This document shows, one piece after another, positions 1 through 64,000 of a stretch of DNA of 64,000 bases. Under the pieces are notes generated by a model that saw only the letters and a list, made by a program, of their open reading frames with translations, did not search any database and was not told the origin of the DNA. The first letter of the stretch is position 1, and each line of letters starts with the position of its first letter. Source of the stretch: an uncultured Archangium sp. (GTDB taxonomy: Bacteria; Myxococcota; Myxococcia; Myxococcales; Myxococcaceae); assembly GCA_903905455.1 (NCBI GenBank), contig CAIVGN010000175.1:1-64000 (forward strand), given 5' to 3'. The translations under genes were made by a program, and so were the position numbers.

Positions 1-1
1 G

Positions 2-1626
2 ATGGGCACGCTGTGGATCGACACCACCATCTCGCTCACCCAGTCGCTCCTCGGAGACCTCATCGTGCCCATGGGCGTGACCCTCACCATCGCGCCGGGC
101 GTGATGCTCACCGCCGCCACCTCGGACCAGATGCAGGCCGGCAACGACACCTCGCACATCGAACTCATCGTGCGCGGCACGCTGACCGTGGCGGCCTCGG
201 GCAACCCGGTGACCCTCACCTCGTCGGGCGCCAGCGCCGGCGCGTGGACGGGCATTCGCGTCGAGGCCACCGGCGCCGCGACCCTCACGGGGATCAACGT
301 CTCGAAGGCCACCTACGGCGTCGACGCGCTCTCGAACGTGAACCTCACCGAGGCCGCGCTGACCAACAACACCTACGGCCTGCGGACGAGCGCCGGCTCG
401 AGCCAGGTCTCGCGCTCGCTCTTCACCGGCAATACCTTCGGCGCGTACGGCATCAGCGGCTCGCTCTCGCTGGACCACTCGACGCTCGTGTCCAACACCT
501 ACGGCATCTACTCGTCGGGCACGTCGGGCTCGGTGAGCCTCACCAACTCCGTGGCCACCGCCAACAACTACGGCCTCTACCAATACAACACCATCACCCT
601 CGCCAACTCGTTCAACGACGTCTGGGGCAACACCACGGCCAACTACACCACCGCGACGCCGGGCACCGGCAGCATCTCCGGCAACCCGCTCTACGTGGCC
701 ACTGGCGCGACGCCGTACCGCCTCACCTCGAACTCGCCGGCGCGCAAGTCGGACTCCACCGCCGGTGACATGGGCGCCTTCGCGTACACCACCGACCCCA
801 CGGTGGGCCTGCTGGGCACGCTGTGGAGCAACACCACCCTCAACACCACGCAGGCGCTGCTGGGCGACCTCACCGTGCCCCCCGGCGTCACCGTCACCGT
901 GGCCGCGGGCGTCACGCTCACCGCCCCCACCTCGGACCAGATGCAGTCGGGCAGCGACACCTCGCGCACCGAGGTCATCGTGCAGGGAACGCTGCAGCTC
1001 TCGGGCACCGGGGCGAGCCCCGTGGTGCTCACCTCGTCGGGCGCCAGCGCCGGCTCGTGGACGGGCGTGCGCGTGGTCCCCGGGGGCACGGCCAACGTCA
1101 ACTCCGCCACGCTCTCCAAGGCCTCGTACTGCCTCGACCTGGCCGGCGCGGCCACCGTCACCGCGTCGCGCTTCACCGCCTGTACCTACGGCGTGCGCAG
1201 CACCGCGGGCACGCACACGATCACCTTCTCGGTCTTCGACGCCAACACCACCGGCATGCAAGCCAACGGTGGCACCGACACCCTCGACCACCTCACCGCG
1301 TACTCGAACTCGTATGGTGTCTATTCTGCGGGCACCTCGGGCAGCGTGGGGGTGACCAACTCCATCTTCAGCGCCAACACGTATGGCCTGTACAAATACA
1401 ACACCATCGCCATCACCAACTCGTACAACCTGTTCTTCACCAGCCCCCTGGGCACCGTGACCCTCGGGAGCAACTCGACCACCACGGTCGACCCGCTGCT
1501 CGTCGCGCCTGCCACCGGCGACTTCCACCTCCAGTCGACCTCGCCGGCGCGCATGGCGGGCACCAGCAGCAGTGACCTGGGCGCCTTCCCCTTCGCCCCC
1601 GGCGCGGTGGACCACGTGGTCATCGC
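2..1626. repeat. Tandem duplication of an approximately 812-bp beta-helix-coding module
   Basis: Two in-frame copies of the same module lie head to tail. The GGCACGCTGTGGA segment occurs at 5 and 815, and CTCACCTCGTCGGGCGCCAG at 215 and 1028, giving offsets of 810 and 813 bp (one codon indel). Both copies encode a GTLW...TSDQM...SGASAG...LTSNSPAR-like series. This is an intragenic domain duplication, not a mobile element. Confidence 0.8.
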
Positions 1627-3661
1627 GCCTTCGAGCGCCACCGTCAGCGCGGGCGGCACCTTCACCTTCTCGGCCACCGCCTATGACGTGGTGAACAACC
1701 CCGTGCCCACGGCCACCATCACCTGGAGCGCGCTGGGCACCGCGGGCGTCATCACCCCCGGCGGCGTGCTCACCGCGTCGTGCACCCCGGGCACCATCAG
1801 CGCCGGTGTCACCGCGACGTCCAACGGCAAGTCGGCCAGCGCGAGCGTCACCATCACCACCGCGCCCATCGCCAGCCTGGTGGTCACCCCGAGCAACGCC
1901 ACCGTGAAGTCGCAGCAGACGCAGGCCTTCACCGTCACCGCGCTCGACGTCTGCAACAACCCCGTCAGCAGCCCGGCCATCACCTGGTCGGTCACCGGGA
2001 GCGCGGGCATCGTGGACCCCGTGGGCGTCTACACCGCGGGTTGCTCGCGCGGCGCCTTCCCCCTGGCCGTCGTGGCCACCGCGGGCAGCATCGTCGGCCG
2101 CGCCTCGGTGACGGTGGACCCCGGCGTGTTGTCGTCGGTGAGCATCAGCCCCACCACGGCCTCGGTCGCGGTAGGCGGCACGCGCCAGTTCACCGGCACC
2201 GCGGCTGACGGCTGCGGCAATCCGCTGACCCCGGTCATCACCTGGGCGAACTCCGTCACCGGGGCGAACATCAACACCAGCGGCCTCTTCACCGCCGGCA
2301 CCACCCCGGGCACCTTCAACGCCGGCGTCACCGCTTCCGCCAGCGAAGGCGCCGTCAGTCGCTCGGCCTCGTCCACCGTGACCGTCACCGGCGGCACCGT
2401 GGCCACCGTGACCGTGATGCCCGGCACCGCCACGCTGCAGCCCGGCGCTACGGCGAACTTCTCGGCCGTGGCCGTGGACAGCTTCGGCAACATGGTGCCC
2501 GGCACCGCCACCTGGTCGCTCGTCTCGGGCGGCGGGTCGATCAACGCCGGCACCGGCGCCTTCACCGCGGGCACCACGGCGGGCACCTTCGCCAACACCG
2601 TGCGCGCCACCATCGCGGGCGTCAACGGCACGGCCACGGTCATCGTGCAGCCGGGCCCCGCGACGCGCGTCACCGTGTCTCCGGCGATGGTCACCCTCGC
2701 CCCCGGGGGCAGCACCACCTTCACCGCGCAGGCCTTCGACGCGAACAACAACGTGGTGACCACCGCCATCTCGTGGGCCGCCAGCGCCGCGTCGGGCACC
2801 ATCAACCAGGGCGGCGTGTTCACCGCGGGGTCCATGTCCGGCAACTACCCGGCGGCCATCACCGCCACCGCCGGCAGCTTGAGCGGCTCGGCGAGCGTGA
2901 GCATCAACGCCGGCGCGCTCTCGCAGCTGAGCCTCACCCCGTCCGTCGCCACCACCCAGGCCGGCGGGACCCTCGCCTTCACCGCCACCGGCCGCGACGG
3001 GAACAACAACACCGTCGCCGTCACCCCCACCTGGAGCGTCGTCGCGGGCGGCGGCACCATCTCGCCCACCGGCATCTTCAGCGCCGGCACCACCACCGGC
3101 ACCTTCGCCAACACCGTGCGCGCCGAGTCGAACGGCGTCACCGCCTTCGCCACCGTCTCGGTCACCGCCGGGCCGCTGGTGCTCCTCGAGCTCAACCCCG
3201 CGTCGGCCGACCTGCTGGTGGGCGCCACCGCGCAGTTCGCCGGCACCGGGAAGGACGCCTTCGGCAACACCGTGCCCGCGAACATCACGTGGACCACCAA
3301 CCCCAACGCCGGCGCCATCACCGCCGGTGGGCTGTTCACCGCCGGTACGCTCGCGGGTGACTACGCCGACGGCGTGCGTGCCACGGCCGGGGCGGTGAGC
3401 ACCACCGCCAGCATCCACGTGCGCTCGGCGACGGTGATCGACGCGGGCGTGGTGGACGCAGGGCCGGTGGAGCCGGTCGATGCGGGCCCCATGCTCACCG
3501 ATGCCGGCACGATGACCGAGGCCGACGCCGGGACGATGACCGCCGCCGATGGCGGTACGGGGCTCATCCAGGGCGCCACCGGGTGTGGGTGCAGCCAGGG
3601 CGATGCGCTCGCGCCGTTGATGGGGTTGCTGGCGCTCGCGCTGCGCCGCCGTCGCAGCTGA
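2..3661 (+). CDS. Large surface protein: beta-helix repeats, seven Ig-like domains, MYXO-CTERM-like tail (5' truncated)
   Basis: An open frame of 1219 residues enters from the left window edge. It has no signal peptide, and its first residues align with the start of an internal repeat, so the true start lies upstream. Residues 1 to about 530 form two copies of an Asn/Thr/Ser-rich right-handed beta-helix-like module. Next come seven Ig-like (BIG2-type) domains of about 85 residues, each with a TxSxxGxFTAG-like core. Residues about 1150-1190 are an Asp-Ala-Gly-rich linker. The C-terminus has a Gly-Cys-Gly-Cys motif, a short hydrophobic helix and an Arg cluster, which matches the MYXO-CTERM sorting architecture. 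The protein is therefore probably exported and displayed on the cell surface. Its ligand or role (adhesion, matrix) cannot be read from the sequence. Confidence 0.85.
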   Translation: MGTLWIDTTISLTQSLLGDLIVPMGVTLTIAPGVMLTAATSDQMQAGNDTSHIELIVRGTLTVAASGNPVTLTSSGASAGAWTGIRVEATGAATLTGINVSKATYGVDALSNVNLTEAALTNNTYGLRTSAGSSQVSRSLFTGNTFGAYGISGSLSLDHSTLVSNTYGIYSSGTSGSVSLTNSVATANNYGLYQYNTITLANSFNDVWGNTTANYTTATPGTGSISGNPLYVATGATPYRLTSNSPARKSDSTAGDMGAFAYTTDPTVGLLGTLWSNTTLNTTQALLGDLTVPPGVTVTVAAGVTLTAPTSDQMQSGSDTSRTEVIVQGTLQLSGTGASPVVLTSSGASAGSWTGVRVVPGGTANVNSATLSKASYCLDLAGAATVTASRFTACTYGVRSTAGTHTITFSVFDANTTGMQANGGTDTLDHLTAYSNSYGVYSAGTSGSVGVTNSIFSANTYGLYKYNTIAITNSYNLFFTSPLGTVTLGSNSTTTVDPLLVAPATGDFHLQSTSPARMAGTSSSDLGAFPFAPGAVDHVVIAPSSATVSAGGTFTFSATAYDVVNNPVPTATITWSALGTAGVITPGGVLTASCTPGTISAGVTATSNGKSASASVTITTAPIASLVVTPSNATVKSQQTQAFTVTALDVCNNPVSSPAITWSVTGSAGIVDPVGVYTAGCSRGAFPLAVVATAGSIVGRASVTVDPGVLSSVSISPTTASVAVGGTRQFTGTAADGCGNPLTPVITWANSVTGANINTSGLFTAGTTPGTFNAGVTASASEGAVSRSASSTVTVTGGTVATVTVMPGTATLQPGATANFSAVAVDSFGNMVPGTATWSLVSGGGSINAGTGAFTAGTTAGTFANTVRATIAGVNGTATVIVQPGPATRVTVSPAMVTLAPGGSTTFTAQAFDANNNVVTTAISWAASAASGTINQGGVFTAGSMSGNYPAAITATAGSLSGSASVSINAGALSQLSLTPSVATTQAGGTLAFTATGRDGNNNTVAVTPTWSVVAGGGTISPTGIFSAGTTTGTFANTVRAESNGVTAFATVSVTAGPLVLLELNPASADLLVGATAQFAGTGKDAFGNTVPANITWTTNPNAGAITAGGLFTAGTLAGDYADGVRATAGAVSTTASIHVRSATVIDAGVVDAGPVEPVDAGPMLTDAGTMTEADAGTMTAADGGTGLIQGATGCGCSQGDALAPLMGLLALALRRRRS

Positions 3662-3699
3662 GCAGATCGTTCCGGGGGGCCGCCCGTTGAGAGGGCCCC

Positions 3700-4479
3700 A
3701 TGGTTCCGTTCCGCGCGCTCACCCTCCTCGTCGTGTTGTTCCTCGCCCCCGCAGCCCTCGCGGGGCCCCGGGTCTTGATCCTCTGGGATGTGCGCAACGA
3801 ACAGACCAGGGCCCTCGCCACCTCGCTCACCAACAGCGGCGCCGAGGTCGTCTTCAGTGACACCAGCGGCCCGGGCTTCAACGGCGACAACCCGTCCCTG
3901 AAGACCTTCGACGTGGTGGTGCACCTCAACGGCACCACCTGGCAGTCGGACATGCCCCTCTCGGGTCAACGCGCGCTGGTGCGCTTCGTGGAGAACGGCG
4001 GCGGGTACCTCCACCACGAGTGGAACGCCTACCAGCTCTCCGTGGGGCAGTTGCAGGCGCTGCGGCCGTTGATCCTCTTCGACCGCAGCTCGGGGTACTC
4101 GGGCGACATCCAGCTCCAGCGCGTCGAGAGCGCGAAGGTGCACCCGGTCATCTGGGAGGTGCCGAAGACCTTCACCATGACCGGGGGCTGCAACGTGGGG
4201 CACGTGCACGTCTTCGACGAGGAGCCCTCGGTGGTGCTCGCCCGCGACGCCCAGGGGAATGACGCCATCGCGGTGCGGGAGCACGGGTTCGGCCGCATCG
4301 TCGGCTTCCATCACGGGGGGAACTGGTCGTACTCGGTGCCCGGCGCGCTGATGAACAGCAACGAGGCCCGGCGCATGTTCGTCGATGGCGTGCGTTGGGC
4401 GTACGGGTGCGACCCCACGTTCCGCGAGGGGCGCCGAGAGAAGATGTGCGTGGAGATCGCGAAGCGGAAGGGGAAGTGA
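3700..4479 (+). CDS. Secreted ThuA-like domain protein
   Basis: The 259-residue protein starts with a signal peptide (hydrophobic residues 6-20, Ala-Leu-Ala-Gly cleavage region). The mature part begins with a RVLILWD strand and keeps the ThuA/class I glutamine-amidotransferase-like fold pattern: DVVVHLNG, a GGGYLHHEWNAY segment where GATase enzymes carry their nucleophile elbow, and a late GRIVGFHHGGNWS segment. ThuA proteins are linked to trehalose and other carbohydrate use, but catalysis is not established for most members. A GAGAGG ribosome-binding site precedes the ATG. The gene follows the surface protein by 38 bp on the same strand and may be cotranscribed. The family call is fairly safe; the substrate is unknown. 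Confidence 0.7.
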   Translation: MVPFRALTLLVVLFLAPAALAGPRVLILWDVRNEQTRALATSLTNSGAEVVFSDTSGPGFNGDNPSLKTFDVVVHLNGTTWQSDMPLSGQRALVRFVENGGGYLHHEWNAYQLSVGQLQALRPLILFDRSSGYSGDIQLQRVESAKVHPVIWEVPKTFTMTGGCNVGHVHVFDEEPSVVLARDAQGNDAIAVREHGFGRIVGFHHGGNWSYSVPGALMNSNEARRMFVDGVRWAYGCDPTFREGRREKMCVEIAKRKGK

Positions 4480-4627
4480 CCGGCGGGGCTACGGCCCGGG
4501 GGAGGCGGTCGGTCCGGTGTGTGCGGGGGCACCGCTCGGCTCGGGCAGCCTCGCGATTCCGGCCGCTGCGTGACTCCAGGCGCTCGGACTTCGTGAAGAG
4601 GGCCGTCGTCGCCGGCCGCCTCGCGAC

Positions 4628-4954
4628 TCAGCGCTCCTTGCCGTACGCGCGCTCGACCCGCGCCACGCGCACTTCGTAGTCGGCGTACCAGGTCTCCCTG
4701 CCCTCGCGCTGCGCCACGCGGTGCTCGGGGTGCGCTCGCCACTGCGCGATCGCCGCCTCGTCACGGAAGTACGCCACCGTGATGCCCACGCCTACCTCCC
4801 CGCGCACGCTGTCCATCCCGAGGAACCCCGGCTGCCCCTCGGCCAGCGCCACCATGCGCTCGGCCATCGCCTCGTAGCCGCGATCTCCCTCGGTGCGCGC
4901 CGAGGTGAAGATGACCGCGAGGTACGGAGGCGCCGGCGTCTTCGCCAGGCTCAC
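4628..4954 (-). CDS. Antibiotic biosynthesis monooxygenase (ABM)-like small protein
   Basis: I place the start at the GTG at 4954, giving 108 residues beginning [16 protein letters not shown]. This GTG overlaps the purL stop codon as GTGA, the usual sign of translational coupling, and it removes the N-terminal extension of the longer frame. The protein shows the dimeric ferredoxin-like ABM pattern: an opening strand AVIFTSA, a helix with [20 protein letters not shown], then [22 protein letters not shown] and a [14 protein letters not shown] tail. Members are small heme-degrading or quinone-type monooxygenases, or simple stress proteins. It is very likely expressed with purL, but I see no functional link to purine synthesis. 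Confidence 0.75.
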
Positions 4955-7900
4955 CCCTCGCACCAAGCCCGCGCGTTCTCGAAGAACCGCAACCACGGGC
5001 TGTCGTCACCCCACGACCGCGGGTGCCACGAGAGCTGCGCAGACCGAATCACCCGCTCCGGGTGCGGCATGAGGATCGTCACCCGCCCGTCGGCCGTGGT
5101 CAGCGCCGTCACCCCGTCCTTCGAGCCGTTGGGGTTGAGCGGGTAACGCTCGGTCGGCGCCCCGCTCGCGTCGGCGAAGCGCGCGGCCACGGTGAAGGCG
5201 TCCGTCCCGTCCAACTCCACGCGCCCTTCTCCGTGCGCCACCGCCACGGGCAAGAGGCTGCCTTCCATGCCCGCGAAGAACAGCGAGGGGGACTTCTCGA
5301 TGTGCACCATCGAGACCCGCGCCTCGAACTGCTCCGAGCGATTGCGCACGAAGCGAGGCCACGCCTCGGCCCCGGGGATGAGCGCCTTGAGCTGCGCCAT
5401 CATCTGGCAGCCATTGCACACGCCCAACGTGAAGGTGTCGGGCCGGTGGAAGAAGGCGCGGAACACCTCGCGCGCGCGCTCGTTGAAGAGCACCGACTTC
5501 GCCCAGCCCCCACCCGCGCCCAGCACGTCGCCGTACGAGAACCCACCGCACGCCGCCAACCCGCGGAAGCTCGAGAGATCGAAGCGCCCCTCGAGGAGAT
5601 CGCTCATGTGCACGTCCACCGCCTCGAAGCCCACGCGGGTGAAGGCCTGCGCCATCTCCAGCTCGCCGTTGACCCCCTGCTCGCGGAGGATCGCCACCCG
5701 CGGCCGGTGCGGCTTCACCGGCGCCCGCACCACGGGGTCGAAGGTCAGCGACGCCGTCAGCCCCGAGAACGTCGAGTCGGTGCGCAGCGCGTGCTCTTCG
5801 TCCGCGCAGCCCGCGTCGTCACGCAGCCGGTGCATGCGCCAGGTGGTGTCGGACCACAGCGCCCGCAGCTCGGTGCGCGTCGCGCGGTAGTGCGCCCCCA
5901 GGGTGATGTGATCGTCGGACCGCGGCGTCGCCACCACGTGCGCCCCGAGATCCAGCGCCTGGCACCGGTGCAGCAGGTCCGCGACGTCCGCCGTGCGCAC
6001 CTGCACCACCGCGCCCAGCTCTTCATTGAAGAGGAAGGGCACCAGGGTCTTCCCCTCGTTGGCCACCAGGTCGAAGCCACACTTCGAGGCGAATGCCATC
6101 TCGAGCAACGTCACCACCAGGCCGCCGTCGGAGCGGTCGTGGTACGCGAGCAGCTTCCCCTCGGCGTTGAGCGACTGGATCAACGCGAAGAAGTCCGCCA
6201 GCTCGCGCGGCGAGTCGACGTCGGGGTGCTGCGTGCCCACCTCGTTGAACACCTGCGCCAACGCGCTGCCGCCCAGCCGGTCCTCGCCGTGGCCCAGGTC
6301 GATGAGCACCAGCGACGTCGGCCCGAGGTCGAGCTGCAGCTCCGGGGTCAACGTCTGGCGCACGTCGGACACCGGCGCGAACGCGCTGACGATGAGCGAC
6401 AGCGGCGCCGTGACCGACTTCCCGTCCCACACCGTGCGCATGGACATCGAGTCCTTGCCCACGGGGATCGCGATGCCCAGCGCCGGGCACAGCTCCGCGC
6501 CCACCGCCTTCACCGCCTCGTAGAGCCGCGCGTCTTCACCCGGGGCCCCGGCCGCCGCCATCCAGTTCGCCGAGAGCTTCACGAAGCCCAGCTGGTCCAC
6601 CCGCGCCGCCGCGAGGTTGGTCAGCGCCTCGCCCACCGCCATGCGCGCCGAGGCCGCCGCGTTCAACACCGCCAACGGCGTGCGCTCGCCCATGGCCATC
6701 GCCTCGCCCGTGGTCACGTCGTAGCTGGTCATCGTCACCGCCACGTCGGCCACCGGCACCTGCAGCGGCCCCACCATCTGGTCCCGCGCCACCAGGCCGG
6801 TGATCGAACGATCGCCGATGGTCACCAGGAAGCTCTTGTCACCCACGGTGGGCAGCAGCAGCACGCGCTTGAGCGCCTCGCGCAGCTCGAACTCGGGCAA
6901 CGGCTTGCCCGGCGAGGGCACCCGCTTCACGTCTCGGCGCATGCGTGGGGGCTTGCCCAGCAACACCTCCAGCGGCATGGCGATGGGCGTGTTCCCGAAG
7001 TGGGCATCGGTGACCTTCAGCAGCCCGTCGTCCGTGGCGTGCCCCAGCACCGCGAAGGGACACCGCTCGCGCCGGCAGAAGGCCTCGAAGCGCGGCAGCG
7101 ACGCGGCGTCGATGGCCAGCACGTAGCGCTCCTGGCTCTCGTTGCACCACAGCTCGAGCGGCGACATGCCGTGCTCGTCGCTGGGGATCTTCCGCAGCTC
7201 GAAGGTCGCCCCACGCCGGCTCTCGTGCACCAACTCCGGCAAGGCGTTCGACAACCCGCCCGCACCGACGTCGTGAATCGAGACGATGGGGTTGGCCTCC
7301 CCCAGCGCGCAGCAGCGGTCGATGACCTCCTGGCAGCGCCGCTCCATCTCTGCGTTGTCCCGTTGCACCGAGGCGAAATCGAGATCCTCCTGGGACGCCC
7401 CCGACGCCACCGACGACGCCGCGCCACCACCCAGGCCGATGAGCATCGACGGCCCACCGAGCACCACCAGCGCTGCGCCCGCGGGAATCGCGCCCTTCTT
7501 CACGTGCCCCGGGCGGATGTTCCCCAGGCCGCCGGCGATCATGATCGGCTTGTGGTACCCGCGCACCGCGCCGTTCACTTCCTGCTCGTAGGTGCGGAAG
7601 TACCCCGTCAACGCCGGCCGCCCGAACTCGTTGTTGAACGCCGCGCCGCCCAACGGGCCGTCCAGCATGATGTCCAGCGCCGAGGCAATGCGGTTGGGCT
7701 TGCCGTGGTCGACCTCCCACGCGCGCTCCGCCCCCGGCAGCCGCAGGTTCGACACCGAGAACCCCACCAGCCCCGCCTTCGGCTTCGAACCCCGCCCCGT
7801 CGCACCCTCGTCGCGGATCTCGCCGCCGCTGCCCGTCGACGCCCCCGCAAACGGAGAGACCGCCGTCGGGTGGTTGTGCGTCTCGACCTTCATCAACAAG

Positions 7901-8724
7901 TGCACCGGCTCCGTGTGCGCGCCGTAGATGCCGTCGTCCGGGTTCGCGAAGAACCGCCCCGCCGCGTAACCCTCGATGACGCTCGCGTTGTCGTTGTACG
8001 CGCTGAGCACCCCACCCGGGCTCGCCTCCGTGGACCTGCGGATCATGCGGAACAACGAATCACCCTGCGCTTCACCGTCGATCACGAAGTCGGCGTTGAA
8101 GATCTTGTGCCGGCAATGCTCGGAGTTCGCCTGCGCGAACATCATCAACTCCACGTCGCTCGGGTCTCGCCCCAACTTCGTGAAGGCCGCAATGAGGTAA
8201 TCGATCTCGTCGGGCGCCAACGCCAGGCCCAGGCGCGTGTTCGCCGCCGCGATCTCCCCGAGGGGAATGGTGGTGTACGGCCTCGGCTCGTGGCGCTCGA
8301 AGAGCTTCGCCGCGCTCGCCACGTCGGGCAGCACCGACTCCGTCATGCGGTCGTGCAGCGCCGGGGCGGTGGTGAGCTCCCCCTGGAGCGTCCACACGAT
8401 CCCGCGCTCCAGCCGGAGGATCGCCGTCAACCCACAGTTGTGCGCGATGTCCGTCGCCTTGGAAGACCACGGTGACTTCGTGCCCAACCGCGGTACGACC
8501 ACGAAGGCGCGCCCCTCGATGCGCCGCGACGCCTGCTTCGGCCCGTAGGTCAGCAGGGCCGCCAGCTTCGTGGTCTCGTCGGGCGTCAGTTCCCGCTCGA
8601 CGTCCACCACGTGCACGTAGTCCGCCGTCGCGTCGCGCAGACCCGGGTTGCTGGCCTTCAACTTGTCGAGCCGACGCGCCAGCCGCGCAGGGGTCATCGC
8701 CGGGGTTCCAGGGAGCACGAGCAT
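4951..8724 (-). CDS. purL: Phosphoribosylformylglycinamidine synthase, large single-chain form
   Basis: This enzyme converts FGAR, glutamine and ATP to FGAM in step 4 of de novo purine synthesis, in the cytoplasm. The single chain of about 1257 residues contains the N-terminal PurS-like domain, two AIR-synthase-like halves ([33 protein letters not shown] and [16 protein letters not shown] signatures) and a C-terminal glutaminase. The glutaminase nucleophile is in GVCNGCQMM near residue 1103, with the HPER catalytic His-x-Glu near 1221. The length matches the gamma-proteobacterial/eukaryotic large type rather than the split PurS/Q/L type. I prefer the ATG at 8724 because [10 protein letters not shown] aligns with known N-termini; a GTG at 8739 is also in frame. 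The ABM-like gene is coupled to its stop. Confidence 0.97.
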
Positions 8725-8995
8725 GGGGCCACTGTGCACCGGGCCCTGCCAGCGGGGAAGCCGTGGATGAACGGCGTACCTCCTCGGGCAGGGCGAAGGC
8801 AGGGAGGGAGGCCGTCTGGCCGGTCACCCCACGCCCCGCCTCGCTCCACCAGCCCCTCGACCCGGACGTCGTGACCCTCTTTTGCGCGGACTTCGGGGGG
8901 GTGGGCACAGGAGGTGACAGCAGCGTGTGAGGTGGCGCGTCCAATCTCACTTGTCAGACCCCTGAAGTACATCGTGGGGCCTGGGGGTGGCGGGT

Positions 8996-9913
8996 ATGGG
9001 CGGGTTGAACGAACTGGAAGCAGTCGCGGTACGGCAATGGGGCCTCATCACCCGCGCACAGGCCGTCGCCGTCGGGCTGTCCCCCGTCGCGCTGCGCTGG
9101 CGGGTGCAGACGGGCGCCCTCGAACGCGTGCACTCCGACGTGTTCCGCTTTCGCGGCGCCCCCCTGTGCTGGCGCCAACAGGCCCTCGCGCTCGCGCTGC
9201 AGTGCGGCCCCGGGAGCGCCGTCTCACACCAGAGCGCCGCGTTCCTCTACGACCTGTGGGGCATCAGCGACAAGAACCGCACCCCACCGCGGCCCATCGA
9301 CGTCACCACCTCCCGCAGCCGAAACCCCGGCCACCTCGAGGGCGTCAGGCTCCACCGCAGCCGCGGCGATTTCACCGTGGAAATGCGCTCCGGGGTTCCC
9401 GTCACCTCGGTCGCCCGCACCCTCGTCGACCTGTGCGATGTGCTCTCCGAAGAGAACCTCGCCATGGCCCTCGACTCCGCGCGCAAGGGACACCCGCTCA
9501 TCGCGCCCCAACTCCACGCCCTCGCGGCCACCCTGACCGGGCGCCCCGGGATGGGCACGCTGATGCGACTCCTCGGCCAGCGAGAAAGTCCCCTCGACTC
9601 AGGCCTGGAGATCCGCCTGGAGCGCGCACTCGCGCAGTACGACCTCCCTCGCCCCGTTGCCGGCTATTCCGTCTTCGAGAACCGCCGCTACATCATGAAG
9701 GTCGACTTCGCCTGGAAGGACCAGCGCGTCGCACTCCACGCAGACAGCTACGACTTCCACCGACAACGCCAACACTTCGAACGCGACGCGCGACAACGCA
9801 GCCTGCTCACCGGCGCCGGCTGGCACTCCCTCGTCGTCACCTCGAAGGCCGTCAACGAATCCTGGTGGGTCGAGGCGCTCCGTCACGCGCTCTCGCCGTC
9901 CTCCCGTGCTTGA
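8996..9913 (+). CDS. AbiEi-like winged-helix protein with DUF559/Vsr-like C-terminal domain
   Basis: About 305 residues. Residues 1-60 (LEAVAVRQWGLITRAQA...LERVHSDVFR) form the winged-helix domain of type IV antitoxin AbiEi-like proteins, and the middle carries the TSVARTLVDLCD segment common in that group. The last 100 residues resemble the DUF559/Vsr endonuclease-like fold: SGLEIRLERAL, then KVDFAW, then ALHADSYDFH where active relatives normally have a Glu-x-Asp-Gly. The Glu-to-His change makes nuclease activity doubtful. No AbiEii toxin gene lies next to it, so it is an orphan regulator-like protein, not a visible toxin-antitoxin pair. I chose the ATG at 8996 because a GGGGG stretch lies 8-13 bp upstream; a GTG at 8987 is possible. 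Confidence 0.72.
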   Translation: MGGLNELEAVAVRQWGLITRAQAVAVGLSPVALRWRVQTGALERVHSDVFRFRGAPLCWRQQALALALQCGPGSAVSHQSAAFLYDLWGISDKNRTPPRPIDVTTSRSRNPGHLEGVRLHRSRGDFTVEMRSGVPVTSVARTLVDLCDVLSEENLAMALDSARKGHPLIAPQLHALAATLTGRPGMGTLMRLLGQRESPLDSGLEIRLERALAQYDLPRPVAGYSVFENRRYIMKVDFAWKDQRVALHADSYDFHRQRQHFERDARQRSLLTGAGWHSLVVTSKAVNESWWVEALRHALSPSSRA

Positions 9914-10879
9914 GTGCCGCCCGTGTCTCGCCGCGCTCGCGTGTTGATCAGCCTGCCCTTCGTCTTCTTCGCGCTGCTGCTGTGCGCGTGGTTCCTCTTC
10001 ACCCGCCACGTGCCCTGGCCCATTCCCCCACAGCACCAGGCGCCCGCGAGTTGGCGCGTGCAGGGCGCAGGGCTGACCCTGCGGTCCCTCGGCGTCTCCG
10101 GCTTCGAGCTCAGCGACGGCACCACCACCGTGCTCCTCGACCCCACGCCCACCCGGCCCGACCCCGTGGCGCTGATCACCGGCCGCATCGACGCCGACCC
10201 GGCCCTCGGCGAGAAGTGGTGCCCCAAGGCCGACCTCATCCTCGTCAACCACACCCACTTCGATCACGCCCTCGACGTGGGGGCCATCGCGCAGCGCACC
10301 GGCGCCCTCGTCGTCGGCTCGCAGAACACCGTCAACCTCGCCCGCTCGCGCGGCGTGCCCGCGGAGAAGACCCGGGTGGTGCACTCCGGCGACTCGTTCA
10401 CCGTCGGCGACTTCACCGTCGACGTGCGATTGGCCCACCATACCGACCTGCTCGTGCCCCAGCCCATGAGCGGCACCGTCGCCACCGACGCCGGCCCGAT
10501 GTGGTTCTGGAACTACGCCCTCGACGAGACCCTCGCCTACCGCCTCACCGCCCACGGTACGTCGATTTGGTTCCACCCCACCAGCACCTATGCCGCGGGG
10601 GAACTCGGGGGCCTGCGCGCCAGGACCCTCATCGTCGGCGTCACCGGAGAGAAGCAGACCCGCGCCAAAGTCGACGGACTGCTCGGCGAGTCACAGGCCA
10701 CGCGGGTGCTGCCCACGCACTTCGACAACTTTTTCCAGCCCCTCGACCGCGGCCTCGCCCTCATGCCCGGCCTCGATCTCGACGGCGCCCGCCAACTCTT
10801 CCTCGACGCCAACCCGAAGCTCGAATGGGGCGTGCTCGACTACGGGCAGACCGTCACCCTGCCTCCCGATTCGCCCTGA
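9914..10879 (+). CDS. Membrane-anchored metallo-beta-lactamase-fold hydrolase (UlaG/lactamase_B_3-like)
   Basis: About 321 residues. The N-terminus has a single hydrophobic anchor (residues 11-29, after an RRAR stretch), so the catalytic part probably sits outside the cytoplasmic membrane. The MBL metal-binding motif reads NHTHFDHALD, followed by later candidate ligands in RLAHHTD, GTSIWFHPTS and LPTHFDNF, typical of the L-ascorbate-6-phosphate lactonase-like group. The substrate is not predictable; N-acyl-phosphatidylethanolamine phospholipase D-like enzymes share this layout. The GTG start directly follows the stop of the AbiEi-like gene, suggesting cotranscription; a GTG at 9923 is an alternative. 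Confidence 0.8.
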   Translation: MPPVSRRARVLISLPFVFFALLLCAWFLFTRHVPWPIPPQHQAPASWRVQGAGLTLRSLGVSGFELSDGTTTVLLDPTPTRPDPVALITGRIDADPALGEKWCPKADLILVNHTHFDHALDVGAIAQRTGALVVGSQNTVNLARSRGVPAEKTRVVHSGDSFTVGDFTVDVRLAHHTDLLVPQPMSGTVATDAGPMWFWNYALDETLAYRLTAHGTSIWFHPTSTYAAGELGGLRARTLIVGVTGEKQTRAKVDGLLGESQATRVLPTHFDNFFQPLDRGLALMPGLDLDGARQLFLDANPKLEWGVLDYGQTVTLPPDSP

Positions 10880-10888
10880 TGGTCTTGC

Positions 10889-10900
10889 GACCGAACGGTC
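10889..10900. promoter_or_regulatory. GACCG-AA-CGGTC palindrome, likely TetR-type operator
   Basis: A perfect 5+2+5 inverted repeat, GACCGAACGGTC, lies 24-36 bp before the start of the sterol-desaturase-family gene. A TTGCGA that could serve as a -35 box (10885-10890) overlaps its left arm. GACCGNNCGGTC-like palindromes are typical of TetR-family operators. No TetR gene is present in the window, so the regulator would act from elsewhere. Confidence 0.5.
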
Positions 10901-10924
10901 ACATCATCTAGAAAGCCGGACACC

Positions 10925-12034
10925 ATGGGCCCCAACCTCATCGCGCTGGCCATTCCGCTGTTCTTCCTGGGCATCGGGGTCGAGCTCGTCGCCGCGAAGG
11001 TGAAGGGGCGCCGGGTGTACCGGCTGGGCGACGCGATGAGCGACATGGGGTGCGGCATCGCGCAGCAGCTGGTGAGCCTCTTCGTGTCCACGGCGGTGTT
11101 GACGGGCGCGTACAGCTGGCTGTCGCAGTTCGCGCCGGTGAAGCTGCCCACCGCGTGGCTGCCGTGGGTGGTGGCGGTGTTCGCCGTGGAGTTCGCCTAC
11201 TACTGGTGGCACCGGCTCTCGCACGAGGTCAACCTGCTGTGGGCCGCCCACGTGGTGCACCACCACAGCGAGGACTACAACCTCGCGGTCGCGCTGCGGC
11301 AGTCGGTCACCACCTGGCTCACGAGCCTGCCGTTCTACCTGCCCATCGCCCTGCTCGGCGTGCCGGTGTTCCCCTTCGCCGTCGTGCTGGGCCTCACCAC
11401 GCTGTACCAATTCTGGATCCACACCGAGCTGGTGCCGCCGCTGGGCGCGCTGGAGAAGTTCTTCAACACCCCGGCGTTGCACCGGGTGCACCACGCCATC
11501 AACCCGCGGTACCTCGACAAGAACCACGCGGCGACGTTCTCGTTCCTCGACCGGCTCTTTGGCACCTGGGAACCGGAGACCGAGCCCTGCGTGTACGGCA
11601 CCACCCGCCCGCTCGAGTCGTACAACCCGCTGTGGGCCCAGGTGGAGCTGTACGTGGACCTGGTGCGCCTGGCCCGGCTCGCGCCCACGCCCGTCGACGC
11701 GGTGAAGGTCTTCTTCGCCTCGCCCGGTTGGCGCCCCGCGTGGATGGGGGAGGCCCCCCGGCGCGACGTCGGCAAGAAGTACGACCCACAGGCCTCGCCG
11801 GCCACGCACCGCTACGTCCTGGCCAACTGGGTGCTGCTGCTGGGCGGGGTCTTCGCCTTCCTGATGTGGGGGACCTCGTTGCCGCCCCTGAAGCAGGCGG
11901 TGACCGTGGGGGTGCTGGTGCTGGGGCTGCTCTCGCTGCCCGCGCTGGTGGAGGGCAGGTCGTGGGCCCGGCCTCTGGAGCTGGCGCGGGTGGTGACGCT
12001 GCCGGGCCTCGTGGTGCTGCTCGCGTTGGGCTGA
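10925..12034 (+). CDS. Sterol desaturase / fatty acid hydroxylase family membrane enzyme
   Basis: 369 residues. This is an integral membrane di-iron oxygenase family (Pfam FA_hydroxylase). The histidine clusters are HRLSH (96-100), HVVHH (109-113) and HRVHH (186-190), with a further His near 166, on a scaffold of about four early transmembrane helices plus three at the C-terminus. The LDRLFGTWEPE segment after the last His box is characteristic of the subgroup that includes alkylglycerol monooxygenase-like proteins. The likely substrate is a lipid (fatty acid, sterol or ether lipid); myxobacteria make ether lipids and hydroxy fatty acids, but the exact reaction is inference. The palindrome upstream suggests repressor control. 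No other lipid gene flanks it. Confidence 0.88.
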   Translation: MGPNLIALAIPLFFLGIGVELVAAKVKGRRVYRLGDAMSDMGCGIAQQLVSLFVSTAVLTGAYSWLSQFAPVKLPTAWLPWVVAVFAVEFAYYWWHRLSHEVNLLWAAHVVHHHSEDYNLAVALRQSVTTWLTSLPFYLPIALLGVPVFPFAVVLGLTTLYQFWIHTELVPPLGALEKFFNTPALHRVHHAINPRYLDKNHAATFSFLDRLFGTWEPETEPCVYGTTRPLESYNPLWAQVELYVDLVRLARLAPTPVDAVKVFFASPGWRPAWMGEAPRRDVGKKYDPQASPATHRYVLANWVLLLGGVFAFLMWGTSLPPLKQAVTVGVLVLGLLSLPALVEGRSWARPLELARVVTLPGLVVLLALG

Positions 12035-12086
12035 GGGCGGTTTCGGGCTTGGAACCGGAGCGGCACAGACCTACAACCGCCCGTCC

Positions 12087-13277
12087 ATGCGCTCATCGTT
12101 CTTCGCGGCCTTCGCGGCTGTCGCCCTGCTCAGTGGCTGTGAAAAGAAGACCACCGAGACCTCGAAGCCCGTCGAACCCAAGGTCGTCGAGGCCGTGAAG
12201 GTCGCGGCGCCCACCGAGGGAGACACGCTGCTGCTGGGCGAGGTCGGCTCGTTGACCGGCAGCGAGGCGGCGTTCGGCATCTCCACGCGCAACGGCATCG
12301 AGCTGGCGCTCGAGGAGGCCAACGCGGCCGGCGGCGTGAAGGGCAAGAAGATCGCGGTGCGCGTGTACGACGACCAGAGCAAGCCGGAAGAGGCGGCCTC
12401 GGCCACCACCCGGCTCATCACCCAGGACCACGTGATCGTGATCCTCGGCGAGGTGGCGTCGTCGAACTCGCTGGCCATGGCGCCCAAGGCCCAGGAGGCC
12501 CAGGTGCCGATGATCTCGCCCTCGTCCACCAACCCCAAGGTGACCGAGGTCGGCAACTACATCTTCCGCGTGTGCTTCATCGACCCGTTCCAGGGCTTCG
12601 TGATGGCGCGCTACGCCCACGACACGCTCAAGTTCCGCCGGGTGGCGATCCTCACCGACAAGAAGAGCGCGTACTCGGAGGGGCTCACCGACGTCTTCAA
12701 GAAGAAGTTCACCGAGATGGGCGGGACGATCATCGCGGTGGAGGCCTACGCCAACGGCGACACCGACTTCCGCGCGCAGCTGACCAACGTGAAGAAGCTC
12801 AAGCCCGACGGGGTGTACGTGCCGGGCTACTACCAGTCGGTGGCGGTCATCGCCGAGCAGGCCCGCGAGCTGGGGCTGACGGCGCCGCTGATGGGCGGTG
12901 ACGGGTGGGACTCCGACAAGCTCTTCGAGCTGGGTGGCGCCGCGGTCGAAGGCAGCTACGTGTCGAACCACTACTCGGCCGACGACCCGTCGCCCCGCGT
13001 CCAGGACTTCATCAAGAAGTACAAGGCGAAGTTCGGCGGCGTGCCCGACTCGCTGGCGGCCCTGGGCTACGACTCGGCGCGGGTGGCCATCGACGCCATC
13101 AAGCGCGCGCCCGACACCAGCGGCCCGGCCCTGCGCGCGGCCATCGCCGAGACGAAGGACTTCCCCGGCGTGGCCGGCACCATCACCCTCGACGAGAAGC
13201 GCAACCCGGTGAAGCCGGCGGTGGTGCTCAAGGTCGAGGGCGGCAAGTTCAAGTACGTCGACACCGTCTCACCGTAA
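12087..13277 (+). CDS. Branched-chain amino acid ABC transporter substrate-binding lipoprotein
   Basis: 396 residues, beginning with a lipoprotein signal (lipobox LLSGC, Cys18), so it is tethered in the periplasm. The mature protein matches the LivJ/LivK periplasmic-binding family (Peripla_BP_6): GEVGSLTGSEAAFGISTRNGIELALEEAN at the domain 1 start, then ASSNSLAMAPKAQE...PMISPSSTNP and YNGDTDF-type hinge segments. It captures branched-chain amino acids or a related small ligand (family members also bind amides, urea or aromatic acids). A LivH-type permease follows 12 bp downstream, so the two are cotranscribed. The remaining LivM, LivG and LivF subunits do not follow. Confidence 0.92.
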   Translation: MRSSFFAAFAAVALLSGCEKKTTETSKPVEPKVVEAVKVAAPTEGDTLLLGEVGSLTGSEAAFGISTRNGIELALEEANAAGGVKGKKIAVRVYDDQSKPEEAASATTRLITQDHVIVILGEVASSNSLAMAPKAQEAQVPMISPSSTNPKVTEVGNYIFRVCFIDPFQGFVMARYAHDTLKFRRVAILTDKKSAYSEGLTDVFKKKFTEMGGTIIAVEAYANGDTDFRAQLTNVKKLKPDGVYVPGYYQSVAVIAEQARELGLTAPLMGGDGWDSDKLFELGGAAVEGSYVSNHYSADDPSPRVQDFIKKYKAKFGGVPDSLAALGYDSARVAIDAIKRAPDTSGPALRAAIAETKDFPGVAGTITLDEKRNPVKPAVVLKVEGGKFKYVDTVSP

Positions 13278-13289
13278 CGGGCGGCTGCG

Positions 13290-14237
13290 ATGTACGAGTT
13301 CATCCAGCACGTCATCAACGGGCTCGCCGCCGGCACCATCTACGCGCTCGTCGCGCTCGGCTACACGATGGTCTACGGCGTGCTCAAGCTGATCAACTTC
13401 GCCCACGGCGACGTGATGATGCTCGGCGTCTACGTCGGCTACGCGGTGGCCTTCCTGCTGGGCCGCGAGCACCTCGGCACCATCTCCGGCGCGCTGCTGG
13501 TCTTCGCCGTCTCGCTCACCGCCTGCGCGGCCTTCGGCTTCTTCATCGAGCGCTTCGCCTACCGCCCGCTGCGCGACAAGCCCCGCCTCACCTCGCTCAT
13601 CACCGCCATCGGCATCAGCTTCGCGCTGAGCTACGGCTTCCAGTTGGACCTCGCGGTGTCGGTGGGCGGGCACTCCATCACCCTGCTCCCCGGCGCGGCC
13701 TCGCGGCGCTTCCCGGCGATCATCACGCCGACCGAGTGGGCGGTGCTGGGCGACAACGACGTCATCATCTGGAACTGGCAGGTCATCTCGTTCGTCATCG
13801 CGCTCACGCTGATGGGGGGCCTCCAGTACCTCGTGTTCCGCACCCGCTTCGGCAAGGCGATGCGCGCCGTGTCGCACGATCACCGCGTCGCGGGGCTCCT
13901 GGGCATTCCCGTGGACACCATCATCGCGGGCACCTTCATGCTGGGCAGCGCGCTCGCGGCCGGCGCCGGCATCCTCTACGCCATCAAGGACAAGTCGATC
14001 CAGCCGCTGATGGGCGTGATGGTGGGCCTCAAGGCCTTCGTCGCGGCGGTCATCGGCGGCATCGGCAACCTGCCCGGCGCGGTGGTCGGCGCGCTGCTGC
14101 TGGGGCTCTGCGAGGAGTTCATCGTCGGCTACACCGCGTCGAGCTGGCGTGACGCCGTGGCCTTCGGGTTCCTCATCGTGGTGCTGCTCGTTCGCCCCGA
14201 GGGGCTCTTCGGCCGCGCGCAGGCCGAGAAGGTCTAA
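13290..14237 (+). CDS. livH: Branched-chain amino acid ABC transporter permease, LivH type
   Basis: 315 residues with about eight hydrophobic helices. Family landmarks are INGLAAGTIYALVALGYTMVYGVLKLINFAHGD near the N-terminus and the EAA-like loop RAVSHDHRVAGLLGIPVD followed by GAGILYAIKDKSIQP. It forms half of the inner-membrane channel in Liv-type importers, normally paired with LivM and powered by LivG and LivF. Here the next gene is an unrelated lipoprotein starting 22 bp downstream, so the operon seems to stop after livH. The symbol reflects the subunit class, not proven specificity for leucine, isoleucine and valine. Confidence 0.92.
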   Translation: MYEFIQHVINGLAAGTIYALVALGYTMVYGVLKLINFAHGDVMMLGVYVGYAVAFLLGREHLGTISGALLVFAVSLTACAAFGFFIERFAYRPLRDKPRLTSLITAIGISFALSYGFQLDLAVSVGGHSITLLPGAASRRFPAIITPTEWAVLGDNDVIIWNWQVISFVIALTLMGGLQYLVFRTRFGKAMRAVSHDHRVAGLLGIPVDTIIAGTFMLGSALAAGAGILYAIKDKSIQPLMGVMVGLKAFVAAVIGGIGNLPGAVVGALLLGLCEEFIVGYTASSWRDAVAFGFLIVVLLVRPEGLFGRAQAEKV

Positions 14238-14259
14238 CCGCTCTCATCCCGGAGTCGTC

Positions 14260-15849
14260 ATGCGTCTCGCCCTGTTCGCGGTGGTTCTCCTGCTCCTGGG
14301 CGCCTGCGGTTCGGCGAAGCCCGACTGCGGCCCGGCGTCGTGCACCGGCTGCTGCGCGCAGGACGGCAGCTGCCAGCTCGGCAACCAGAACGTCGCCTGC
14401 GGCGCCCGGGGCGGGCTGTGTGACGTGTGCAACTTCACCTCGCGCTGCGAGTTCGGCGCCTGCTTCGCGGTTCAGCCCGGCGGCGGCGGTGGCGGAGGAA
14501 CTGGCGGCGGCAACGCGATGACCGGCGGCGGCGGCGGCAGCGCGATGACCGGCGGTGGCGGTGGCGGCGCGGTGACCGGCGGTGGCGGCGGCAGCGCGAT
14601 GACCGGCGGCGGTGGTGGCGGCGCGATGACCGGCGGTGGTGGCGGCGGCGCGATGACCGGCGGCGGAGGTGGCACCTTCGTCACCGACGGCGGCACCCAG
14701 ATCTTCGTACGCGGCACGATGGATGGCGGCACGAACCAGGCGGTGTACCGGCTCTTCCCCGTGGGCGTGGGCCTCAGCCAGTTCTCCACGACTGGGCGCC
14801 GGGTCAGCGGCCTCGACGTGAGCCCCGACGGCACGCAGGTGGCGCTCAGCTACGACGGCACGGCGACCGACGAGCTGGTGGTGGTGACCTCGGGGGCGGG
14901 GTCGGTGTCGGTGCACACGTCGGCGCCGGGCCTGAGCCTCAACACGCCGGTGCTCTCTCCCAACAAGCAGCAGGTCGCCTGGCTCGAGGGCTCGAGCACC
15001 GCCGACGCGGGAGGCTTCGACTGCTTCGTGGCGCCGGCCAACGGCACGGGAAACCCCACGCTCGCGTCGGTGCCGCACCCCACGACGAGCAACCTCTTCA
15101 ACGCCAGCATCGCCCGCTTCTCGCCCGACTCGCGCTACCTCGCGACCCGCGGCGACTTCAACGTCAACGGGGCCTTCGAGTTGGTGGTGCTCGACACGCA
15201 GACGGGCGTGAGGACCCCCCTGGTCATCTCGACCGCGGCCACCTCGGGCGGCGTCACCAACTTCGGGTGGACCAACACCGGCGCGCTCGTGCTCCACGCG
15301 GCGCTCAACGGCAACCCCGAGCGGCTCCACACCTGCACCGTCTCCGGCACCTGCGCGCTGCTCACCGGGCCGGCGCTCAACGCGACCATCGACTCGGCCG
15401 CGGTCTCTCCCGACGGCACCTTCGTGGTCTACACGTCGAACGAGCGCGGCGGGCAGTACGACCTGTACCGCGTAGCCTCCACCGGCGGCACGCCGATGCG
15501 CCTGGTCTCGGCCGACGCGCCGGCGGGCTGGCGCGTCATCACCGATGGCCTCGTCATCAGCCCCAACGGCCAATGGGTCGCCGCGCTCACGACCACCGGG
15601 GTGCTGCACGTGCTCTCGACGACGGGCAACACCAACCTCGTGCCGCTGTACACCGCGGGGACCAACGTCGGCGTGCTCAACCTCGGCTTCTCGCCCACCT
15701 CCGGACAGCTCGCCTTCCGCGCCGACCTCGCGGTCAACAACGTCTACGATCTGCACCGCCTCGCCGACTTCACCACCGCGGCCCAGGTGCCGGTGCTGCT
15801 CCAGTCGGCCAACGGCGGCACCTTCTCTGAGTTTCGTTGGACGTACTGA
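14260..15849 (+). CDS. Lipoprotein with Cys-rich head, Gly-rich repeat linker and TolB-like beta-propeller
   Basis: I chose the ATG at 14260: a GGAG lies 6-9 bp upstream and the protein then starts with a clean lipoprotein signal (lipobox LLGAC). The 529 residues contain an eight-to-ten-Cys head (residues 20-70), seen in many myxobacterial lipoproteins. Next is a linker made of six 9-residue AMTGGGGGS-type units, then a beta-propeller with repeated LSPDGTQVALSYDG, LSPNKQQVAWLEG and VSPDGTFVVYTSNE blades (WD40/TolB-like PD40 repeats). It is probably outer-membrane-anchored and faces the periplasm or the outside; binding partners are unknown. It resembles the next gene in being a lipoprotein propeller. 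Confidence 0.82.
   Translation: MRLALFAVVLLLLGACGSAKPDCGPASCTGCCAQDGSCQLGNQNVACGARGGLCDVCNFTSRCEFGACFAVQPGGGGGGGTGGGNAMTGGGGGSAMTGGGGGGAVTGGGGGSAMTGGGGGGAMTGGGGGGAMTGGGGGTFVTDGGTQIFVRGTMDGGTNQAVYRLFPVGVGLSQFSTTGRRVSGLDVSPDGTQVALSYDGTATDELVVVTSGAGSVSVHTSAPGLSLNTPVLSPNKQQVAWLEGSSTADAGGFDCFVAPANGTGNPTLASVPHPTTSNLFNASIARFSPDSRYLATRGDFNVNGAFELVVLDTQTGVRTPLVISTAATSGGVTNFGWTNTGALVLHAALNGNPERLHTCTVSGTCALLTGPALNATIDSAAVSPDGTFVVYTSNERGGQYDLYRVASTGGTPMRLVSADAPAGWRVITDGLVISPNGQWVAALTTTGVLHVLSTTGNTNLVPLYTAGTNVGVLNLGFSPTSGQLAFRADLAVNNVYDLHRLADFTTAAQVPVLLQSANGGTFSEFRWTY
14518..14679. repeat. Six tandem 27-bp units encoding a Met-Thr-Gly-rich linker
   Basis: ATGACC (GTGACC in the third unit) recurs at 14518, 14545, 14572, 14599, 14626 and 14653, an exact 27-bp period. 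The unit encodes MTGGGGG(S/G)A. The units differ by synonymous and Ser/Gly changes. Such a GC-rich in-frame repeat could vary in copy number between strains without breaking the frame. Confidence 0.9.
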
Positions 15850-15924
15850 GTCGCAGCGCGCCAACCCAGCGGAAGTGCGACGCGCGCGCGACGGTGTGGG
15901 GCTTGCTGAGGTGAGCCCCGCCCC

Positions 15925-18006
15925 ATGCGTTTCCTCAAATTTCTGAGCCTCGCGCTCACCCTGTTCGGCTGTCGTGACCCGCTCCTCTCGCAGGCGAGCG
16001 GTGAGCTGTTGGTGGAGCCGGGGCGCTTGAACTTCGGCCGGGCCTGGGTGGGCCTGCGCAGCACGCAGGGCCTCGACCTGCAGAACACCTCGCGCCAGGC
16101 CCTCGAGGTGAGCCTCTCCGTCGGCGCGCCCTTCGACGTGGTGCGCTCGGTGCGTATCGCGGGCGGCGAGCGCGTCGCGGTGGTGCTGGGCGTGGTGCCC
16201 CTGCGCTCAGGCGCGCTGGGGGACACGCTGCTCGTGAGCTGGAACGGCAACACCCGCGAGGTGCCGGTGGAGGCCGACGCGGAGAGTCCGCCCCCCTGCC
16301 CTGAGCGCGACTGCCGCACCTTCACCTTCGACCCCGGCACCGCGAACTGCCTCGAGACCGTGCTCGCCGATGGCGCAGGCTGCGGGGCGAGCAACCAGTG
16401 CCTCACCGGCGGCACCTGTCGGGCGGGCACGTGCGTGGGCCAGGCGCGCGACTGCAACGACGCAGACGCCTGCACCACCGACGCGTGCGACGTGGCCACC
16501 GGCTGCGTGCATGACGCCGTGGCGTGCCCGGGCTCGGACAACCCCTGCGAGGTGCCGCTGTGTACCGCGACGGGCGGCTGTGGCCTCACCCCCGCGCTCG
16601 ATGGCGCCTCCTGCGGCAGCAACGACTGCGTCACCGCCCACGTGTGCATCACCGGACAGTGCGTGACCCGCGCGGCCCCCGACGGCTCGCAGTGCGCAGC
16701 GCCTACCGTGTGCCGTGGCACCGGGCTGTGCCGGGCGCAGGTGTGTGAGAAGCCCGCGCCCACGCCGCTCCAGCCCCGCTGGCGCTACACCCCGGAGCCC
16801 GGACACGACGTGGTCTTCCTCGGGCACGTCGACGAGCAGGGCAACCTCTACGCGACGGAGACGTGGACCGGCCCCGCGCAGGCCAGGGCCACGGACCCGG
16901 CGCCGCGCGCGGCGATCCCCGGGGCCGCCTCCGACGTCGCCGGCGTGCCGCGGCAGCGCCCGCCCGACGGACCGGTCGCCGCGATCCTCTCGCTCACCCC
17001 GTCGGGCGTGGTGCGGTTTCGCGAGCCGGTGGTCTTCGGCTGCAGCGCCTGCGCGTGGGGCCTGGGCTTCTCGGTGGACAGCGCAGGGCACCGCCTGTTC
17101 TTCAACGCGCTCGGCCAGACGCAGGCGCGAAGCACCGATGATGGGCGGCTGTTGTGGAAGGTCGACGCCACTGCGGGGCTGCCGGCCCTCGATGTCCGGG
17201 CCGACGGAGGCGCGGTGTTCTCGACCTCGCCGCCGCTCCTGGTGGGTGACGACGTGGTGGGCGTACCGGTGCTCGAGGGGGAAGACGACCACCACTCGTA
17301 CGTGCAGGGCTTCGATCGCGCGACGGGCGTGGCGCGCTGGCAATTTCACCGCAAGGGCCACCTCTACGGTGCCGGGGTCGCGGCCAGCGGAGAGCTGTGG
17401 ACCTCGTCGGCGAACTGCTGGGCGGTGGCCGGCGAGATGGTGCGCCTCGCCCCGCTGACCGGGCTGCCGCGGGCCCAGAAGTTCGTGGAGTGGATCCCCT
17501 CCCTCTACGGCGACGACTTCGCCCTCGGCACCGCGAGCGGCGCGCTGCACCGCCTCGACGGCGCGCTGGACCTGCACTCACTCTCCACGCTGACCACCGC
17601 GAGCGCCGGGGCCTCGATGCTCGTCACCGGCCCGCAGCTCGTCCTCTGGGATGCCCCGGTGCGCGCGCTGCACTCGGTGAACCTCACCAGCGGCGTGACG
17701 GCCTTCACCTTCCACGGCGTCACGGGCACGGCGCCGGACTTCGAGCTCCTGCGCAACGGCGGCGTGGCGTGGACCTCACCTTCGACCGATGGCGGCGTGC
17801 TGGGCGCGGTCGATGGCCGGGGCGAGGAGCTCTTGCAGTGTCCGATTCTCACCTCGGTCGACAGCCCCACGGCGCTGGTGCGCGGGCGCGCGTACCTCCA
17901 GGCCGAGGGCTCGCTGGTCGGCTTCGAGGTGCCCGGCCTCGACGTCGCGCCGCACGGCTGGGTCTCGCGGGGCGGTTCGCTCGCCCGCGGCGGCCGGGCG
18001 CGCTGA
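15925..18006 (+). CDS. Lipoprotein: ASH-like Ig domain, Cys-rich repeats, PQQ-like beta-propeller
   Basis: 693 residues starting with a lipoprotein signal (TLFGC, Cys16). Residues about 30-115 (LNFGRAWVGLRSTQGLDLQNTS...) resemble the ASH/HYDIN or choice-of-anchor Ig-like domain. Residues 120-275 are densely Cys-rich, with a CNDADACTTDACDVATGCVH repeat common in myxobacterial surface proteins. The remaining 400 residues look like a PQQ/BamB-like propeller, with blades such as GQTQARSTDDGRLLWKVDA and VQGFDRATGVARWQFHRKG. It is likely exported and lipid-anchored, with a structural or sensing role that cannot be stated. It follows the preceding lipoprotein gene by 75 bp. Confidence 0.8.
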   Translation: MRFLKFLSLALTLFGCRDPLLSQASGELLVEPGRLNFGRAWVGLRSTQGLDLQNTSRQALEVSLSVGAPFDVVRSVRIAGGERVAVVLGVVPLRSGALGDTLLVSWNGNTREVPVEADAESPPPCPERDCRTFTFDPGTANCLETVLADGAGCGASNQCLTGGTCRAGTCVGQARDCNDADACTTDACDVATGCVHDAVACPGSDNPCEVPLCTATGGCGLTPALDGASCGSNDCVTAHVCITGQCVTRAAPDGSQCAAPTVCRGTGLCRAQVCEKPAPTPLQPRWRYTPEPGHDVVFLGHVDEQGNLYATETWTGPAQARATDPAPRAAIPGAASDVAGVPRQRPPDGPVAAILSLTPSGVVRFREPVVFGCSACAWGLGFSVDSAGHRLFFNALGQTQARSTDDGRLLWKVDATAGLPALDVRADGGAVFSTSPPLLVGDDVVGVPVLEGEDDHHSYVQGFDRATGVARWQFHRKGHLYGAGVAASGELWTSSANCWAVAGEMVRLAPLTGLPRAQKFVEWIPSLYGDDFALGTASGALHRLDGALDLHSLSTLTTASAGASMLVTGPQLVLWDAPVRALHSVNLTSGVTAFTFHGVTGTAPDFELLRNGGVAWTSPSTDGGVLGAVDGRGEELLQCPILTSVDSPTALVRGRAYLQAEGSLVGFEVPGLDVAPHGWVSRGGSLARGGRAR

Positions 18007-18027
18007 GCGACGCCTAGACTCAAGCCC

Positions 18028-18324
18028 ATGTGCCGGAACATTCGTACGCTGCACCACTTCGAGCCGCCGGCGACGCGCGATGAACTGCACGCCTCGGCCC
18101 TGCAGTTCGTCCGCAAGCTCTCGGGGCAGCAGAAGCCCGCGAAGGTGAACGAGGCGGCCTTCAACCGCGCGGTGGAGAAGGTGCTCGCCGCGACCCAGGA
18201 GCTCTTCGACGCGCTCGAGGTGCACGGCCCGCCGAAGGACCGCGAGGTGGAGAAGCAGAAGGCGCGCACCCGGGGACAGAAGCGCGACGAGCAGCTCCGC
18301 GCCCGGCTCTTGGCCGAGCGGTGA
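18028..18324 (+). CDS. DUF2277 family protein
   Basis: 98 residues. The opening MCRNIRTLHHFEPPAT and the PKDREVEKQKAR tail are diagnostic of the small DUF2277 family, found in many soil bacteria and without known function. It is a soluble, mostly helical, Arg/Lys-rich protein; the conserved Cys2 and Arg3 are present. It ends immediately before the convergent two-TM genes on the other strand and is not obviously part of an operon. Confidence 0.88.
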   Translation: MCRNIRTLHHFEPPATRDELHASALQFVRKLSGQQKPAKVNEAAFNRAVEKVLAATQELFDALEVHGPPKDREVEKQKARTRGQKRDEQLRARLLAER

Positions 18325-18726
18325 TCACGGCCGCAGCACGCGCACCGAGAACAGCGCCACGCCGACCAGCACCGCGCCGACCGCCGGGCTGAGGCCCACG
18401 CTCCACGCGGCGACCTCGGGCACCACCTCCGCCACGCCCAGCGCGCCCAACCCCAGGCCGAGCACCACGCCGAGCCCCTGCACCAGGGGCAGGAAGCGGG
18501 AGCGTCTCCGGCCCTCGACCTCGAGGCGCTCGCGCAGGCTCGTGCGTCGCTCGGCGAGCAGCCGCCGCGTGGCCTCGAACAACCGGGTCTTCTCCTTGAG
18601 CAGCAGGCGCTCGGCGTCGTCGCCTCCGAGCGGAGGCTCGGTGCTGCGGTACCGGCTCCACAGCTCGGCGACCTCCTGCTTGAGCGTCGACAGCTCGGGG
18701 GGCGGGTCCTGGGGCACGGGCTTCAT
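18325..18726 (-). CDS. Small coiled-coil/two-TM membrane protein B
   Basis: 133 residues from the ATG at 18726, which overlaps the upstream gene's stop codon as ATGA; this decides the start over a GTG at 18738. Residues 10-75 are charged and helical (LKQEVAELWSRY, LLKEKTRLFEATRRLLAERR), suggesting a cytoplasmic coiled coil. Two hydrophobic helices follow (about 82-100 and 108-130) and the protein ends in VRVLRP. I recognise no family. It shares its layout (basic helical N-part, two C-terminal TM helices) with the gene upstream, and both follow the AAA ATPase-nuclease gene. Confidence 0.7.
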   Translation of the reverse strand: MKPVPQDPPPELSTLKQEVAELWSRYRSTEPPLGGDDAERLLLKEKTRLFEATRRLLAERRTSLRERLEVEGRRRSRFLPLVQGLGVVLGLGLGALGVAEVVPEVAAWSVGLSPAVGAVLVGVALFSVRVLRP

Positions 18727-19127
18727 CGCTTCCCCCACGAGAGCATCGCCACCAGGAGCACCATGGCCCCGAGCCGAGCCGGGTCGTCACCGCGCGCCGC
18801 CGGCGTCATCACCACCACCCCCGCGACCCACAGCAGCGCCGCGAAGGCCAGGGCCCCCCCGCGCACCAGCCCGCGCACCGCGGTCCACACCGGGGGCGTC
18901 GCCACCCCGGCCCGGGCCACGGCCTTCTCGAGGTGCGCCACCTCCAGCTCGAGCCGGGGCAGCTCGCGCTCGAGCAGCGCGCGTCGGTGTCGCAGCGCCT
19001 GCACCGGCCCGTCGCGTCGTCGCTGGGCCACGTCGGCGCGGCGCGCCATCCACGTCTTGAGGAGCTGCGCTTCGGTCTTCAGGGAAACCATCAAGACCTG
19101 TGTCCGGTCATCCACACGCATCGGCAT
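18723..19127 (-). CDS. Small coiled-coil/two-TM membrane protein A
   Basis: 134 residues from the ATG at 19127; an internal ATG at 19091 (MVSLKTEAQLL) could be the true start. The N-terminal 75 residues are strongly basic and helical with heptad-like leucines (RRALLERELPRLELEVAHLEKAV), followed by two hydrophobic helices separated by a short ARGDDPAR loop. I recognise no family. Its stop overlaps the start of the next small membrane protein (ATGA), so the two are translationally coupled and probably act together, perhaps as a heteromer. It lies 48 bp after the ATPase-nuclease gene on the same strand. Confidence 0.7.
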   Translation of the reverse strand: MPMRVDDRTQVLMVSLKTEAQLLKTWMARRADVAQRRRDGPVQALRHRRALLERELPRLELEVAHLEKAVARAGVATPPVWTAVRGLVRGGALAFAALLWVAGVVVMTPAARGDDPARLGAMVLLVAMLSWGKR

Positions 19128-19175
19128 GGCTGGTGGAGATTGCAGCGGCCATGCCCGCGACTGAGGCCGCGGCCG

Positions 19176-20759
19176 TCAGCGTCTCGACTTCTTCCGTCGC
19201 GCGCCCGGCAGCGGTCCCTCGAGCCAATCCAGCGGGCGCTCGAGCACCGAGACCTCGGTGAGCACCACCCCGCGCGAGACAGTCGCCTTCGCGGGGTCGA
19301 GCAGCCTCACCTCGCCGCTCTTCTCGACCTGCGCCACCAGCCATTGCCAGCCATAGCGCGCGCCATCGGCGTGCATGCGGTCCCACGCGGGCTTCGGAAA
19401 CCGCAGCGGCAGCGGGCTGCGCTTGACCTGCACCGCCAGCACCCGGGCCCCGCGAGTCGCCAGCAGGTCGAAGGCGCCGCGCGAGCCGCGCGATTGGTAC
19501 ACCAGCTCGAAGCCGAGGTGCACCAGGCGCTGCGCGACGGCGAGCTCGGCCTCGTCACCGACCAGCTTCATGGGCAACACCGAGCCCCCGGGCTGCCGCC
19601 ACTGAAGCCAGAGCGCGAAGGTCGGGTCGGCCAGGCGCCACTGGCCACCCTCGTCGCGCACCACCGCGTCGCCCAGGCGTTGCAGGTAGCCCACCGCCGC
19701 CGCGGGGGAGGCGCCCATGGCCTTCGCCACCCCGCCCAGCGCGAGGGGCCCCGGCGCCAGCGCGTTGAGGGCCGCCGCGAGCGTCGTGGCGCGCCCCACC
19801 AGCCGTTGGAACTCGTTGAGGAAATAGAGCGAGAGGCGCCCGGTCTCCGAGAACAACACCCGCTGCAGGGCGGCGCGAAGGCGGGCGTCGGCGCGGCCGG
19901 GTTCCTCGGCCAGCACCTCGCCGAGCACCTGGAGATAGAAGGGACTGCCTCCAATCACCTCGAACACCCGCCTGGCCAGGGGGGCCGCGATGGCGTGGGG
20001 CCCCTCGGCGCTCGCGCCCACCAGCAACTCGACCGCGTGGGCCTCGTCGAAGCCACCGACCTCCATCACCTCGAAGTGCTGGAAGAAGGGCGAGCGCTCG
20101 GAGGTCGCGAGTTCGAGCAGCGTGCTGCGCGCCGAACCGGAGACCACGTAGGTCGTCCGCCGGTGCCGTTGCCACACGCTGCGCAGGACCGCCATGACGT
20201 CAGGCGCCTGCTTCGCGGTGGAGAGCGCGGCCAACTCCTGGAACTCGTCGAGGGCGATGACCAGGTGCTCCCCCAGGGCCTCGGCGAGCCGCTCGGGGAG
20301 GTTGAGCATCGCACTCAAGGACGGGCCCTCGAGCGGCGCCTGGGGGAGCTCCCCCAGCGCGGTCTGCAGGGCCGCGGGCAACGCGCGGAACCGCGGCGAC
20401 TGCACCAGCGCCGCGCGCCAATCCGCGGGGACGTCGGCCTCGGCCGACAGCGAGCGCCCGGCGTCGCGGGAGAGCAGCACCTCGACGGACTGCACGGCGA
20501 TCAGCCGGAACACCTCCAGGGAGACCGGCATCGACTCGAACACGTCGACCACCACGAAGCCCGGGGCGCCGGCCTTCGCGCGCACGCGGCGCTCGACCTC
20601 GCGGAGCAGGCTCGTCTTGCCCACCTTGCGTGGGCCGACGAGACACAGCCACTTCGGTACGCCGCGCGCGAGCTTGTCGACCACGCCCTCGAGGCGCGCC
20701 AACTCGACGGTGCGGTTGAAGAACCCCTCGGGCGAGGCGGGAATGCTGGCGGAGAACAT
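19176..20759 (-). CDS. Archaeal-type AAA ATPase fused to a PD-(D/E)XK-like nuclease domain
   Basis: 527 residues. The Walker A motif is GPRKVGKTS (42-50) and Walker B is HLVIALDEFQEL (165-176, Asp171-Glu172), with a sensor-like YVVSGSARS near 204-212, as in the Pfam ATPase_2/AAA_34 type of stand-alone ATPases. A winged-helix region follows (about 325-390). Residues 400-480 look like an archaeal Holliday-junction-resolvase/PD-(D/E)XK fold: GDEAELAVAQRLV helix, GAFDLLA (Asp431), then LAVQVKR (Gln444, Lys446), the Q-x-K variant of the motif. The ATPase type is common, with unknown roles in defence, recombination or DNA metabolism. It is preceded by a six-element hexamer array and followed by two small membrane-protein genes. 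Confidence 0.82.
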   Translation of the reverse strand: MFSASIPASPEGFFNRTVELARLEGVVDKLARGVPKWLCLVGPRKVGKTSLLREVERRVRAKAGAPGFVVVDVFESMPVSLEVFRLIAVQSVEVLLSRDAGRSLSAEADVPADWRAALVQSPRFRALPAALQTALGELPQAPLEGPSLSAMLNLPERLAEALGEHLVIALDEFQELAALSTAKQAPDVMAVLRSVWQRHRRTTYVVSGSARSTLLELATSERSPFFQHFEVMEVGGFDEAHAVELLVGASAEGPHAIAAPLARRVFEVIGGSPFYLQVLGEVLAEEPGRADARLRAALQRVLFSETGRLSLYFLNEFQRLVGRATTLAAALNALAPGPLALGGVAKAMGASPAAAVGYLQRLGDAVVRDEGGQWRLADPTFALWLQWRQPGGSVLPMKLVGDEAELAVAQRLVHLGFELVYQSRGSRGAFDLLATRGARVLAVQVKRSPLPLRFPKPAWDRMHADGARYGWQWLVAQVEKSGEVRLLDPAKATVSRGVVLTEVSVLERPLDWLEGPLPGARRKKSRR

Positions 20760-20778
20760 GGAGACCCCGGAGCGGACT

Positions 20779-20824
20779 TAGCAATCTTGCTAAGTAGCAG
20801 ACTTGCTAAGTAGCAACCTTGCTA
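20779..20824. promoter_or_regulatory. Array of six alternating TAGCAA/TTGCTA hexamers, 8-bp period
   Basis: Hexamers start at 20779 (TAGCAA), 20787 (TTGCTA), 20795 (TAGCAG, one mismatch), 20803 (TTGCTA), 20811 (TAGCAA) and 20819 (TTGCTA), each separated by two bases. Every neighbour is the reverse complement of the last, so the block is a set of overlapping palindromes. It lies 20 bp upstream of the ATPase-nuclease start and 26 bp from the end of the lipoprotein gene at 20850-22862. It is AT-richer than its surroundings. It could be an operator or a DNA target of the adjacent ATPase-nuclease. Confidence 0.85.
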
Positions 20825-20849
20825 CTCGGTCGTCAACGCGGCCCCCGGC

Positions 20850-22862
<2,013 letters not shown>

Positions 22863-22911
22863 CAGGCTGGTGATCTGCCCCACCTGCGCGCGGGCGCAAG
22901 TCGCGGGCCGG

Positions 22912-23226
22912 TCACAGCCGAAATCTGGAGTTCTGCAGCAGAGTGATCAAGCCCTCGAGCGTCGGCGCCTCGAAGACGACCTGCCCCGTCGGCTCGCTCA
23001 GGAACTCGGCGTGCTCGGGCATGAAGGTGCGGTGCTCGGCGACGTAGGCGGCGACCTTCTCTTGCGGCAGGAAGAGCGCGCGCACCCGGAAGACGCCCTC
23101 TTCTTCCACCACGGCGTGCGAGTGATGCGGCGAGCCGAAGCGCACCGGCGTCACCGCCAACGTCGTCGCGCCCTGGCGGACACGGGACAGCAACTGCGCC
23201 ATCGATTCGGAAGCTCGAGGAGCCAT
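22912..23226 (-). CDS. Hypothetical small soluble protein
   Basis: 104 residues. The sequence has no signal peptide or membrane segment, and alternates strands and helices ([45 protein letters not shown]). I do not recognise a family. The codon pattern is typical for this genome and the gene fits neatly between its neighbours, divergent from the expansin-like gene, so it is probably real. CAGGGG precedes the ATG. It may share the 38-bp intergenic region as a promoter with the expansin-like gene. Confidence 0.6.
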
Positions 23227-23270
23227 GCCCCTGACCTTCGCGCAAAATCGGGCTACGCGGAGGGATGTCG

Positions 23271-23996
23271 ATGAACGCTCCTTCTACTTGCGCGCTCCTC
23301 TTCCTGGTGGCCTGCGGCAGCCCGGGCACGCCGACCACCACCGGCGAGACCTTCGGCCCCACGCACGCGGGCAGCTACCACCCGGGCCCCGTCGACTGGG
23401 CCCAGAGCCAGTGGAGCAACTCCTGTGCGCCCTACCCGCCCGCGGTGCAGGCGCTCGAGGGTGAGTACCTGGCGGGCGTCGACGCCTCGCTCAACGGCGA
23501 CGGCAGCCTCTGCGACGCCTGCGCGCTGGTGACCACGCGCCTGGGCAAGTCCCTGCTGGTGCGCATCATCACCACCGGCGCGTCGAACTCGGCCGGAGAC
23601 ATGGACCTGAGCCTCGCGGCCTACGACGCGCTCCACGAAGACGACCCGCAGGGCACGCCGTCGAACCCGCGGCCCATGACCTGGCAGCTCGCGAAGTGCC
23701 CCGCGGCCGGGGGCCGCATCCAGCTCCAGTACCAGGCGGGCGCGCACGTGGACTGGACCAGCCTCTGGGTGCGCAACGCGCGGCTCCCGCTGGCGAAGGT
23801 CGAGGTGCAGGGAGGGCACCACGCCGACTTCTTCGCCCTGCGCCGCGAAACCGACGGCACCTGGAACGACGACAGCGGCTTCGGCGAGGGCCCCTTCACG
23901 CTGCGGCTGACCAGCACCTCCGGCGCGACGCTCAGCCAGCGCTTCACCGCGCTGCAGCCGGGCGCGGTGGTCGCCACCGACGTGCAGTTCGAGTGA
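23271..23996 (+). CDS. Expansin-like lipoprotein
   Basis: The ATG at 23271 is preferred because GGAGGG lies 6 bp upstream; an in-frame ATG at 23265 sits too close to it. The 241-residue product has a lipobox (LVACG) and two domains. The first (SNSCAPYPPAVQALEGEYLAGVDASL to DMDLSLAAYDALHE) resembles the double-psi beta-barrel of bacterial expansins, keeping the Cys pair in LCDACALV and the GDMDLS segment equivalent to the expansin catalytic-site Asp. The second (GRIQLQYQAGAHVDWTSLWVRNARLPLAKVEVQ...) matches the CBM63 cellulose/peptidoglycan-binding domain with exposed Trp residues. Expansins loosen polysaccharide networks without hydrolysis. Targets here (plant wall, own or prey wall) are inferred. 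Confidence 0.75.
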   Translation: MNAPSTCALLFLVACGSPGTPTTTGETFGPTHAGSYHPGPVDWAQSQWSNSCAPYPPAVQALEGEYLAGVDASLNGDGSLCDACALVTTRLGKSLLVRIITTGASNSAGDMDLSLAAYDALHEDDPQGTPSNPRPMTWQLAKCPAAGGRIQLQYQAGAHVDWTSLWVRNARLPLAKVEVQGGHHADFFALRRETDGTWNDDSGFGEGPFTLRLTSTSGATLSQRFTALQPGAVVATDVQFE

Positions 23997-24068
23997 CGCG
24001 CGCACGTTGACCCACAGCCGCGGCGAAGAGCGCGGGAACCCGATTCCGCTCCGGGTGTCTCGGGAGCC

Positions 24069-25370
24069 ATGGCACGTGCACTGCGGGTCGCCTTGATTCA
24101 GTCGGGTCGCATCGTCGAAGACCGCACCTTCACCGGGCGCGCGAAGATCAGCGTCGGCAGCGACCCGAAGTGCACCTTCATCGTGCCCCTGGCCGACGTG
24201 CCCACCAGGACCCCGGTGTTCGAGCTGTCGAAGCGCGGCGCCCGGTTGGTTTTCGAAGCCCATCGCGAGGGGCAGGTGTCGCTCGAGGGCACCGAGGCTT
24301 CGCTCCAGTCGCTCGACGGCCTCACCGAGAAGAAGGGCGCGTGGCGCTCGCTCCCGCTGACCGAGAAGGCGAAGGGCCGGTTGTCGGTCGGCGAGGTGTC
24401 GCTGCTCTTCCAGTTCGTCGAGCCGCCGAAGACGCCGGCGCCGGCCGAGCTGCCGAGGGGCTCGCGGGGGATGATCGCCCAGGTCGATCGCTCGTTCCTC
24501 GTGGTGCTGGGGCTGTCGCTGGCGGCGCACTTCGGCGGGGTGGGTTGGATCTCCTCGCAGCCGGTGCCCGTGGAGCGCGACTTCACCCTCGAGGACCTGG
24601 AGGCGGATCGTTTCGCGCGGGTCATCCTCCCGCTCCCCCGGCCGAAGACGCCGCAGGGCGAGACGAAGGTGCCCGGGGAGGCGCTGACCGACGCGCCGAA
24701 GACGCCGGCTGCCACCCCGTCCCGGCGGCCCGCGGTGGCCCGGGCCCCCAGTGCGGACACCGTGCGCGAGCGCATTCGCCACATGGGCATGATCGGCGTC
24801 ATCGGCGCGAAGGGCGACGGCCCGGGCGCGTTCGGCGACATCTTGAAGGACACCGGGGTCACCGACATTGCCCAGGCGCTCCAGGGGGCGCGCGACGGGC
24901 TGGCGGTCGCCTCGGTGGACGACGCCACGGCGGGCCGGCGCAAGGGCGCCGAGCAGGGCCAGGTCACCGGCATCGAGACCCTGGGCACCGAGGGCGTTCG
25001 CCAGGTGGGCCTCGACGAGAAGGGCCCCGCGTCGGTGGTGGGCCGCGTGCAGACCGAGAAGCTCGAGATCGACACGCCCGACATCGACGAGCGCGCGCTC
25101 AGCCGCTGGCTCAACCAGCGCAAGCCCGCGGTGCAGAGCTGCTACGAGCGCGAGCTCAAGCGCGCCCCGACGCTGCAGGGTCGCATGGTGATCCGCTTCG
25201 CCGTCGACGTTCGCGGTCACGTGGCGCGGGTGGGCTTCGAAGACGACACCCTGCACAGCCCCGCGGTGCAGCAGTGCATCACCACGGTGATGCGGGCGTG
25301 GGTGCTGCCCTTCCAGCCCGAAGACGAGGTCCCGGTCGCGCTCCCGTTCATCTTCACCGCGAGCAGCTGA
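24069..25370 (+). CDS. AgmX/PglI C-terminal domain protein with FHA-like head
   Basis: 433 residues. Residues 1-120 (ALRVALIQSGRIVEDRTFTGRAKISVGSDPKCTFIVP) look like the FHA-like or biofilm-type N-terminal domain seen before AgmX tails. A single hydrophobic segment lies near residues 143-160 and a Pro/Lys-rich stretch follows, as in TonB proteins. The C-terminal 90 residues, LSRWLNQRKPAVQSCYERELKRAPTLQGRMVIRF, are the AgmX/PglI domain, which in myxobacteria is linked to adventurous gliding motility and envelope-spanning complexes. The layout suggests a protein that crosses the inner membrane and reaches toward the outer membrane. A motility role is inferred from the family name only. Confidence 0.82.
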   Translation: MARALRVALIQSGRIVEDRTFTGRAKISVGSDPKCTFIVPLADVPTRTPVFELSKRGARLVFEAHREGQVSLEGTEASLQSLDGLTEKKGAWRSLPLTEKAKGRLSVGEVSLLFQFVEPPKTPAPAELPRGSRGMIAQVDRSFLVVLGLSLAAHFGGVGWISSQPVPVERDFTLEDLEADRFARVILPLPRPKTPQGETKVPGEALTDAPKTPAATPSRRPAVARAPSADTVRERIRHMGMIGVIGAKGDGPGAFGDILKDTGVTDIAQALQGARDGLAVASVDDATAGRRKGAEQGQVTGIETLGTEGVRQVGLDEKGPASVVGRVQTEKLEIDTPDIDERALSRWLNQRKPAVQSCYERELKRAPTLQGRMVIRFAVDVRGHVARVGFEDDTLHSPAVQQCITTVMRAWVLPFQPEDEVPVALPFIFTASS

Positions 25371-25506
25371 GCCCGGGGTCGCGCCCCCTGAGATCCCGCA
25401 CCCTTGGCAGTCGCGTCCGGCGGCCTGAGGACGTCGCCCAGCGCGCGGGAGTGTCGGCTGCGTGACGACATTGCAGGGCGCAGGGAGATCGGCCAAGGGG
25501 GTCGCC

Positions 25507-28500
25507 ATGCGATGGTCCTCTCGGCTGGTCGTCTTCGGGTCGGTGGCGGTGGTGGCGGCGTGCTCTCCTTCACCCGTCGTGACGCAGACCCTCGAGGTCA
25601 CCCCGACGACCCTCGCGCTGCAGATCGGTGAAGCCCGGCCGGTGACGGCGGAGACGGTCAGCGGCACGACCCGAAGCGCGGCGACGGGCGCCACGTGGAC
25701 CTCGAGCGACCCGGCCATCGTTGCGGTCAGCACCACGAACGCGGGCAGCGCCACCCTGCAAGGTGTCTCGGCGGGGGCGGCGACCGTCACCGCGACGCTC
25801 AAGGGGAAGAGCGCCACGATGGCCGTGACGGTCAGCGCACGCCCGGTGACGCTCAGCCGCATCGAGCTCACGCCAGCCAACGCCACCGTGGCCAAGGGCG
25901 GCACGCTGCAGTTCACCGCGACCGGCGTCTTCTCCGACGGCACCACCCAGGACTTCACGGCGAGCGCCACGTGGGCCTCGAGTGACGAGACGAGGGCGAC
26001 CGTGAGCACCGCGGGCCTCCTCAGCGGGTTGGCCCCGGGCACCACGGAGGTCACCGCGGCGAAGGACGGATTGACCGGTCGCCTCACGGTGAGCGTCACC
26101 TCGGCCGCGTTGCTGGGCCTCGACCTGACGCCCGCCGCCCCCACGCTGAGCGTCGCCGCGAGGCAGCAGTTCACCGCCACCGCGCGCCTCTCGGACGGCA
26201 CCACGCAGGTGGTGACCAACGAGGCCGCGTGGAGCAGCGCCGAGACGACGGTCGCCTCGGTCGACGGCGCCGGCATGGTCACCACCCACGCCGCGGGCAC
26301 CTCGGTGCTCACCGCGACCCTCAACGGCCTGACGGGGACGACGACCCTCACCGTGTCTGCCGCGACGCTCACCAGCCTCGAGCTGAGCCCCGCGGCGCCT
26401 TCGCTCGCGCGCGGCAGCACCACGCAACTGACCGCCACGGGCCGCTACTCCGACGGCAGCTCGCGCGACGTCACCGGCCAGGCGACGTGGCTCTCCGCCA
26501 CCCCGGCCGTGGCCAGCGTCTCGTCGACGGGCCTCGCCACCGCGCTCACCGTGGGCACCTCGTCGATCTCCGCCACGCTCGGCAGCCTCAGCGGCAACGC
26601 CACCCTCACGGTCACCGCCGCGACCCTCGTGGCTCTCGCGGTCACGCCCGCCGCGACCTCGCTCGCCAGGGGCCGCACGCAGCAACTCACCGCCACCGGC
26701 ACCTACAGCGACGCCTCGATGCAGGACCTCAGCGCGCAGGTCACGTGGACCAGCGGGACGCCGGCCACGGCCACCGTGAGCGGCACCGGACTGGTCACCG
26801 CCGCGGAGGTCGGGACGTCCACCCTCACCGCCACGCTCGGGGCGAGGAGCGGCACGGCCACCCTCACGGTCACGCCGGCGGAGCTCGTCTCCATCGCCGT
26901 CTCGCCCGCCACGGCCTCCATCGCCCGGGGCCGCACCCAGGCCTTCGTCGCCACGGGCACCTACTCCGACAGCTCGACGCAGAACCTCAGCGCGACGGCG
27001 ACGTGGACCAGCGGGACGCCCGCGGTCGCCTCGGTGACTTCGACCGGCGTCGCCTCGGGCCTCGCCGTGGGCACCTCGCTCGTCACCGCCACGCTCGGCA
27101 CGGTGAGCGGCAACGCCACCCTGACCGTCACCCCCGCGGTGCTGGTGTCGCTCGCGGTCACCGCGTCGAACCTCTCCATCGCCCGGGGCCGCACGCAGCA
27201 GTTCGTCGCCACGGGCACGATGTCCGACGGCACCACGCAGAACGTCAGCTCGACGGCCACGTGGACCAGCGGCACGACCGCCACCGCCACCGTGAGCACG
27301 ACGGGCCTCGCCACCGCCGTGGCGATCGGCACCTCGCTCTTCACCGCCACGTCCGGCGCCGTGAGCGGCAGCGCGACGCTGACCGTCACCATCCAGGAGC
27401 TGGTGTCCATCGCGGTCACCGCCCCGAGCCTCTCCATCGCCAGGGGTCGCACGCAGCAGTTCGTCGCCACGGGCACGTACTCCGACAACTCGACGCAAGT
27501 GCTCACCTCGGTGGCCACCTGGGCCACGGGCACGCCGGCGACGGCGACGGTCAACCCCACGGGCCTGGTCACCGCGGTGGCCGTGGGCACCAGCACCGTC
27601 ACCGCCACCTCCAACACGGTCACCGGCTCGGCGATCCTCACCGTCACGGCCGCGGAGATCGTGTCCATCGCGGTCACCGCCTCGAGCCTCTCCATCGCCA
27701 AGGGCCGCACCCAGGCCTTCGTCGCCACGGCCACGCTGTCTGACGGCACCACCCAGAACGTGAGCACCACCGCGACGTGGGCCAGCGGGACGCCCGCCAC
27801 GGCCACCGTGAGCAACGTGGGTCTCGCCACCTCCGTCGCCGTGGGCACCTCGCTCGTCTCGGCCACGGTCGGCGCGGTGAGCGGCAGCGCCACGCTGACC
27901 GTCACTCCCGCGGAGCTGGTCTCCCTCGCGGTGACCGCCTCGAGCCTCTCCATCGCCCGGGGCCGCACGCAGCAGTTCGTCGCCACGGGCACCCTGTCCG
28001 ACGCCACGACGCAGAACCTCACCGCGACCGCCTCGTGGACCAGCGGCACGCCGGCCACCGCGACGGTGAGCAGCACCGGGCTCGCCACCGCCGTCGCCGT
28101 CGGGACCTCGCTCGTCACCGCCACGCTCAACTCGGTGAGCGGCAGCGCGACGTTGACGGTCACCCCGGCGGAGTTGGTCTCCATCGCGGTCACCGCCTCG
28201 GGCCTCTCGGTCGCCAGGGGACGCACGCAGCAGTTCGTCGCCACGGGCACGCTGTCTGACGCCACCACCCAGAACCTCACCGCCACCGCGACGTGGACCA
28301 GCGGCGCGCCCGCCACGGCCACCGTGAGCAGCACGGGCCTCGCGAGCGCACTCGCCGTGGGAACCTCGCTCATCACCGCCACGTTCAACGCGGTGAGCGG
28401 CAGCGCCACGCTGACCGTCACCCCGGCGGCCCTCGTGTCCATCGCGGTGACGCCCGCCGGCCCGGTGCCGTTGAACCAGGGCACCACGGTGCAGTTGACC

Positions 28501-30750
28501 GCGAACGGCACCTATTCGGACGCGACGGTGGTCAACATCACCGCGCTCGCGACGTGGACCTCGGGCACCCCCGCCGCGGTGACCGTCTCGAACCTCCTCG
28601 GCTCGCAGGGCCTGGCCACCGCGGTCGCCGGGGGCTCGTCCACGGTGAGCGCCACGCTCGACGGCGTCAGCGCGAGCACGGTGGTGACGGTCACGGTGAA
28701 GACGCTGGTGTCCATCGCGGTGACGCCGGCCACCAACACCCTCGCGGGAGGCACCACGCAGCAGTTGACCGCCACGGGCACCTACTCTGACGCGACGACG
28801 CAAGATCTCTCGACGAGCGTGACCTGGGCCTCGACCGTCACCAACACTGCGACCGTCTCGGGCACCGGGTTGGTGACGGCGGTGAACGCGGGCAGCACCT
28901 CCATCAGCGCGACGCTCAACGCGATCTCCGGCAGCGCCGCGGTCACGGTCACCGCGCCGGTCACGCTGACCAGCATCGCGGTCACCCCTGCCACGCCGTC
29001 CGTCGCCAGGGGCCGCACCCAGCAGTTCGTCGCCACGGGCACGTACTCGGATGCCTCGACGCAGAACCTCACCGCCACGGTCACCTGGGCCTCCTCGGCC
29101 GCGGGCACCGCGACCATCGCCGCCGCCGGCCTCGCCACGACGCTGCTCGCCGGCACCACCACCATCTCGGCCACGCTGGGCGCCGTGAGCGGCAGCACGC
29201 TGCTGACCGTCACCGCGCCGGAGGTGGTGTCCATCGCCGTCACGCCCGCCACGCCCACGCTCGCGAAGGGCCGCACGCAGGCCTTCGTGGCCACGGCGAC
29301 GATGACCGACGCGACGACGGTCAACGTCTCGGCCACCGTCACCTGGGCGTCGAGCGACCCGGCCACGGCGACCATCACCGCGGCGGGCCTCGTCACCTGC
29401 GTGGAGGTGGGCAGCAGCACCATCAGCGCGACCCTGGGCGCGGTCCTGGGCAGCACGCCGCTCACCGTCACGCTGGTGGCCCTCGAGAGCATCACGCTCA
29501 CCGGCCGCACCACGGTGGCCACCAACGGCGCCGTGAAGCTCACCGCGACGGGCACTTACTCGGACGCCACCACGTCCGACGTGACCAGCACCGCGACCTG
29601 GGCCAGCGACAACGCGGCCGCGGGCGTGTCGAACCTCGCCGGCGTGCGCGGCGTGGTGAAGGGGCTGGCGGCGTCGACCACCACCCCGAACATCACCGCC
29701 ACGCTCGGAGCCGTGGTGGGGACGCTCGCGGTGCGCGTGCGCGACACCAACGCGGCGCGCGTCGGGCGGTGCGGCCCGGGCGTGGTCATCAGCCAGATTT
29801 ACGGCGGTGGCGGCAACGCGAGCGCGACCTACCGCAACGACTTCGTCGAGCTCCACAACCCGGGACCGAACACCGTGAACCTCGTCGGCCTCTCGATCCA
29901 GTACGCGAGCGCCACGGGCACGAGCTGGAGCCCGCTGGCCTTGACGGGCTCCATTCCGGCCGGTGGCTACTACCTCGCGCTGCTGGCGACCGGCGGCGCG
30001 GTGGGCCTGGTGCTCCCGACGGCCGACATCACCAACACCACCATCAACCTGTCGGGAACGGCGGGCAAGGTCGCGCTGGTCAACGGGACGGCGGCCCTCT
30101 CGGGCGCCTGCCCGACCGGCAACCTGCTCGACCTCGTGGGCTACGGCGCCACGGCCAGCTGCGTGGAGGGCACGTTCGCCGCGGCTCCCACGGCCAACAC
30201 CGCCTGGATGACCCGTGGCGCCTCGGGCTGCGCGGACGCCAACGCCAACAACCTCGACTTCTCGGTGGGAACGGTCACCCCGCGCAACAGCGCCACGCCC
30301 GGCATCCTCTGCAGCTGCTCGGTCAACGAAACCTCGGTCGCCGAAGAGCTCCACTACTGCAACCTCCAGTTCCCGGCCTCCACGGGCCCCGCGGCGGGCA
30401 CGGTGAGCGAGGGCATCTACGCGCGGGTCTTCCAGGCGGGCGTCACCGAGCCCGCGGGCTTCGACCCGAGCATCACCGTCGAGGTGGGCTTCGGCGGCGC
30501 GGGCGTCGACCCCACGGCCTTCACCACCTGGAGCTGGTGGCCCACGAGCGCCAACGTGCAGGTCGGCAACGATGACGAGTACCAGGGCGTCTTCGTCGCG
30601 CCGTCGAGCGGGAGCTACAACTACACGTCCCGCGTCACCCGCGACGGCGTGAACTGGACCTCCTGCGACCTGAACGGCGCCGGCAGCAACGCGGGCAACG
30701 ACTTCCTGCCCTTCGTGGCGGGCCAGTTGGGCGTGCTCACGGTGCCGTGA
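25507..30750 (+). CDS. Giant secreted lipoprotein: 16 Ig-like (BIG2) repeats plus a lamin-tail domain
   Basis: I chose the ATG at 25507: CAAGGGG precedes it and the product then begins with a lipoprotein signal (VAVVAAC). The 1747 residues hold 16 BIG2-type repeats of about 86 residues, each with SIAVTPA...ARGRTQQFVATGTYSD...TATVSxTGLATAVAVGTS...SGSATLTVT. Repeats 5-11 are nearly identical. A lamin-tail domain follows (GVVISQIYGGGGNASATYRNDFVELHNPG), then a C-terminal beta-rich domain (ITVEVGFGGAGVDPTAFTTWSWW). BIG2 arrays act as stalks in adhesins, so this probably projects a C-terminal head from the cell. It ends one base before the convergent peptidase gene. The head's partner is unknown. 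Confidence 0.88.
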   Translation: MRWSSRLVVFGSVAVVAACSPSPVVTQTLEVTPTTLALQIGEARPVTAETVSGTTRSAATGATWTSSDPAIVAVSTTNAGSATLQGVSAGAATVTATLKGKSATMAVTVSARPVTLSRIELTPANATVAKGGTLQFTATGVFSDGTTQDFTASATWASSDETRATVSTAGLLSGLAPGTTEVTAAKDGLTGRLTVSVTSAALLGLDLTPAAPTLSVAARQQFTATARLSDGTTQVVTNEAAWSSAETTVASVDGAGMVTTHAAGTSVLTATLNGLTGTTTLTVSAATLTSLELSPAAPSLARGSTTQLTATGRYSDGSSRDVTGQATWLSATPAVASVSSTGLATALTVGTSSISATLGSLSGNATLTVTAATLVALAVTPAATSLARGRTQQLTATGTYSDASMQDLSAQVTWTSGTPATATVSGTGLVTAAEVGTSTLTATLGARSGTATLTVTPAELVSIAVSPATASIARGRTQAFVATGTYSDSSTQNLSATATWTSGTPAVASVTSTGVASGLAVGTSLVTATLGTVSGNATLTVTPAVLVSLAVTASNLSIARGRTQQFVATGTMSDGTTQNVSSTATWTSGTTATATVSTTGLATAVAIGTSLFTATSGAVSGSATLTVTIQELVSIAVTAPSLSIARGRTQQFVATGTYSDNSTQVLTSVATWATGTPATATVNPTGLVTAVAVGTSTVTATSNTVTGSAILTVTAAEIVSIAVTASSLSIAKGRTQAFVATATLSDGTTQNVSTTATWASGTPATATVSNVGLATSVAVGTSLVSATVGAVSGSATLTVTPAELVSLAVTASSLSIARGRTQQFVATGTLSDATTQNLTATASWTSGTPATATVSSTGLATAVAVGTSLVTATLNSVSGSATLTVTPAELVSIAVTASGLSVARGRTQQFVATGTLSDATTQNLTATATWTSGAPATATVSSTGLASALAVGTSLITATFNAVSGSATLTVTPAALVSIAVTPAGPVPLNQGTTVQLTANGTYSDATVVNITALATWTSGTPAAVTVSNLLGSQGLATAVAGGSSTVSATLDGVSASTVVTVTVKTLVSIAVTPATNTLAGGTTQQLTATGTYSDATTQDLSTSVTWASTVTNTATVSGTGLVTAVNAGSTSISATLNAISGSAAVTVTAPVTLTSIAVTPATPSVARGRTQQFVATGTYSDASTQNLTATVTWASSAAGTATIAAAGLATTLLAGTTTISATLGAVSGSTLLTVTAPEVVSIAVTPATPTLAKGRTQAFVATATMTDATTVNVSATVTWASSDPATATITAAGLVTCVEVGSSTISATLGAVLGSTPLTVTLVALESITLTGRTTVATNGAVKLTATGTYSDATTSDVTSTATWASDNAAAGVSNLAGVRGVVKGLAASTTTPNITATLGAVVGTLAVRVRDTNAARVGRCGPGVVISQIYGGGGNASATYRNDFVELHNPGPNTVNLVGLSIQYASATGTSWSPLALTGSIPAGGYYLALLATGGAVGLVLPTADITNTTINLSGTAGKVALVNGTAALSGACPTGNLLDLVGYGATASCVEGTFAAAPTANTAWMTRGASGCADANANNLDFSVGTVTPRNSATPGILCSCSVNETSVAEELHYCNLQFPASTGPAAGTVSEGIYARVFQAGVTEPAGFDPSITVEVGFGGAGVDPTAFTTWSWWPTSANVQVGNDDEYQGVFVAPSSGSYNYTSRVTRDGVNWTSCDLNGAGSNAGNDFLPFVAGQLGVLTVP
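25590..29745. repeat. Tandem array of 16 BIG2-coding repeats, about 258-bp period
   Basis: The most similar units keep exact register: GCACGCAGCA occurs at 27191, 27449, 27965 and 28223, and the equivalent GCACCCAGGC at 27707, all multiples of 258 bp (86 codons) apart. Outer units are more diverged. The near-identity of the central units at DNA level points to recent tandem duplication or gene conversion. Confidence 0.9.
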
Positions 30751-30751
30751 C

Positions 30752-32902
30752 TCAGGGCAGGCCGAGCTGCCGGGCGAGGAAGGTCCACGCCATGGCGTTC
30801 ATCTGCGCGCGCTGCTCGTTGTTGGCGGCGCCGCCGTGCCCGCCCTCGATGTTCTCGTAATAGAGGAGGTCCGCACCCTGCTCGAGCAGCCGCGCCACCA
30901 TCTTGCGCGCGTGGCCGGGGTGCACCCGGTCGTCCTTCGTCGAGGTGGTGAAGAAGGTGCGCGGGTACTTCAGGCCCGGCTTCACGTTCTGGTACGGCGA
31001 GAACTGCTGGAGCGCGAGCCACTCGTCGGGCTTGCCGGGGTCGCCGTACTCCTCCATCCACGAGGCGCCGGCGAGCAGCAGGTGGTAGCGCTTCATGTCG
31101 AGCAGCGGCACCTGGCAGACGATGGCGCCGAACAACTCCGGGCGCTGGGTGAGCATCACGCCCATCAGCAGGCCGCCGTTGCTGCCGCCCAGGATGCCCA
31201 GCTTCTTCGACGAGGTGACCTTGCGGGTGATGAGGTCTTCGGCCACCGCCGCGAAGTCGTCGTAGGCCCGCTGCCGGTGCCCGCGCAGCGCCGCCTGGTG
31301 CCACGAAGGCCCGTACTCGCCGCCGCCGCGAATGTTGGCCAGCGCGAACACCCCGCCCCGCTCGAGCCAGGCCGCGCCCACCGTGGGGTCGTAGTAGGGC
31401 GTCAGGGAGATCTCGAAGCCACCGTAGCCCTCGAGCAGCGTGGGCGTGGTGCCGTCGAGCACGAGGCCCTGCCGCGAGACCTGGAAGTACGGAACCCTGG
31501 TGCCGTCCTTCGAGGTGGCGAAGTGCTGGCTGATCTCGAGCCCGTCGGCCTTGAAGAACGCGGGCGTGGTCTTGAGCACCTCGCGCTTGCCCTTGCCCAC
31601 CGTGCCCAGGGAGAGGGTGGAGGGCGTGGTGAAGCCGGTGTCCCAGAAGAAGAAGTCGTCGCTGACGTCCTGGTCCCAGGCGATGACGCTGAAGCTGCCG
31701 ACGGCGGGCGTCTCGAGCTTCTTCTGTTCCCAGCCCTTCTTGCCGCGCGTGGCCACGGTGATCACGCTCTTCACGTCTTCGAGCACGCCGATGAGGATCG
31801 CGGTCCGGGTGTCGGCGAAGAACTCGATCGAGGTGTTGGGCTTCGGGTCGAAGAGCACGGTGAAGTCGCGCTTGCCGGCCTTGAAGCCCTCCATCGAGGT
31901 CACCAGCAGTGAGCCGGCCTTGTAGATGTTCTCGTTGATCACCCAGTCACTGCGCAGCTGCAGCAGGGCCTGGTCGTCCCAGGCGGTGACGGAGGCGTCG
32001 TCGGGCTTGTCGAGCTTGAGCAACTTGTCGCCCTCGCGCAGCCAGGTCTCGTCGGTGAAGAAGGTCTTGTTGCGGCTGAACCAGTCGCGCGTCTTCCCGT
32101 GGTCGAACTCGCGCAGGCCCGAGACGCTCACGTCGGTCGCCTCGCCCTCGAGCACCAGGGTCGCGGTACCCAGCGCCGTGCCGCGCTTCCATTCCTTCAC
32201 CTGGCGGGGGTAGCCCGAGTCGGTCAGCGTGCCGGGCCCGAAGTCGGTGCCCACGTAGAGGGTGTCGAGGTCCTTCCAGGAGACCTGCGACTTGGCCTCG
32301 GGCAGCGAGAAACCGCCGTCGACGAAGGCCTTCTTCACGAGGTCGAACTCGCGCACCACCACCGCGTCCGAGCCGCCGGGCGAGAGGCTCAGCAGGCAGC
32401 GCTCGTACTTCGGAGGCAGGCACTGCTCGCCGTGCCACACCCAGCTCTGCTTCTCGGCGGCGCCCAGGGCGTCGAGGTCCAGCACCAGCTCCCACTTCGG
32501 TGCGGGCTTCTTGAACTCGGAGAGCGTGGTGCGGCGCCACAGGCCGCGCGGGTGCGCCTCGTCCTTCCAGAAGTTGTAGAGCGACTTGCCCAGCACGGTG
32601 GGCGAGGGGATGCGGTCCTTCGAGTCGTAGATGCCGCGCAGGCGCGCGCGCAGCTCCGCGAAGCCCGGCTGGCCCTCGAGCTCCTTCTGCGACACCGCGT
32701 TGCGTTCGCGCACCCACGCCAGGGGCTTCTCGCCGGTGACGTCTTCGAGCCACAGCCACGGGTCTTCGACCTGCATCGGCGGCGGCGCGGCGACGGCCCG
32801 GGGAGCCGGGGTCGCCACGGGAGGAGGCGCGGTGGTGGCGCTCTTCGTGGAGGTGCAGGCCAGGGTGCAACCGAGCGCGGCGGCGAGGAAGGGCGTTCGC
32901 AT
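30752..32902 (-). CDS. Prolyl oligopeptidase family (S9) lipoprotein peptidase
   Basis: I chose the ATG at 32902, which gives a lipoprotein signal with lipobox LAC; another ATG is at 32914. About 716 residues: an N-terminal DPWLWLEDVTGEKPLAWVRERN segment and a seven-bladed propeller typical of S9A peptidases, then an alpha/beta-hydrolase domain. The catalytic triad is visible as GGSNGG (Ser near 574), TKDDRVHPGHA (Asp near 657) and GGHGG (His near 689). Such enzymes cut small proline-containing peptides, here presumably in the periplasm or on the surface. Convergent with the BIG2 protein gene, with one base between the stops. Confidence 0.93.
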   Translation of the reverse strand: MRTPFLAAALGCTLACTSTKSATTAPPPVATPAPRAVAAPPPMQVEDPWLWLEDVTGEKPLAWVRERNAVSQKELEGQPGFAELRARLRGIYDSKDRIPSPTVLGKSLYNFWKDEAHPRGLWRRTTLSEFKKPAPKWELVLDLDALGAAEKQSWVWHGEQCLPPKYERCLLSLSPGGSDAVVVREFDLVKKAFVDGGFSLPEAKSQVSWKDLDTLYVGTDFGPGTLTDSGYPRQVKEWKRGTALGTATLVLEGEATDVSVSGLREFDHGKTRDWFSRNKTFFTDETWLREGDKLLKLDKPDDASVTAWDDQALLQLRSDWVINENIYKAGSLLVTSMEGFKAGKRDFTVLFDPKPNTSIEFFADTRTAILIGVLEDVKSVITVATRGKKGWEQKKLETPAVGSFSVIAWDQDVSDDFFFWDTGFTTPSTLSLGTVGKGKREVLKTTPAFFKADGLEISQHFATSKDGTRVPYFQVSRQGLVLDGTTPTLLEGYGGFEISLTPYYDPTVGAAWLERGGVFALANIRGGGEYGPSWHQAALRGHRQRAYDDFAAVAEDLITRKVTSSKKLGILGGSNGGLLMGVMLTQRPELFGAIVCQVPLLDMKRYHLLLAGASWMEEYGDPGKPDEWLALQQFSPYQNVKPGLKYPRTFFTTSTKDDRVHPGHARKMVARLLEQGADLLYYENIEGGHGGAANNEQRAQMNAMAWTFLARQLGLP

Positions 32903-32935
32903 GGCGCGGACCATAGCGCGCCGTGAATCAGCGCC

Positions 32936-34114
32936 TCAGCGTCCCGCGCGATGCCGCTCCAGCAGCCCCTTCGACTCGAGCGTCTCCAGCAGCCCCGGCA
33001 ACCCCGACGCGAGCTCGGGGAAGTGCGGCGCCATGGCCGCGGCCGAGAACGGAGTCCCCTGCTCACCGAGCCACCCCAGCACCTCGTGGAGGCTCTCGTC
33101 GGCGTCGATCTCGAAGGTCTCGTCGTCACCGACCGAGGCGAGCACCTTCCCGTCCTCCACGCGCAAGAAGCCCTCGGCCACGAGCTGGTACCAGGGCGCC
33201 TCGTCGAAGGCCTCGGTGATCTCCGAGGGCGAGAGCTGCTCGACCTCGCGCTGCAGTGACGCGAGCTTCTCGATCAGCGTGGCCTTGCAGGCCTCGGCCC
33301 GCGCCGCGTCACGCGAGGTGAGCCCGGTGGCCAGCTCGCGCCAGTCCCCGTCCTTCAGCAGGCGCCGCCGCAGGCCCACCAGCACCAGGTCGGCCCAGGT
33401 CGGCTGGCCGAAGGTGAAGTTGAGCGCCAGCGTGTCTTCGTCGGCCTCGGTGGAGTGCCAGGCGCCGCGGGGCACGAAGAGCACCGAACCGGGCTCCAGG
33501 TCGAACACCTCGGCGTCGTCGGGCAACTCGGTGGGCAGCGGGCCGTCGACGTAGCCCTGCAGCTCCTCCGACAGGCCCGTCTCGTTCATCGCCCAGCGAT
33601 CGGTGGGGTGCGGCACGTGCCGATTGGGCGCCACCCGCCAGCGCTTGGTCCCGCGCAGCTGCACGATGAAGTTCGCGTTGGCGTCGAAGTGGGGGCTGTT
33701 CCCGGCGCCCGCGGGGGTGACGTAGATGATCGACCGCGGGTCGCACTTGAGCGGCAGGCCGAGCTCCTTGCGCAGCTCGTGCAGCCACTGGTCCACGAGA
33801 GGGAAGAAGCGCTCCACGCCGTTCAAGATGAGCGCCATGCCGTTGCGGTGCAGCGCGGCGGCGGTCATCGCGTCGACCTGCAGCGAGCTGTGCTCGTCGC
33901 GCTTGTCGGGCAACGCGATGCGCACCTTGTCGCGGTAGGTCCGCAGCAACACGTCGAGGTTCGAGAACGCCTCCAGCTCGGCGAGGGCCCCGAGACGCTC
34001 CAGCGGGCCGTGACACACCAGGTGTCGATCCGGCCAGTGCCCGTCGAGGAAGGCGTCGGGGGACTGGTCGCTGAAGAGCCGCGCGAGGCAGCCGGGCTCG
34101 AGGTCGTCGTTCAT
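32936..34114 (-). CDS. JmjC/cupin_4 oxygenase, ribosomal-oxygenase-like
   Basis: 392 residues. The Fe(II)/2-oxoglutarate oxygenase core shows HFDANAN (His142, Asp144) and AWHSTEADEDTLALNFTF (His220), completing a 2-His-1-Asp metal site. After a helical dimerisation-like region, the C-terminus (SLHEVLGWLGEQGTPFSAAAMAPHF...GLLERHRA) is winged-helix-like, as in the bacterial ribosomal oxygenase RoxA/YcfD and its relatives. That family hydroxylates an Arg of ribosomal protein L16, but the substrate here is not proven and other cupin_4 proteins act on peptides or small molecules. The start ATG overlaps the stop of the MaoC-like gene (ATGA), and GCGGAG lies upstream, so the two are coupled. Confidence 0.85.
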   Translation of the reverse strand: MNDDLEPGCLARLFSDQSPDAFLDGHWPDRHLVCHGPLERLGALAELEAFSNLDVLLRTYRDKVRIALPDKRDEHSSLQVDAMTAAALHRNGMALILNGVERFFPLVDQWLHELRKELGLPLKCDPRSIIYVTPAGAGNSPHFDANANFIVQLRGTKRWRVAPNRHVPHPTDRWAMNETGLSEELQGYVDGPLPTELPDDAEVFDLEPGSVLFVPRGAWHSTEADEDTLALNFTFGQPTWADLVLVGLRRRLLKDGDWRELATGLTSRDAARAEACKATLIEKLASLQREVEQLSPSEITEAFDEAPWYQLVAEGFLRVEDGKVLASVGDDETFEIDADESLHEVLGWLGEQGTPFSAAAMAPHFPELASGLPGLLETLESKGLLERHRAGR

Positions 34115-34947
34115 GGGGACTCCGCTGGGGTCAGCGTCGCGGTGAGGTGCGGCTTCTCGCGCTGGGCGTCGAGCAGGGTGAAGCGCTCACCCGAGATCTC
34201 CAGCACCGGCCGCGAGGGAAGGAAGAGGGGCAGCTTGAACTGGGCCTCGAGGGTGCACGCCCGCGCGGTGTCGAGCTCGGCTGCGCAGCGCGCCAGCGAC
34301 CACATGCCGTGCGCGATGGCCCGGGGGAAGCCGAAGAGCTTCGCGGTGAGGTCGCTGACGTGAATGGGGTTGAGGTCGCCGGCGAGGCGGCCGTAGCGAC
34401 GCCCCAGGCCCGCGGGCGCCTCGAACTCCACCGTCTTCGTCGCCGGGGGGCGCGGCTCGCGCACGACCTTCGGCTTCGCCCCGCCGCGGGCCCTTCGCGC
34501 GAGGAAGGTCGAGACCTCGACCCACGGCACCGCGTCGCCCACGCGCAGCTGGGTGTGCAACTCGAACTCCTGCCCCCGCTCGGTCTCGCGGTGCCCCTCG
34601 AGGGTCGCCACGAGGGAGCCGGCCATCGCCGGGTTCAGCGGCGCGCGCTGCTCGATGCGGTTGTGCAGGTGCACCAGGCCCAGCAAGCGCACCGGGAATT
34701 CGGGGGAGGACAACATCGACAGGTGGAGCCCGCTGGCCAGCACGTGCGGCCAGGTCAACGGCACCGACGCGTCGCGCCACCCACACAGCGCCCGGTACTG
34801 GACGAGCCGGGGCCCGTCGAGGCGCACCCCGTCGAGCGTGGCCTCGAGGCGCGGCACCGCGTGGCCTTCGGGCACCAGCCCGGGCTTCCGGGCGAAGAGC
34901 ACCCGCGCGTACAGGCGGGAGAGCGAGGGGGCGCGGGTGAAGTGCAT
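34111..34947 (-). CDS. MaoC-like (hot-dog) dehydratase
   Basis: 278 residues with two hot-dog halves. The second carries the hydratase motif GRLAGDLNPIHVSDLTAKLFGFPRAIAHGMWSLAR (catalytic Asp and His of the R-specific enoyl-CoA hydratase group); the first is degenerate. The enzyme probably hydrates enoyl-CoA or dehydrates a 3-hydroxyacyl thioester in lipid metabolism. Its stop overlaps the start of the JmjC gene, a pairing whose logic I cannot explain. It is divergent from mltG. Confidence 0.82.
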   Translation of the reverse strand: MHFTRAPSLSRLYARVLFARKPGLVPEGHAVPRLEATLDGVRLDGPRLVQYRALCGWRDASVPLTWPHVLASGLHLSMLSSPEFPVRLLGLVHLHNRIEQRAPLNPAMAGSLVATLEGHRETERGQEFELHTQLRVGDAVPWVEVSTFLARRARGGAKPKVVREPRPPATKTVEFEAPAGLGRRYGRLAGDLNPIHVSDLTAKLFGFPRAIAHGMWSLARCAAELDTARACTLEAQFKLPLFLPSRPVLEISGERFTLLDAQREKPHLTATLTPAESP

Positions 34948-35011
34948 GGCCTGCCCTTGTGCCCGAGCAGTGATTCAACCCGAAGCGCAATGTTCGTTTA
35001 CGCTGCGCGCC

Positions 35012-36022
35012 GTGAAGCGTCTCGTCCTCGTCCTCCTCGTGCTCGGCCTGCTGGGCGCCCTCGGCGTCGGTGGTTTCTATTTCCGCATGCACTCGCTCTC
35101 CATTGCGCCCGGCCCGGGGGGCACCGACGTCGAGCTCGAGGTGCCCAGGGGGGCCAACGCGCGCAGCGTGGGCGTGTTGCTCCGACAGCAGGGCCTGGTG
35201 CCCGACACCACCGTGTTCCGCTTCGTGGTGTGGCAGCGCGGTGGGCTCTCGCTCAAGGCCGGCAAGTTCAAGCTCTCGCGGTCGCTGTCCCCCATGGAGC
35301 TGGCCACCGCGCTCGAGAAGCCGCCGCTCGCCGAAGACGAGCCCTTCGTGGTGGTCGAGGGCTGGCGCCTGCGCGACGTCGACGAGGCGCTCGCCGCCGC
35401 GGGCCGCGCCGACGCCGGGGCCTACCTGAAGGCCGCCTCGTCGCGCGTGGGCTACACCGCGCCCTTCACGCTCCCCGAGGGCACGCTCGAGGGGTACCTG
35501 TACCCGGAGACGTACCTGCTGCCCAAGGGCCGCGTCGACCCTCGGGTGCTGGTGCAGAAGCAGCTCGACCAGTTCGCCGCCCGCGTCTTCACGCCGCTGG
35601 AGTCCGAGGTGAAGGGCTTCAAGCGCTCGCTCCACGAGCTGGTCACCATGGCCTCGATGCTCGAGCGCGAGGAGCCCACGCCCTCGAACCGGCCCATCGT
35701 CGCCGGCATCCTCTGGCGGCGCATCGACCTCGGGTACCCGCTGGGCGTCGACGCCACCAGCCGCTACGAGCTCAAGGAGTGGAACGACCGCGGTGCCTTC
35801 CTGGTGAAGCTGCGCGACCAGAACGACCCGTACAACTCGCGCCACAAGAAGGGCCTGCCCCCCACGCCCATCGGCGCGCCGACGCTCTCGTCCTTCGAGG
35901 GTGCCTTGAAGCCCGTGCCCGGGGACTTCATGTACTACCTGCACGACGCTCAGAAGCAGCTGCACCCCTCGCGCAACGCCGAAGAGCACGAGGCGCTGCG
36001 CAAGAAATACGACGTGTACTGA
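35012..36022 (+). CDS. mltG: Endolytic murein transglycosylase MltG
   Basis: I chose the GTG at 35012 because the product then begins KRLVLVLLVLGLLGALGVGG, the single N-terminal membrane anchor expected for MltG; the upstream extension is unrelated. The 336-residue protein has a LysM-like region (LEVPRGANARSVGVLLRQQGLV) and the YceG domain with LPEGTLEGYLYPETYLLPKG. The catalytic Glu lies in ASMLEREEP (Glu218 by my count), followed by PIVAGILWRRIDLGYPLGVDATSRYEL. MltG cuts nascent glycan strands in the periplasm and helps set their length. No fabG/tmk neighbours are present, unlike in many bacteria. Confidence 0.93.
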   Translation: MKRLVLVLLVLGLLGALGVGGFYFRMHSLSIAPGPGGTDVELEVPRGANARSVGVLLRQQGLVPDTTVFRFVVWQRGGLSLKAGKFKLSRSLSPMELATALEKPPLAEDEPFVVVEGWRLRDVDEALAAAGRADAGAYLKAASSRVGYTAPFTLPEGTLEGYLYPETYLLPKGRVDPRVLVQKQLDQFAARVFTPLESEVKGFKRSLHELVTMASMLEREEPTPSNRPIVAGILWRRIDLGYPLGVDATSRYELKEWNDRGAFLVKLRDQNDPYNSRHKKGLPPTPIGAPTLSSFEGALKPVPGDFMYYLHDAQKQLHPSRNAEEHEALRKKYDVY

Positions 36023-36029
36023 GAAGCGG

Positions 36030-36734
36030 TCACTTCGCGCCGAAGCGCACCGGCACCGCGAAGCAGCGGCCCGAAGCCTCGGCGGGGAACGGCGCCGCGC
36101 TGTCGACGACGCAGCCCCGCGCGGCCGCGTCGCGGAGCTCGGCCCCGCTGGTGTGCGTGACTTCGCTCGACGCGGCCGCGCCGCGGGCGTCGACGCAGAA
36201 GTGCAGCTCGACGGTGCCCCGCTGCTGGAAGCGCCTCGCCGCAGGCGGGTAGCAGCGCTCGGCCATCGCCGCGAGGCGGGCGTGCACCAGGCCGGTGACG
36301 TCGATGCGGGGCTCGGTCTTCGGCGGCTCCGGGGTTGGTGCGGCCGGCGAGGCGAGGCCGTCGCCGCGCGCGCCGTCCCCCGGTTCCGTGCCCGTTCCCG
36401 TTCCGGCGGAGGGGCCCGCGGGGGCTCCGGTTCCCTCGGGCGCTTCGCCGTCACCTGCCGCGGGGGCGGGTGACTCGAGGACGCGGGGCGCCTCGGGAGA
36501 CTCGGGCGCGGTGAGCACGCGCGTGGTGGGGCGCGGCGCTGGGGCCACCGGGGCCTCGGCGCGGGACGGTGGGGCCGCGCGCGAGGCGAGGGACACGCGG
36601 GTGAAGACCCCGGTGGGCCGTCCCCGCTCCCCGACGCGCTCTCCCGGCGGAGGCGCGGGCGGACTGGTGAGAGACCAGAACCACAGCGCGTGCACCGCCA
36701 GGGACCCCAGCAGCGCCCAGCGCCAGGCCTTCAT
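36030..36734 (-). CDS. TonB-like energy-transducer/AgmX-type protein
   Basis: 234 residues. One N-terminal hydrophobic anchor (residues 6-23), then a long Pro/Ala/Gly/Glu-rich spacer (40-140), then a C-terminal TonB/AgmX-like domain (VTGLVHARLAAMAERCYPPAARRFQQRGTVELHFCVDARG). Such proteins span the periplasm and transmit proton-motive force to outer-membrane receptors or gliding complexes. Its ATG overlaps the stop of the ABC ATPase gene (ATGA), so the two are coupled. That context supports a metal-chelate or cobalamin uptake role, but no ExbB/ExbD, receptor or permease gene is near. Confidence 0.78.
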   Translation of the reverse strand: MKAWRWALLGSLAVHALWFWSLTSPPAPPPGERVGERGRPTGVFTRVSLASRAAPPSRAEAPVAPAPRPTTRVLTAPESPEAPRVLESPAPAAGDGEAPEGTGAPAGPSAGTGTGTEPGDGARGDGLASPAAPTPEPPKTEPRIDVTGLVHARLAAMAERCYPPAARRFQQRGTVELHFCVDARGAAASSEVTHTSGAELRDAAARGCVVDSAAPFPAEASGRCFAVPVRFGAK

Positions 36735-37513
36735 GGGCCGTCCCAGCGGGGCACGTAGACGCGCTCGGCGTCGGTGGCGAGGTGCATGGGGATGGAGAAG
36801 AGCGAGGAGAGCCGCTCGGGGGTCAGCACGTCGTCCACCGGCCCCTGCGCGAGCACCTGCCCGTCCTTGAGCAGCAGCGCGTGCGTGGCGACGTGCACCG
36901 CGAGGTTCACGTCGTGCAGCACCGCGAGCACGCCCAGCCCGTCGCCCAGCCGGCGCTTCACCGCGCGCAGCGTCTCCACCTGGTGGCGCACGTCGAGGAA
37001 CGCCGTCGGCTCATCGAGCACCAGCAGTCGCGGCGCCTGCACCAGGGCCCGGGCCAGCCACACCCGGCGGCGCTCGCCCCCGGACACCTCGGCCAGGGGC
37101 CGCGAGGCGAGGTGCTCCACGCCCAGCTCGCGCATCACCTCGCGCGCCTTCGCCTCGTCGCCCGCGCCCGGCACGCCCCACGCCGAGAGGAACGGCGCGC
37201 GGCCCATCAAGGCCAGCTCGAGGCCGGTGAAGCGCGTGTCGTCGTCGAGGGTCTGCGGCACCCACGCGGCCACGCGCGCCAGCTCGCGGGCCGACGTGCC
37301 CGGCACCGGCAGCTCGACGACGTGCACCGTGCCCGAGGTGGGCGTCACCAGCCCCATCACCGCGCGCACCAGCGTCGACTTGCCCGCGCCGTTGGGCCCC
37401 AGCACCACCCACGCCTCGCCGGGTTTCACCTGCAGGCAGACCTCGCGCAGCACCGGCGTCGGGCCGTAGCCCGCCGTGAGGGACTGCAAGTCGAGGAGCG
37501 CCGTCGTCGGCAT
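36731..37513 (-). CDS. ABC transporter ATP-binding protein, iron-chelate/cobalamin (FecE/BtuD) type
   Basis: 260 residues. Walker A GPNGAGKSTLV, Q-loop AAWVPQTLDDD, signature VSGGERRRVWLARAL and Walker B LLVLDEPTAFLD are all present, with the D-loop and the switch-His region VLAVLHDVNLAVHV. The nearest family is the FecE/BtuD/HmuV ATPases of siderophore, heme and vitamin B12 importers. The usual FecCD/BtuC permease and binding protein are absent nearby, so it must pair with subunits encoded elsewhere. AGGAAGG lies just before the ATG. It starts 9 bp after the Ser/Thr kinase stop and overlaps the TonB-like gene, forming a kinase-ATPase-TonB-like operon. Confidence 0.9.
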   Translation of the reverse strand: MPTTALLDLQSLTAGYGPTPVLREVCLQVKPGEAWVVLGPNGAGKSTLVRAVMGLVTPTSGTVHVVELPVPGTSARELARVAAWVPQTLDDDTRFTGLELALMGRAPFLSAWGVPGAGDEAKAREVMRELGVEHLASRPLAEVSGGERRRVWLARALVQAPRLLVLDEPTAFLDVRHQVETLRAVKRRLGDGLGVLAVLHDVNLAVHVATHALLLKDGQVLAQGPVDDVLTPERLSSLFSIPMHLATDAERVYVPRWDGP

Positions 37514-37522
37514 GGCGCCTTC

Positions 37523-39724
37523 CTACTGCTGCTTGGAGAGCGCGGTCTTCACCTGCGCGTGCAGGGCTTCGACCTTCTTCACGAAGACCGGGTCTTCACC
37601 GCGCTGCAGCACCTCGCCCTCGAAGGCCGAGACCTGCAGCCGGAACTTGCGCTGCACCGCCTCGTCGACGAGGCGCTCGTAGTCGGCCTGCAGCGCGCGC
37701 AGCGCCACCTCGCCGGGCGTGCCCCCGGCCACGGCCTTCTTCACGGGCGCCGGCGCCTTCTTGCGGGGCGCGGGGTCGGCCACCGGGGCCGGCTCGCTGG
37801 GCGTGGGGTCGGCCTCCGGCGCGGGCTCCTTCACCGGGGTCACCTCGGCGGGCGGCTCGGCGGCGAGCTGCGCCTCGGCGGCCTCTTCCGCGGCCCGCTG
37901 CTCACGCAACTGGCGGTCACGCAGGACGTCCCAGGCGATGAAGCCGGTGACCGCGGCGATGGTCAGCGCGGGCAACACGAACCACACCCACTTCGACCCG
38001 CCCCGCGGCGTGGTGACCGGGGCCAGCTCACCGGCCGGGGTGTCCGCCACCGGGTTGCGGATGATCATCGTGTCGGTGCGCTGGGGCCCGGCGGGCGGGC
38101 GCACGGCCCGGGGGCGCTCGGCGGTGCGCTCGGCCTTCGGTTCCCGGGGCTTCGGCTTCTCGGACGGCGGGCGACCCCGGGCGGGCTTCTTCGCGGCCTC
38201 GAGCTTGCCCAGCGAGGCCTTCGAGCTGCGCGGCGCGGGGGCCACGCCCTGCTGCGCGGGCATGTCCAGCTCGGTGCGCACCGGCTCGGAGGGCAGCCCG
38301 TCGATGACGATGGACGGCAGCGGCTCGGGCTCGGGCTCGGCGATGGCGGGCGTGGCGGCCTCGGTGGCTTCCTGGTCGAAGCTCTTGGCCAGCACCCGGG
38401 CGCGAATGGGCAGCGAGCCTGCGCTGGAGGCCGGGGCCCCGCGGGGCGGCGAGGGCCGGGTGGCGATGGCCGGGTGCGTCTCCTTCTCGTGTTCCACCGC
38501 GCCCTTGCCGCGCGGGGGCGTGGCGCTGTTCGCCTTGCGCGTGGGCGCGAAGGACAACGCCTCGGGGTTCAGGCCCAGCTGGCTGGCGGCAGGCGTCAGG
38601 TCGTCCATCAGCACCGCGGGCACGGCCAGCGGCGTGGGCCGGGGCGCGAAGGGCGAGGGCGCGTTGTCCACCGTCTCTTCGCTCGCCTCGGCGTGCACCA
38701 GGTCGTCGGGCTGGAGCGCCCGGGCCTGCTCCTTGACGGTGGTGAGCATCTTCCGCTCGGCGGTGTACTCGGCGGCGAAGGCGTCGCGCATGAAGCGCGA
38801 GGTGCTCTCGGCGCCGGCCTGCGGGTCGATGTCCTGGAGCAGCAGCTGCAACTTGCCGCGGAACTCCTCGGCGGTCTGGAAGCGCTGCGCGGGGTCGACG
38901 GAGAGCACCTTCGCCACCACGTCGGACAACACCGCGGGGCACAGGGGCTCGACGCTGTTGAGCGGGGGAATGACCGGGCTCGCCACCCGCGCCATCAGCT
39001 CGCCCTGGGGGACGTCGTCGAAGGGGTTCTTGCCGGCCACCAGCTCCCACAGGCACAGGCCCGCGGCGTACAGGTCGCTGCGGCGGTCCACCGTCTTGTG
39101 CCGCGCCTGCTCCGGCGACATGTACATGAACTTGCCCAGCACGATGCTGGGGTTGGTCTTCGAGAGCGAGAGGGCCGACTTGGCCAACCCGAAGTCGATG
39201 ACCTTCACCTCGCCCTCGTAGCTGATGAGCACGTTCTGGGGGCTCACGTCGCGGTGCACGAGGTTCAGCTCGCCGTCGTCGTCGCCGCGCTTGCGGTGCG
39301 CGTAGGCCAGGGCGTCGAGCACCCGGGTCATCACCGTGAGCACGAACGAGAGCGGCAGGGGCAGGTTGCGTTCCCGCATGCGCGAGAGCACCCGGCGCAG
39401 GTCCTTGCCGTCGATGAACTCCAGCGAGATGTAGGGCTCACCCTCGTTGATGCCCATGTCGAGCACCTGGGCGATGTTGCCGTGCGACAGCTTCACCAGG
39501 GTGCGCGCCTCGTCGACGAAGCGGCTGACGAAGTCGGGGTCTTGCGCGAAGTGCGGGAGGATCTTCTTGATGACGCACAGCTTGTCGAAGCCGTGCGAGC
39601 CCTGGAGCTGCGCCAGGAAGATCTCCCCCATGCCACCCGTGGAGAGGGGCATGAGAAGGGTGTACCTCCCAAAGACCTGGGGCTTGAACGGCCTCAAACG
39701 CTGGCTGGTCTGGCCCTGGTTCAT
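37523..39724 (-). CDS. Membrane-anchored Ser/Thr protein kinase
   Basis: I use the ATG at 39724, because residues upstream of it are not kinase-like; the product has 733 residues. The Hanks-type kinase domain has the Gly loop LSTGGMGEIF (27-36), the Lys in CVIKKI (Lys53 or 54), the catalytic loop HRDVSPQN (157-164) and DFG at 177-179, followed by the SPEQARHK activation-loop end. HRDVSPQN is typical of myxobacterial kinases. A long low-complexity Pro/Ala linker follows, then a TM helix near residues 590-610 and an extracytoplasmic Pro/Ala-rich and helical tail. The kinase is cotranscribed with the FecE-like ATPase and the TonB-like protein. Confidence 0.93.
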   Translation of the reverse strand: MNQGQTSQRLRPFKPQVFGRYTLLMPLSTGGMGEIFLAQLQGSHGFDKLCVIKKILPHFAQDPDFVSRFVDEARTLVKLSHGNIAQVLDMGINEGEPYISLEFIDGKDLRRVLSRMRERNLPLPLSFVLTVMTRVLDALAYAHRKRGDDDGELNLVHRDVSPQNVLISYEGEVKVIDFGLAKSALSLSKTNPSIVLGKFMYMSPEQARHKTVDRRSDLYAAGLCLWELVAGKNPFDDVPQGELMARVASPVIPPLNSVEPLCPAVLSDVVAKVLSVDPAQRFQTAEEFRGKLQLLLQDIDPQAGAESTSRFMRDAFAAEYTAERKMLTTVKEQARALQPDDLVHAEASEETVDNAPSPFAPRPTPLAVPAVLMDDLTPAASQLGLNPEALSFAPTRKANSATPPRGKGAVEHEKETHPAIATRPSPPRGAPASSAGSLPIRARVLAKSFDQEATEAATPAIAEPEPEPLPSIVIDGLPSEPVRTELDMPAQQGVAPAPRSSKASLGKLEAAKKPARGRPPSEKPKPREPKAERTAERPRAVRPPAGPQRTDTMIIRNPVADTPAGELAPVTTPRGGSKWVWFVLPALTIAAVTGFIAWDVLRDRQLREQRAAEEAAEAQLAAEPPAEVTPVKEPAPEADPTPSEPAPVADPAPRKKAPAPVKKAVAGGTPGEVALRALQADYERLVDEAVQRKFRLQVSAFEGEVLQRGEDPVFVKKVEALHAQVKTALSKQQ

Positions 39725-39812
39725 GGGATCAAGAGTGCGCGGATTGAACACCCAATGGCTCCGCACCGCACCAACCAACATTCTCGCCGCACGATGCCTC
39801 GCAGTTGCTTCT

Positions 39813-40355
39813 TCAGCTCGACCAGCGCACGCGGAAGGTGCCGCCTGCCGCGTCTTGCGAGACGAGCTCGACCTTCACGTCCTTGGCGCCCGACAGCTCG
39901 ACGCCGCGGCCGATGATGCCCACGTACCAGCCCGGGATGATCACTTCGTTGACCCACAGGTCGAACTCGCAGGGGCCGCGCTCGGTGAGCCGGGTATCTG
40001 AATAGTTGTTGCCCGTGCGGAACTGCCGGGTGACCCGCTCCAGGGTTCGCCTGGGGCCAATGAGGCGGATCATCGCCAGCATGGCCCGGCCGACCATGGT
40101 CTCGCCGTAGCCGTCCATGAAGCCGCGGCCGATCTGGGTGATGGCCGCGTCGACGGGCAGCCCGGGGTGCAGCTCGCGGGCGAGGAAGGTGATGACCGCG
40201 GTGAAGTCTTCCTTGGGGTACGCGGGGAGCAGGGGCTTTCCGGGATCGACGCCGCGCTCCTTGAGCCCGGCGGCCAGACGTGGCGAGATCTTCCCGCCGC
40301 CCAGCGAGCGCAGGAGCCCCTCGAACGTCTGTGAAAAAATCAGCTTCTCTGCCAT
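39813..40355 (-). CDS. DUF2378 (TIGR02265) family protein
   Basis: 180 residues from the ATG at 40355, preceded by GAGGGG. The opening (AEKLIFSQTFEGLLRSL), the central YPKEDFTAVITFLARELHPG and LGRGFMDGYGETMVGRAML-like segment, and the end RTGNNYSDTRLTERGPCEFDLWVNEV match the myxobacterial paralogous family DUF2378. Its function is unknown; it is predicted to be a cytoplasmic alpha/beta protein. Many myxobacterial genomes have multiple copies, so this is a useful lineage marker. It lies 88 bp upstream of the Ser/Thr kinase gene on the same strand. Confidence 0.93.
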   Translation of the reverse strand: MAEKLIFSQTFEGLLRSLGGGKISPRLAAGLKERGVDPGKPLLPAYPKEDFTAVITFLARELHPGLPVDAAITQIGRGFMDGYGETMVGRAMLAMIRLIGPRRTLERVTRQFRTGNNYSDTRLTERGPCEFDLWVNEVIIPGWYVGIIGRGVELSGAKDVKVELVSQDAAGGTFRVRWSS

Positions 40356-40449
40356 CACCCCTCGCCGGAGGCCTAGTTAGCGCGATGAACGAGCCCACGC
40401 ACCTGCCCACTGGCGCGATCGACCGATTGGGTCGGGGTCCGGGCGCCTG

Positions 40450-42159
40450 GTGAGGACCGCGGTGGCCGAGGCCTGGGGCCGGTGGCTGAGCCCGGGCATT
40501 CGCGCGTCGCCCGAAGGCCGCCGCAGCGCGCTGGTCATCGCCGGCGGGGCGTCGTTCGCGCTGGTGTTCGTCACCGCGCACCTGCTCACCTCGATCGTCG
40601 CGGGGCACCTCGACCGCACCGTGCCGGCGCTGATCTTCCTCACCGCGCCCGTCGCCTGCTTCGCCCTGCTGCAGCTGCAGGCCACGACCCGGGCCGCGGG
40701 GCAGGTGCTGATCGGCGCCTCGACGCTGCTGATCAGCGTGGCCATCGCCGGGGAAGACCTGCTGCAGGCCGGCACGGTGGCCTGGTACGGCGTGGTGTGC
40801 GCCCTGGCCATCATGAGCCTCGGCCTGCGCACCGGCCTGCGGTGGCTCGCCTTCGACGCCGTGCTGGTGCTGGGGCTCGAGCTGTTGAGGGCCCGGGGCC
40901 TCATCACCCCCTGGCTCCACCCGGGCCCGATGTTCACCCTGCTGCGGGGCCTGGGCCTGGTGCTGGCCTTCGTGGTGCTCGCCGCGCTCTTCGAGCGCAC
41001 CCGCCAGCACGGCCTGGCCGACGCCGAGCAGCTCAACCAGAGCAAGTCGAACTTCCTCGCCAACGTCTCGCACGAGCTGCGCACGCCGATGAACGGGGTC
41101 CTGGGCCTGACCGAACTGCTGCTGCGCTCGAACGTCGACGCCGAGCAGCGGGAGCACCTCGAGTTGTTGCAGCGCAGCAGCCGCAGCCTGGTGGTGTTGC
41201 TCAACGACCTGCTCGACATGTCGAAGGTCGAGGCGGGCAAGATGCAGCTCGACCCCACGGACTTCGAGCTGGAGCCGCTGCTCAGGGATCTCGCCGCGCT
41301 GCACGGGCCGGTGGCGCGGGCCAAGGGGCTCGAGTTCGAGCTCACGCTGCCCCCGTCCATGCCCCGGGCGGTGCGCGGCGACGCGATGCGGCTGCGCCAG
41401 GTGCTGACCAACCTCCTCGGCAACGCCATCAAGTTCACCCCGAAGGGCCGGGTGCAGGTCACGGTCGCCCTGAGCGGCGAGCACTACGACTTCGCGGTGA
41501 AGGACACCGGCATCGGCATTCCCCGGGCCACCCTGCCCTCGCTGTTCACCGCCTTCGCGCAGGCCGAGGCCGGCACCACCCGGCGCTTCGGCGGCACGGG
41601 CCTGGGCCTCGCGCTCTCGCGGCAGCTGGTGGAGCTGATGGGCGGGACGCTGGAGATCGAGAGCCAGGAGGGCGAGGGCACGACCGCCTCGTTCTCGGTG
41701 ACCCTGCCCCCGTCGCTGATGGCCCTGGTGGAGACCGCGGCCACCCCGCCGACCGAGGCCCTGACCACGCTGCCGGTGCTGGTGGTCGACGACAACCCCA
41801 TCAACCTGAAGGTGGCGTGCGGGCTGGTGCAGAAGTGCGGCTACCGCACGCTGGTGGCGCACGACGGGGCCGAGGCCCTGGAGTTGGTGCAGCGCGTGCC
41901 GGTGTGCCTGGTGTTGATGGACTGCCACATGCCGGTGATGGACGGCTTCGAGGCGACCGAGAAGATCCGCCAGCTCGACGGCGACGTGGCCCTGGTACCC
42001 ATCGTGGCGCTGACCGCCTCGGCCATGCCCGAGGAGCTGGCCCGCTGCCTCACGTCGGGCATGAACGACACGCTGATCAAGCCGGTGACGCTGGAGCAGC
42101 TCGCGCGCACGCTGCAGCAGGTCAACGCGCTGCGCGAGCTGATGACCGTGCTCACATGA
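40450..42159 (+). CDS. Hybrid sensor histidine kinase/response regulator
   Basis: 569 residues. About six N-terminal hydrophobic helices (residues 26-182) form a membrane sensor without a large external loop. HisKA follows with NVSHELRTPMNG (His208), then the HATPase domain with NAIKFTP, DTGIGIP and GGTGLGLALS boxes. A receiver domain ends the protein: acidic VVDDN, phospho-acceptor in LVLMDCHMPVMDG (Asp491), and IVALTASA and IKPVT motifs. It should phosphorylate itself and its own receiver, possibly a phosphorelay. A GTG start is used; a second GTG lies 12 bp on. Its stop overlaps the convergent next gene's end by 8 bp. Confidence 0.93.
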   Translation: MRTAVAEAWGRWLSPGIRASPEGRRSALVIAGGASFALVFVTAHLLTSIVAGHLDRTVPALIFLTAPVACFALLQLQATTRAAGQVLIGASTLLISVAIAGEDLLQAGTVAWYGVVCALAIMSLGLRTGLRWLAFDAVLVLGLELLRARGLITPWLHPGPMFTLLRGLGLVLAFVVLAALFERTRQHGLADAEQLNQSKSNFLANVSHELRTPMNGVLGLTELLLRSNVDAEQREHLELLQRSSRSLVVLLNDLLDMSKVEAGKMQLDPTDFELEPLLRDLAALHGPVARAKGLEFELTLPPSMPRAVRGDAMRLRQVLTNLLGNAIKFTPKGRVQVTVALSGEHYDFAVKDTGIGIPRATLPSLFTAFAQAEAGTTRRFGGTGLGLALSRQLVELMGGTLEIESQEGEGTTASFSVTLPPSLMALVETAATPPTEALTTLPVLVVDDNPINLKVACGLVQKCGYRTLVAHDGAEALELVQRVPVCLVLMDCHMPVMDGFEATEKIRQLDGDVALVPIVALTASAMPEELARCLTSGMNDTLIKPVTLEQLARTLQQVNALRELMTVLT

Positions 42160-42940
42160 AGTCGTCGCAGGGCGTGCCCAGGCGCTGGCTCGAGTAGGGC
42201 CCCAGGTCCATGTAGATCATCCGGCCGGTGTCGAAGCGCGAGAGGTCCACTTCCAGCAGCGTGGTGCTGCGCTTGCCCTGGAGCCACTTGCCCTCGAGCT
42301 TGCCCTCGGCGCTGGTGACCAGCCGCAGGTCGCCGGTCTTCGTCTCGAGGATCATCCCCTGGTTGTCGTCGACGATGTCCTTGAGGGGCAGCTGCTTCAT
42401 CGCGCCCTTGCGGCCCACGAACACCCGGAAGTCGCGGCGGTCGCTCGGGTCCTTCGAGCGGAAGCGGTCGACGAGGTAGTACACGCCGGTCTCGTCGCGC
42501 AGCAGCTTCTCGGGCTGCCGCGTCCACGTGGGCTCCACGAAGGTGGCGGCGGCGAACACGACCTTCGCCTCCTCGGCGGGCACCGGGGTGAGCGCGGTGT
42601 CCTTCCGGGCGCACGACACGCTGTAGCGCTTGCCCGACTCGCGCATGTCCACGCTGGCCAGCGCGTTGCCGCCGTGGCGCACGCGGGGGTCCCAGATGGC
42701 CACGCTCCACTGTTCGGTGCCGGTGCTCCCGCCGCCGATGACCGGCACGCGGGCGAAGAGCGTGCCGTCACCCGAGCTGAAGAGATCGACGCCGAGGGGG
42801 TTCGCCGGGTCGACGGCCACGTAGTGCTTCTGGCCGTCGGTGAGCAGCAGCAGCCGGTCGCGCAAGACGCCGGCGTCGACGACCCCGGGCGCAGACTGCG
42901 CCAGCGCGAGGGTGAGCAGGGCAGTGGAGAGCATGGTCAT
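42152..42940 (-). CDS. Hypothetical exported protein
   Basis: I chose the ATG at 42940 (another at 42934), which gives a short signal peptide (MTMLSTALLTLALAQSA) and a 262-residue product; the longer frame upstream would overlap the kinase promoter. The mature part is a beta-rich, Trp/Arg/Asp-containing sequence without a recognised family (LLTDGQKHYVAVDPANPLGVDLFSSG..., GVYYLVDRFRSKDPSDRRDFRVFVG). It is probably periplasmic or outer-membrane associated. Divergent from the second Ser/Thr kinase. Confidence 0.65.
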   Translation of the reverse strand: MTMLSTALLTLALAQSAPGVVDAGVLRDRLLLLTDGQKHYVAVDPANPLGVDLFSSGDGTLFARVPVIGGGSTGTEQWSVAIWDPRVRHGGNALASVDMRESGKRYSVSCARKDTALTPVPAEEAKVVFAAATFVEPTWTRQPEKLLRDETGVYYLVDRFRSKDPSDRRDFRVFVGRKGAMKQLPLKDIVDDNQGMILETKTGDLRLVTSAEGKLEGKWLQGKRSTTLLEVDLSRFDTGRMIYMDLGPYSSQRLGTPCDDFM

Positions 42941-43011
42941 GGGGAACGCCCAATCTGCGATGAACGGTTCCCGAACTCCAGCGACGGCGGGCGTGTATGG
43001 TGCCCGGCGCC

Positions 43012-44591
<1,580 letters not shown>

Positions 44592-44595
<4 letters not shown>

Positions 44596-44840
44596 GGGCG
44601 GCGCTGCTGCTGGCGCTCGCGGGGTGCGGGGCGATGAGCACCGTTCCCGACGCGGCGGCCGACGACCCGTGGCGCGCCGTGGCCAGCAACCCCGCCGGGT
44701 GCCCGGGCGCCGAGACCAGCGGGTGCGTGGGCGACGGGTCCGGCGCCTGCCCCGCGGGCACCGTCTGCCGCTACGAGCGGAGCGTCGCCTCCGCCGTCGT
44801 CACCTGCGGCGGCGCCTGCAAGACCTACGACGTGAAGTGA
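44592..44840 (+). CDS. Small Cys-rich lipoprotein coupled to the Ser/Thr kinase
   Basis: The GTG at 44592 overlaps the kinase stop codon as GTGA, so translation is coupled. The 82-residue product begins VRAALLLALAGC, a textbook lipobox, and then carries about seven more Cys (CPGAETSGCVGDGSGACPAGTVC...VVTCGGACK), likely as disulfides. The reading frame extends upstream inside the kinase, but that part is kinase-antiframe and not real. I recognise no family. By position it may be a surface partner of the kinase's external tail. Confidence 0.75.
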
Positions 44841-44895
44841 GGCGCCCCACCCGGCTCGCCCCGCCTTGAAGCCGCAGGCCGGGTGCGCGTAGCGT

Positions 44896-45147
44896 ATGCG
44901 CATGGCACCTGCGCATGGCGTGACTCGCCGGGCAACGAACGTGTCCGTCGATGCGGCGCTGATCGACGAGGCACGCAGTCTCGACGTCGATCTCAACCTC
45001 TCGCGGCTGCTCGAGGATCGCCTGCGCGAGGTGGTCGCCGAGGCGCGGCGGCGAAAATGGCTTCAGGAAAATGAAGCCGCCTTCGTCGCCTACGACCGCT
45101 TCGTCGAGCGTGCCGGCGTCTTCAACGAGGACGAACGCGAGTGGTGA
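44896..45147 (+). CDS. ccdA: CcdA-type antitoxin
   Basis: 83 residues. An N-terminal ribbon-helix-helix region (TRRATNVSVDAALIDEARSLDVDLNLSRLLEDRL) is followed by the toxin-neutralising tail RKWLQENEAAFVAYDRFVERAGVFNEDEREW, both matching CcdA. It binds CcdB and represses its own operon. The start region contains the palindrome ATGCGCAT (44896-44903), a possible operator at or over the start codon. An ATG at 44902 is an alternative start. It is coupled to ccdB. Confidence 0.9.
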   Translation: MRMAPAHGVTRRATNVSVDAALIDEARSLDVDLNLSRLLEDRLREVVAEARRRKWLQENEAAFVAYDRFVERAGVFNEDEREW

Positions 45148-45458
45148 TCAATCGCTTCGACGTCTTCAAGAACCCCAGCGGCGCGAAGGACTGGCCCTGG
45201 GTGGTGGTCGTGCAGCATGACCTGCTGGACCGCCTGTCGACGAGGCTGGTCATTCCGCTGGCCCGGAAGAGTGCGCTGGGCGGCGCGGTGGTGACGCGGC
45301 TCAACCCGGTCTGGACGGTGGAGCGCGTGGCGGTGGTGTTGATGACGCAGCAGATGGGCGCAGTTCGAGCGGAGAAGCTGACCCAGCGCGTCTCGTCCCT
45401 GGCGGCGCACCGCGCGGAGATCCTCGCGGCGATCGACGTGCTGATCTCGGGCGTCTGA
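45144..45458 (+). CDS. ccdB: CcdB-type gyrase-inhibitor toxin
   Basis: 104 residues from the GTG at 45144, which overlaps the ccdA stop codon as GTGA; a GTG at 45141 is also possible. The sequence FDVFKNPSGAKDWPWVVVVQHDLLDRLSTRLVIPL and the end SLAAHRAEILAAIDVLISGV match the CcdB fold; the last residues correspond to the Trp-Gly-Ile gyrase-contact end, here Ile-Ser-Gly-Val, so gyrase poisoning is likely weakened or different. CcdB blocks DNA gyrase subunit A. As a chromosomal copy it may act in stress or be a genome addiction module. Confidence 0.9.
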   Translation: MINRFDVFKNPSGAKDWPWVVVVQHDLLDRLSTRLVIPLARKSALGGAVVTRLNPVWTVERVAVVLMTQQMGAVRAEKLTQRVSSLAAHRAEILAAIDVLISGV

Positions 45459-45473
45459 GGCCGGGCGTGCGGC

Positions 45474-45866
45474 TCACTTCGTCGGGGTGACCCGGGCCAC
45501 CTTCAAGGTGAGCTGTTCCCCCGAGCGCGACACGCCGAGCACCGTGACCCGGTAGCCATCCTGCTCCACCGAGGGCGGTCGGTCTGGGCGCATGAGCTCG
45601 AGGTCGAGCTCCCGGGGCGTGGCCGTCACCGTGCCCACCGAGAGCCGCACCTTCACCGAGCCGGCCCAGATGCAGCGCGCGTTCTCCGGGCACCGCGAGT
45701 CGTTCACCACGCGCTGGTAGATGACGATGAACTGTCCGAACGTCGCCGCGCCCCCCAGCACCAGGGTGACGGGCGTCTCGAGCGTGGCCGCCACCGGGGC
45801 CGGCGGCGAACTGGCGAGGACCACGGACGACGCGAGGAGGCACGAGAGACCCAGGGCGCGGTGCAT
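45474..45866 (-). CDS. Exported protein with DSRCP...CIWAG motif
   Basis: 130 residues with a signal peptide (LGLSCLLASSVVLASS). The mature beta-rich domain contains the DSRCPENARCIWAGSVKVRL pattern, seen in a widespread group of small secreted proteins of unknown function. The Cys pair probably forms a disulfide. It is convergent with the ccdAB pair and separate from it. Confidence 0.72.
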   Translation of the reverse strand: MHRALGLSCLLASSVVLASSPPAPVAATLETPVTLVLGGAATFGQFIVIYQRVVNDSRCPENARCIWAGSVKVRLSVGTVTATPRELDLELMRPDRPPSVEQDGYRVTVLGVSRSGEQLTLKVARVTPTK

Positions 45867-45894
45867 GGGTCCCTCGAGCCTACCCCCAGTCGAC

Positions 45895-46398
45895 TCAGCT
45901 CAACTGCTTGAGCATGGTCTCGGCGTCGCTGACCTCGAACTTGCCGCCCTGCTCGACGTTGAGCTGCTTGATGACGCCGTCGGCGACGTAGAGCGAGAAG
46001 CGCTGCATGCGCATGCCCATGCCGAACGCCGAGAGGTCGCTCTCGAGGCCGAGCTTGTGCGCGAAGTCGGCGCTGCCGTCGCCCAGCAGGCGCACCTTGC
46101 CGAAGGCGCCCAGCTCCTTGCCCCAGGCGGCCATCACGAAGCCGTCGTTGACCGACACGCACCACACCTCGTCGACGCCCTTGGCCTTGAAGTCCGCGAG
46201 GTGCTCGACGTAGCCGGGCAGGTGCTTGGCCGAGCAGGTCGGGGTGTACGCGCCGGGCAGGCCGAAGATGACGATCTTCTTCCCCTTCGAGGCGACGGAG
46301 ACCTGCACCTTCTCAGGCGAGAGCGGGCACGCGTCGCCAAAGGCGGTGGACTCGTAGAGGGTCGCGTCGGGGAGCTTGCTACCGATTTCGATGGGCAT
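45895..46398 (-). CDS. Peroxiredoxin, Prx5 type
   Basis: 167 residues from the ATG at 46398; the longer frame upstream crosses the next gene and is not used. PGAYTPTCSAKHLPGY contains the peroxidatic Cys (Cys55) in the Prx5/TSA-redoxin context. A second Cys near residue 80 lies in EVWCVSVND. It reduces peroxides (H2O2, organic hydroperoxides) with thiols such as glutaredoxin or thioredoxin. Monocistronic: the next gene starts 41 bp upstream in the opposite direction of the genome order but on the same strand. Confidence 0.92.
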   Translation of the reverse strand: MPIEIGSKLPDATLYESTAFGDACPLSPEKVQVSVASKGKKIVIFGLPGAYTPTCSAKHLPGYVEHLADFKAKGVDEVWCVSVNDGFVMAAWGKELGAFGKVRLLGDGSADFAHKLGLESDLSAFGMGMRMQRFSLYVADGVIKQLNVEQGGKFEVSDAETMLKQLS

Positions 46399-46439
46399 GG
46401 GGGCTTCTAGAGCCCACCAGCCCGCGCGGCGCAACAGAG

Positions 46440-48170
46440 TTAGCGGATGCCCGAGAGCGTGCCGGAGTCCGAGTCTTCGTCGAGCACCTCGAAGACCGCG
46501 ACCTTCGCCTTGAGGCCCGGCAGCGTGCGCTCGCCCAGCGGCGTCACGTCGAAGCGCGCGCCGACGTGGGCCAGGGCCTTGCCGGTCAGCAGCAACTGCC
46601 CGGGGTCGGCCGAGGCCGCGACCTGCTGCGCGATGGTCACCGGCTCGCCCAGCAGCACCGAGTCGAGGCGCGCCTCGGTGCCCACCGCGCCGGCGATGAC
46701 CCGGCCCGTGGTGAGGCCGCCGCGCACCAGGAACCGCTCCCTGGCGCCGCGCTTCAGGGAGAGCTTTTCCCACTCGGCCTTCAGGGCCATGCCCGCGCGC
46801 ACCGCGCGGATCGCGTCGTCGCCGCGCGCGTAGGGCACGCCGAACACCGCGCGCACCGCGTCGCCGGACACGAAGTCGATGGTGCCCTCGAAGCTCATGA
46901 TCAACTGCGTGGCGAGCCGCTGCCACTCGGCCAGCGTGTCGGCGAGGCGCTCGGCGGCCAGCTTCGGCGCGGCCGCGGCGAGGCCCGCGAGCTCGGCGTA
47001 GAGCACCGTGCCCGTGGCCTCGACCACCTGGTTGATGCGCGTGCCCGCCGCCCGGAGCTCGCCCACCTTGCGCTCGGCCACCTCGGGCGCGTGGAGCCGC
47101 TCGAAGCCCAGCTTGAGCTTGTCCACCGCGGGCCCGCCGGGCGCCGCCTGGAACTTCTGCACCCCGGTCTCGAGCAGCTGGGTGATGGCGGTGCACACGT
47201 CGAGCAGGCCCTCCACGGGCTCGGCGTCGGCGCGGGTGCGGTTCAGGTACAGCACGCCGGCGAAGGGTGCCCGGGTCCCGATGGGAATGCAGAGCACCTG
47301 GTCGATGCCGTAGAGCACCACCGAGTCGCGGCCGGCGAAGCGGCTGTCGTCGTGCACGTTGCCCACGGCGATGGCCTGGCCCTTCAAGAGCGCGGCCTCG
47401 AGGATGGCATCGGACACCGGCACCTCGCCGCGCGCGAGCTTCTGCTCGTGGCGCACGGCCGCGGGCACCATCACCCCCGAGCTGTGCTTGAGCAGCACCA
47501 CGCCGGTGGTGGCGTTGACCCGCTTCATCACCAGGTCACAGGTCTCGTCGAGGAAGGCCTGCAAGGTGGGCGCGCGGGCCAGGTACTCGGCCACGCGGTA
47601 CAGCAGCACCAGCGACTGCACCGCGACGCGCGAGGGTTCCTCGTCGAGCGGGTTCTCGCCGGTGTGGCCCTCGGTTTCGTCGGTGTCCGAGGCGCCGGTG
47701 CCGACCGGGGGCTCGGAGAGCTCGAAGGGCGCGAAGTTGTCCAGCGCGCGGAGCACCTTCGATTCCTTGATGTCGCGGGCCAGCATCACCGCTTCGTTGA
47801 TGTCCACCCCGCGGCCGAAGCGCTTGACCTTGCCGCCGGCGCCGGTGTCGATCATCTCGGTGGTCAACGCCTCGGCGTTGCGCAGCCGCTTGAGCGCCAG
47901 CGCGTTCTCGCCAATGCCCACCACGTCCCCGGGCTTGAGCTCGACGGAGCCCACCACGGTCTCCTGGTTGAGCCGCGTGCCGTTGCGGCTGCCGAGGTCT
48001 TCGAAGACGACCCCCTCACCCTTGACATGGATGCGGCAGTGCTTGCGCGACACGAGATCGCCCGAGAGCACGATGTCGTTCTCGTCGGCGCGACCGACCT
48101 GCGTCACGCCCTCCGGGAGGTCGTACGCGGTGTCGAAGTAGCCAGGACCGTTGATGAGCAGTTGCCACAT
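46440..48170 (-). CDS. FHA-GAF-class III cyclase-like protein, catalytically degenerate
   Basis: 576 residues from the ATG at 48170. The N-terminal FHA domain has VGRADENDIVLSGDLVSRKHCRIH and the GSRNGTRLN signature, so it can bind phospho-Thr. A GAF domain follows (about 190-360), then a class III nucleotide cyclase fold. Key catalytic residues differ: the metal Asp in FADL is Glu in YAEL; the substrate Lys in DKFIGD is Phe in DFVSGD; the transition-state Asn and Arg in VNLAAR are Thr and Gln in VTIAQQ. The second metal Asp (SGDAV) remains. It is therefore probably a signalling scaffold, not an active cyclase. It may read phosphorylation from the nearby Ser/Thr kinases. Confidence 0.85.
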   Translation of the reverse strand: MWQLLINGPGYFDTAYDLPEGVTQVGRADENDIVLSGDLVSRKHCRIHVKGEGVVFEDLGSRNGTRLNQETVVGSVELKPGDVVGIGENALALKRLRNAEALTTEMIDTGAGGKVKRFGRGVDINEAVMLARDIKESKVLRALDNFAPFELSEPPVGTGASDTDETEGHTGENPLDEEPSRVAVQSLVLLYRVAEYLARAPTLQAFLDETCDLVMKRVNATTGVVLLKHSSGVMVPAAVRHEQKLARGEVPVSDAILEAALLKGQAIAVGNVHDDSRFAGRDSVVLYGIDQVLCIPIGTRAPFAGVLYLNRTRADAEPVEGLLDVCTAITQLLETGVQKFQAAPGGPAVDKLKLGFERLHAPEVAERKVGELRAAGTRINQVVEATGTVLYAELAGLAAAAPKLAAERLADTLAEWQRLATQLIMSFEGTIDFVSGDAVRAVFGVPYARGDDAIRAVRAGMALKAEWEKLSLKRGARERFLVRGGLTTGRVIAGAVGTEARLDSVLLGEPVTIAQQVAASADPGQLLLTGKALAHVGARFDVTPLGERTLPGLKAKVAVFEVLDEDSDSGTLSGIR

Positions 48171-48256
48171 GCGCAGGGCGCGCAAGATGCCACACTCGCG
48201 GGCCGGTTGAGCGCGCTGACGACGGGGCCCGAAACCGTGTATGCGCGCGGCCCATC

Positions 48257-49135
48257 ATGGCCATCCGCCTCGTCGTCACCGACATGGACAACACGCTGTA
48301 CTCGTGGATCGACTACATCGTGCCCGCCGTGGAGGCGATGGTGGACGCGGTGGTCGAGGCGACCGGCTTCCCCCGCATCAAGGTCGTGCAGTCGCTCAAG
48401 AACGTCTACACGAAGTACGAGTCGAACGAGTACCCCTTCGCCCTGCAGGAGAGCTCGATCTACGCCGAGTTCCCCGAGTTCGCGAGCTTCGACAAGTTGA
48501 TCATCGACCCGGCGCGCACCGCCTTCTCCGCCGCCCGCAAGAAGTACTTGAAGCCCTACAAGGGCGTGGTCGAGACGCTCACCGCGCTGAAGGAAAAGCG
48601 GGTCATCGTGGTGGCGCTGACCGACGCCCCGCGCAATCCCGCCCAGCAGCGCGTCAAGCACATGAAGCTCGATGGCTGGCTCACCGCGCTCTACACCATG
48701 CCGGGCTTCACCTTCCCCGAGGGGCCCGACGGCTCGAAGCTGGTCGCGCCCGACATCCTCTTGAAGAACGAGCGTGGGGCCTACGAGGCCGCGTGCCCGG
48801 CCATCGAGCTGCCCCGCGAGTGGGAAAAGCCGAACCCGGCGGGCCTCAAGAAGATCCTCAGCACCTACGGGCTGCAGCCCCACGAGGTGCTGGTGGTGGG
48901 TGACTCGGTGAAGAAGGACATCGGCGTGGCCCGGGAGCTGGGCTGCCACGACGCCTGGGCCGAGTACGGGACCTACGTGAGCCACGAGTACCGCGAGCGC
49001 CTCGACATCATCAGCAGCAGCGCCATCACCAGGCGCCACGCGGCCCACGTCTTCGAGACCGGGCAGCAGGCGCTCAAGCCCACGCGCGCGCTGTCGAACT
49101 TCGCCCAGGTGCTGGAGCTCGTCGACACGCTGTAA
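48257..49135 (+). CDS. HAD-superfamily hydrolase
   Basis: 292 residues. HAD motif I reads VVTDMDNTLYSW (Asp9 nucleophile, Asp11 acid/base), motif II is in VVALTDA, and motif IV VLVVGDSVKKDIGVA supplies the metal Asp residues. It is cytoplasmic with a helical cap inserted after motif I (residues 20-110). Substrate is not evident; many such proteins are phosphatases of sugar phosphates or nucleotides. Divergent from the FHA-cyclase gene and upstream of the OPT transporter. Confidence 0.85.
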   Translation: MAIRLVVTDMDNTLYSWIDYIVPAVEAMVDAVVEATGFPRIKVVQSLKNVYTKYESNEYPFALQESSIYAEFPEFASFDKLIIDPARTAFSAARKKYLKPYKGVVETLTALKEKRVIVVALTDAPRNPAQQRVKHMKLDGWLTALYTMPGFTFPEGPDGSKLVAPDILLKNERGAYEAACPAIELPREWEKPNPAGLKKILSTYGLQPHEVLVVGDSVKKDIGVARELGCHDAWAEYGTYVSHEYRERLDIISSSAITRRHAAHVFETGQQALKPTRALSNFAQVLELVDTL

Positions 49136-49198
49136 CCGCCCCCGCGCCCCGGCCCCGGGGCCTATGGTCCGCCCCCCGGCTCACCAGGAGTTCCCTTC

Positions 49199-50971
49199 GT
49201 GCAACCACAGTTGACCTTCCGCGCCATCGTCGTCGGCATGCTCATCGGCGCGGTGATGTGCCTGTCGAACATCTACGTGTTCTTCAAGACGGGCTGGTCC
49301 ATGGGCGTGACGCTCACCGCCTGCATCCTCGCGTGGGCGGTCTTCAAGGGGCTCAACGCGGCGAACATCACCAAGGCGCCGCTGGGGCTGCTGGAGAACA
49401 ACGCGCTGACCACGGTGGCCTCGGGCGCGGGCTTCATGACCGGCGGCGGGAACATGGCGGCCTTCGGGGCGCTGCTGATGGTGACCAGCGATCGCCCGCC
49501 CTCCATCCCCATCATCTTCTGGTTCGCGGGCATCGCGGCCCTGGGCGTGTTCGCCGCCATCCCCATCAAGCGGCAGCTCATCGACGAGGAGCAGCTCCCC
49601 TTCCCCACCGGCACCGCCACGGCGGAGACGCTGCGCTCGATTCACGGCGCGGACGCCGGGGGCGACCTCGAGGGTGGCAAGAAGGCCCGCGCGCTGGCCT
49701 GGGCCGCCGGCTTCGGGGCGCTGGTGGCGTTCTTCCGCGACGCGAAGGCCGTGTGGATGCCCTTCAACATCCCCGGGGCCATCGAGATCCCCCTCACCCT
49801 CGCGGGCCGCGCGCTCAAGGAGTGGACGCTCACCCTGAAGACCGAGGTGGTGCTGATCGCCGCCGGGGCGCTGATGAGCTTCCGCACCGGCTGGTCGCTG
49901 CTGCTGGGCGGCGGGCTGACCTACGTGGTGCTGGCCCCGGCGCTGCTCGCCCAGGGCGCCATCACCACCACCGGCTACAAGGGCATCGTGGCCTGGGCGC
50001 TGTGGCCGGGGGCGGCGGTGCTGGTGGGCAGCGGGTTGACCAGCTTCGCGCTCGACTACAAGAGCGTGCTGCGCAGCCTCTCGGGCCTGACGGCGATGCT
50101 CCCCGGGTTCAAGAAGGTCGCAGCGCCGGCGGAAGACCCCGAGGAGTGCCCCAGCTGGTGGTTCCCCGCGGGCTTCGCGGTGCTGGGCCCGGTGGTCATC
50201 TTCCTCATGGGCTGGCTGTTCCACATTCCCGTCTGGGCGGGGCTCATCGCCGTACCGCTCGCGGTGCTCATGGGCTTCGTCGCGGCGCGCGTCACCGGCG
50301 AGACCGACGTGACGCCCACCAAGGCCCTGGGGCCGGTGACGCAGTTGGTCTTCGGCATCCTCACGCCCGGCAACCTCGCGGGGAACATCATGTCGGCCAA
50401 CGTCACCGGGGGCATCGGGCTCCACTCGGCCGACCTGCTCACCACGCTCAAGACCGGCAAGCTGCTGGGCGCCAGCGCGCGGCAACAGGCCAAGGCGCAG
50501 CTCTTCGGCGTGCTGGCCGGCGCGGCGGTGGTGGTGCCGGCCTTCAACCTGATCATCCCCGACCCCAGCGTGCTCGGTGGCGATGCCTGGCCGGCGCCGT
50601 CGTGCCTGGTGTGGGCCGGCGTGTCGAAGGCCTTCGCCAACGGCATCGGCGCGCTGCCCGAGTCGGCGCGCCTGGCGGCGGCGGTGGGCCTGCTGCTGGG
50701 CATCGCGCTGTCCTTGCTCGAGCGCCTCGCCCCCAAGCACCTCAAGGCGTACGTGCCCTCGGCCTCGGGCCTGGGCATCGCCATGGTCATCCCCGGGAGC
50801 AACGCCATCGCCATGTTCATCGGCGCGGCGATGGCCGAGTGGGCGCGGCGCAAGAACCCGGCGATGGCCGACCGGTTGGTGGTGCCGATCAGCTCCGGGC
50901 TCATCGCCGGCGAGAGCCTGATGGGCATTCTCATCGCGCTGCTGGTGGTGGCCGGGGTGCTCAGCAAGTAG
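49199..50971 (+). CDS. OPT family oligopeptide transporter
   Basis: 590 residues with about 14 hydrophobic helices. The N-terminus QLTFRAIVVGMLIGAVMCLSNIYVFFKTGWSMG and the segments ALLMVTSDRPPSIP and PTGTATAETLRSIHG are OPT-family landmarks. OPT proteins import oligopeptides or metal chelates by proton coupling. The GTG start is well supported by AGGAG 8 bp upstream. It is followed by a FadL-like porin gene 10 bp later, so the two are likely cotranscribed as inner- and outer-membrane steps of one uptake route. Confidence 0.9.
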   Translation: MQPQLTFRAIVVGMLIGAVMCLSNIYVFFKTGWSMGVTLTACILAWAVFKGLNAANITKAPLGLLENNALTTVASGAGFMTGGGNMAAFGALLMVTSDRPPSIPIIFWFAGIAALGVFAAIPIKRQLIDEEQLPFPTGTATAETLRSIHGADAGGDLEGGKKARALAWAAGFGALVAFFRDAKAVWMPFNIPGAIEIPLTLAGRALKEWTLTLKTEVVLIAAGALMSFRTGWSLLLGGGLTYVVLAPALLAQGAITTTGYKGIVAWALWPGAAVLVGSGLTSFALDYKSVLRSLSGLTAMLPGFKKVAAPAEDPEECPSWWFPAGFAVLGPVVIFLMGWLFHIPVWAGLIAVPLAVLMGFVAARVTGETDVTPTKALGPVTQLVFGILTPGNLAGNIMSANVTGGIGLHSADLLTTLKTGKLLGASARQQAKAQLFGVLAGAAVVVPAFNLIIPDPSVLGGDAWPAPSCLVWAGVSKAFANGIGALPESARLAAAVGLLLGIALSLLERLAPKHLKAYVPSASGLGIAMVIPGSNAIAMFIGAAMAEWARRKNPAMADRLVVPISSGLIAGESLMGILIALLVVAGVLSK

Positions 50972-50981
50972 CTTCCGCGGG

Positions 50982-52295
50982 ATGAACCCGGGTGCGTTGC
51001 TCCGAAGACGCGCCTGCGTCGGCCTGCTGCTCGTGGTCGCCTCCACGGCGCAGGCGGACTTCTTCAACGGCCGCAACCTGCTGATCGGCGAGCGGGCCAG
51101 CCTGCTGGGCGGCGCCTTCACCGCGATCGCCGACGACGCGAGCGCCGGCTACTACAACCCCGCTGGGCTGGTGCAGGCGCCGGGCTTCACGGTGTCCGCG
51201 GCGGCCGACGTCTACGCGCTGTACGTGCTCAACCGCACCGAGCGGCTCAACGACCAGGGAGACCAGCTCAACCTGGCCTTCGTGCGCACCGTCATTCTCC
51301 CGTCGACGTTCGCCGTCTCGTACCGGGTGCACCCGCGGCTGACGGTGGCGGCCCACGTCTTCAGCCCCGACCGGTTCCGCATCTCCTCGCTCAACTCCAT
51401 CGAAGCCCCGGTGGTCGCGCGCGCCATCGGCCTCGAGCAGACCTACGGAGGCTTCTCGCGGTCGGCCCGCTTCGACCAGCAGAGCACCCTCTACGGCGCG
51501 AGCGCGGGCTTCGCGGTGACCGACAGCTTCTCGGTCGGAGTCTCGCTGCACTACCACCTGGCGCAGACCAGCCAGGCCATCACCTCGACCTACTTCACTC
51601 CCGCCTCGGCCGATGGCTCGGTGCCGGCGGATCAGGCCACGCTCCAGTCCGACAACGAGGTGACCTCCGGCGGGCTCATTCCCCAGGTCGGCCTGCTGGC
51701 GCGCCTGCCGCGCGGCTTCCGCGTCGGCGTGAACTGGCAGTGCGAGACCATCGTGCTGCACAGCCAGAACGTGTGGGCCCTCACCTTCTCCAGCGCGGCC
51801 CAGGGCCAGGCGTTCGAAACGGGCACGGTCCGCGGCGACACCCGCTACCCGCATCGCTTCACCCTGGGGCTGGGCTGGCAGTCGACGGCGGTGACGGTGG
51901 CCCTCGACCTCATCGCCTACGCGCCGCTCGACTACGACGCGCCGCACGAGGTGCTGCGCACGGTGGGCGCCGGCAACCGCCACCGCGAAGACGCCCACGT
52001 CGACGCGTCGCTGGGCCTGGAGATCACCCTCTCGGACACCTTCGTGCTGCGCGGCGGCGTCTTCACCAACACCTCGAGCGCCTCGGCCCAGTTCATCGAA
52101 GAGCGCATCAACCTCTACGGTGGGGTGCTCGGACTGGGGGTGCGCAAGGACGGGCTCGAGACCGGCTTCGGGGTGATGGGCCAGTTCGGGAGTTCACCGT
52201 TTCAGCGCGAGAACGACCAGGGCTTCGACACGAAGTGGACGCGCGCGCAGTTGATGTTCGTCATGGGTGGCTCGCACCGCTTCTTCGAGAAGTGA
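50982..52295 (+). CDS. FadL/OmpP1-like outer-membrane transport protein
   Basis: 437 residues with a signal peptide (LLLVVASTAQA). The mature N-terminus FFNGRNLLIGERASLLGGAFTAIADDASAGYYNPAGLVQ is the FadL-type plug segment, and the rest alternates beta strands ending in an aromatic C-terminal strand (MFVMGGSHRFFEK). The FadL family moves hydrophobic molecules such as long-chain fatty acids or aromatic compounds across the outer membrane. It starts 10 bp after the OPT gene. Substrate here is unknown. Confidence 0.85.
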   Translation: MNPGALLRRRACVGLLLVVASTAQADFFNGRNLLIGERASLLGGAFTAIADDASAGYYNPAGLVQAPGFTVSAAADVYALYVLNRTERLNDQGDQLNLAFVRTVILPSTFAVSYRVHPRLTVAAHVFSPDRFRISSLNSIEAPVVARAIGLEQTYGGFSRSARFDQQSTLYGASAGFAVTDSFSVGVSLHYHLAQTSQAITSTYFTPASADGSVPADQATLQSDNEVTSGGLIPQVGLLARLPRGFRVGVNWQCETIVLHSQNVWALTFSSAAQGQAFETGTVRGDTRYPHRFTLGLGWQSTAVTVALDLIAYAPLDYDAPHEVLRTVGAGNRHREDAHVDASLGLEITLSDTFVLRGGVFTNTSSASAQFIEERINLYGGVLGLGVRKDGLETGFGVMGQFGSSPFQRENDQGFDTKWTRAQLMFVMGGSHRFFEK

Positions 52296-52319
52296 GCCGC
52301 GCTGACGCGCAGGTCGGGT

Positions 52320-53144
52320 TCAGCTCGCGGACTGCGGGGCGATGAACCGGGAGTCCTGGCGCAGCAGCACCACGGCACCCAGCAGCCAGCACGCGGCGCT
52401 CACCAGGAACACCGCAGGCATGGTGAAGCGCCCCCACGGTTGTGGGAGCCAGAGCGCGGCGGCCCCCAGGCCAACACTCGTGAGGAACGCGGTCGCGGTC
52501 CACGCCCCGAGTTGCGCGGCCGGCGTCCCCCGCGCCTGGGCCCACGGCCAGACCAGGAGGAGCAGCAGCGGCAACACGCTGAGCCACGCCAACTCCGCGG
52601 AGAGGAAGGCGGTGCGGTCCGCCACGCCGGACGCCAGGGAGGCCGCCCCCTGCGCCGCCGCGGAGCTCACCAACAGCGCGCGAAAGGTGCCCCACACGCT
52701 TCGCCGCTCGGCGAGGAAGACCGTGCTGGAGGCGAGCAGTGCGAGTGCGGGGGAGAAGACCAGCAGCACCACGCGCTCGCGATCGAACCAGCCGACGCCG
52801 AGGCCGTGCGCCCAGGACCAGCCCCACCACGCGCCGTAGAGCAGCACCGTCAACCCGAGGCTCACCGCGAGCCCCCACGCGTGACGTCGAAGCGGCGACG
52901 CTGCCGCGCGACCCGAAGGCCAGAAGCCGTTCCAGAAGAGCGCCGCGCCCACCGCCCAGGCGCTGATCACCAGCACCGACCACGCCAGCGGGTTCCCCTG
53001 GTCACACTTGTCCTCCATCTCGGTGCCGAAGAAGGCCTGCTGCAACACCACGGGGAGCAGAACCACCCAGGCGCCACACAGGCCGCCGAGGTCCATCACC
53101 AGCCTCGTCGCGGCCCACCGCTGCACACCGCCCTGGTCGCTCAC
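52320..53144 (-). CDS. Polytopic membrane protein, unknown family
   Basis: 274 residues from the GTG at 53144, which overlaps the stop of the upstream gene as GTGA. The longer open frame starts inside that gene and is not real. Seven or eight hydrophobic helices span the length (first LGGLCGAWVVLLPVVLQQAFF, last FTMPAVFLVSAACWLLGAVVLL) with short polar loops. I recognise no family. Coupling to the transglutaminase-like gene suggests the two products work together. Confidence 0.72.
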   Translation of the reverse strand: MSDQGGVQRWAATRLVMDLGGLCGAWVVLLPVVLQQAFFGTEMEDKCDQGNPLAWSVLVISAWAVGAALFWNGFWPSGRAAASPLRRHAWGLAVSLGLTVLLYGAWWGWSWAHGLGVGWFDRERVVLLVFSPALALLASSTVFLAERRSVWGTFRALLVSSAAAQGAASLASGVADRTAFLSAELAWLSVLPLLLLLVWPWAQARGTPAAQLGAWTATAFLTSVGLGAAALWLPQPWGRFTMPAVFLVSAACWLLGAVVLLRQDSRFIAPQSAS

Positions 53145-54418
53145 GGAACGCCTCCCTTCGAGTCGAAGTACTGGCGGTACGTCGGGGTCACGAAGCCCTT
53201 GGCATGAATGAACGCCTCGTAGGACTGGCGCAGCGACGCGTCGACCGTGCCCGTGACGCGCTCCCCGTTCCAGATGAGCGCGCCGAGCACCGGAGCGGCG
53301 TGAGGCGTGAAGTCGACAGCCGGCTCGGCCTGGGACGGCCTGCGGGAGAAGCGGAAGATGTCGGGTTGCGCCCCGCACAGCGACGCGGCGGCCACCGAGG
53401 GGAGTTCCTCGAACGTGGCGGCCCGCGGCTCGGTGACACGGTCGTTGTTCACCGCGAAGGCCTCGCCCTCGACCAGGTCGGAGACCGTCGCGATCACGTG
53501 CCCCTGCTTCGCGGCGTAGAAGACGTCGAAGCGCGGCGCCCCGTTGGGTTGCTCCACGCCCCCGAGGATGGCCTCGGTGAGGTAGGCGAAGCCCTCGCAG
53601 TCCACGAGCCGTCGACCCGCGGCGTCTTCGGGCTGATCAGAGAGCAAGGCGGAGAGCTTCCCAGCGCGCGCGTCGGGCGGCACCGAGGGAGTCCATTCCA
53701 CGCCTTGACCCGAATGCGCGAAGGCCGCGCGGAGGTACGTCTGGAACTCCCGCGCCACCTCGCCCGTGTCGGCGCGACCGGAGAAGAGCCTGAAGTAGTC
53801 GCGGGCGGCGTGCACGTCGTGCAGCTCGACACTGCGGCCCAGCATCAGTTCCATGCGCCCGACTTGATCAATCTGCTGCAACCGCTTCTCGGCGAGCGAG
53901 CCCACGTTGCCCCGGAAGCCGAGCGAGTCGATGGTCGTCTTGTTGCCCAGCGGGGGGTGATCCACGATGTCCTTCGAGACCTCGTTGAAGTCGGCGTGGC
54001 TCTCCTTCCGGTCATTGACCAACTCTCCGAGCAGGTGCCGATCGCGGCTGGCCCAGGGCGCCTTCAGCAGCTCGCGGTAGAGCACCCCGGCTTCTTCGGA
54101 GCGCCCGGCCTTGAACTCCGCCGACGCCTTGCCTTCGAGGAGCGCGGTCCCGAGCTTCGGGCTGCGGCTCGCCAACCCGCGCGCGGCGTCGATGACCGGG
54201 CGCATCTTCTCTTCGGCCGTGGGCGGCAACGCCAGGAACGGGAGCGCACACGCCGGGACCGCTTCACAGGTGTCGGGGGCGGGCGCCGCGGGAAGGCCCG
54301 TGTCGGGGTGGCACGCGAGCACGTCGCGTGCGGGCAGCGGAGCCGCCGACGGCTCGTTCGCGGGCTCGGGACACACGGGGTCGACGGCGTTGCAGGTGAG
54401 GGGGGAAATGGTGGGCAT
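53141..54418 (-). CDS. Hypothetical protein with possible transglutaminase/papain-like core
   Basis: I chose the ATG at 54418 (MPTISPLTC); a longer frame starts at 54472. The 425-residue product has a Pro/Cys-rich N-terminus (CNAVDPVCPEPANEP...ACHPDTG...CEAVPAC) and a helical middle. Near residue 285 RLVDCEGFAYLTEAILGG places a Cys at the start of a helix, then AAKQGHVIATV and AFAVNNDRV supply His and Asn/Asp in the order of a transglutaminase-like catalytic triad. That is inference from motif order only. There is no clear signal peptide. It is coupled to a polytopic membrane protein. Confidence 0.62.
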   Translation of the reverse strand: MPTISPLTCNAVDPVCPEPANEPSAAPLPARDVLACHPDTGLPAAPAPDTCEAVPACALPFLALPPTAEEKMRPVIDAARGLASRSPKLGTALLEGKASAEFKAGRSEEAGVLYRELLKAPWASRDRHLLGELVNDRKESHADFNEVSKDIVDHPPLGNKTTIDSLGFRGNVGSLAEKRLQQIDQVGRMELMLGRSVELHDVHAARDYFRLFSGRADTGEVAREFQTYLRAAFAHSGQGVEWTPSVPPDARAGKLSALLSDQPEDAAGRRLVDCEGFAYLTEAILGGVEQPNGAPRFDVFYAAKQGHVIATVSDLVEGEAFAVNNDRVTEPRAATFEELPSVAAASLCGAQPDIFRFSRRPSQAEPAVDFTPHAAPVLGALIWNGERVTGTVDASLRQSYEAFIHAKGFVTPTYRQYFDSKGGVP

Positions 54419-54723
54419 GGGCGCCGCACTGGCAAGACGCGGGCCGGGGTCGCGCGCAGGGAGCCGGGCCACCCCACCGTGTGCCTCGGCGGACTGTGTC
54501 CGCGACGTGAGACAGGCGGTGCAGGCCTGCCTCGGCCCGCCAGGTCACGTCAGTTCTGGAAGCAGGACAGGCGCGGCAGGTGGTTGCAGCCGAGGGACGT
54601 GAAGTCACCCTGGAGGCGGGAGCGTCGCTGGCAGAATTTGCGCGTCATCGCGTAGCGCAGGGGCAGTGGCTTCTTGAGCGCGGCGACGAGACGGTCTTCC
54701 GCCCCGGCGCTATGGTGCGCGCC
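54419..54723. other. Intergenic region of about 305 bp between two divergent genes
   Basis: This stretch separates the transglutaminase-like gene (minus) from the next gene (plus). The reading frame of the plus gene is open back to 54580 but the upstream codons do not look like a real N-terminus. On the minus strand a short Cys-containing frame ends at 54550 (MTRKFCQRRSRLQ...LSCFQN from 54648); it might be a fragment but I cannot support it as a gene. No palindrome, repeat or terminator stands out. Confidence 0.5.
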
Positions 54724-55536
54724 ATGCCCATCAAGCCCGCCTTCATCGAGCAGAGCGCCATTCGTGGTCAGTCGCTGCAGCTGCGCGTGAAGACCGAAGA
54801 TCTCGGCCACGCCAACCGCGGTGGCGCGCGCCTCTTCGATGCGAAGGGCCACACCCTCGACGTGCCACTGACGTTCACCAACAAGGCCGGCGCCGACGAC
54901 GTGTTCACCGGGAAGATCCCCACCAGGGATCTCAAGGCCCGCGGCTTCGATCTCAAGACCCTGCAGGCCACCGCCTTCGTCGACGCTCCCGGCGCGCCGC
55001 GCATCTGGGAAGAGCACAACCACCCCGCCATCGTCTCCGCGAAGGACGACGCGCTGCGCGACCTCGGCCCCGGCAACATGCGCAGCGTGGGCAAGCAGTC
55101 GCTCCCGGTGTTCAGCGGCAAGCTCGACTTCGAGACCGTGCACCAGGGCGGCCCGATGACCGGCTCCCACACCGCGAGCTGGGAGACGGCCGTCACCGCC
55201 ATCACCTACCGCGACGAGAAGAACTTCTTCGGTGGCGCCAAGACCGTGAAGCTCGAGCTGCACCCCGAGCACACCGTGGTGGAGATGGGCCCCCTCGGAG
55301 GCGCGGAGATCTCGCGGCCCGGCGTGGAGGACTTGAACGCCATGGCCATCGTCACCCTGCACCGCCAGGCCGACGGCAGCTACAAGGCCAGCGCACCGGC
55401 CAACAAGGCGTTCTTCAGCGCGTTCGGCGAGCAGGGCATGGCGGCCGACGCGCTGACCTCCATCAAGGTGGCCCTCTTCGACCCGAAGACGGGGAAAGAG
55501 GACAGCGCGTTCGGCCAGGATTACGAGCTGCGCTGA
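54724..55536 (+). CDS. Hypothetical beta-rich protein
   Basis: 270 residues from the ATG at 54724. No signal peptide or TM segment is visible. The sequence alternates short strands (SLQLRVKTEDLG, HTLDVPLTFTNKAG, AVTAITYRDEKNFFGG, VKLELHPEHTVVEMG), suggesting two or more beta-sandwich domains, possibly C2-like. I recognise no family. It lies opposite a small EF-hand fragment whose frame ends one base beyond this gene's stop. Confidence 0.65.
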   Translation: MPIKPAFIEQSAIRGQSLQLRVKTEDLGHANRGGARLFDAKGHTLDVPLTFTNKAGADDVFTGKIPTRDLKARGFDLKTLQATAFVDAPGAPRIWEEHNHPAIVSAKDDALRDLGPGNMRSVGKQSLPVFSGKLDFETVHQGGPMTGSHTASWETAVTAITYRDEKNFFGGAKTVKLELHPEHTVVEMGPLGGAEISRPGVEDLNAMAIVTLHRQADGSYKASAPANKAFFSAFGEQGMAADALTSIKVALFDPKTGKEDSAFGQDYELR

Positions 55537-55665
55537 TCAGCTCAGCTCGGGGAAGCGGCGGCAGTAGGACGCGCGGAACTCACCCGCGGTGATCTGCCCG
55601 TTCTTGTCGAGATCGAAGGTCGGGGATTGTTGATCTTCATCGCCTGACCTCAACCGACGGAGCCC
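55537..55665 (-). pseudogene. EF-hand fragment, C-terminal remnant
   Basis: On the minus strand a 42-codon open frame runs from just after a TGA (55666-55668) to the TGA at 55537-55539. It reads SPTFDLDKNGQITAGEFRAS near its end: a complete EF-hand loop (D-L-D-K-N-G-Q-I-T-A-G-E, with Asp 1, 3, Asn 5, Ile 8 and Glu 12) then YCRRFPELS. No ATG or good start precedes it (only a TTG at 55653). It looks like the surviving tail of a calcium-binding protein gene cut at its 5' side, perhaps when the divergent gene was placed at 55707. Confidence 0.55.
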
Positions 55666-55706
55666 TCATTTGGGTTCCACGTGTGCGAGTCTGCGGAAAC
55701 GTCGGC

Positions 55707-57692
55707 ATGCCGCACTTCGTCTTCACCGTGGCGCTGGGCGCCGTCCTCCTCTTCCTCGTGCAGCCGATGGTGGCGCGCGCGCTGCTGCCCTGGTTCGGCG
55801 GCTCGGCCGCGGTGTGGACCACGTGCCAACTGTTCTTCCAGGTGCTCCTGCTGGGTGGCTACGCATGGACGCATGGGCTGGTGCGACGGCTCACCCCGCG
55901 GCGCCAGGTGCAGACCCAACTGGCGCTGATCGTCCTCGCCACCCTTTCGCTCGGGGTGACCGCGGCGCTGTGGGGCTCGCCGGTGATTCCCGGCCTCGCG
56001 CTGCGGCCCGACTCGAGTGACGCGCCGATTCCGCGGCTCCTGCTGACCTTGATGCTCGCGGTGGGGCTGCCGTACTTCGCGCTCGCCACCACCGGGCCGC
56101 TCTTGCAGGCGTGGGCGTCGCGCAAGCAGGGCGCGAGCGTCTACCGGCTCTACGCGGTGTCGAACGCGGGCTCGTTGCTGGGGTTGCTGGCGTACCCCTT
56201 CTTGCTCGAGCCGCTGACGAAGCTGCGGGTGCAGGGCTGGCTGTGGGGTGTGGGCTTCGTGGCCTGGGGCGTGGGCCTGGCGATCTCCGGGCGCAGCGTG
56301 GCCGGGGACGTCGAGCGCGCCACGCCCAACCTGGAGCCCATGCACTGGGGACGTTGGCTGTCGCTGTCGGCCGGGCCGGTGGTGCTGCTGCTCGCGGTGA
56401 CCAACCACCTCACCCAGGAAGTCGCGCCCATCCCCTTCCTCTGGGTGCTGCCGCTGGTGGCCTACCTCGCGAGCTTCATCGTCACCTTCGAGAGCGCGCG
56501 CTGGTACCGCCGCGCGTGGGCCCTGCCGACGCTCGCCGTGCTCTCGTTGATCATCGCGGTGCTGCGCAGCGTGGAGCAGGAACTCCCCCTGCCCTTCCGC
56601 GTCCTGCTCTTCCTCTCGTTCCTCTTCGTGGCCTGCGTCACCTCACACGGGGAACTCGCCGCCAGCCGGCCCTCGGCCTCCGGGCTCACCGGCTTCTACG
56701 CCGCGCTGGCCACCGGGGGCGCCCTGGGTGGCATCTTCGTGGGGCTGCTGGCGCCGGCCCTCTTCGCGGGCTTCTTCGAGCTCGAGTTCGGCCTCGTGTT
56801 CCTGCTGGTGACGCTCGCGGTCGTGCTGCGCGGGGGACGCCTGGGGCCGGTCTTTGGCCTGCTCGCCGTGATGGTGGCCGCGCTGCTCTCGGTGGGCGTC
56901 ACCGCGCAGCGCCGCGGGGTGCTCGACGCGCGCCGCGACTTCTTCGGCGTGGTGCGGGTCGCGCTGTCCGGTGAAGGCGATGACGAGGCGCACCTGCTGA
57001 TGCACGGGCGCACGGTGCATGGCGCGCAGCAACTGCATCACCGCGAGGCGGCCACCACCTACTACGCGAAGGAGAGCGGCATCGGGCACCTGCTCTCGCT
57101 GCCCCACGACGGGCCCCGCCGCGTGGGCGTCATCGGCCTGGGCATCGGCACGCTGGCCACCTACGGCCGCGCCGGGGACACCTACCGCTTCTATGAGATC
57201 AGCCCCGACGTCGTGGCCTTCGCCCAGGGCGAGGGTGGCTACTTCACCTTCTTGAAGGACTCGAAGGCCACCACCTCGGTGGCCCTGGGCGACGCCCGCA
57301 CCGTGCTCGAAGGCGAGGCGCCCAACGGCTTCGACGTGCTCGTGCTCGACGCGTTCTCCAGCGACTCGGTGCCGGTGCACCTGCTGACGAGGGAGGCGAT
57401 GGCGCTCTACCTCTCGCACCTCGCCCCGGGCGGCGTGCTCGCCTTCCACCTCTCGAACCGCACCCTGTCGCTGGTGCCGGTGGCCTCGCGGGTGGGCCGC
57501 GAACTGGGCCTCACGCCGGTGGTCATCGGCCAGAAGGCGTCGAGCTCGTGGGCCCTGCCCTCGCGGTGGTTGTTGCTGGCCCGCGATCCGGCCGCGTTCG
57601 GCGCCCTGCCGGTCACCGACCCGAACCCGCCCTCGTCGGAGCAACTGTGGACCGACGACTTCTCGTCCCTGTGGCGTGCCGTGCAGTGGTGA
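55707..57692 (+). CDS. Fused MFS-like membrane domain/spermidine synthase-like protein
   Basis: 661 residues from the ATG at 55707. The first 400 residues have about ten hydrophobic helices, opening PHFVFTVALGAVLLFLVQPMVARALLPWFGGSAAVWTT, the hallmark of fused MFS/spermidine synthase proteins. The last 230 residues are a spermidine-synthase-like Rossmann domain: VGVIGLGIGTLATY (SAM-binding glycine loop), YEISPDVV, GDAR and VLVLDAFSSDSVPVHLLT. The catalytic group is not fully conserved, so aminopropyl transfer is not certain; related proteins may act as SAM-dependent enzymes or transport partners. Confidence 0.88.
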   Translation: MPHFVFTVALGAVLLFLVQPMVARALLPWFGGSAAVWTTCQLFFQVLLLGGYAWTHGLVRRLTPRRQVQTQLALIVLATLSLGVTAALWGSPVIPGLALRPDSSDAPIPRLLLTLMLAVGLPYFALATTGPLLQAWASRKQGASVYRLYAVSNAGSLLGLLAYPFLLEPLTKLRVQGWLWGVGFVAWGVGLAISGRSVAGDVERATPNLEPMHWGRWLSLSAGPVVLLLAVTNHLTQEVAPIPFLWVLPLVAYLASFIVTFESARWYRRAWALPTLAVLSLIIAVLRSVEQELPLPFRVLLFLSFLFVACVTSHGELAASRPSASGLTGFYAALATGGALGGIFVGLLAPALFAGFFELEFGLVFLLVTLAVVLRGGRLGPVFGLLAVMVAALLSVGVTAQRRGVLDARRDFFGVVRVALSGEGDDEAHLLMHGRTVHGAQQLHHREAATTYYAKESGIGHLLSLPHDGPRRVGVIGLGIGTLATYGRAGDTYRFYEISPDVVAFAQGEGGYFTFLKDSKATTSVALGDARTVLEGEAPNGFDVLVLDAFSSDSVPVHLLTREAMALYLSHLAPGGVLAFHLSNRTLSLVPVASRVGRELGLTPVVIGQKASSSWALPSRWLLLARDPAAFGALPVTDPNPPSSEQLWTDDFSSLWRAVQW

Positions 57693-57796
57693 TGGGCGCG
57701 GGGGAGGCCATGGCATCAAGATGACCTGGCGACAGCCGCAACCGGCCGTCGTTACGCCCCCGCGAGCGCGGCCCGGGAAATGCTGTCTGTCTCGCC

Positions 57797-58207
57797 ATGA
57801 ACCGCCCACTCTTGCTCCTCGTGTTCGCCGCCTGCGTCGCCGTGGGTCAGGTCCTCATTCCGGCACACCTCGAGTGCCCCGACGTGAAGGGCACGATGGT
57901 CAGTTCGGACGACATGAAAGACGGGGCGATGCTCTCGTTTCGCACGCGCACCGGCAGCATCATCGAACTGCGGACGGCCACCCGGCGGCTGGCGGACGAG
58001 CACAACCAGCGCATGCGCGCCATGACCGACGGCGGGGTGCCCCGCTCGGTCGCCACCGTGGAGCCGCTCGACGACGGCGCGCGCCTGGTCTTTCGCGTCG
58101 AAAACCCCTCGCAGCTCGATGAGCTCCGCGCGCGCGTACAGCAGCGGGCGCTGCTCATGAACCGCACCGAGTGCGACGTGATGATGAACGCAGACGCCGG
58201 GCGCTGA
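57797..58207 (+). CDS. Small exported hypothetical protein
   Basis: 136 residues with a signal peptide (PLLLLVFAACVAVGQ). The mature part has two Cys (ECPD and TECD) and a helix-rich body (RRLADEHNQRMRAM, LDELRARVQQRALLM). I recognise no family. It stands alone between the spermidine-synthase-like gene and the gap before ppsA. Confidence 0.62.
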   Translation: MNRPLLLLVFAACVAVGQVLIPAHLECPDVKGTMVSSDDMKDGAMLSFRTRTGSIIELRTATRRLADEHNQRMRAMTDGGVPRSVATVEPLDDGARLVFRVENPSQLDELRARVQQRALLMNRTECDVMMNADAGR

Positions 58208-58612
58208 GCGTCCCGCGCGACGACGCTCGCTCCCTGGGCGACGCGTGCAGCGGGTCGACCAACCTTGCGTGGGGCCGCGCGAGCGCGCCGGGCGGTTCGG
58301 CGACCCTGACGCCGACGGCCTGGTGATCCGGGCGAGCGCGCCCTCTCGAGGAGTGGATCAGTTTCAGACCAGCGGGTGGCGCAGTTTCGGAGCGGCGGCC
58401 GTCACGAAGAACCACGGTGAAACGCACCTGGCGTGCGCGGCGCCGACCACCTCGGGCCGACCTTGCCCGAACGGTTTCGCGATGCGCTCGGCTTCCTGGG
58501 CAAGGCCCTGGCGCCACCAACACCCGACGACCTGGCGCTCGTCGCGTTCCACGAGCGCATCGCGAAGCTCAAGCAGGCAGCTGGCCTGGCGAGTTGAAGC
58601 CGCGCGACCTCG
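58208..58612. other. Intergenic region of about 405 bp with a 54-codon open frame
   Basis: Between the exported-protein gene and the convergent ppsA end. The only coding-like stretch is a plus-strand frame from a GTG at 58433 to a TGA at 58595-58597. It encodes RGADHLGPTLPERFRDAL then GFLGKALAPPTPDDLALV and FHERIAKLKQAAGLAS, a plausible soluble helical peptide that resembles a protein C-terminus. The frame closes upstream at a TGA (58418-58420). It may be a small gene or the tail of a frameshifted one. The rest shows no motif. Confidence 0.4.
58433..58597 (+). CDS. Possible small protein or gene remnant
   Basis: 54 residues from a GTG. The amino acid composition (Leu/Ala/Arg/Lys helices, an LPERFRDAL and an AFHERIAKLKQAAGL segment) is more protein-like than the shadow frames here, and codon third positions follow the genome's G/C bias. 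I recognise no family and no strong ribosome-binding site. It may be the surviving 3' end of a longer gene. Confidence 0.3.
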   Translation: MRGADHLGPTLPERFRDALGFLGKALAPPTPDDLALVAFHERIAKLKQAAGLAS

Positions 58613-61021
58613 TCACTTCGGCGCGCCGGCCACCGGTGCCGGGCTCTGCGCCAGGCGCTTCCAGGTATCGATGACCGTGTCGGGGTTGAGCGACATCGAG
58701 CCGATGCCCTGGGCCATGAGCCACTGCGCGAAGTCGAGGTGGTCCGAAGGGCCCTGGCCGCAGATGCCGATGTACTTCCCCTTGGCCAGGCAGGTGGAGA
58801 TCGCCCGCTGCAGCAGGAACTTCACCGCCGGGTCGCGCTCGTCGAAGCCGTCGGCCACCAGGCCCGAGTCGCGGTCGAGCCCCAGGGTGAGCTGGGTGAG
58901 ATCGTTCGAGCCGATGGAGAACCCGTCGAAGTACTCGAGGAACTCCTCGGCGAGGATGGCGTTGCTGGGGATCTCGCACATCATGATCAACCGCAGCCCG
59001 TGATCACCGCGCTTGAGGCCGTGCTTGGCCAGCGCCTCGCACACCCCGCGCGCCTCCTTCAGGGTGCGCACGAACGGCACCATGAGCTCGACGTTGGTCA
59101 GACCCATGGTCTCGCGCACGTGCTTGAGCGCCTTGCACTCCATCTCGAAGCAGGTGGCGAAGCTGGGCGCGATGAAGCGCGACGCCCCGCGGAAGCCAAT
59201 CATCGGGTTCTCTTCTTCCGGCTCGTAGAGTTCGCCGCCCAGCAGCTTGCGGTACTCGTTGCTCTTGAAGTCCGAGAGCCGAACGATGACCGGCCGGGGC
59301 CAGAAGGCCGCGGCGATGGTGGCCACGCCCTCGCCGAGCTTCTCCTCGAAGAAGGCCCGCGGGGACGCGTAGCCCCGGGCCAGCGCCTCGACCTTGCCCT
59401 TGAGCGTGGGCTCGAGGTTCGGGTGGTCGAGCACCGCGCGGGGGTGCACGCCGATCACGTTGTTGATGATGAACTCGATGCGCGCCAGGCCCACGCCCGC
59501 GTTGGGGATCGCCTGGAACTCGAACGCCAGGCTCGGGGTGCCCACGTTCATCATCAGCTTCAGCGGCAGCTCGGGCAGCACGCCCTGGGCGGTGCGCTCG
59601 ACGTCGAAGGGCAACGCGCCCTCGTAGACGTTGCCGGTGTCACCCTCGGCGCAGGACACGGTGACGGTCTGGGCGTCGGTCAGGGTCTTCGTCGCGTCGC
59701 CGCAGCCGACCACCGCGGGGATGCCCAGCTCGCGCGCGATGATCGCCGCGTGGCAGGTGCGCCCGCCGCGGTTGGTGACGATGGCCGACGCGCGCTTCAT
59801 CACCGGCTCCCAGTTGGGGTCGGTCATGTCCGTCACCAGGATGTCGCCGGGCTTCACCCGGTCCATCTCGTTGGGCGACGCCACGATGCGCACCCGGCCC
59901 ACGCCGATCTTCTGGCCGATGGCGCGGCCCGTGGCGAGCACCGGCCCCTTGCCCTTCAACTTGAAGCGCTCCACCACGTCGGCGCCCTGGCGCGACTTCA
60001 CCGTCTCGGGGCGCGCCTGGAGGATGTACAGGCGGCCGTCCTGCCCGTCCTTGCCCCACTCGATGTCCATGGGGCGGCGGTAGTGCGCCTCGATGGTGAC
60101 CGCGTAGCGCGAGAGCTCGATGACCTCGGCGTCGGTCAGGGAGAAGCGGTGCTGGTCCGCCACGGCCACGTCCACGGTGCGCACGCGGCGCTGGGGGCCG
60201 GGGCCGGCGGTGAGGTCGAACTCCATCTTGATCAGCTTCGAGCCCAGCGAGCGCCGCACGATGGGCGCCTTGCCCGCGGCGAGCATCGGCTTGTGCACCG
60301 TGAACTCGTCGGGGTTGACCGCGCCCTGCACCACCGTCTCGCCCAGGCCGTAGCTCGAGGTGATGAACACCACGTCCCGGAAGCCCGACTCGGTGTCCAT
60401 GGTGAACACCACGCCCGACGCGCCGAGGTCACTGCGCACCATGCGCTGCACGCCGGCCGAGAGCGCGACCTCCGCGTGCGTGAAGCCCTGGTGCACGCGG
60501 TAGGCGATGGCCCGGTCGTTGTAGAGCGAGGCGAAGACGTGGCGCATGCGCTCGAGCACCGCGTCGATGCCCACCACGTTCAGGAAGCTCTCCTGCTGGC
60601 CGGCGAACGAGGCGTCGGGGAGATCTTCGGCCGTGGCGCTCGAGCGCACCGCCACCGAGATGTTCGCGCCGCCCGCGAGCGTGGCGAAGTGGGCCCGGAC
60701 CTCGGCCTCGAGCTGCGGGGGAAACTTCGCGTGCTCGACCCAGCCGCGGATCTCCGCGCCGGCCGCGGTGAGCGCGGGCACGTCGTCCACGTTGAGGCCC
60801 TCGAGGCGCTTGGCGATGCGGGCCTCGAGCTGGTTCTCCTGCAGCAGCGCGCGGAAGGCGTCGGCGGTGGTGGCGAAGCCGTCGGGCACGCGGATGTCGT
60901 GCGCGGCCAGCTGGCTCAACATCTCCCCGAGCGAGGCGTTCTTCCCGCCCACCCGGTCGACGTCCGTCATGCGCAGTTCACGAAACGGGAGAACGAACGG
61001 CCTTGCGGGAGCCTGGGTCAT
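58613..61021 (-). CDS. ppsA: Phosphoenolpyruvate synthase
   Basis: 802 residues, close to the usual length (792 in E. coli). It makes PEP from pyruvate with ATP, giving AMP and phosphate, for gluconeogenesis in the cytoplasm. The N-terminal nucleotide-binding domain has [19 protein letters not shown] and [19 protein letters not shown]. The phosphohistidine domain has [23 protein letters not shown] (His424). The PEP-binding barrel at the C-terminus holds [39 protein letters not shown]. It is divergently placed from ppsR, the regulator that phosphorylates or dephosphorylates it. Confidence 0.97.
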
Positions 61022-61081
61022 GGCTCACTGCTATGACAAACCGTCACCTCCAGCGCACGACCTAAGAAAGCCGGACCAGCG

Positions 61082-61915
61082 ATGCCTACTTCTAGCCTCG
61101 AACGCAGCGTGTTCTTCGTCTCCGACGGCACGGGCATCACCGCCGAGACCATGGGGCACTCGGTGCTCACCCAGTTCGACCAGTTCCAGTTCCGCGAGGT
61201 GCGCATTCCCTTCGTCGACGAGCTGGGCAAGGCGCAGGCGGCGGTGCAGCGGATCAACGATGCCAGCGTGCGCGATGGCCTGCGCCCCATCGTCTTCACC
61301 ACCCTGGTCAACCCCGAGATGAACCGGGTGCTGCACCAATCGCAGGGGCTGGTGCTCGACCTCTTCGCGTCCTTCGTGGCGCCGCTCGAGCAGGAGCTGC
61401 GCGTGAAGTCCACCCAGACCATCGGCGGCTTCCACAACATGTCCGACGCGGACGCGTACACGAACCGCATGGAGGCCATCAACTTCACCCTGGCGCACGA
61501 TGACGGCCAGTCGTCGAAGGGCCTCAAGGAAGCCGACGTCATCCTCCTGGGCGTCTCTCGCAGCGGGAAGACGCCGACCACGCTGTACCTGGCCATGCAG
61601 TTCGGGCTCAAGGCGGCGAACTACCCGCTGATCCCCGAAGACTTCGAGCGCGACACGCTGCCCGAGGCGCTGCCCCCGTTCCGCGAGAAGCTCTTCGGGC
61701 TGACCATTCTCCCCGAGCGCCTCGCGGAGATCCGCCACGAGCGCCGCCCCAACAGCAAGTACGCCTCGCTGGCCAACTGCCGCTACGAGGTCGAGGCCGC
61801 CGAGAAGATGATGAAGCGGGAATCGGTGCGCTGGCTGTCGTCGACCACCAAGTCGATCGAGGAGATCGCCGCGACCATCATCGAGGAGATCAAGATCGAC
61901 CGGCGCTCGTACTGA
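61082..61915 (+). CDS. ppsR: PEP synthase regulatory protein (bifunctional kinase/pyrophosphorylase)
   Basis: 277 residues. It matches the DUF299/PpsR family, with [19 protein letters not shown] at the N-terminus, the nucleotide-binding [15 protein letters not shown] (157-171), and [18 protein letters not shown]. The family uses ADP to phosphorylate a Thr next to the catalytic His of PpsA (inactivation) and Pi to reverse it. The target Thr would be in the [10 protein letters not shown] motif of the divergent ppsA; the Thr-Cys-His order is conserved. The 60-bp gap between the two genes holds both promoters. Confidence 0.95.
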
Positions 61916-61924
61916 CGCGGCGGC

Positions 61925-62803
61925 TCAGCGCTTGGGCAGGCCCGCGAGGAACGGGCGCAGCAGCTCCATGCGGCCGTCGGGCTTCCACACCGCGGTGATG
62001 CCCAGCTCGTTGGGGAAGCCGCAAAGCGGGCGCGACACGGCGCCGCGCGGCGCGTCTTGAATGACGTAGCTGCCCACCACGAAGCACCCCACCCCCTGCA
62101 GCACCAGCGGCACCCCGTGCTGCGGCTGCTGCACGTGGTGGGCGATGCGCACCTTGCGCCCGGTGCTGGAGATCAACCGCACCAGGTGATCGTAGGCGTG
62201 GGGGTTGATCGAGCGCTCGAAGAGCAGCAGCGGCTCCTGGGCGAGGCGATCGAGCGGCACCTCGCGCAGCGCCGCCAGCGGGTGCTGCGTGGGCACCCAG
62301 ACCACCCACTGGCCCCGCACCACCGCGCGCGTCACCAGGTCGTCGGCCCGCGGCACCGGGCTCATGCCGAAGCCGATGTCCACCCGCCCGTCGCGCACCG
62401 CCGACACCGCGTCGTTGGTGGGCATCTCGATGAGCTCCACCAGCACCTCGGGCCGGGCGCGCTTGAGCGACTGGATGGCCGGCGGCAAGAACGCGTGGCT
62501 GATGTACTGGAGCTGCCCCACCTTGAGCGTCTTGTCGCGCAGCCCCCCCACGCGGCGCGCGGACTCGAGGGCGCGATCGAGCTGCTCGAGGACCGCGGCC
62601 GTGTCTTCCCGCAACGACTGGCCCGCCGGCGTCAGCGCCACCTTGCGGCGATCGCGCTCGAAGAGCCGGGCGCCCACCTCGGCCTCCAGCTTCGCCACGT
62701 GCTGCGAGAGCGCCGGCTGGGTCACCCCCACCCGCTGCGCCGCCTTGCGGAAGTGCAGCAGGTCGGCGACGGCGTGGAACGACCTGAGGTGCTTGAGCTC
62801 CAT
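61925..62803 (-). CDS. LysR-family transcriptional regulator
   Basis: 292 residues. The N-terminal winged helix-turn-helix is LKHLRSFHAVADLLHFRKAAQRVGVTQPALSQHVAKLEAEVGARLFERD (about residues 3-52), followed by a linker helix and two LysR effector-binding lobes (DKTLKVGQLQYISHAFLPPAIQSLKRARPEVLVELIEMPTNDAVSAVRDGRVDIGFG). It likely controls a divergent or nearby gene in response to a small molecule. The adjacent divergent gene is an unknown secreted protein, and the low-GC region 62804-62935 between them is the candidate site for its operator. Confidence 0.93.
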   Translation of the reverse strand: MELKHLRSFHAVADLLHFRKAAQRVGVTQPALSQHVAKLEAEVGARLFERDRRKVALTPAGQSLREDTAAVLEQLDRALESARRVGGLRDKTLKVGQLQYISHAFLPPAIQSLKRARPEVLVELIEMPTNDAVSAVRDGRVDIGFGMSPVPRADDLVTRAVVRGQWVVWVPTQHPLAALREVPLDRLAQEPLLLFERSINPHAYDHLVRLISSTGRKVRIAHHVQQPQHGVPLVLQGVGCFVVGSYVIQDAPRGAVSRPLCGFPNELGITAVWKPDGRMELLRPFLAGLPKR

Positions 62804-62935
62804 CGCGGGCGCCTTGTTAACCAGTTCACCTCACGGTCGCGTCAAGAATTTGTCGCCGTGGTGGCGCGGCGAGTTGGCCTTTAGTCCCTTCCTGTTGCGG
62901 TGCTTTCATCGCGACCCGCACCGGGGGTTCCACAC

Positions 62936-64000
62936 ATGCGTCGTCTCCGTTTCAACCGCCTGCTCACCGTCGCTTGCCTCGCCGGGGCCGTGGCCTGGGG
63001 CCAACCCGCGCGCAAGCAGTACTGCTCCATCTGCAACGACACCGAGAAGATCAAGGCGGTGCGCGAACAGACCGGCAGCTGCGCCGACTACGCGGACCGC
63101 TACGAGCAGCAGGTGCTGATGACGGAGCGGGACTACAAGCAGATCGACATCACGCCCCACCGCGCCCTGCTCGAGCAGTGCCGCGCCGACGTCCTGGCCG
63201 ACCAGGACCGGCGCCGGGCGGTGACCTTCCCCGACGACGTCGAGCGCCTCTTCGTCAGCCACAGCCCCGACGAGTGCGTCACCGCGGTCACCGGCCCGTG
63301 CATGTTCGACATCCAGTTCGGGCAGCTGAAGGGCACGCAGGCGATCGCCCTCATCAAGGAGTTGGCTCACTCGCCCATCCCCGCCACGGCGGCGCGGTTC
63401 CAGAAGGCGCAGGCCGCGCTCGACGCGCTGCCCGCCAAGCTGGCCGGCGACATCGACCGCCTCGCCGGCCTCGCCAAGACCGCCCTCGATGACGCCAGGC
63501 GCTTCCGCAAGGACTCGCTGGTCGTCGCCTCCGACCAGGTCAAGCGCGGCCTCAAGGCCTGTGGCTACGCCCTGACCTTCGACCCGAACCACGCCGGGTG
63601 TCTCAAGCAGAAGGCGGCGCTCGAGGCACTGGGCGGCGAGCTGGCGAAGGAGCGCGAGGCCTTCTACGGCACCGCGTTCCACAAGCAGAACGTGGGCAAG
63701 GTGTTGTTCACCGCCGACGAAGGCAAGCTGGCCTCCGAGAGCGCGGGCGACTTCAAGGCCTCGTTCAAGGCCGGCGAGCCCCTGGCCGCGGTGGTGTACC
63801 TCGAGTACCCGGTGGGCATGATGTCCGGGGACGTCGCGGCGACCACCACGGTCTCGATCACCGTCGAGTCTGACGGCAAGAAGCTCGGCGCCGCCGCCTG
63901 GTACGTCGCGCCCGAAGAGGCTGCCCACCGCCAGGCCTGGACCACCTTCATCGCCATGCCGCCCTCGGTGAAGGACGTGGCCGACCTGTACACCACCAGC
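62936..64000 (+). CDS. Unknown exported protein (3' end cut by the window)
   Basis: The frame is open from the ATG at 62936 to the last base (355 codons), so the true end lies outside. It begins with a signal peptide (RFNRLLTVACLAGAVAWGQ). The mature N-terminus has a CSICND pair and another Cys in the next 20 residues, then regularly spaced Cys (EQCRAD, DECVTAVTGPCMFD, LKACGYALT, AGCLKQKAAL), suggesting a compact disulfide-linked helical domain. The C-terminal visible part is beta-rich (AAVVYLEYPVGMMSGDVAATTTVSITV). I recognise no family. It is divergent from the LysR gene. Confidence 0.65.
   Translation, partial: MRRLRFNRLLTVACLAGAVAWGQPARKQYCSICNDTEKIKAVREQTGSCADYADRYEQQVLMTERDYKQIDITPHRALLEQCRADVLADQDRRRAVTFPDDVERLFVSHSPDECVTAVTGPCMFDIQFGQLKGTQAIALIKELAHSPIPATAARFQKAQAALDALPAKLAGDIDRLAGLAKTALDDARRFRKDSLVVASDQVKRGLKACGYALTFDPNHAGCLKQKAALEALGGELAKEREAFYGTAFHKQNVGKVLFTADEGKLASESAGDFKASFKAGEPLAAVVYLEYPVGMMSGDVAATTTVSITVESDGKKLGAAAWYVAPEEAAHRQAWTTFIAMPPSVKDVADLYTTS

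Follow-up and report, generated by a model that had tools for sequence, protein, structure and literature searches.

A probably cognate dyad array at an ATPase-nuclease gene of Archangium: possible operator and possible end of a single-gene mobile unit

Introduction

Why is a gene for an ATPase fused to a nuclease preceded by a strictly regular array of short palindromes? The question is raised by a 64,000-nucleotide stretch of DNA from an uncultured Archangium sp., referred to here as the window, and it touches a larger group, as ATPase_2-type AAA+ ATPase-HTH-nuclease genes occur widely as accessory genes and have no known role. Below, we describe the array, the protein and their relatives. 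We put at about even the chance that the array is cognate to the protein and serves both as a probable autoregulatory operator and as an end of a single-gene mobile unit. In the literature that we searched, mostly freely readable papers, no description was found of arrays flanking such genes.

Results and Discussion

An array of three dyads upstream of an ATPase-nuclease gene

The features of the locus are as follows (window coordinates; coordinates within the gene come from the alignment or the AlphaFold2 model where stated).

19128..19175, no strand: right flank past the ATPase stop, without an array (versus 6 of 15 homologues with one)
19176..20759, minus strand: gene for a 527-aa protein, AAA+ ATPase with winged helix and predicted PD-(D/E)XK (Hjc-like) nuclease
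19215..19568, minus strand: predicted Hjc-like nuclease domain, residues 398-515, with invariant E405, D431 and Q444-V-K446
19632..19838, minus strand: winged-helix region, residues 308-376 (AlphaFold2 model)
19665..19706, minus strand: predicted recognition helix, residues 352-365 (AlphaFold2 model)
19689-19691, minus strand: residue 357, Gly in the window protein, Asn or Arg in other motif classes
20232..20261, minus strand: Walker B region, VIALDEFQEL, residues 167-176 (alignment)
20610..20636, minus strand: Walker A, GPRKVGKTS, residues 42-50 (alignment)
20760..20849, no strand: 90-bp intergenic gap holding the array, from the ATPase start to the stop of the TSP3/LTD gene
20779..20824, no strand: array of three TAGCAANNTTGCTA dyads with a 16-bp period (units 20779-20792, 20795-20808 and 20811-20824)

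On the plus strand, 20779-20824 reads as the hexamers TAGCAA, TTGCTA, TAGCAG, TTGCTA, TAGCAA and TTGCTA, separated by tc, ag, ac, ag and cc. These are the six alternating hexamers with an 8-bp step and a single mismatch of the original prediction, although the array is better described as three 14-bp dyads with a 16-bp repeat (TAGCAANNTTGCTA(AG)) than as six independent hexamers. TRF detected it independently, with a period of 16 and 2.9 copies. At up to two mismatches, TAGCAANNTTGCTA has three matches in the window, all of them within the array, versus 0.08 expected from shuffled sequences, which bears out the claim of a regularity beyond chance. Outside the array, the 8.6-Mb source genome contains no match at up to one mismatch. 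A second match in the same genome (contig C102) is coding sequence for an LTD domain, and its reading as an array was rejected.

The array lies on the 5' side of the minus-strand ATPase gene, as had been predicted, and the gap to the ATG is 19 bp (20760-20778) rather than the 20 bp given earlier. The upstream neighbour is a TSP3/lamin-tail (LTD) surface-protein gene (20850-22883, minus strand) that is conserved in relatives. At the window array, no sigma-70-like promoter was recognised and no terminators, T-runs included, were found. Elsewhere in the window, positions 25462-30750 encode a repeat protein of 1762 aa, very long and rich in Ala and Thr, whose DNA has tandem repeats of 258 bp.

An Orc1/Cdc6-like ATPase joined to a Hjc-like nuclease

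The earlier assignment of an AAA ATPase with a PD-(D/E)XK domain was right, and the nuclease can now be placed more sharply as Hjc-like. All 15 family members match the Pfam families AAA_16 and ATPase_2, with GKTS and DEFQE invariant across the alignment, and match PDDEXK_5 only below its cut-off. The AlphaFold2 model of the full protein (mean pLDDT 84.6) comprises the ATPase, a winged helix at about residues 308-376 and a nuclease from about residue 400. A Foldseek search with this model returned SSO1545 (2fna) and PAB2304 (2qen) first, followed by Cdc6/Orc1 on origin DNA and ORC. When the nuclease domain was modelled alone (pLDDT 86.7), the top 27 structural matches were archaeal Hjc Holliday-junction resolvases. 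Residues E405, D431 and Q444/K446 are invariant in 15 of 15 homologues. Both domains are conserved, and a dN/dS of 0.15-0.24 indicates purifying selection on the gene. As judged from these models, the protein is most probably an SSO1545/Orc1-Cdc6-like AAA+ ATPase with a winged helix and a nuclease nearest to archaeal Hjc folds.

Arrays are found at the ends of all homologous genes

Our genome collection covers about half of the known species, mostly as draft or metagenome assemblies. In it, the gene was found in 10 of the 96 genomes of the family, with 15 copies in total. Extending the search to 195 Myxococcota genomes added just one broken remnant, a degenerate ATPase gene in another family of the same order (L046, G138:C42). 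Among viral contigs, phages and plasmids, no full-length relative was found.

The expectations that the array would precede this ATPase family in relatives and would vary in copy number both held: a 16-bp-period dyad array stands before the start codon in all 15 homologues, ending 7-60 bp from it, with one to three clear units. Six of the 15 have, in addition, two units of the same motif arrayed behind the gene, within 6 bp of the stop codon in five copies and at +95 in one. Counting class-matched dyads at up to two mismatches yields 36 upstream (in all 15 copies) and 12 downstream (two units in each of the six), that is, 48 at gene ends versus one elsewhere in 163 kb around these genes. Front and rear arrays are identical in direct order over 35 bp in L037, 24 bp in L030 and 20 bp in L029.

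A degenerate two-unit pattern (up to one mismatch) matched in seven of the 195 Myxococcota genomes, with no control matches. Every match but one was at this gene family, and arrays are not scattered beside unrelated genes. The possible exception is a solo array (TAGCAAGCTTGCTACGTGGCAAGCTTGCCA; L102 40-69, G149:C345) near a contig start, where it precedes an amino-acid permease gene; this genome belongs to another family, and no close ATPase homologue was found in it.

Array letters change in step with the predicted recognition helix

The arrays fall into three motif classes. TAGCAA/TTGCTA occurs in the window and five other copies, TTACAA/TTGTAA in three, and the forms TGGCAA or AGGCAA (half-sites TTGCCA/TTGCCT) in six, with the arrays of L031 and L034 imperfect. 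When the 96 half-sites are written as TTGxyz, T2 and G3 are invariant (96/96) and xyz is class-specific; T1 varies in 25 of 96, mostly from T to C and often on one side only. Each motif class corresponds to a clade of the protein tree, and these clades have full support. Only alignment columns 95, 148 and 357 are fixed within classes with three different residues. Residue 357 lies in the predicted recognition helix and is Gly with CTA, Asn with TAA and Arg with CCA/CCT; in the usual chemistry, an arginine faces a GG/CC pair.

This co-change suggests that the protein recognises its own gene. Because the helix and motif change together and the array is confined to the neighbourhood of the gene, the ATPase-nuclease is the likely binder of its own array, a reading that these comparisons strongly support. 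As the classes coincide with clades, the match at residue 357 rests on few independent changes and is support, not proof.

Copies occupy different sites, some with empty counterparts

Comparison of flanks places the 15 copies at about ten different sites. Neighbours differ between copies, and close paralogues occupy unrelated sites. In the alignment of the G092 site, the match to the left flank stops at query base 4937 and that to the right flank starts again at 6693; where G092:C347 has 1755 bp, these flanks are separated by 8 bp (G091) or 16 bp (G090). The breakpoints at empty sites fall at the ends of the array-gene unit, and no target duplication was seen at this clean one. In G089, G093, G094 and G095, the same site holds a stretch of about 1.7 kb, which we rejected as another ATPase copy as it carries a different, cytochrome-like gene. 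Its presence in four genomes of the genus means that the G092 site has its own history, with gain or loss of another gene.

At the site shared by G010 and G008, 2674 bp (G010:C64) stand against 6 bp in G011 between the same two flanking genes. At the one shared by G092 and G095, the ATPase gene is absent from G090 and G093; here the G095 flank AGGTGACGCCC, present in G093 without the ATPase, supplies the ATPase stop codon from host DNA. A direct duplication on both sides (26 bp, one mismatch) is seen in L031 only. Read from these alignments, the family shows the precise presence and absence at several sites that is a feature of mobile elements, a pattern with which both gain and loss are compatible. 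No recent movement was seen, all copies being at least 10% different in protein, and none of the genomes with the gene contains two near-identical copies.

At the locus of the window, G010 lacks the gene: the upstream gene is followed by other sequence without an array and, further on, by a LysR-type gene that has a 5' region of its own. The stop codon of the ATPase gene and the start codon of the LysR gene overlap (ATGA) at this locus in G011 and G008. In the window genome, the ATPase gene has neither the LysR gene nor the gene downstream of it at its side, and its right side joins a later neighbour. We considered the LysR-type gene behind two copies as cargo and rejected this, since in G010 this gene belongs to the site itself and has a 5' region of its own. 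The upstream neighbour of the window copy is common to two congeners, from which we read this copy as an old insertion that probably kept only its promoter array.

Two further observations concern the surroundings of the G010 copy of the TTACAA class (L032). A VapBC-like toxin-antitoxin pair lies directly behind it (6601-7258), and G008 and G011 have similar DNA at other places. The second is a dispersed repeat of about 110 bp (11217-11327), with dozens of copies in G010 and G011 and few in G000 and G008.

A possible mechanism

In the mechanism that we propose, a pair of winged helices would bind each TAGCAA-NN-TTGCTA dyad, and binding at the array would hold down expression of the protein's own gene. 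Self-repression is suggested because the array covers the promoter region. The operator for autoregulation named in the original prediction is therefore supported as far as promoter position and the match between helix and motif go; repression itself we infer.

The comparisons further suggest that array, gene and array form a compact unit travelling together. In its complete form, the gene between two direct-order arrays would be a single-gene mobile unit of about 1.65-1.75 kb, a proposal partly borne out by the several sites, the empty site and the arrays at both ends. We conjecture that the Orc/Cdc6-like AAA+ part draws the two arrays together by assembling on them, and that a junction or cruciform arising there is the target that the Hjc-like nuclease cuts or resolves, by which the unit would be excised or inserted; movement by its own nuclease is thus put forward as a hypothesis. 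After insertion, selection would act on the promoter array only, and the rear array would be lost in many copies, including that of the window locus. It is missing in nine of 15 copies, so the two ends are not needed for persistence.

Clade-specific motifs, rear arrays in some copies and an array and gene that form a unit at different sites all go beyond the original prediction. Tentatively, and with clearly less than even confidence, we suggest that they define a new class of single-gene mobile element. In it, an Orc/Cdc6-like AAA+ ATPase would be joined to a Hjc-type nuclease, direct palindrome arrays would mark both ends and movement would need no known transposase or recombinase; sister lineages would have switched array letters and one helix residue and so acquired specificities that differ from one another inside a single genome. 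Should the unit drive its own movement, a nuclease of resolvase type and an ATPase of origin-binding type would together power a mobile element whose specificity follows a simple code. The DNA site, the probable reading residue and the unit ends can all be named from sequence here, which makes binding, autoregulation, cutting and movement directly testable.

Alternative explanations

The array may be an operator and nothing else. An accessory, perhaps anti-phage, gene would repress itself and spread by horizontal transfer and homologous recombination; the rear arrays would be spare regulatory or roadblock copies, and there would be no element of its own. The upstream array is present in 15 of 15 copies and the downstream array in just six, which fits this account, as do weak matches to the candidate defence families PDC-S27 and PDC-S01. 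It also stays alive because, on plasmids of Bacteroides, Phocaeicola and Arcobacter, distant ATPase-winged-helix relatives that lack the nuclease tend to carry dyads ahead of their starts. However, most rear arrays stand between the gene and a neighbour in convergent orientation, a position without a promoter that they could control, empty-site boundaries coincide with the array-gene unit, and close paralogues sit at unrelated sites; we regard an operator alone as possible but rather unlikely. The self-recognition tag of the original prediction is also a possible reading. Here the nuclease would be held on its own arrays and then released, or kept from cutting its own DNA, in defence or selfish competition. 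This agrees with the nuclease and STAND/AAA+ architecture, with paralogues within one genome always differing in motif (G008, G009, G010 and G092) and with the annotation of the related archaeal arCOG03166 as 'likely involved in defense (or some plasmid gene)' (PMC4158269). Yet the different-motif pattern comes from just six within-genome pairs and is not significant, a defence-island context was not seen and there is no gene for a protective modification, so that a tag or sensor of self and non-self appears improbable.

Repeated sites beside an initiator-like gene are the usual layout of Orc1/Cdc6 or Rep-type origins. The protein could act likewise, as Orc1/Cdc6 or as a plasmid Rep on iterons, making a tiny circle that replicates or amplifies, and its fold matches include Cdc6/Orc1 bound to origin DNA. 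This is very improbable, as none of the plasmids and phages searched carries the full gene and neither an AT-rich unwinding region nor another replication gene is linked to it. Still more remote is that RNA hairpins in the leader and at the 3' end, acting as attenuator or terminator, explain the repeats instead of a protein-binding DNA array. Three small hairpins can form in the transcribed strand (z = -2.84), and the symmetric changes between classes also fit stems. Against this, TG/CA is invariant at the loop-proximal end, the innermost bases change on one side only, uncompensated, in 22 of 48 dyads, and a T-run terminator is lacking; the even 8-bp phasing and the match with the protein helix fit DNA binding.

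Comparison with known systems

By shared architecture, the closest named family appears to be arCOG03166, described as 'AAA+ superfamily ATPase fused to HTH and RecB nuclease domains' and considered likely to serve defence or to be a plasmid gene (Makarova et al. 2014, PMC4158269). It and related archaeal ATPase_2 proteins, for which the structures SSO1545 (2fna) and PAB2304 (2qen) are available, share with the myxobacterial family the order AAA+, winged helix and PD-(D/E)XK, the Pfam families ATPase_2/AAA_16 and a patchy, accessory distribution. However, they are known mainly from archaea, and the nuclease of the myxobacterial family is Hjc-like; the literature searched contained no description of cognate gene-end arrays for them. 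Hjc resolvases share the fold of the nuclease domain and the E-D-(Q/E)xK active site, but the myxobacterial nuclease, at about 15-22% identity, is fused to an AAA+ ATPase and a winged helix.

Archaeal Orc1/Cdc6 with origin recognition boxes resembles the family in its AAA+ and winged-helix domains and in repeated sites at its own gene, the latter shared by plasmid Rep proteins with iterons. Unlike both, the myxobacterial family has an extra nuclease, symmetric dyads that switch between classes and, in some copies, arrays on both sides, with no sign of an origin. In REP/REPIN-RAYT systems too, a single gene lies between short palindromic repeats whose type matches the subfamily of that gene. 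RAYTs are HUH/Y1 tyrosine enzymes, whereas our protein is AAA+/PD-(D/E)XK, and REPs are dispersed in many copies, whereas our arrays are found at the gene only; membership was rejected on both grounds. In Tn7-type transposons, the PD-(D/E)XK nuclease TnsA works with the AAA+ ATPase TnsC on repeated end sites. The myxobacterial unit differs in having one fused protein with a Hjc-like nuclease, direct instead of inverted end arrays and no DDE transposase TnsB. We rejected a Tn7-like transposon, as two-array copies have only one gene between the arrays and no DDE transposase.

Repeats were also seen around distant ATPase-winged-helix genes on plasmids. On a Geobacter anodireducens plasmid (CP014964.1, L118), a perfect 32-bp direct repeat, CTCCCTATTTTGTCCACATGGACGGATTAGGG, flanks a nuclease-less gene of this kind (2826-2857 and 4195-4226). 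In the Bacteroides, Phocaeicola and Arcobacter plasmids (L119, L136 and L137), the dyads before the start codons have arms of 7-8 bp, and in L137 an identical dyad, TATTTAAAATTAAATA, occurs twice upstream of a gene for an ATP-binding protein.
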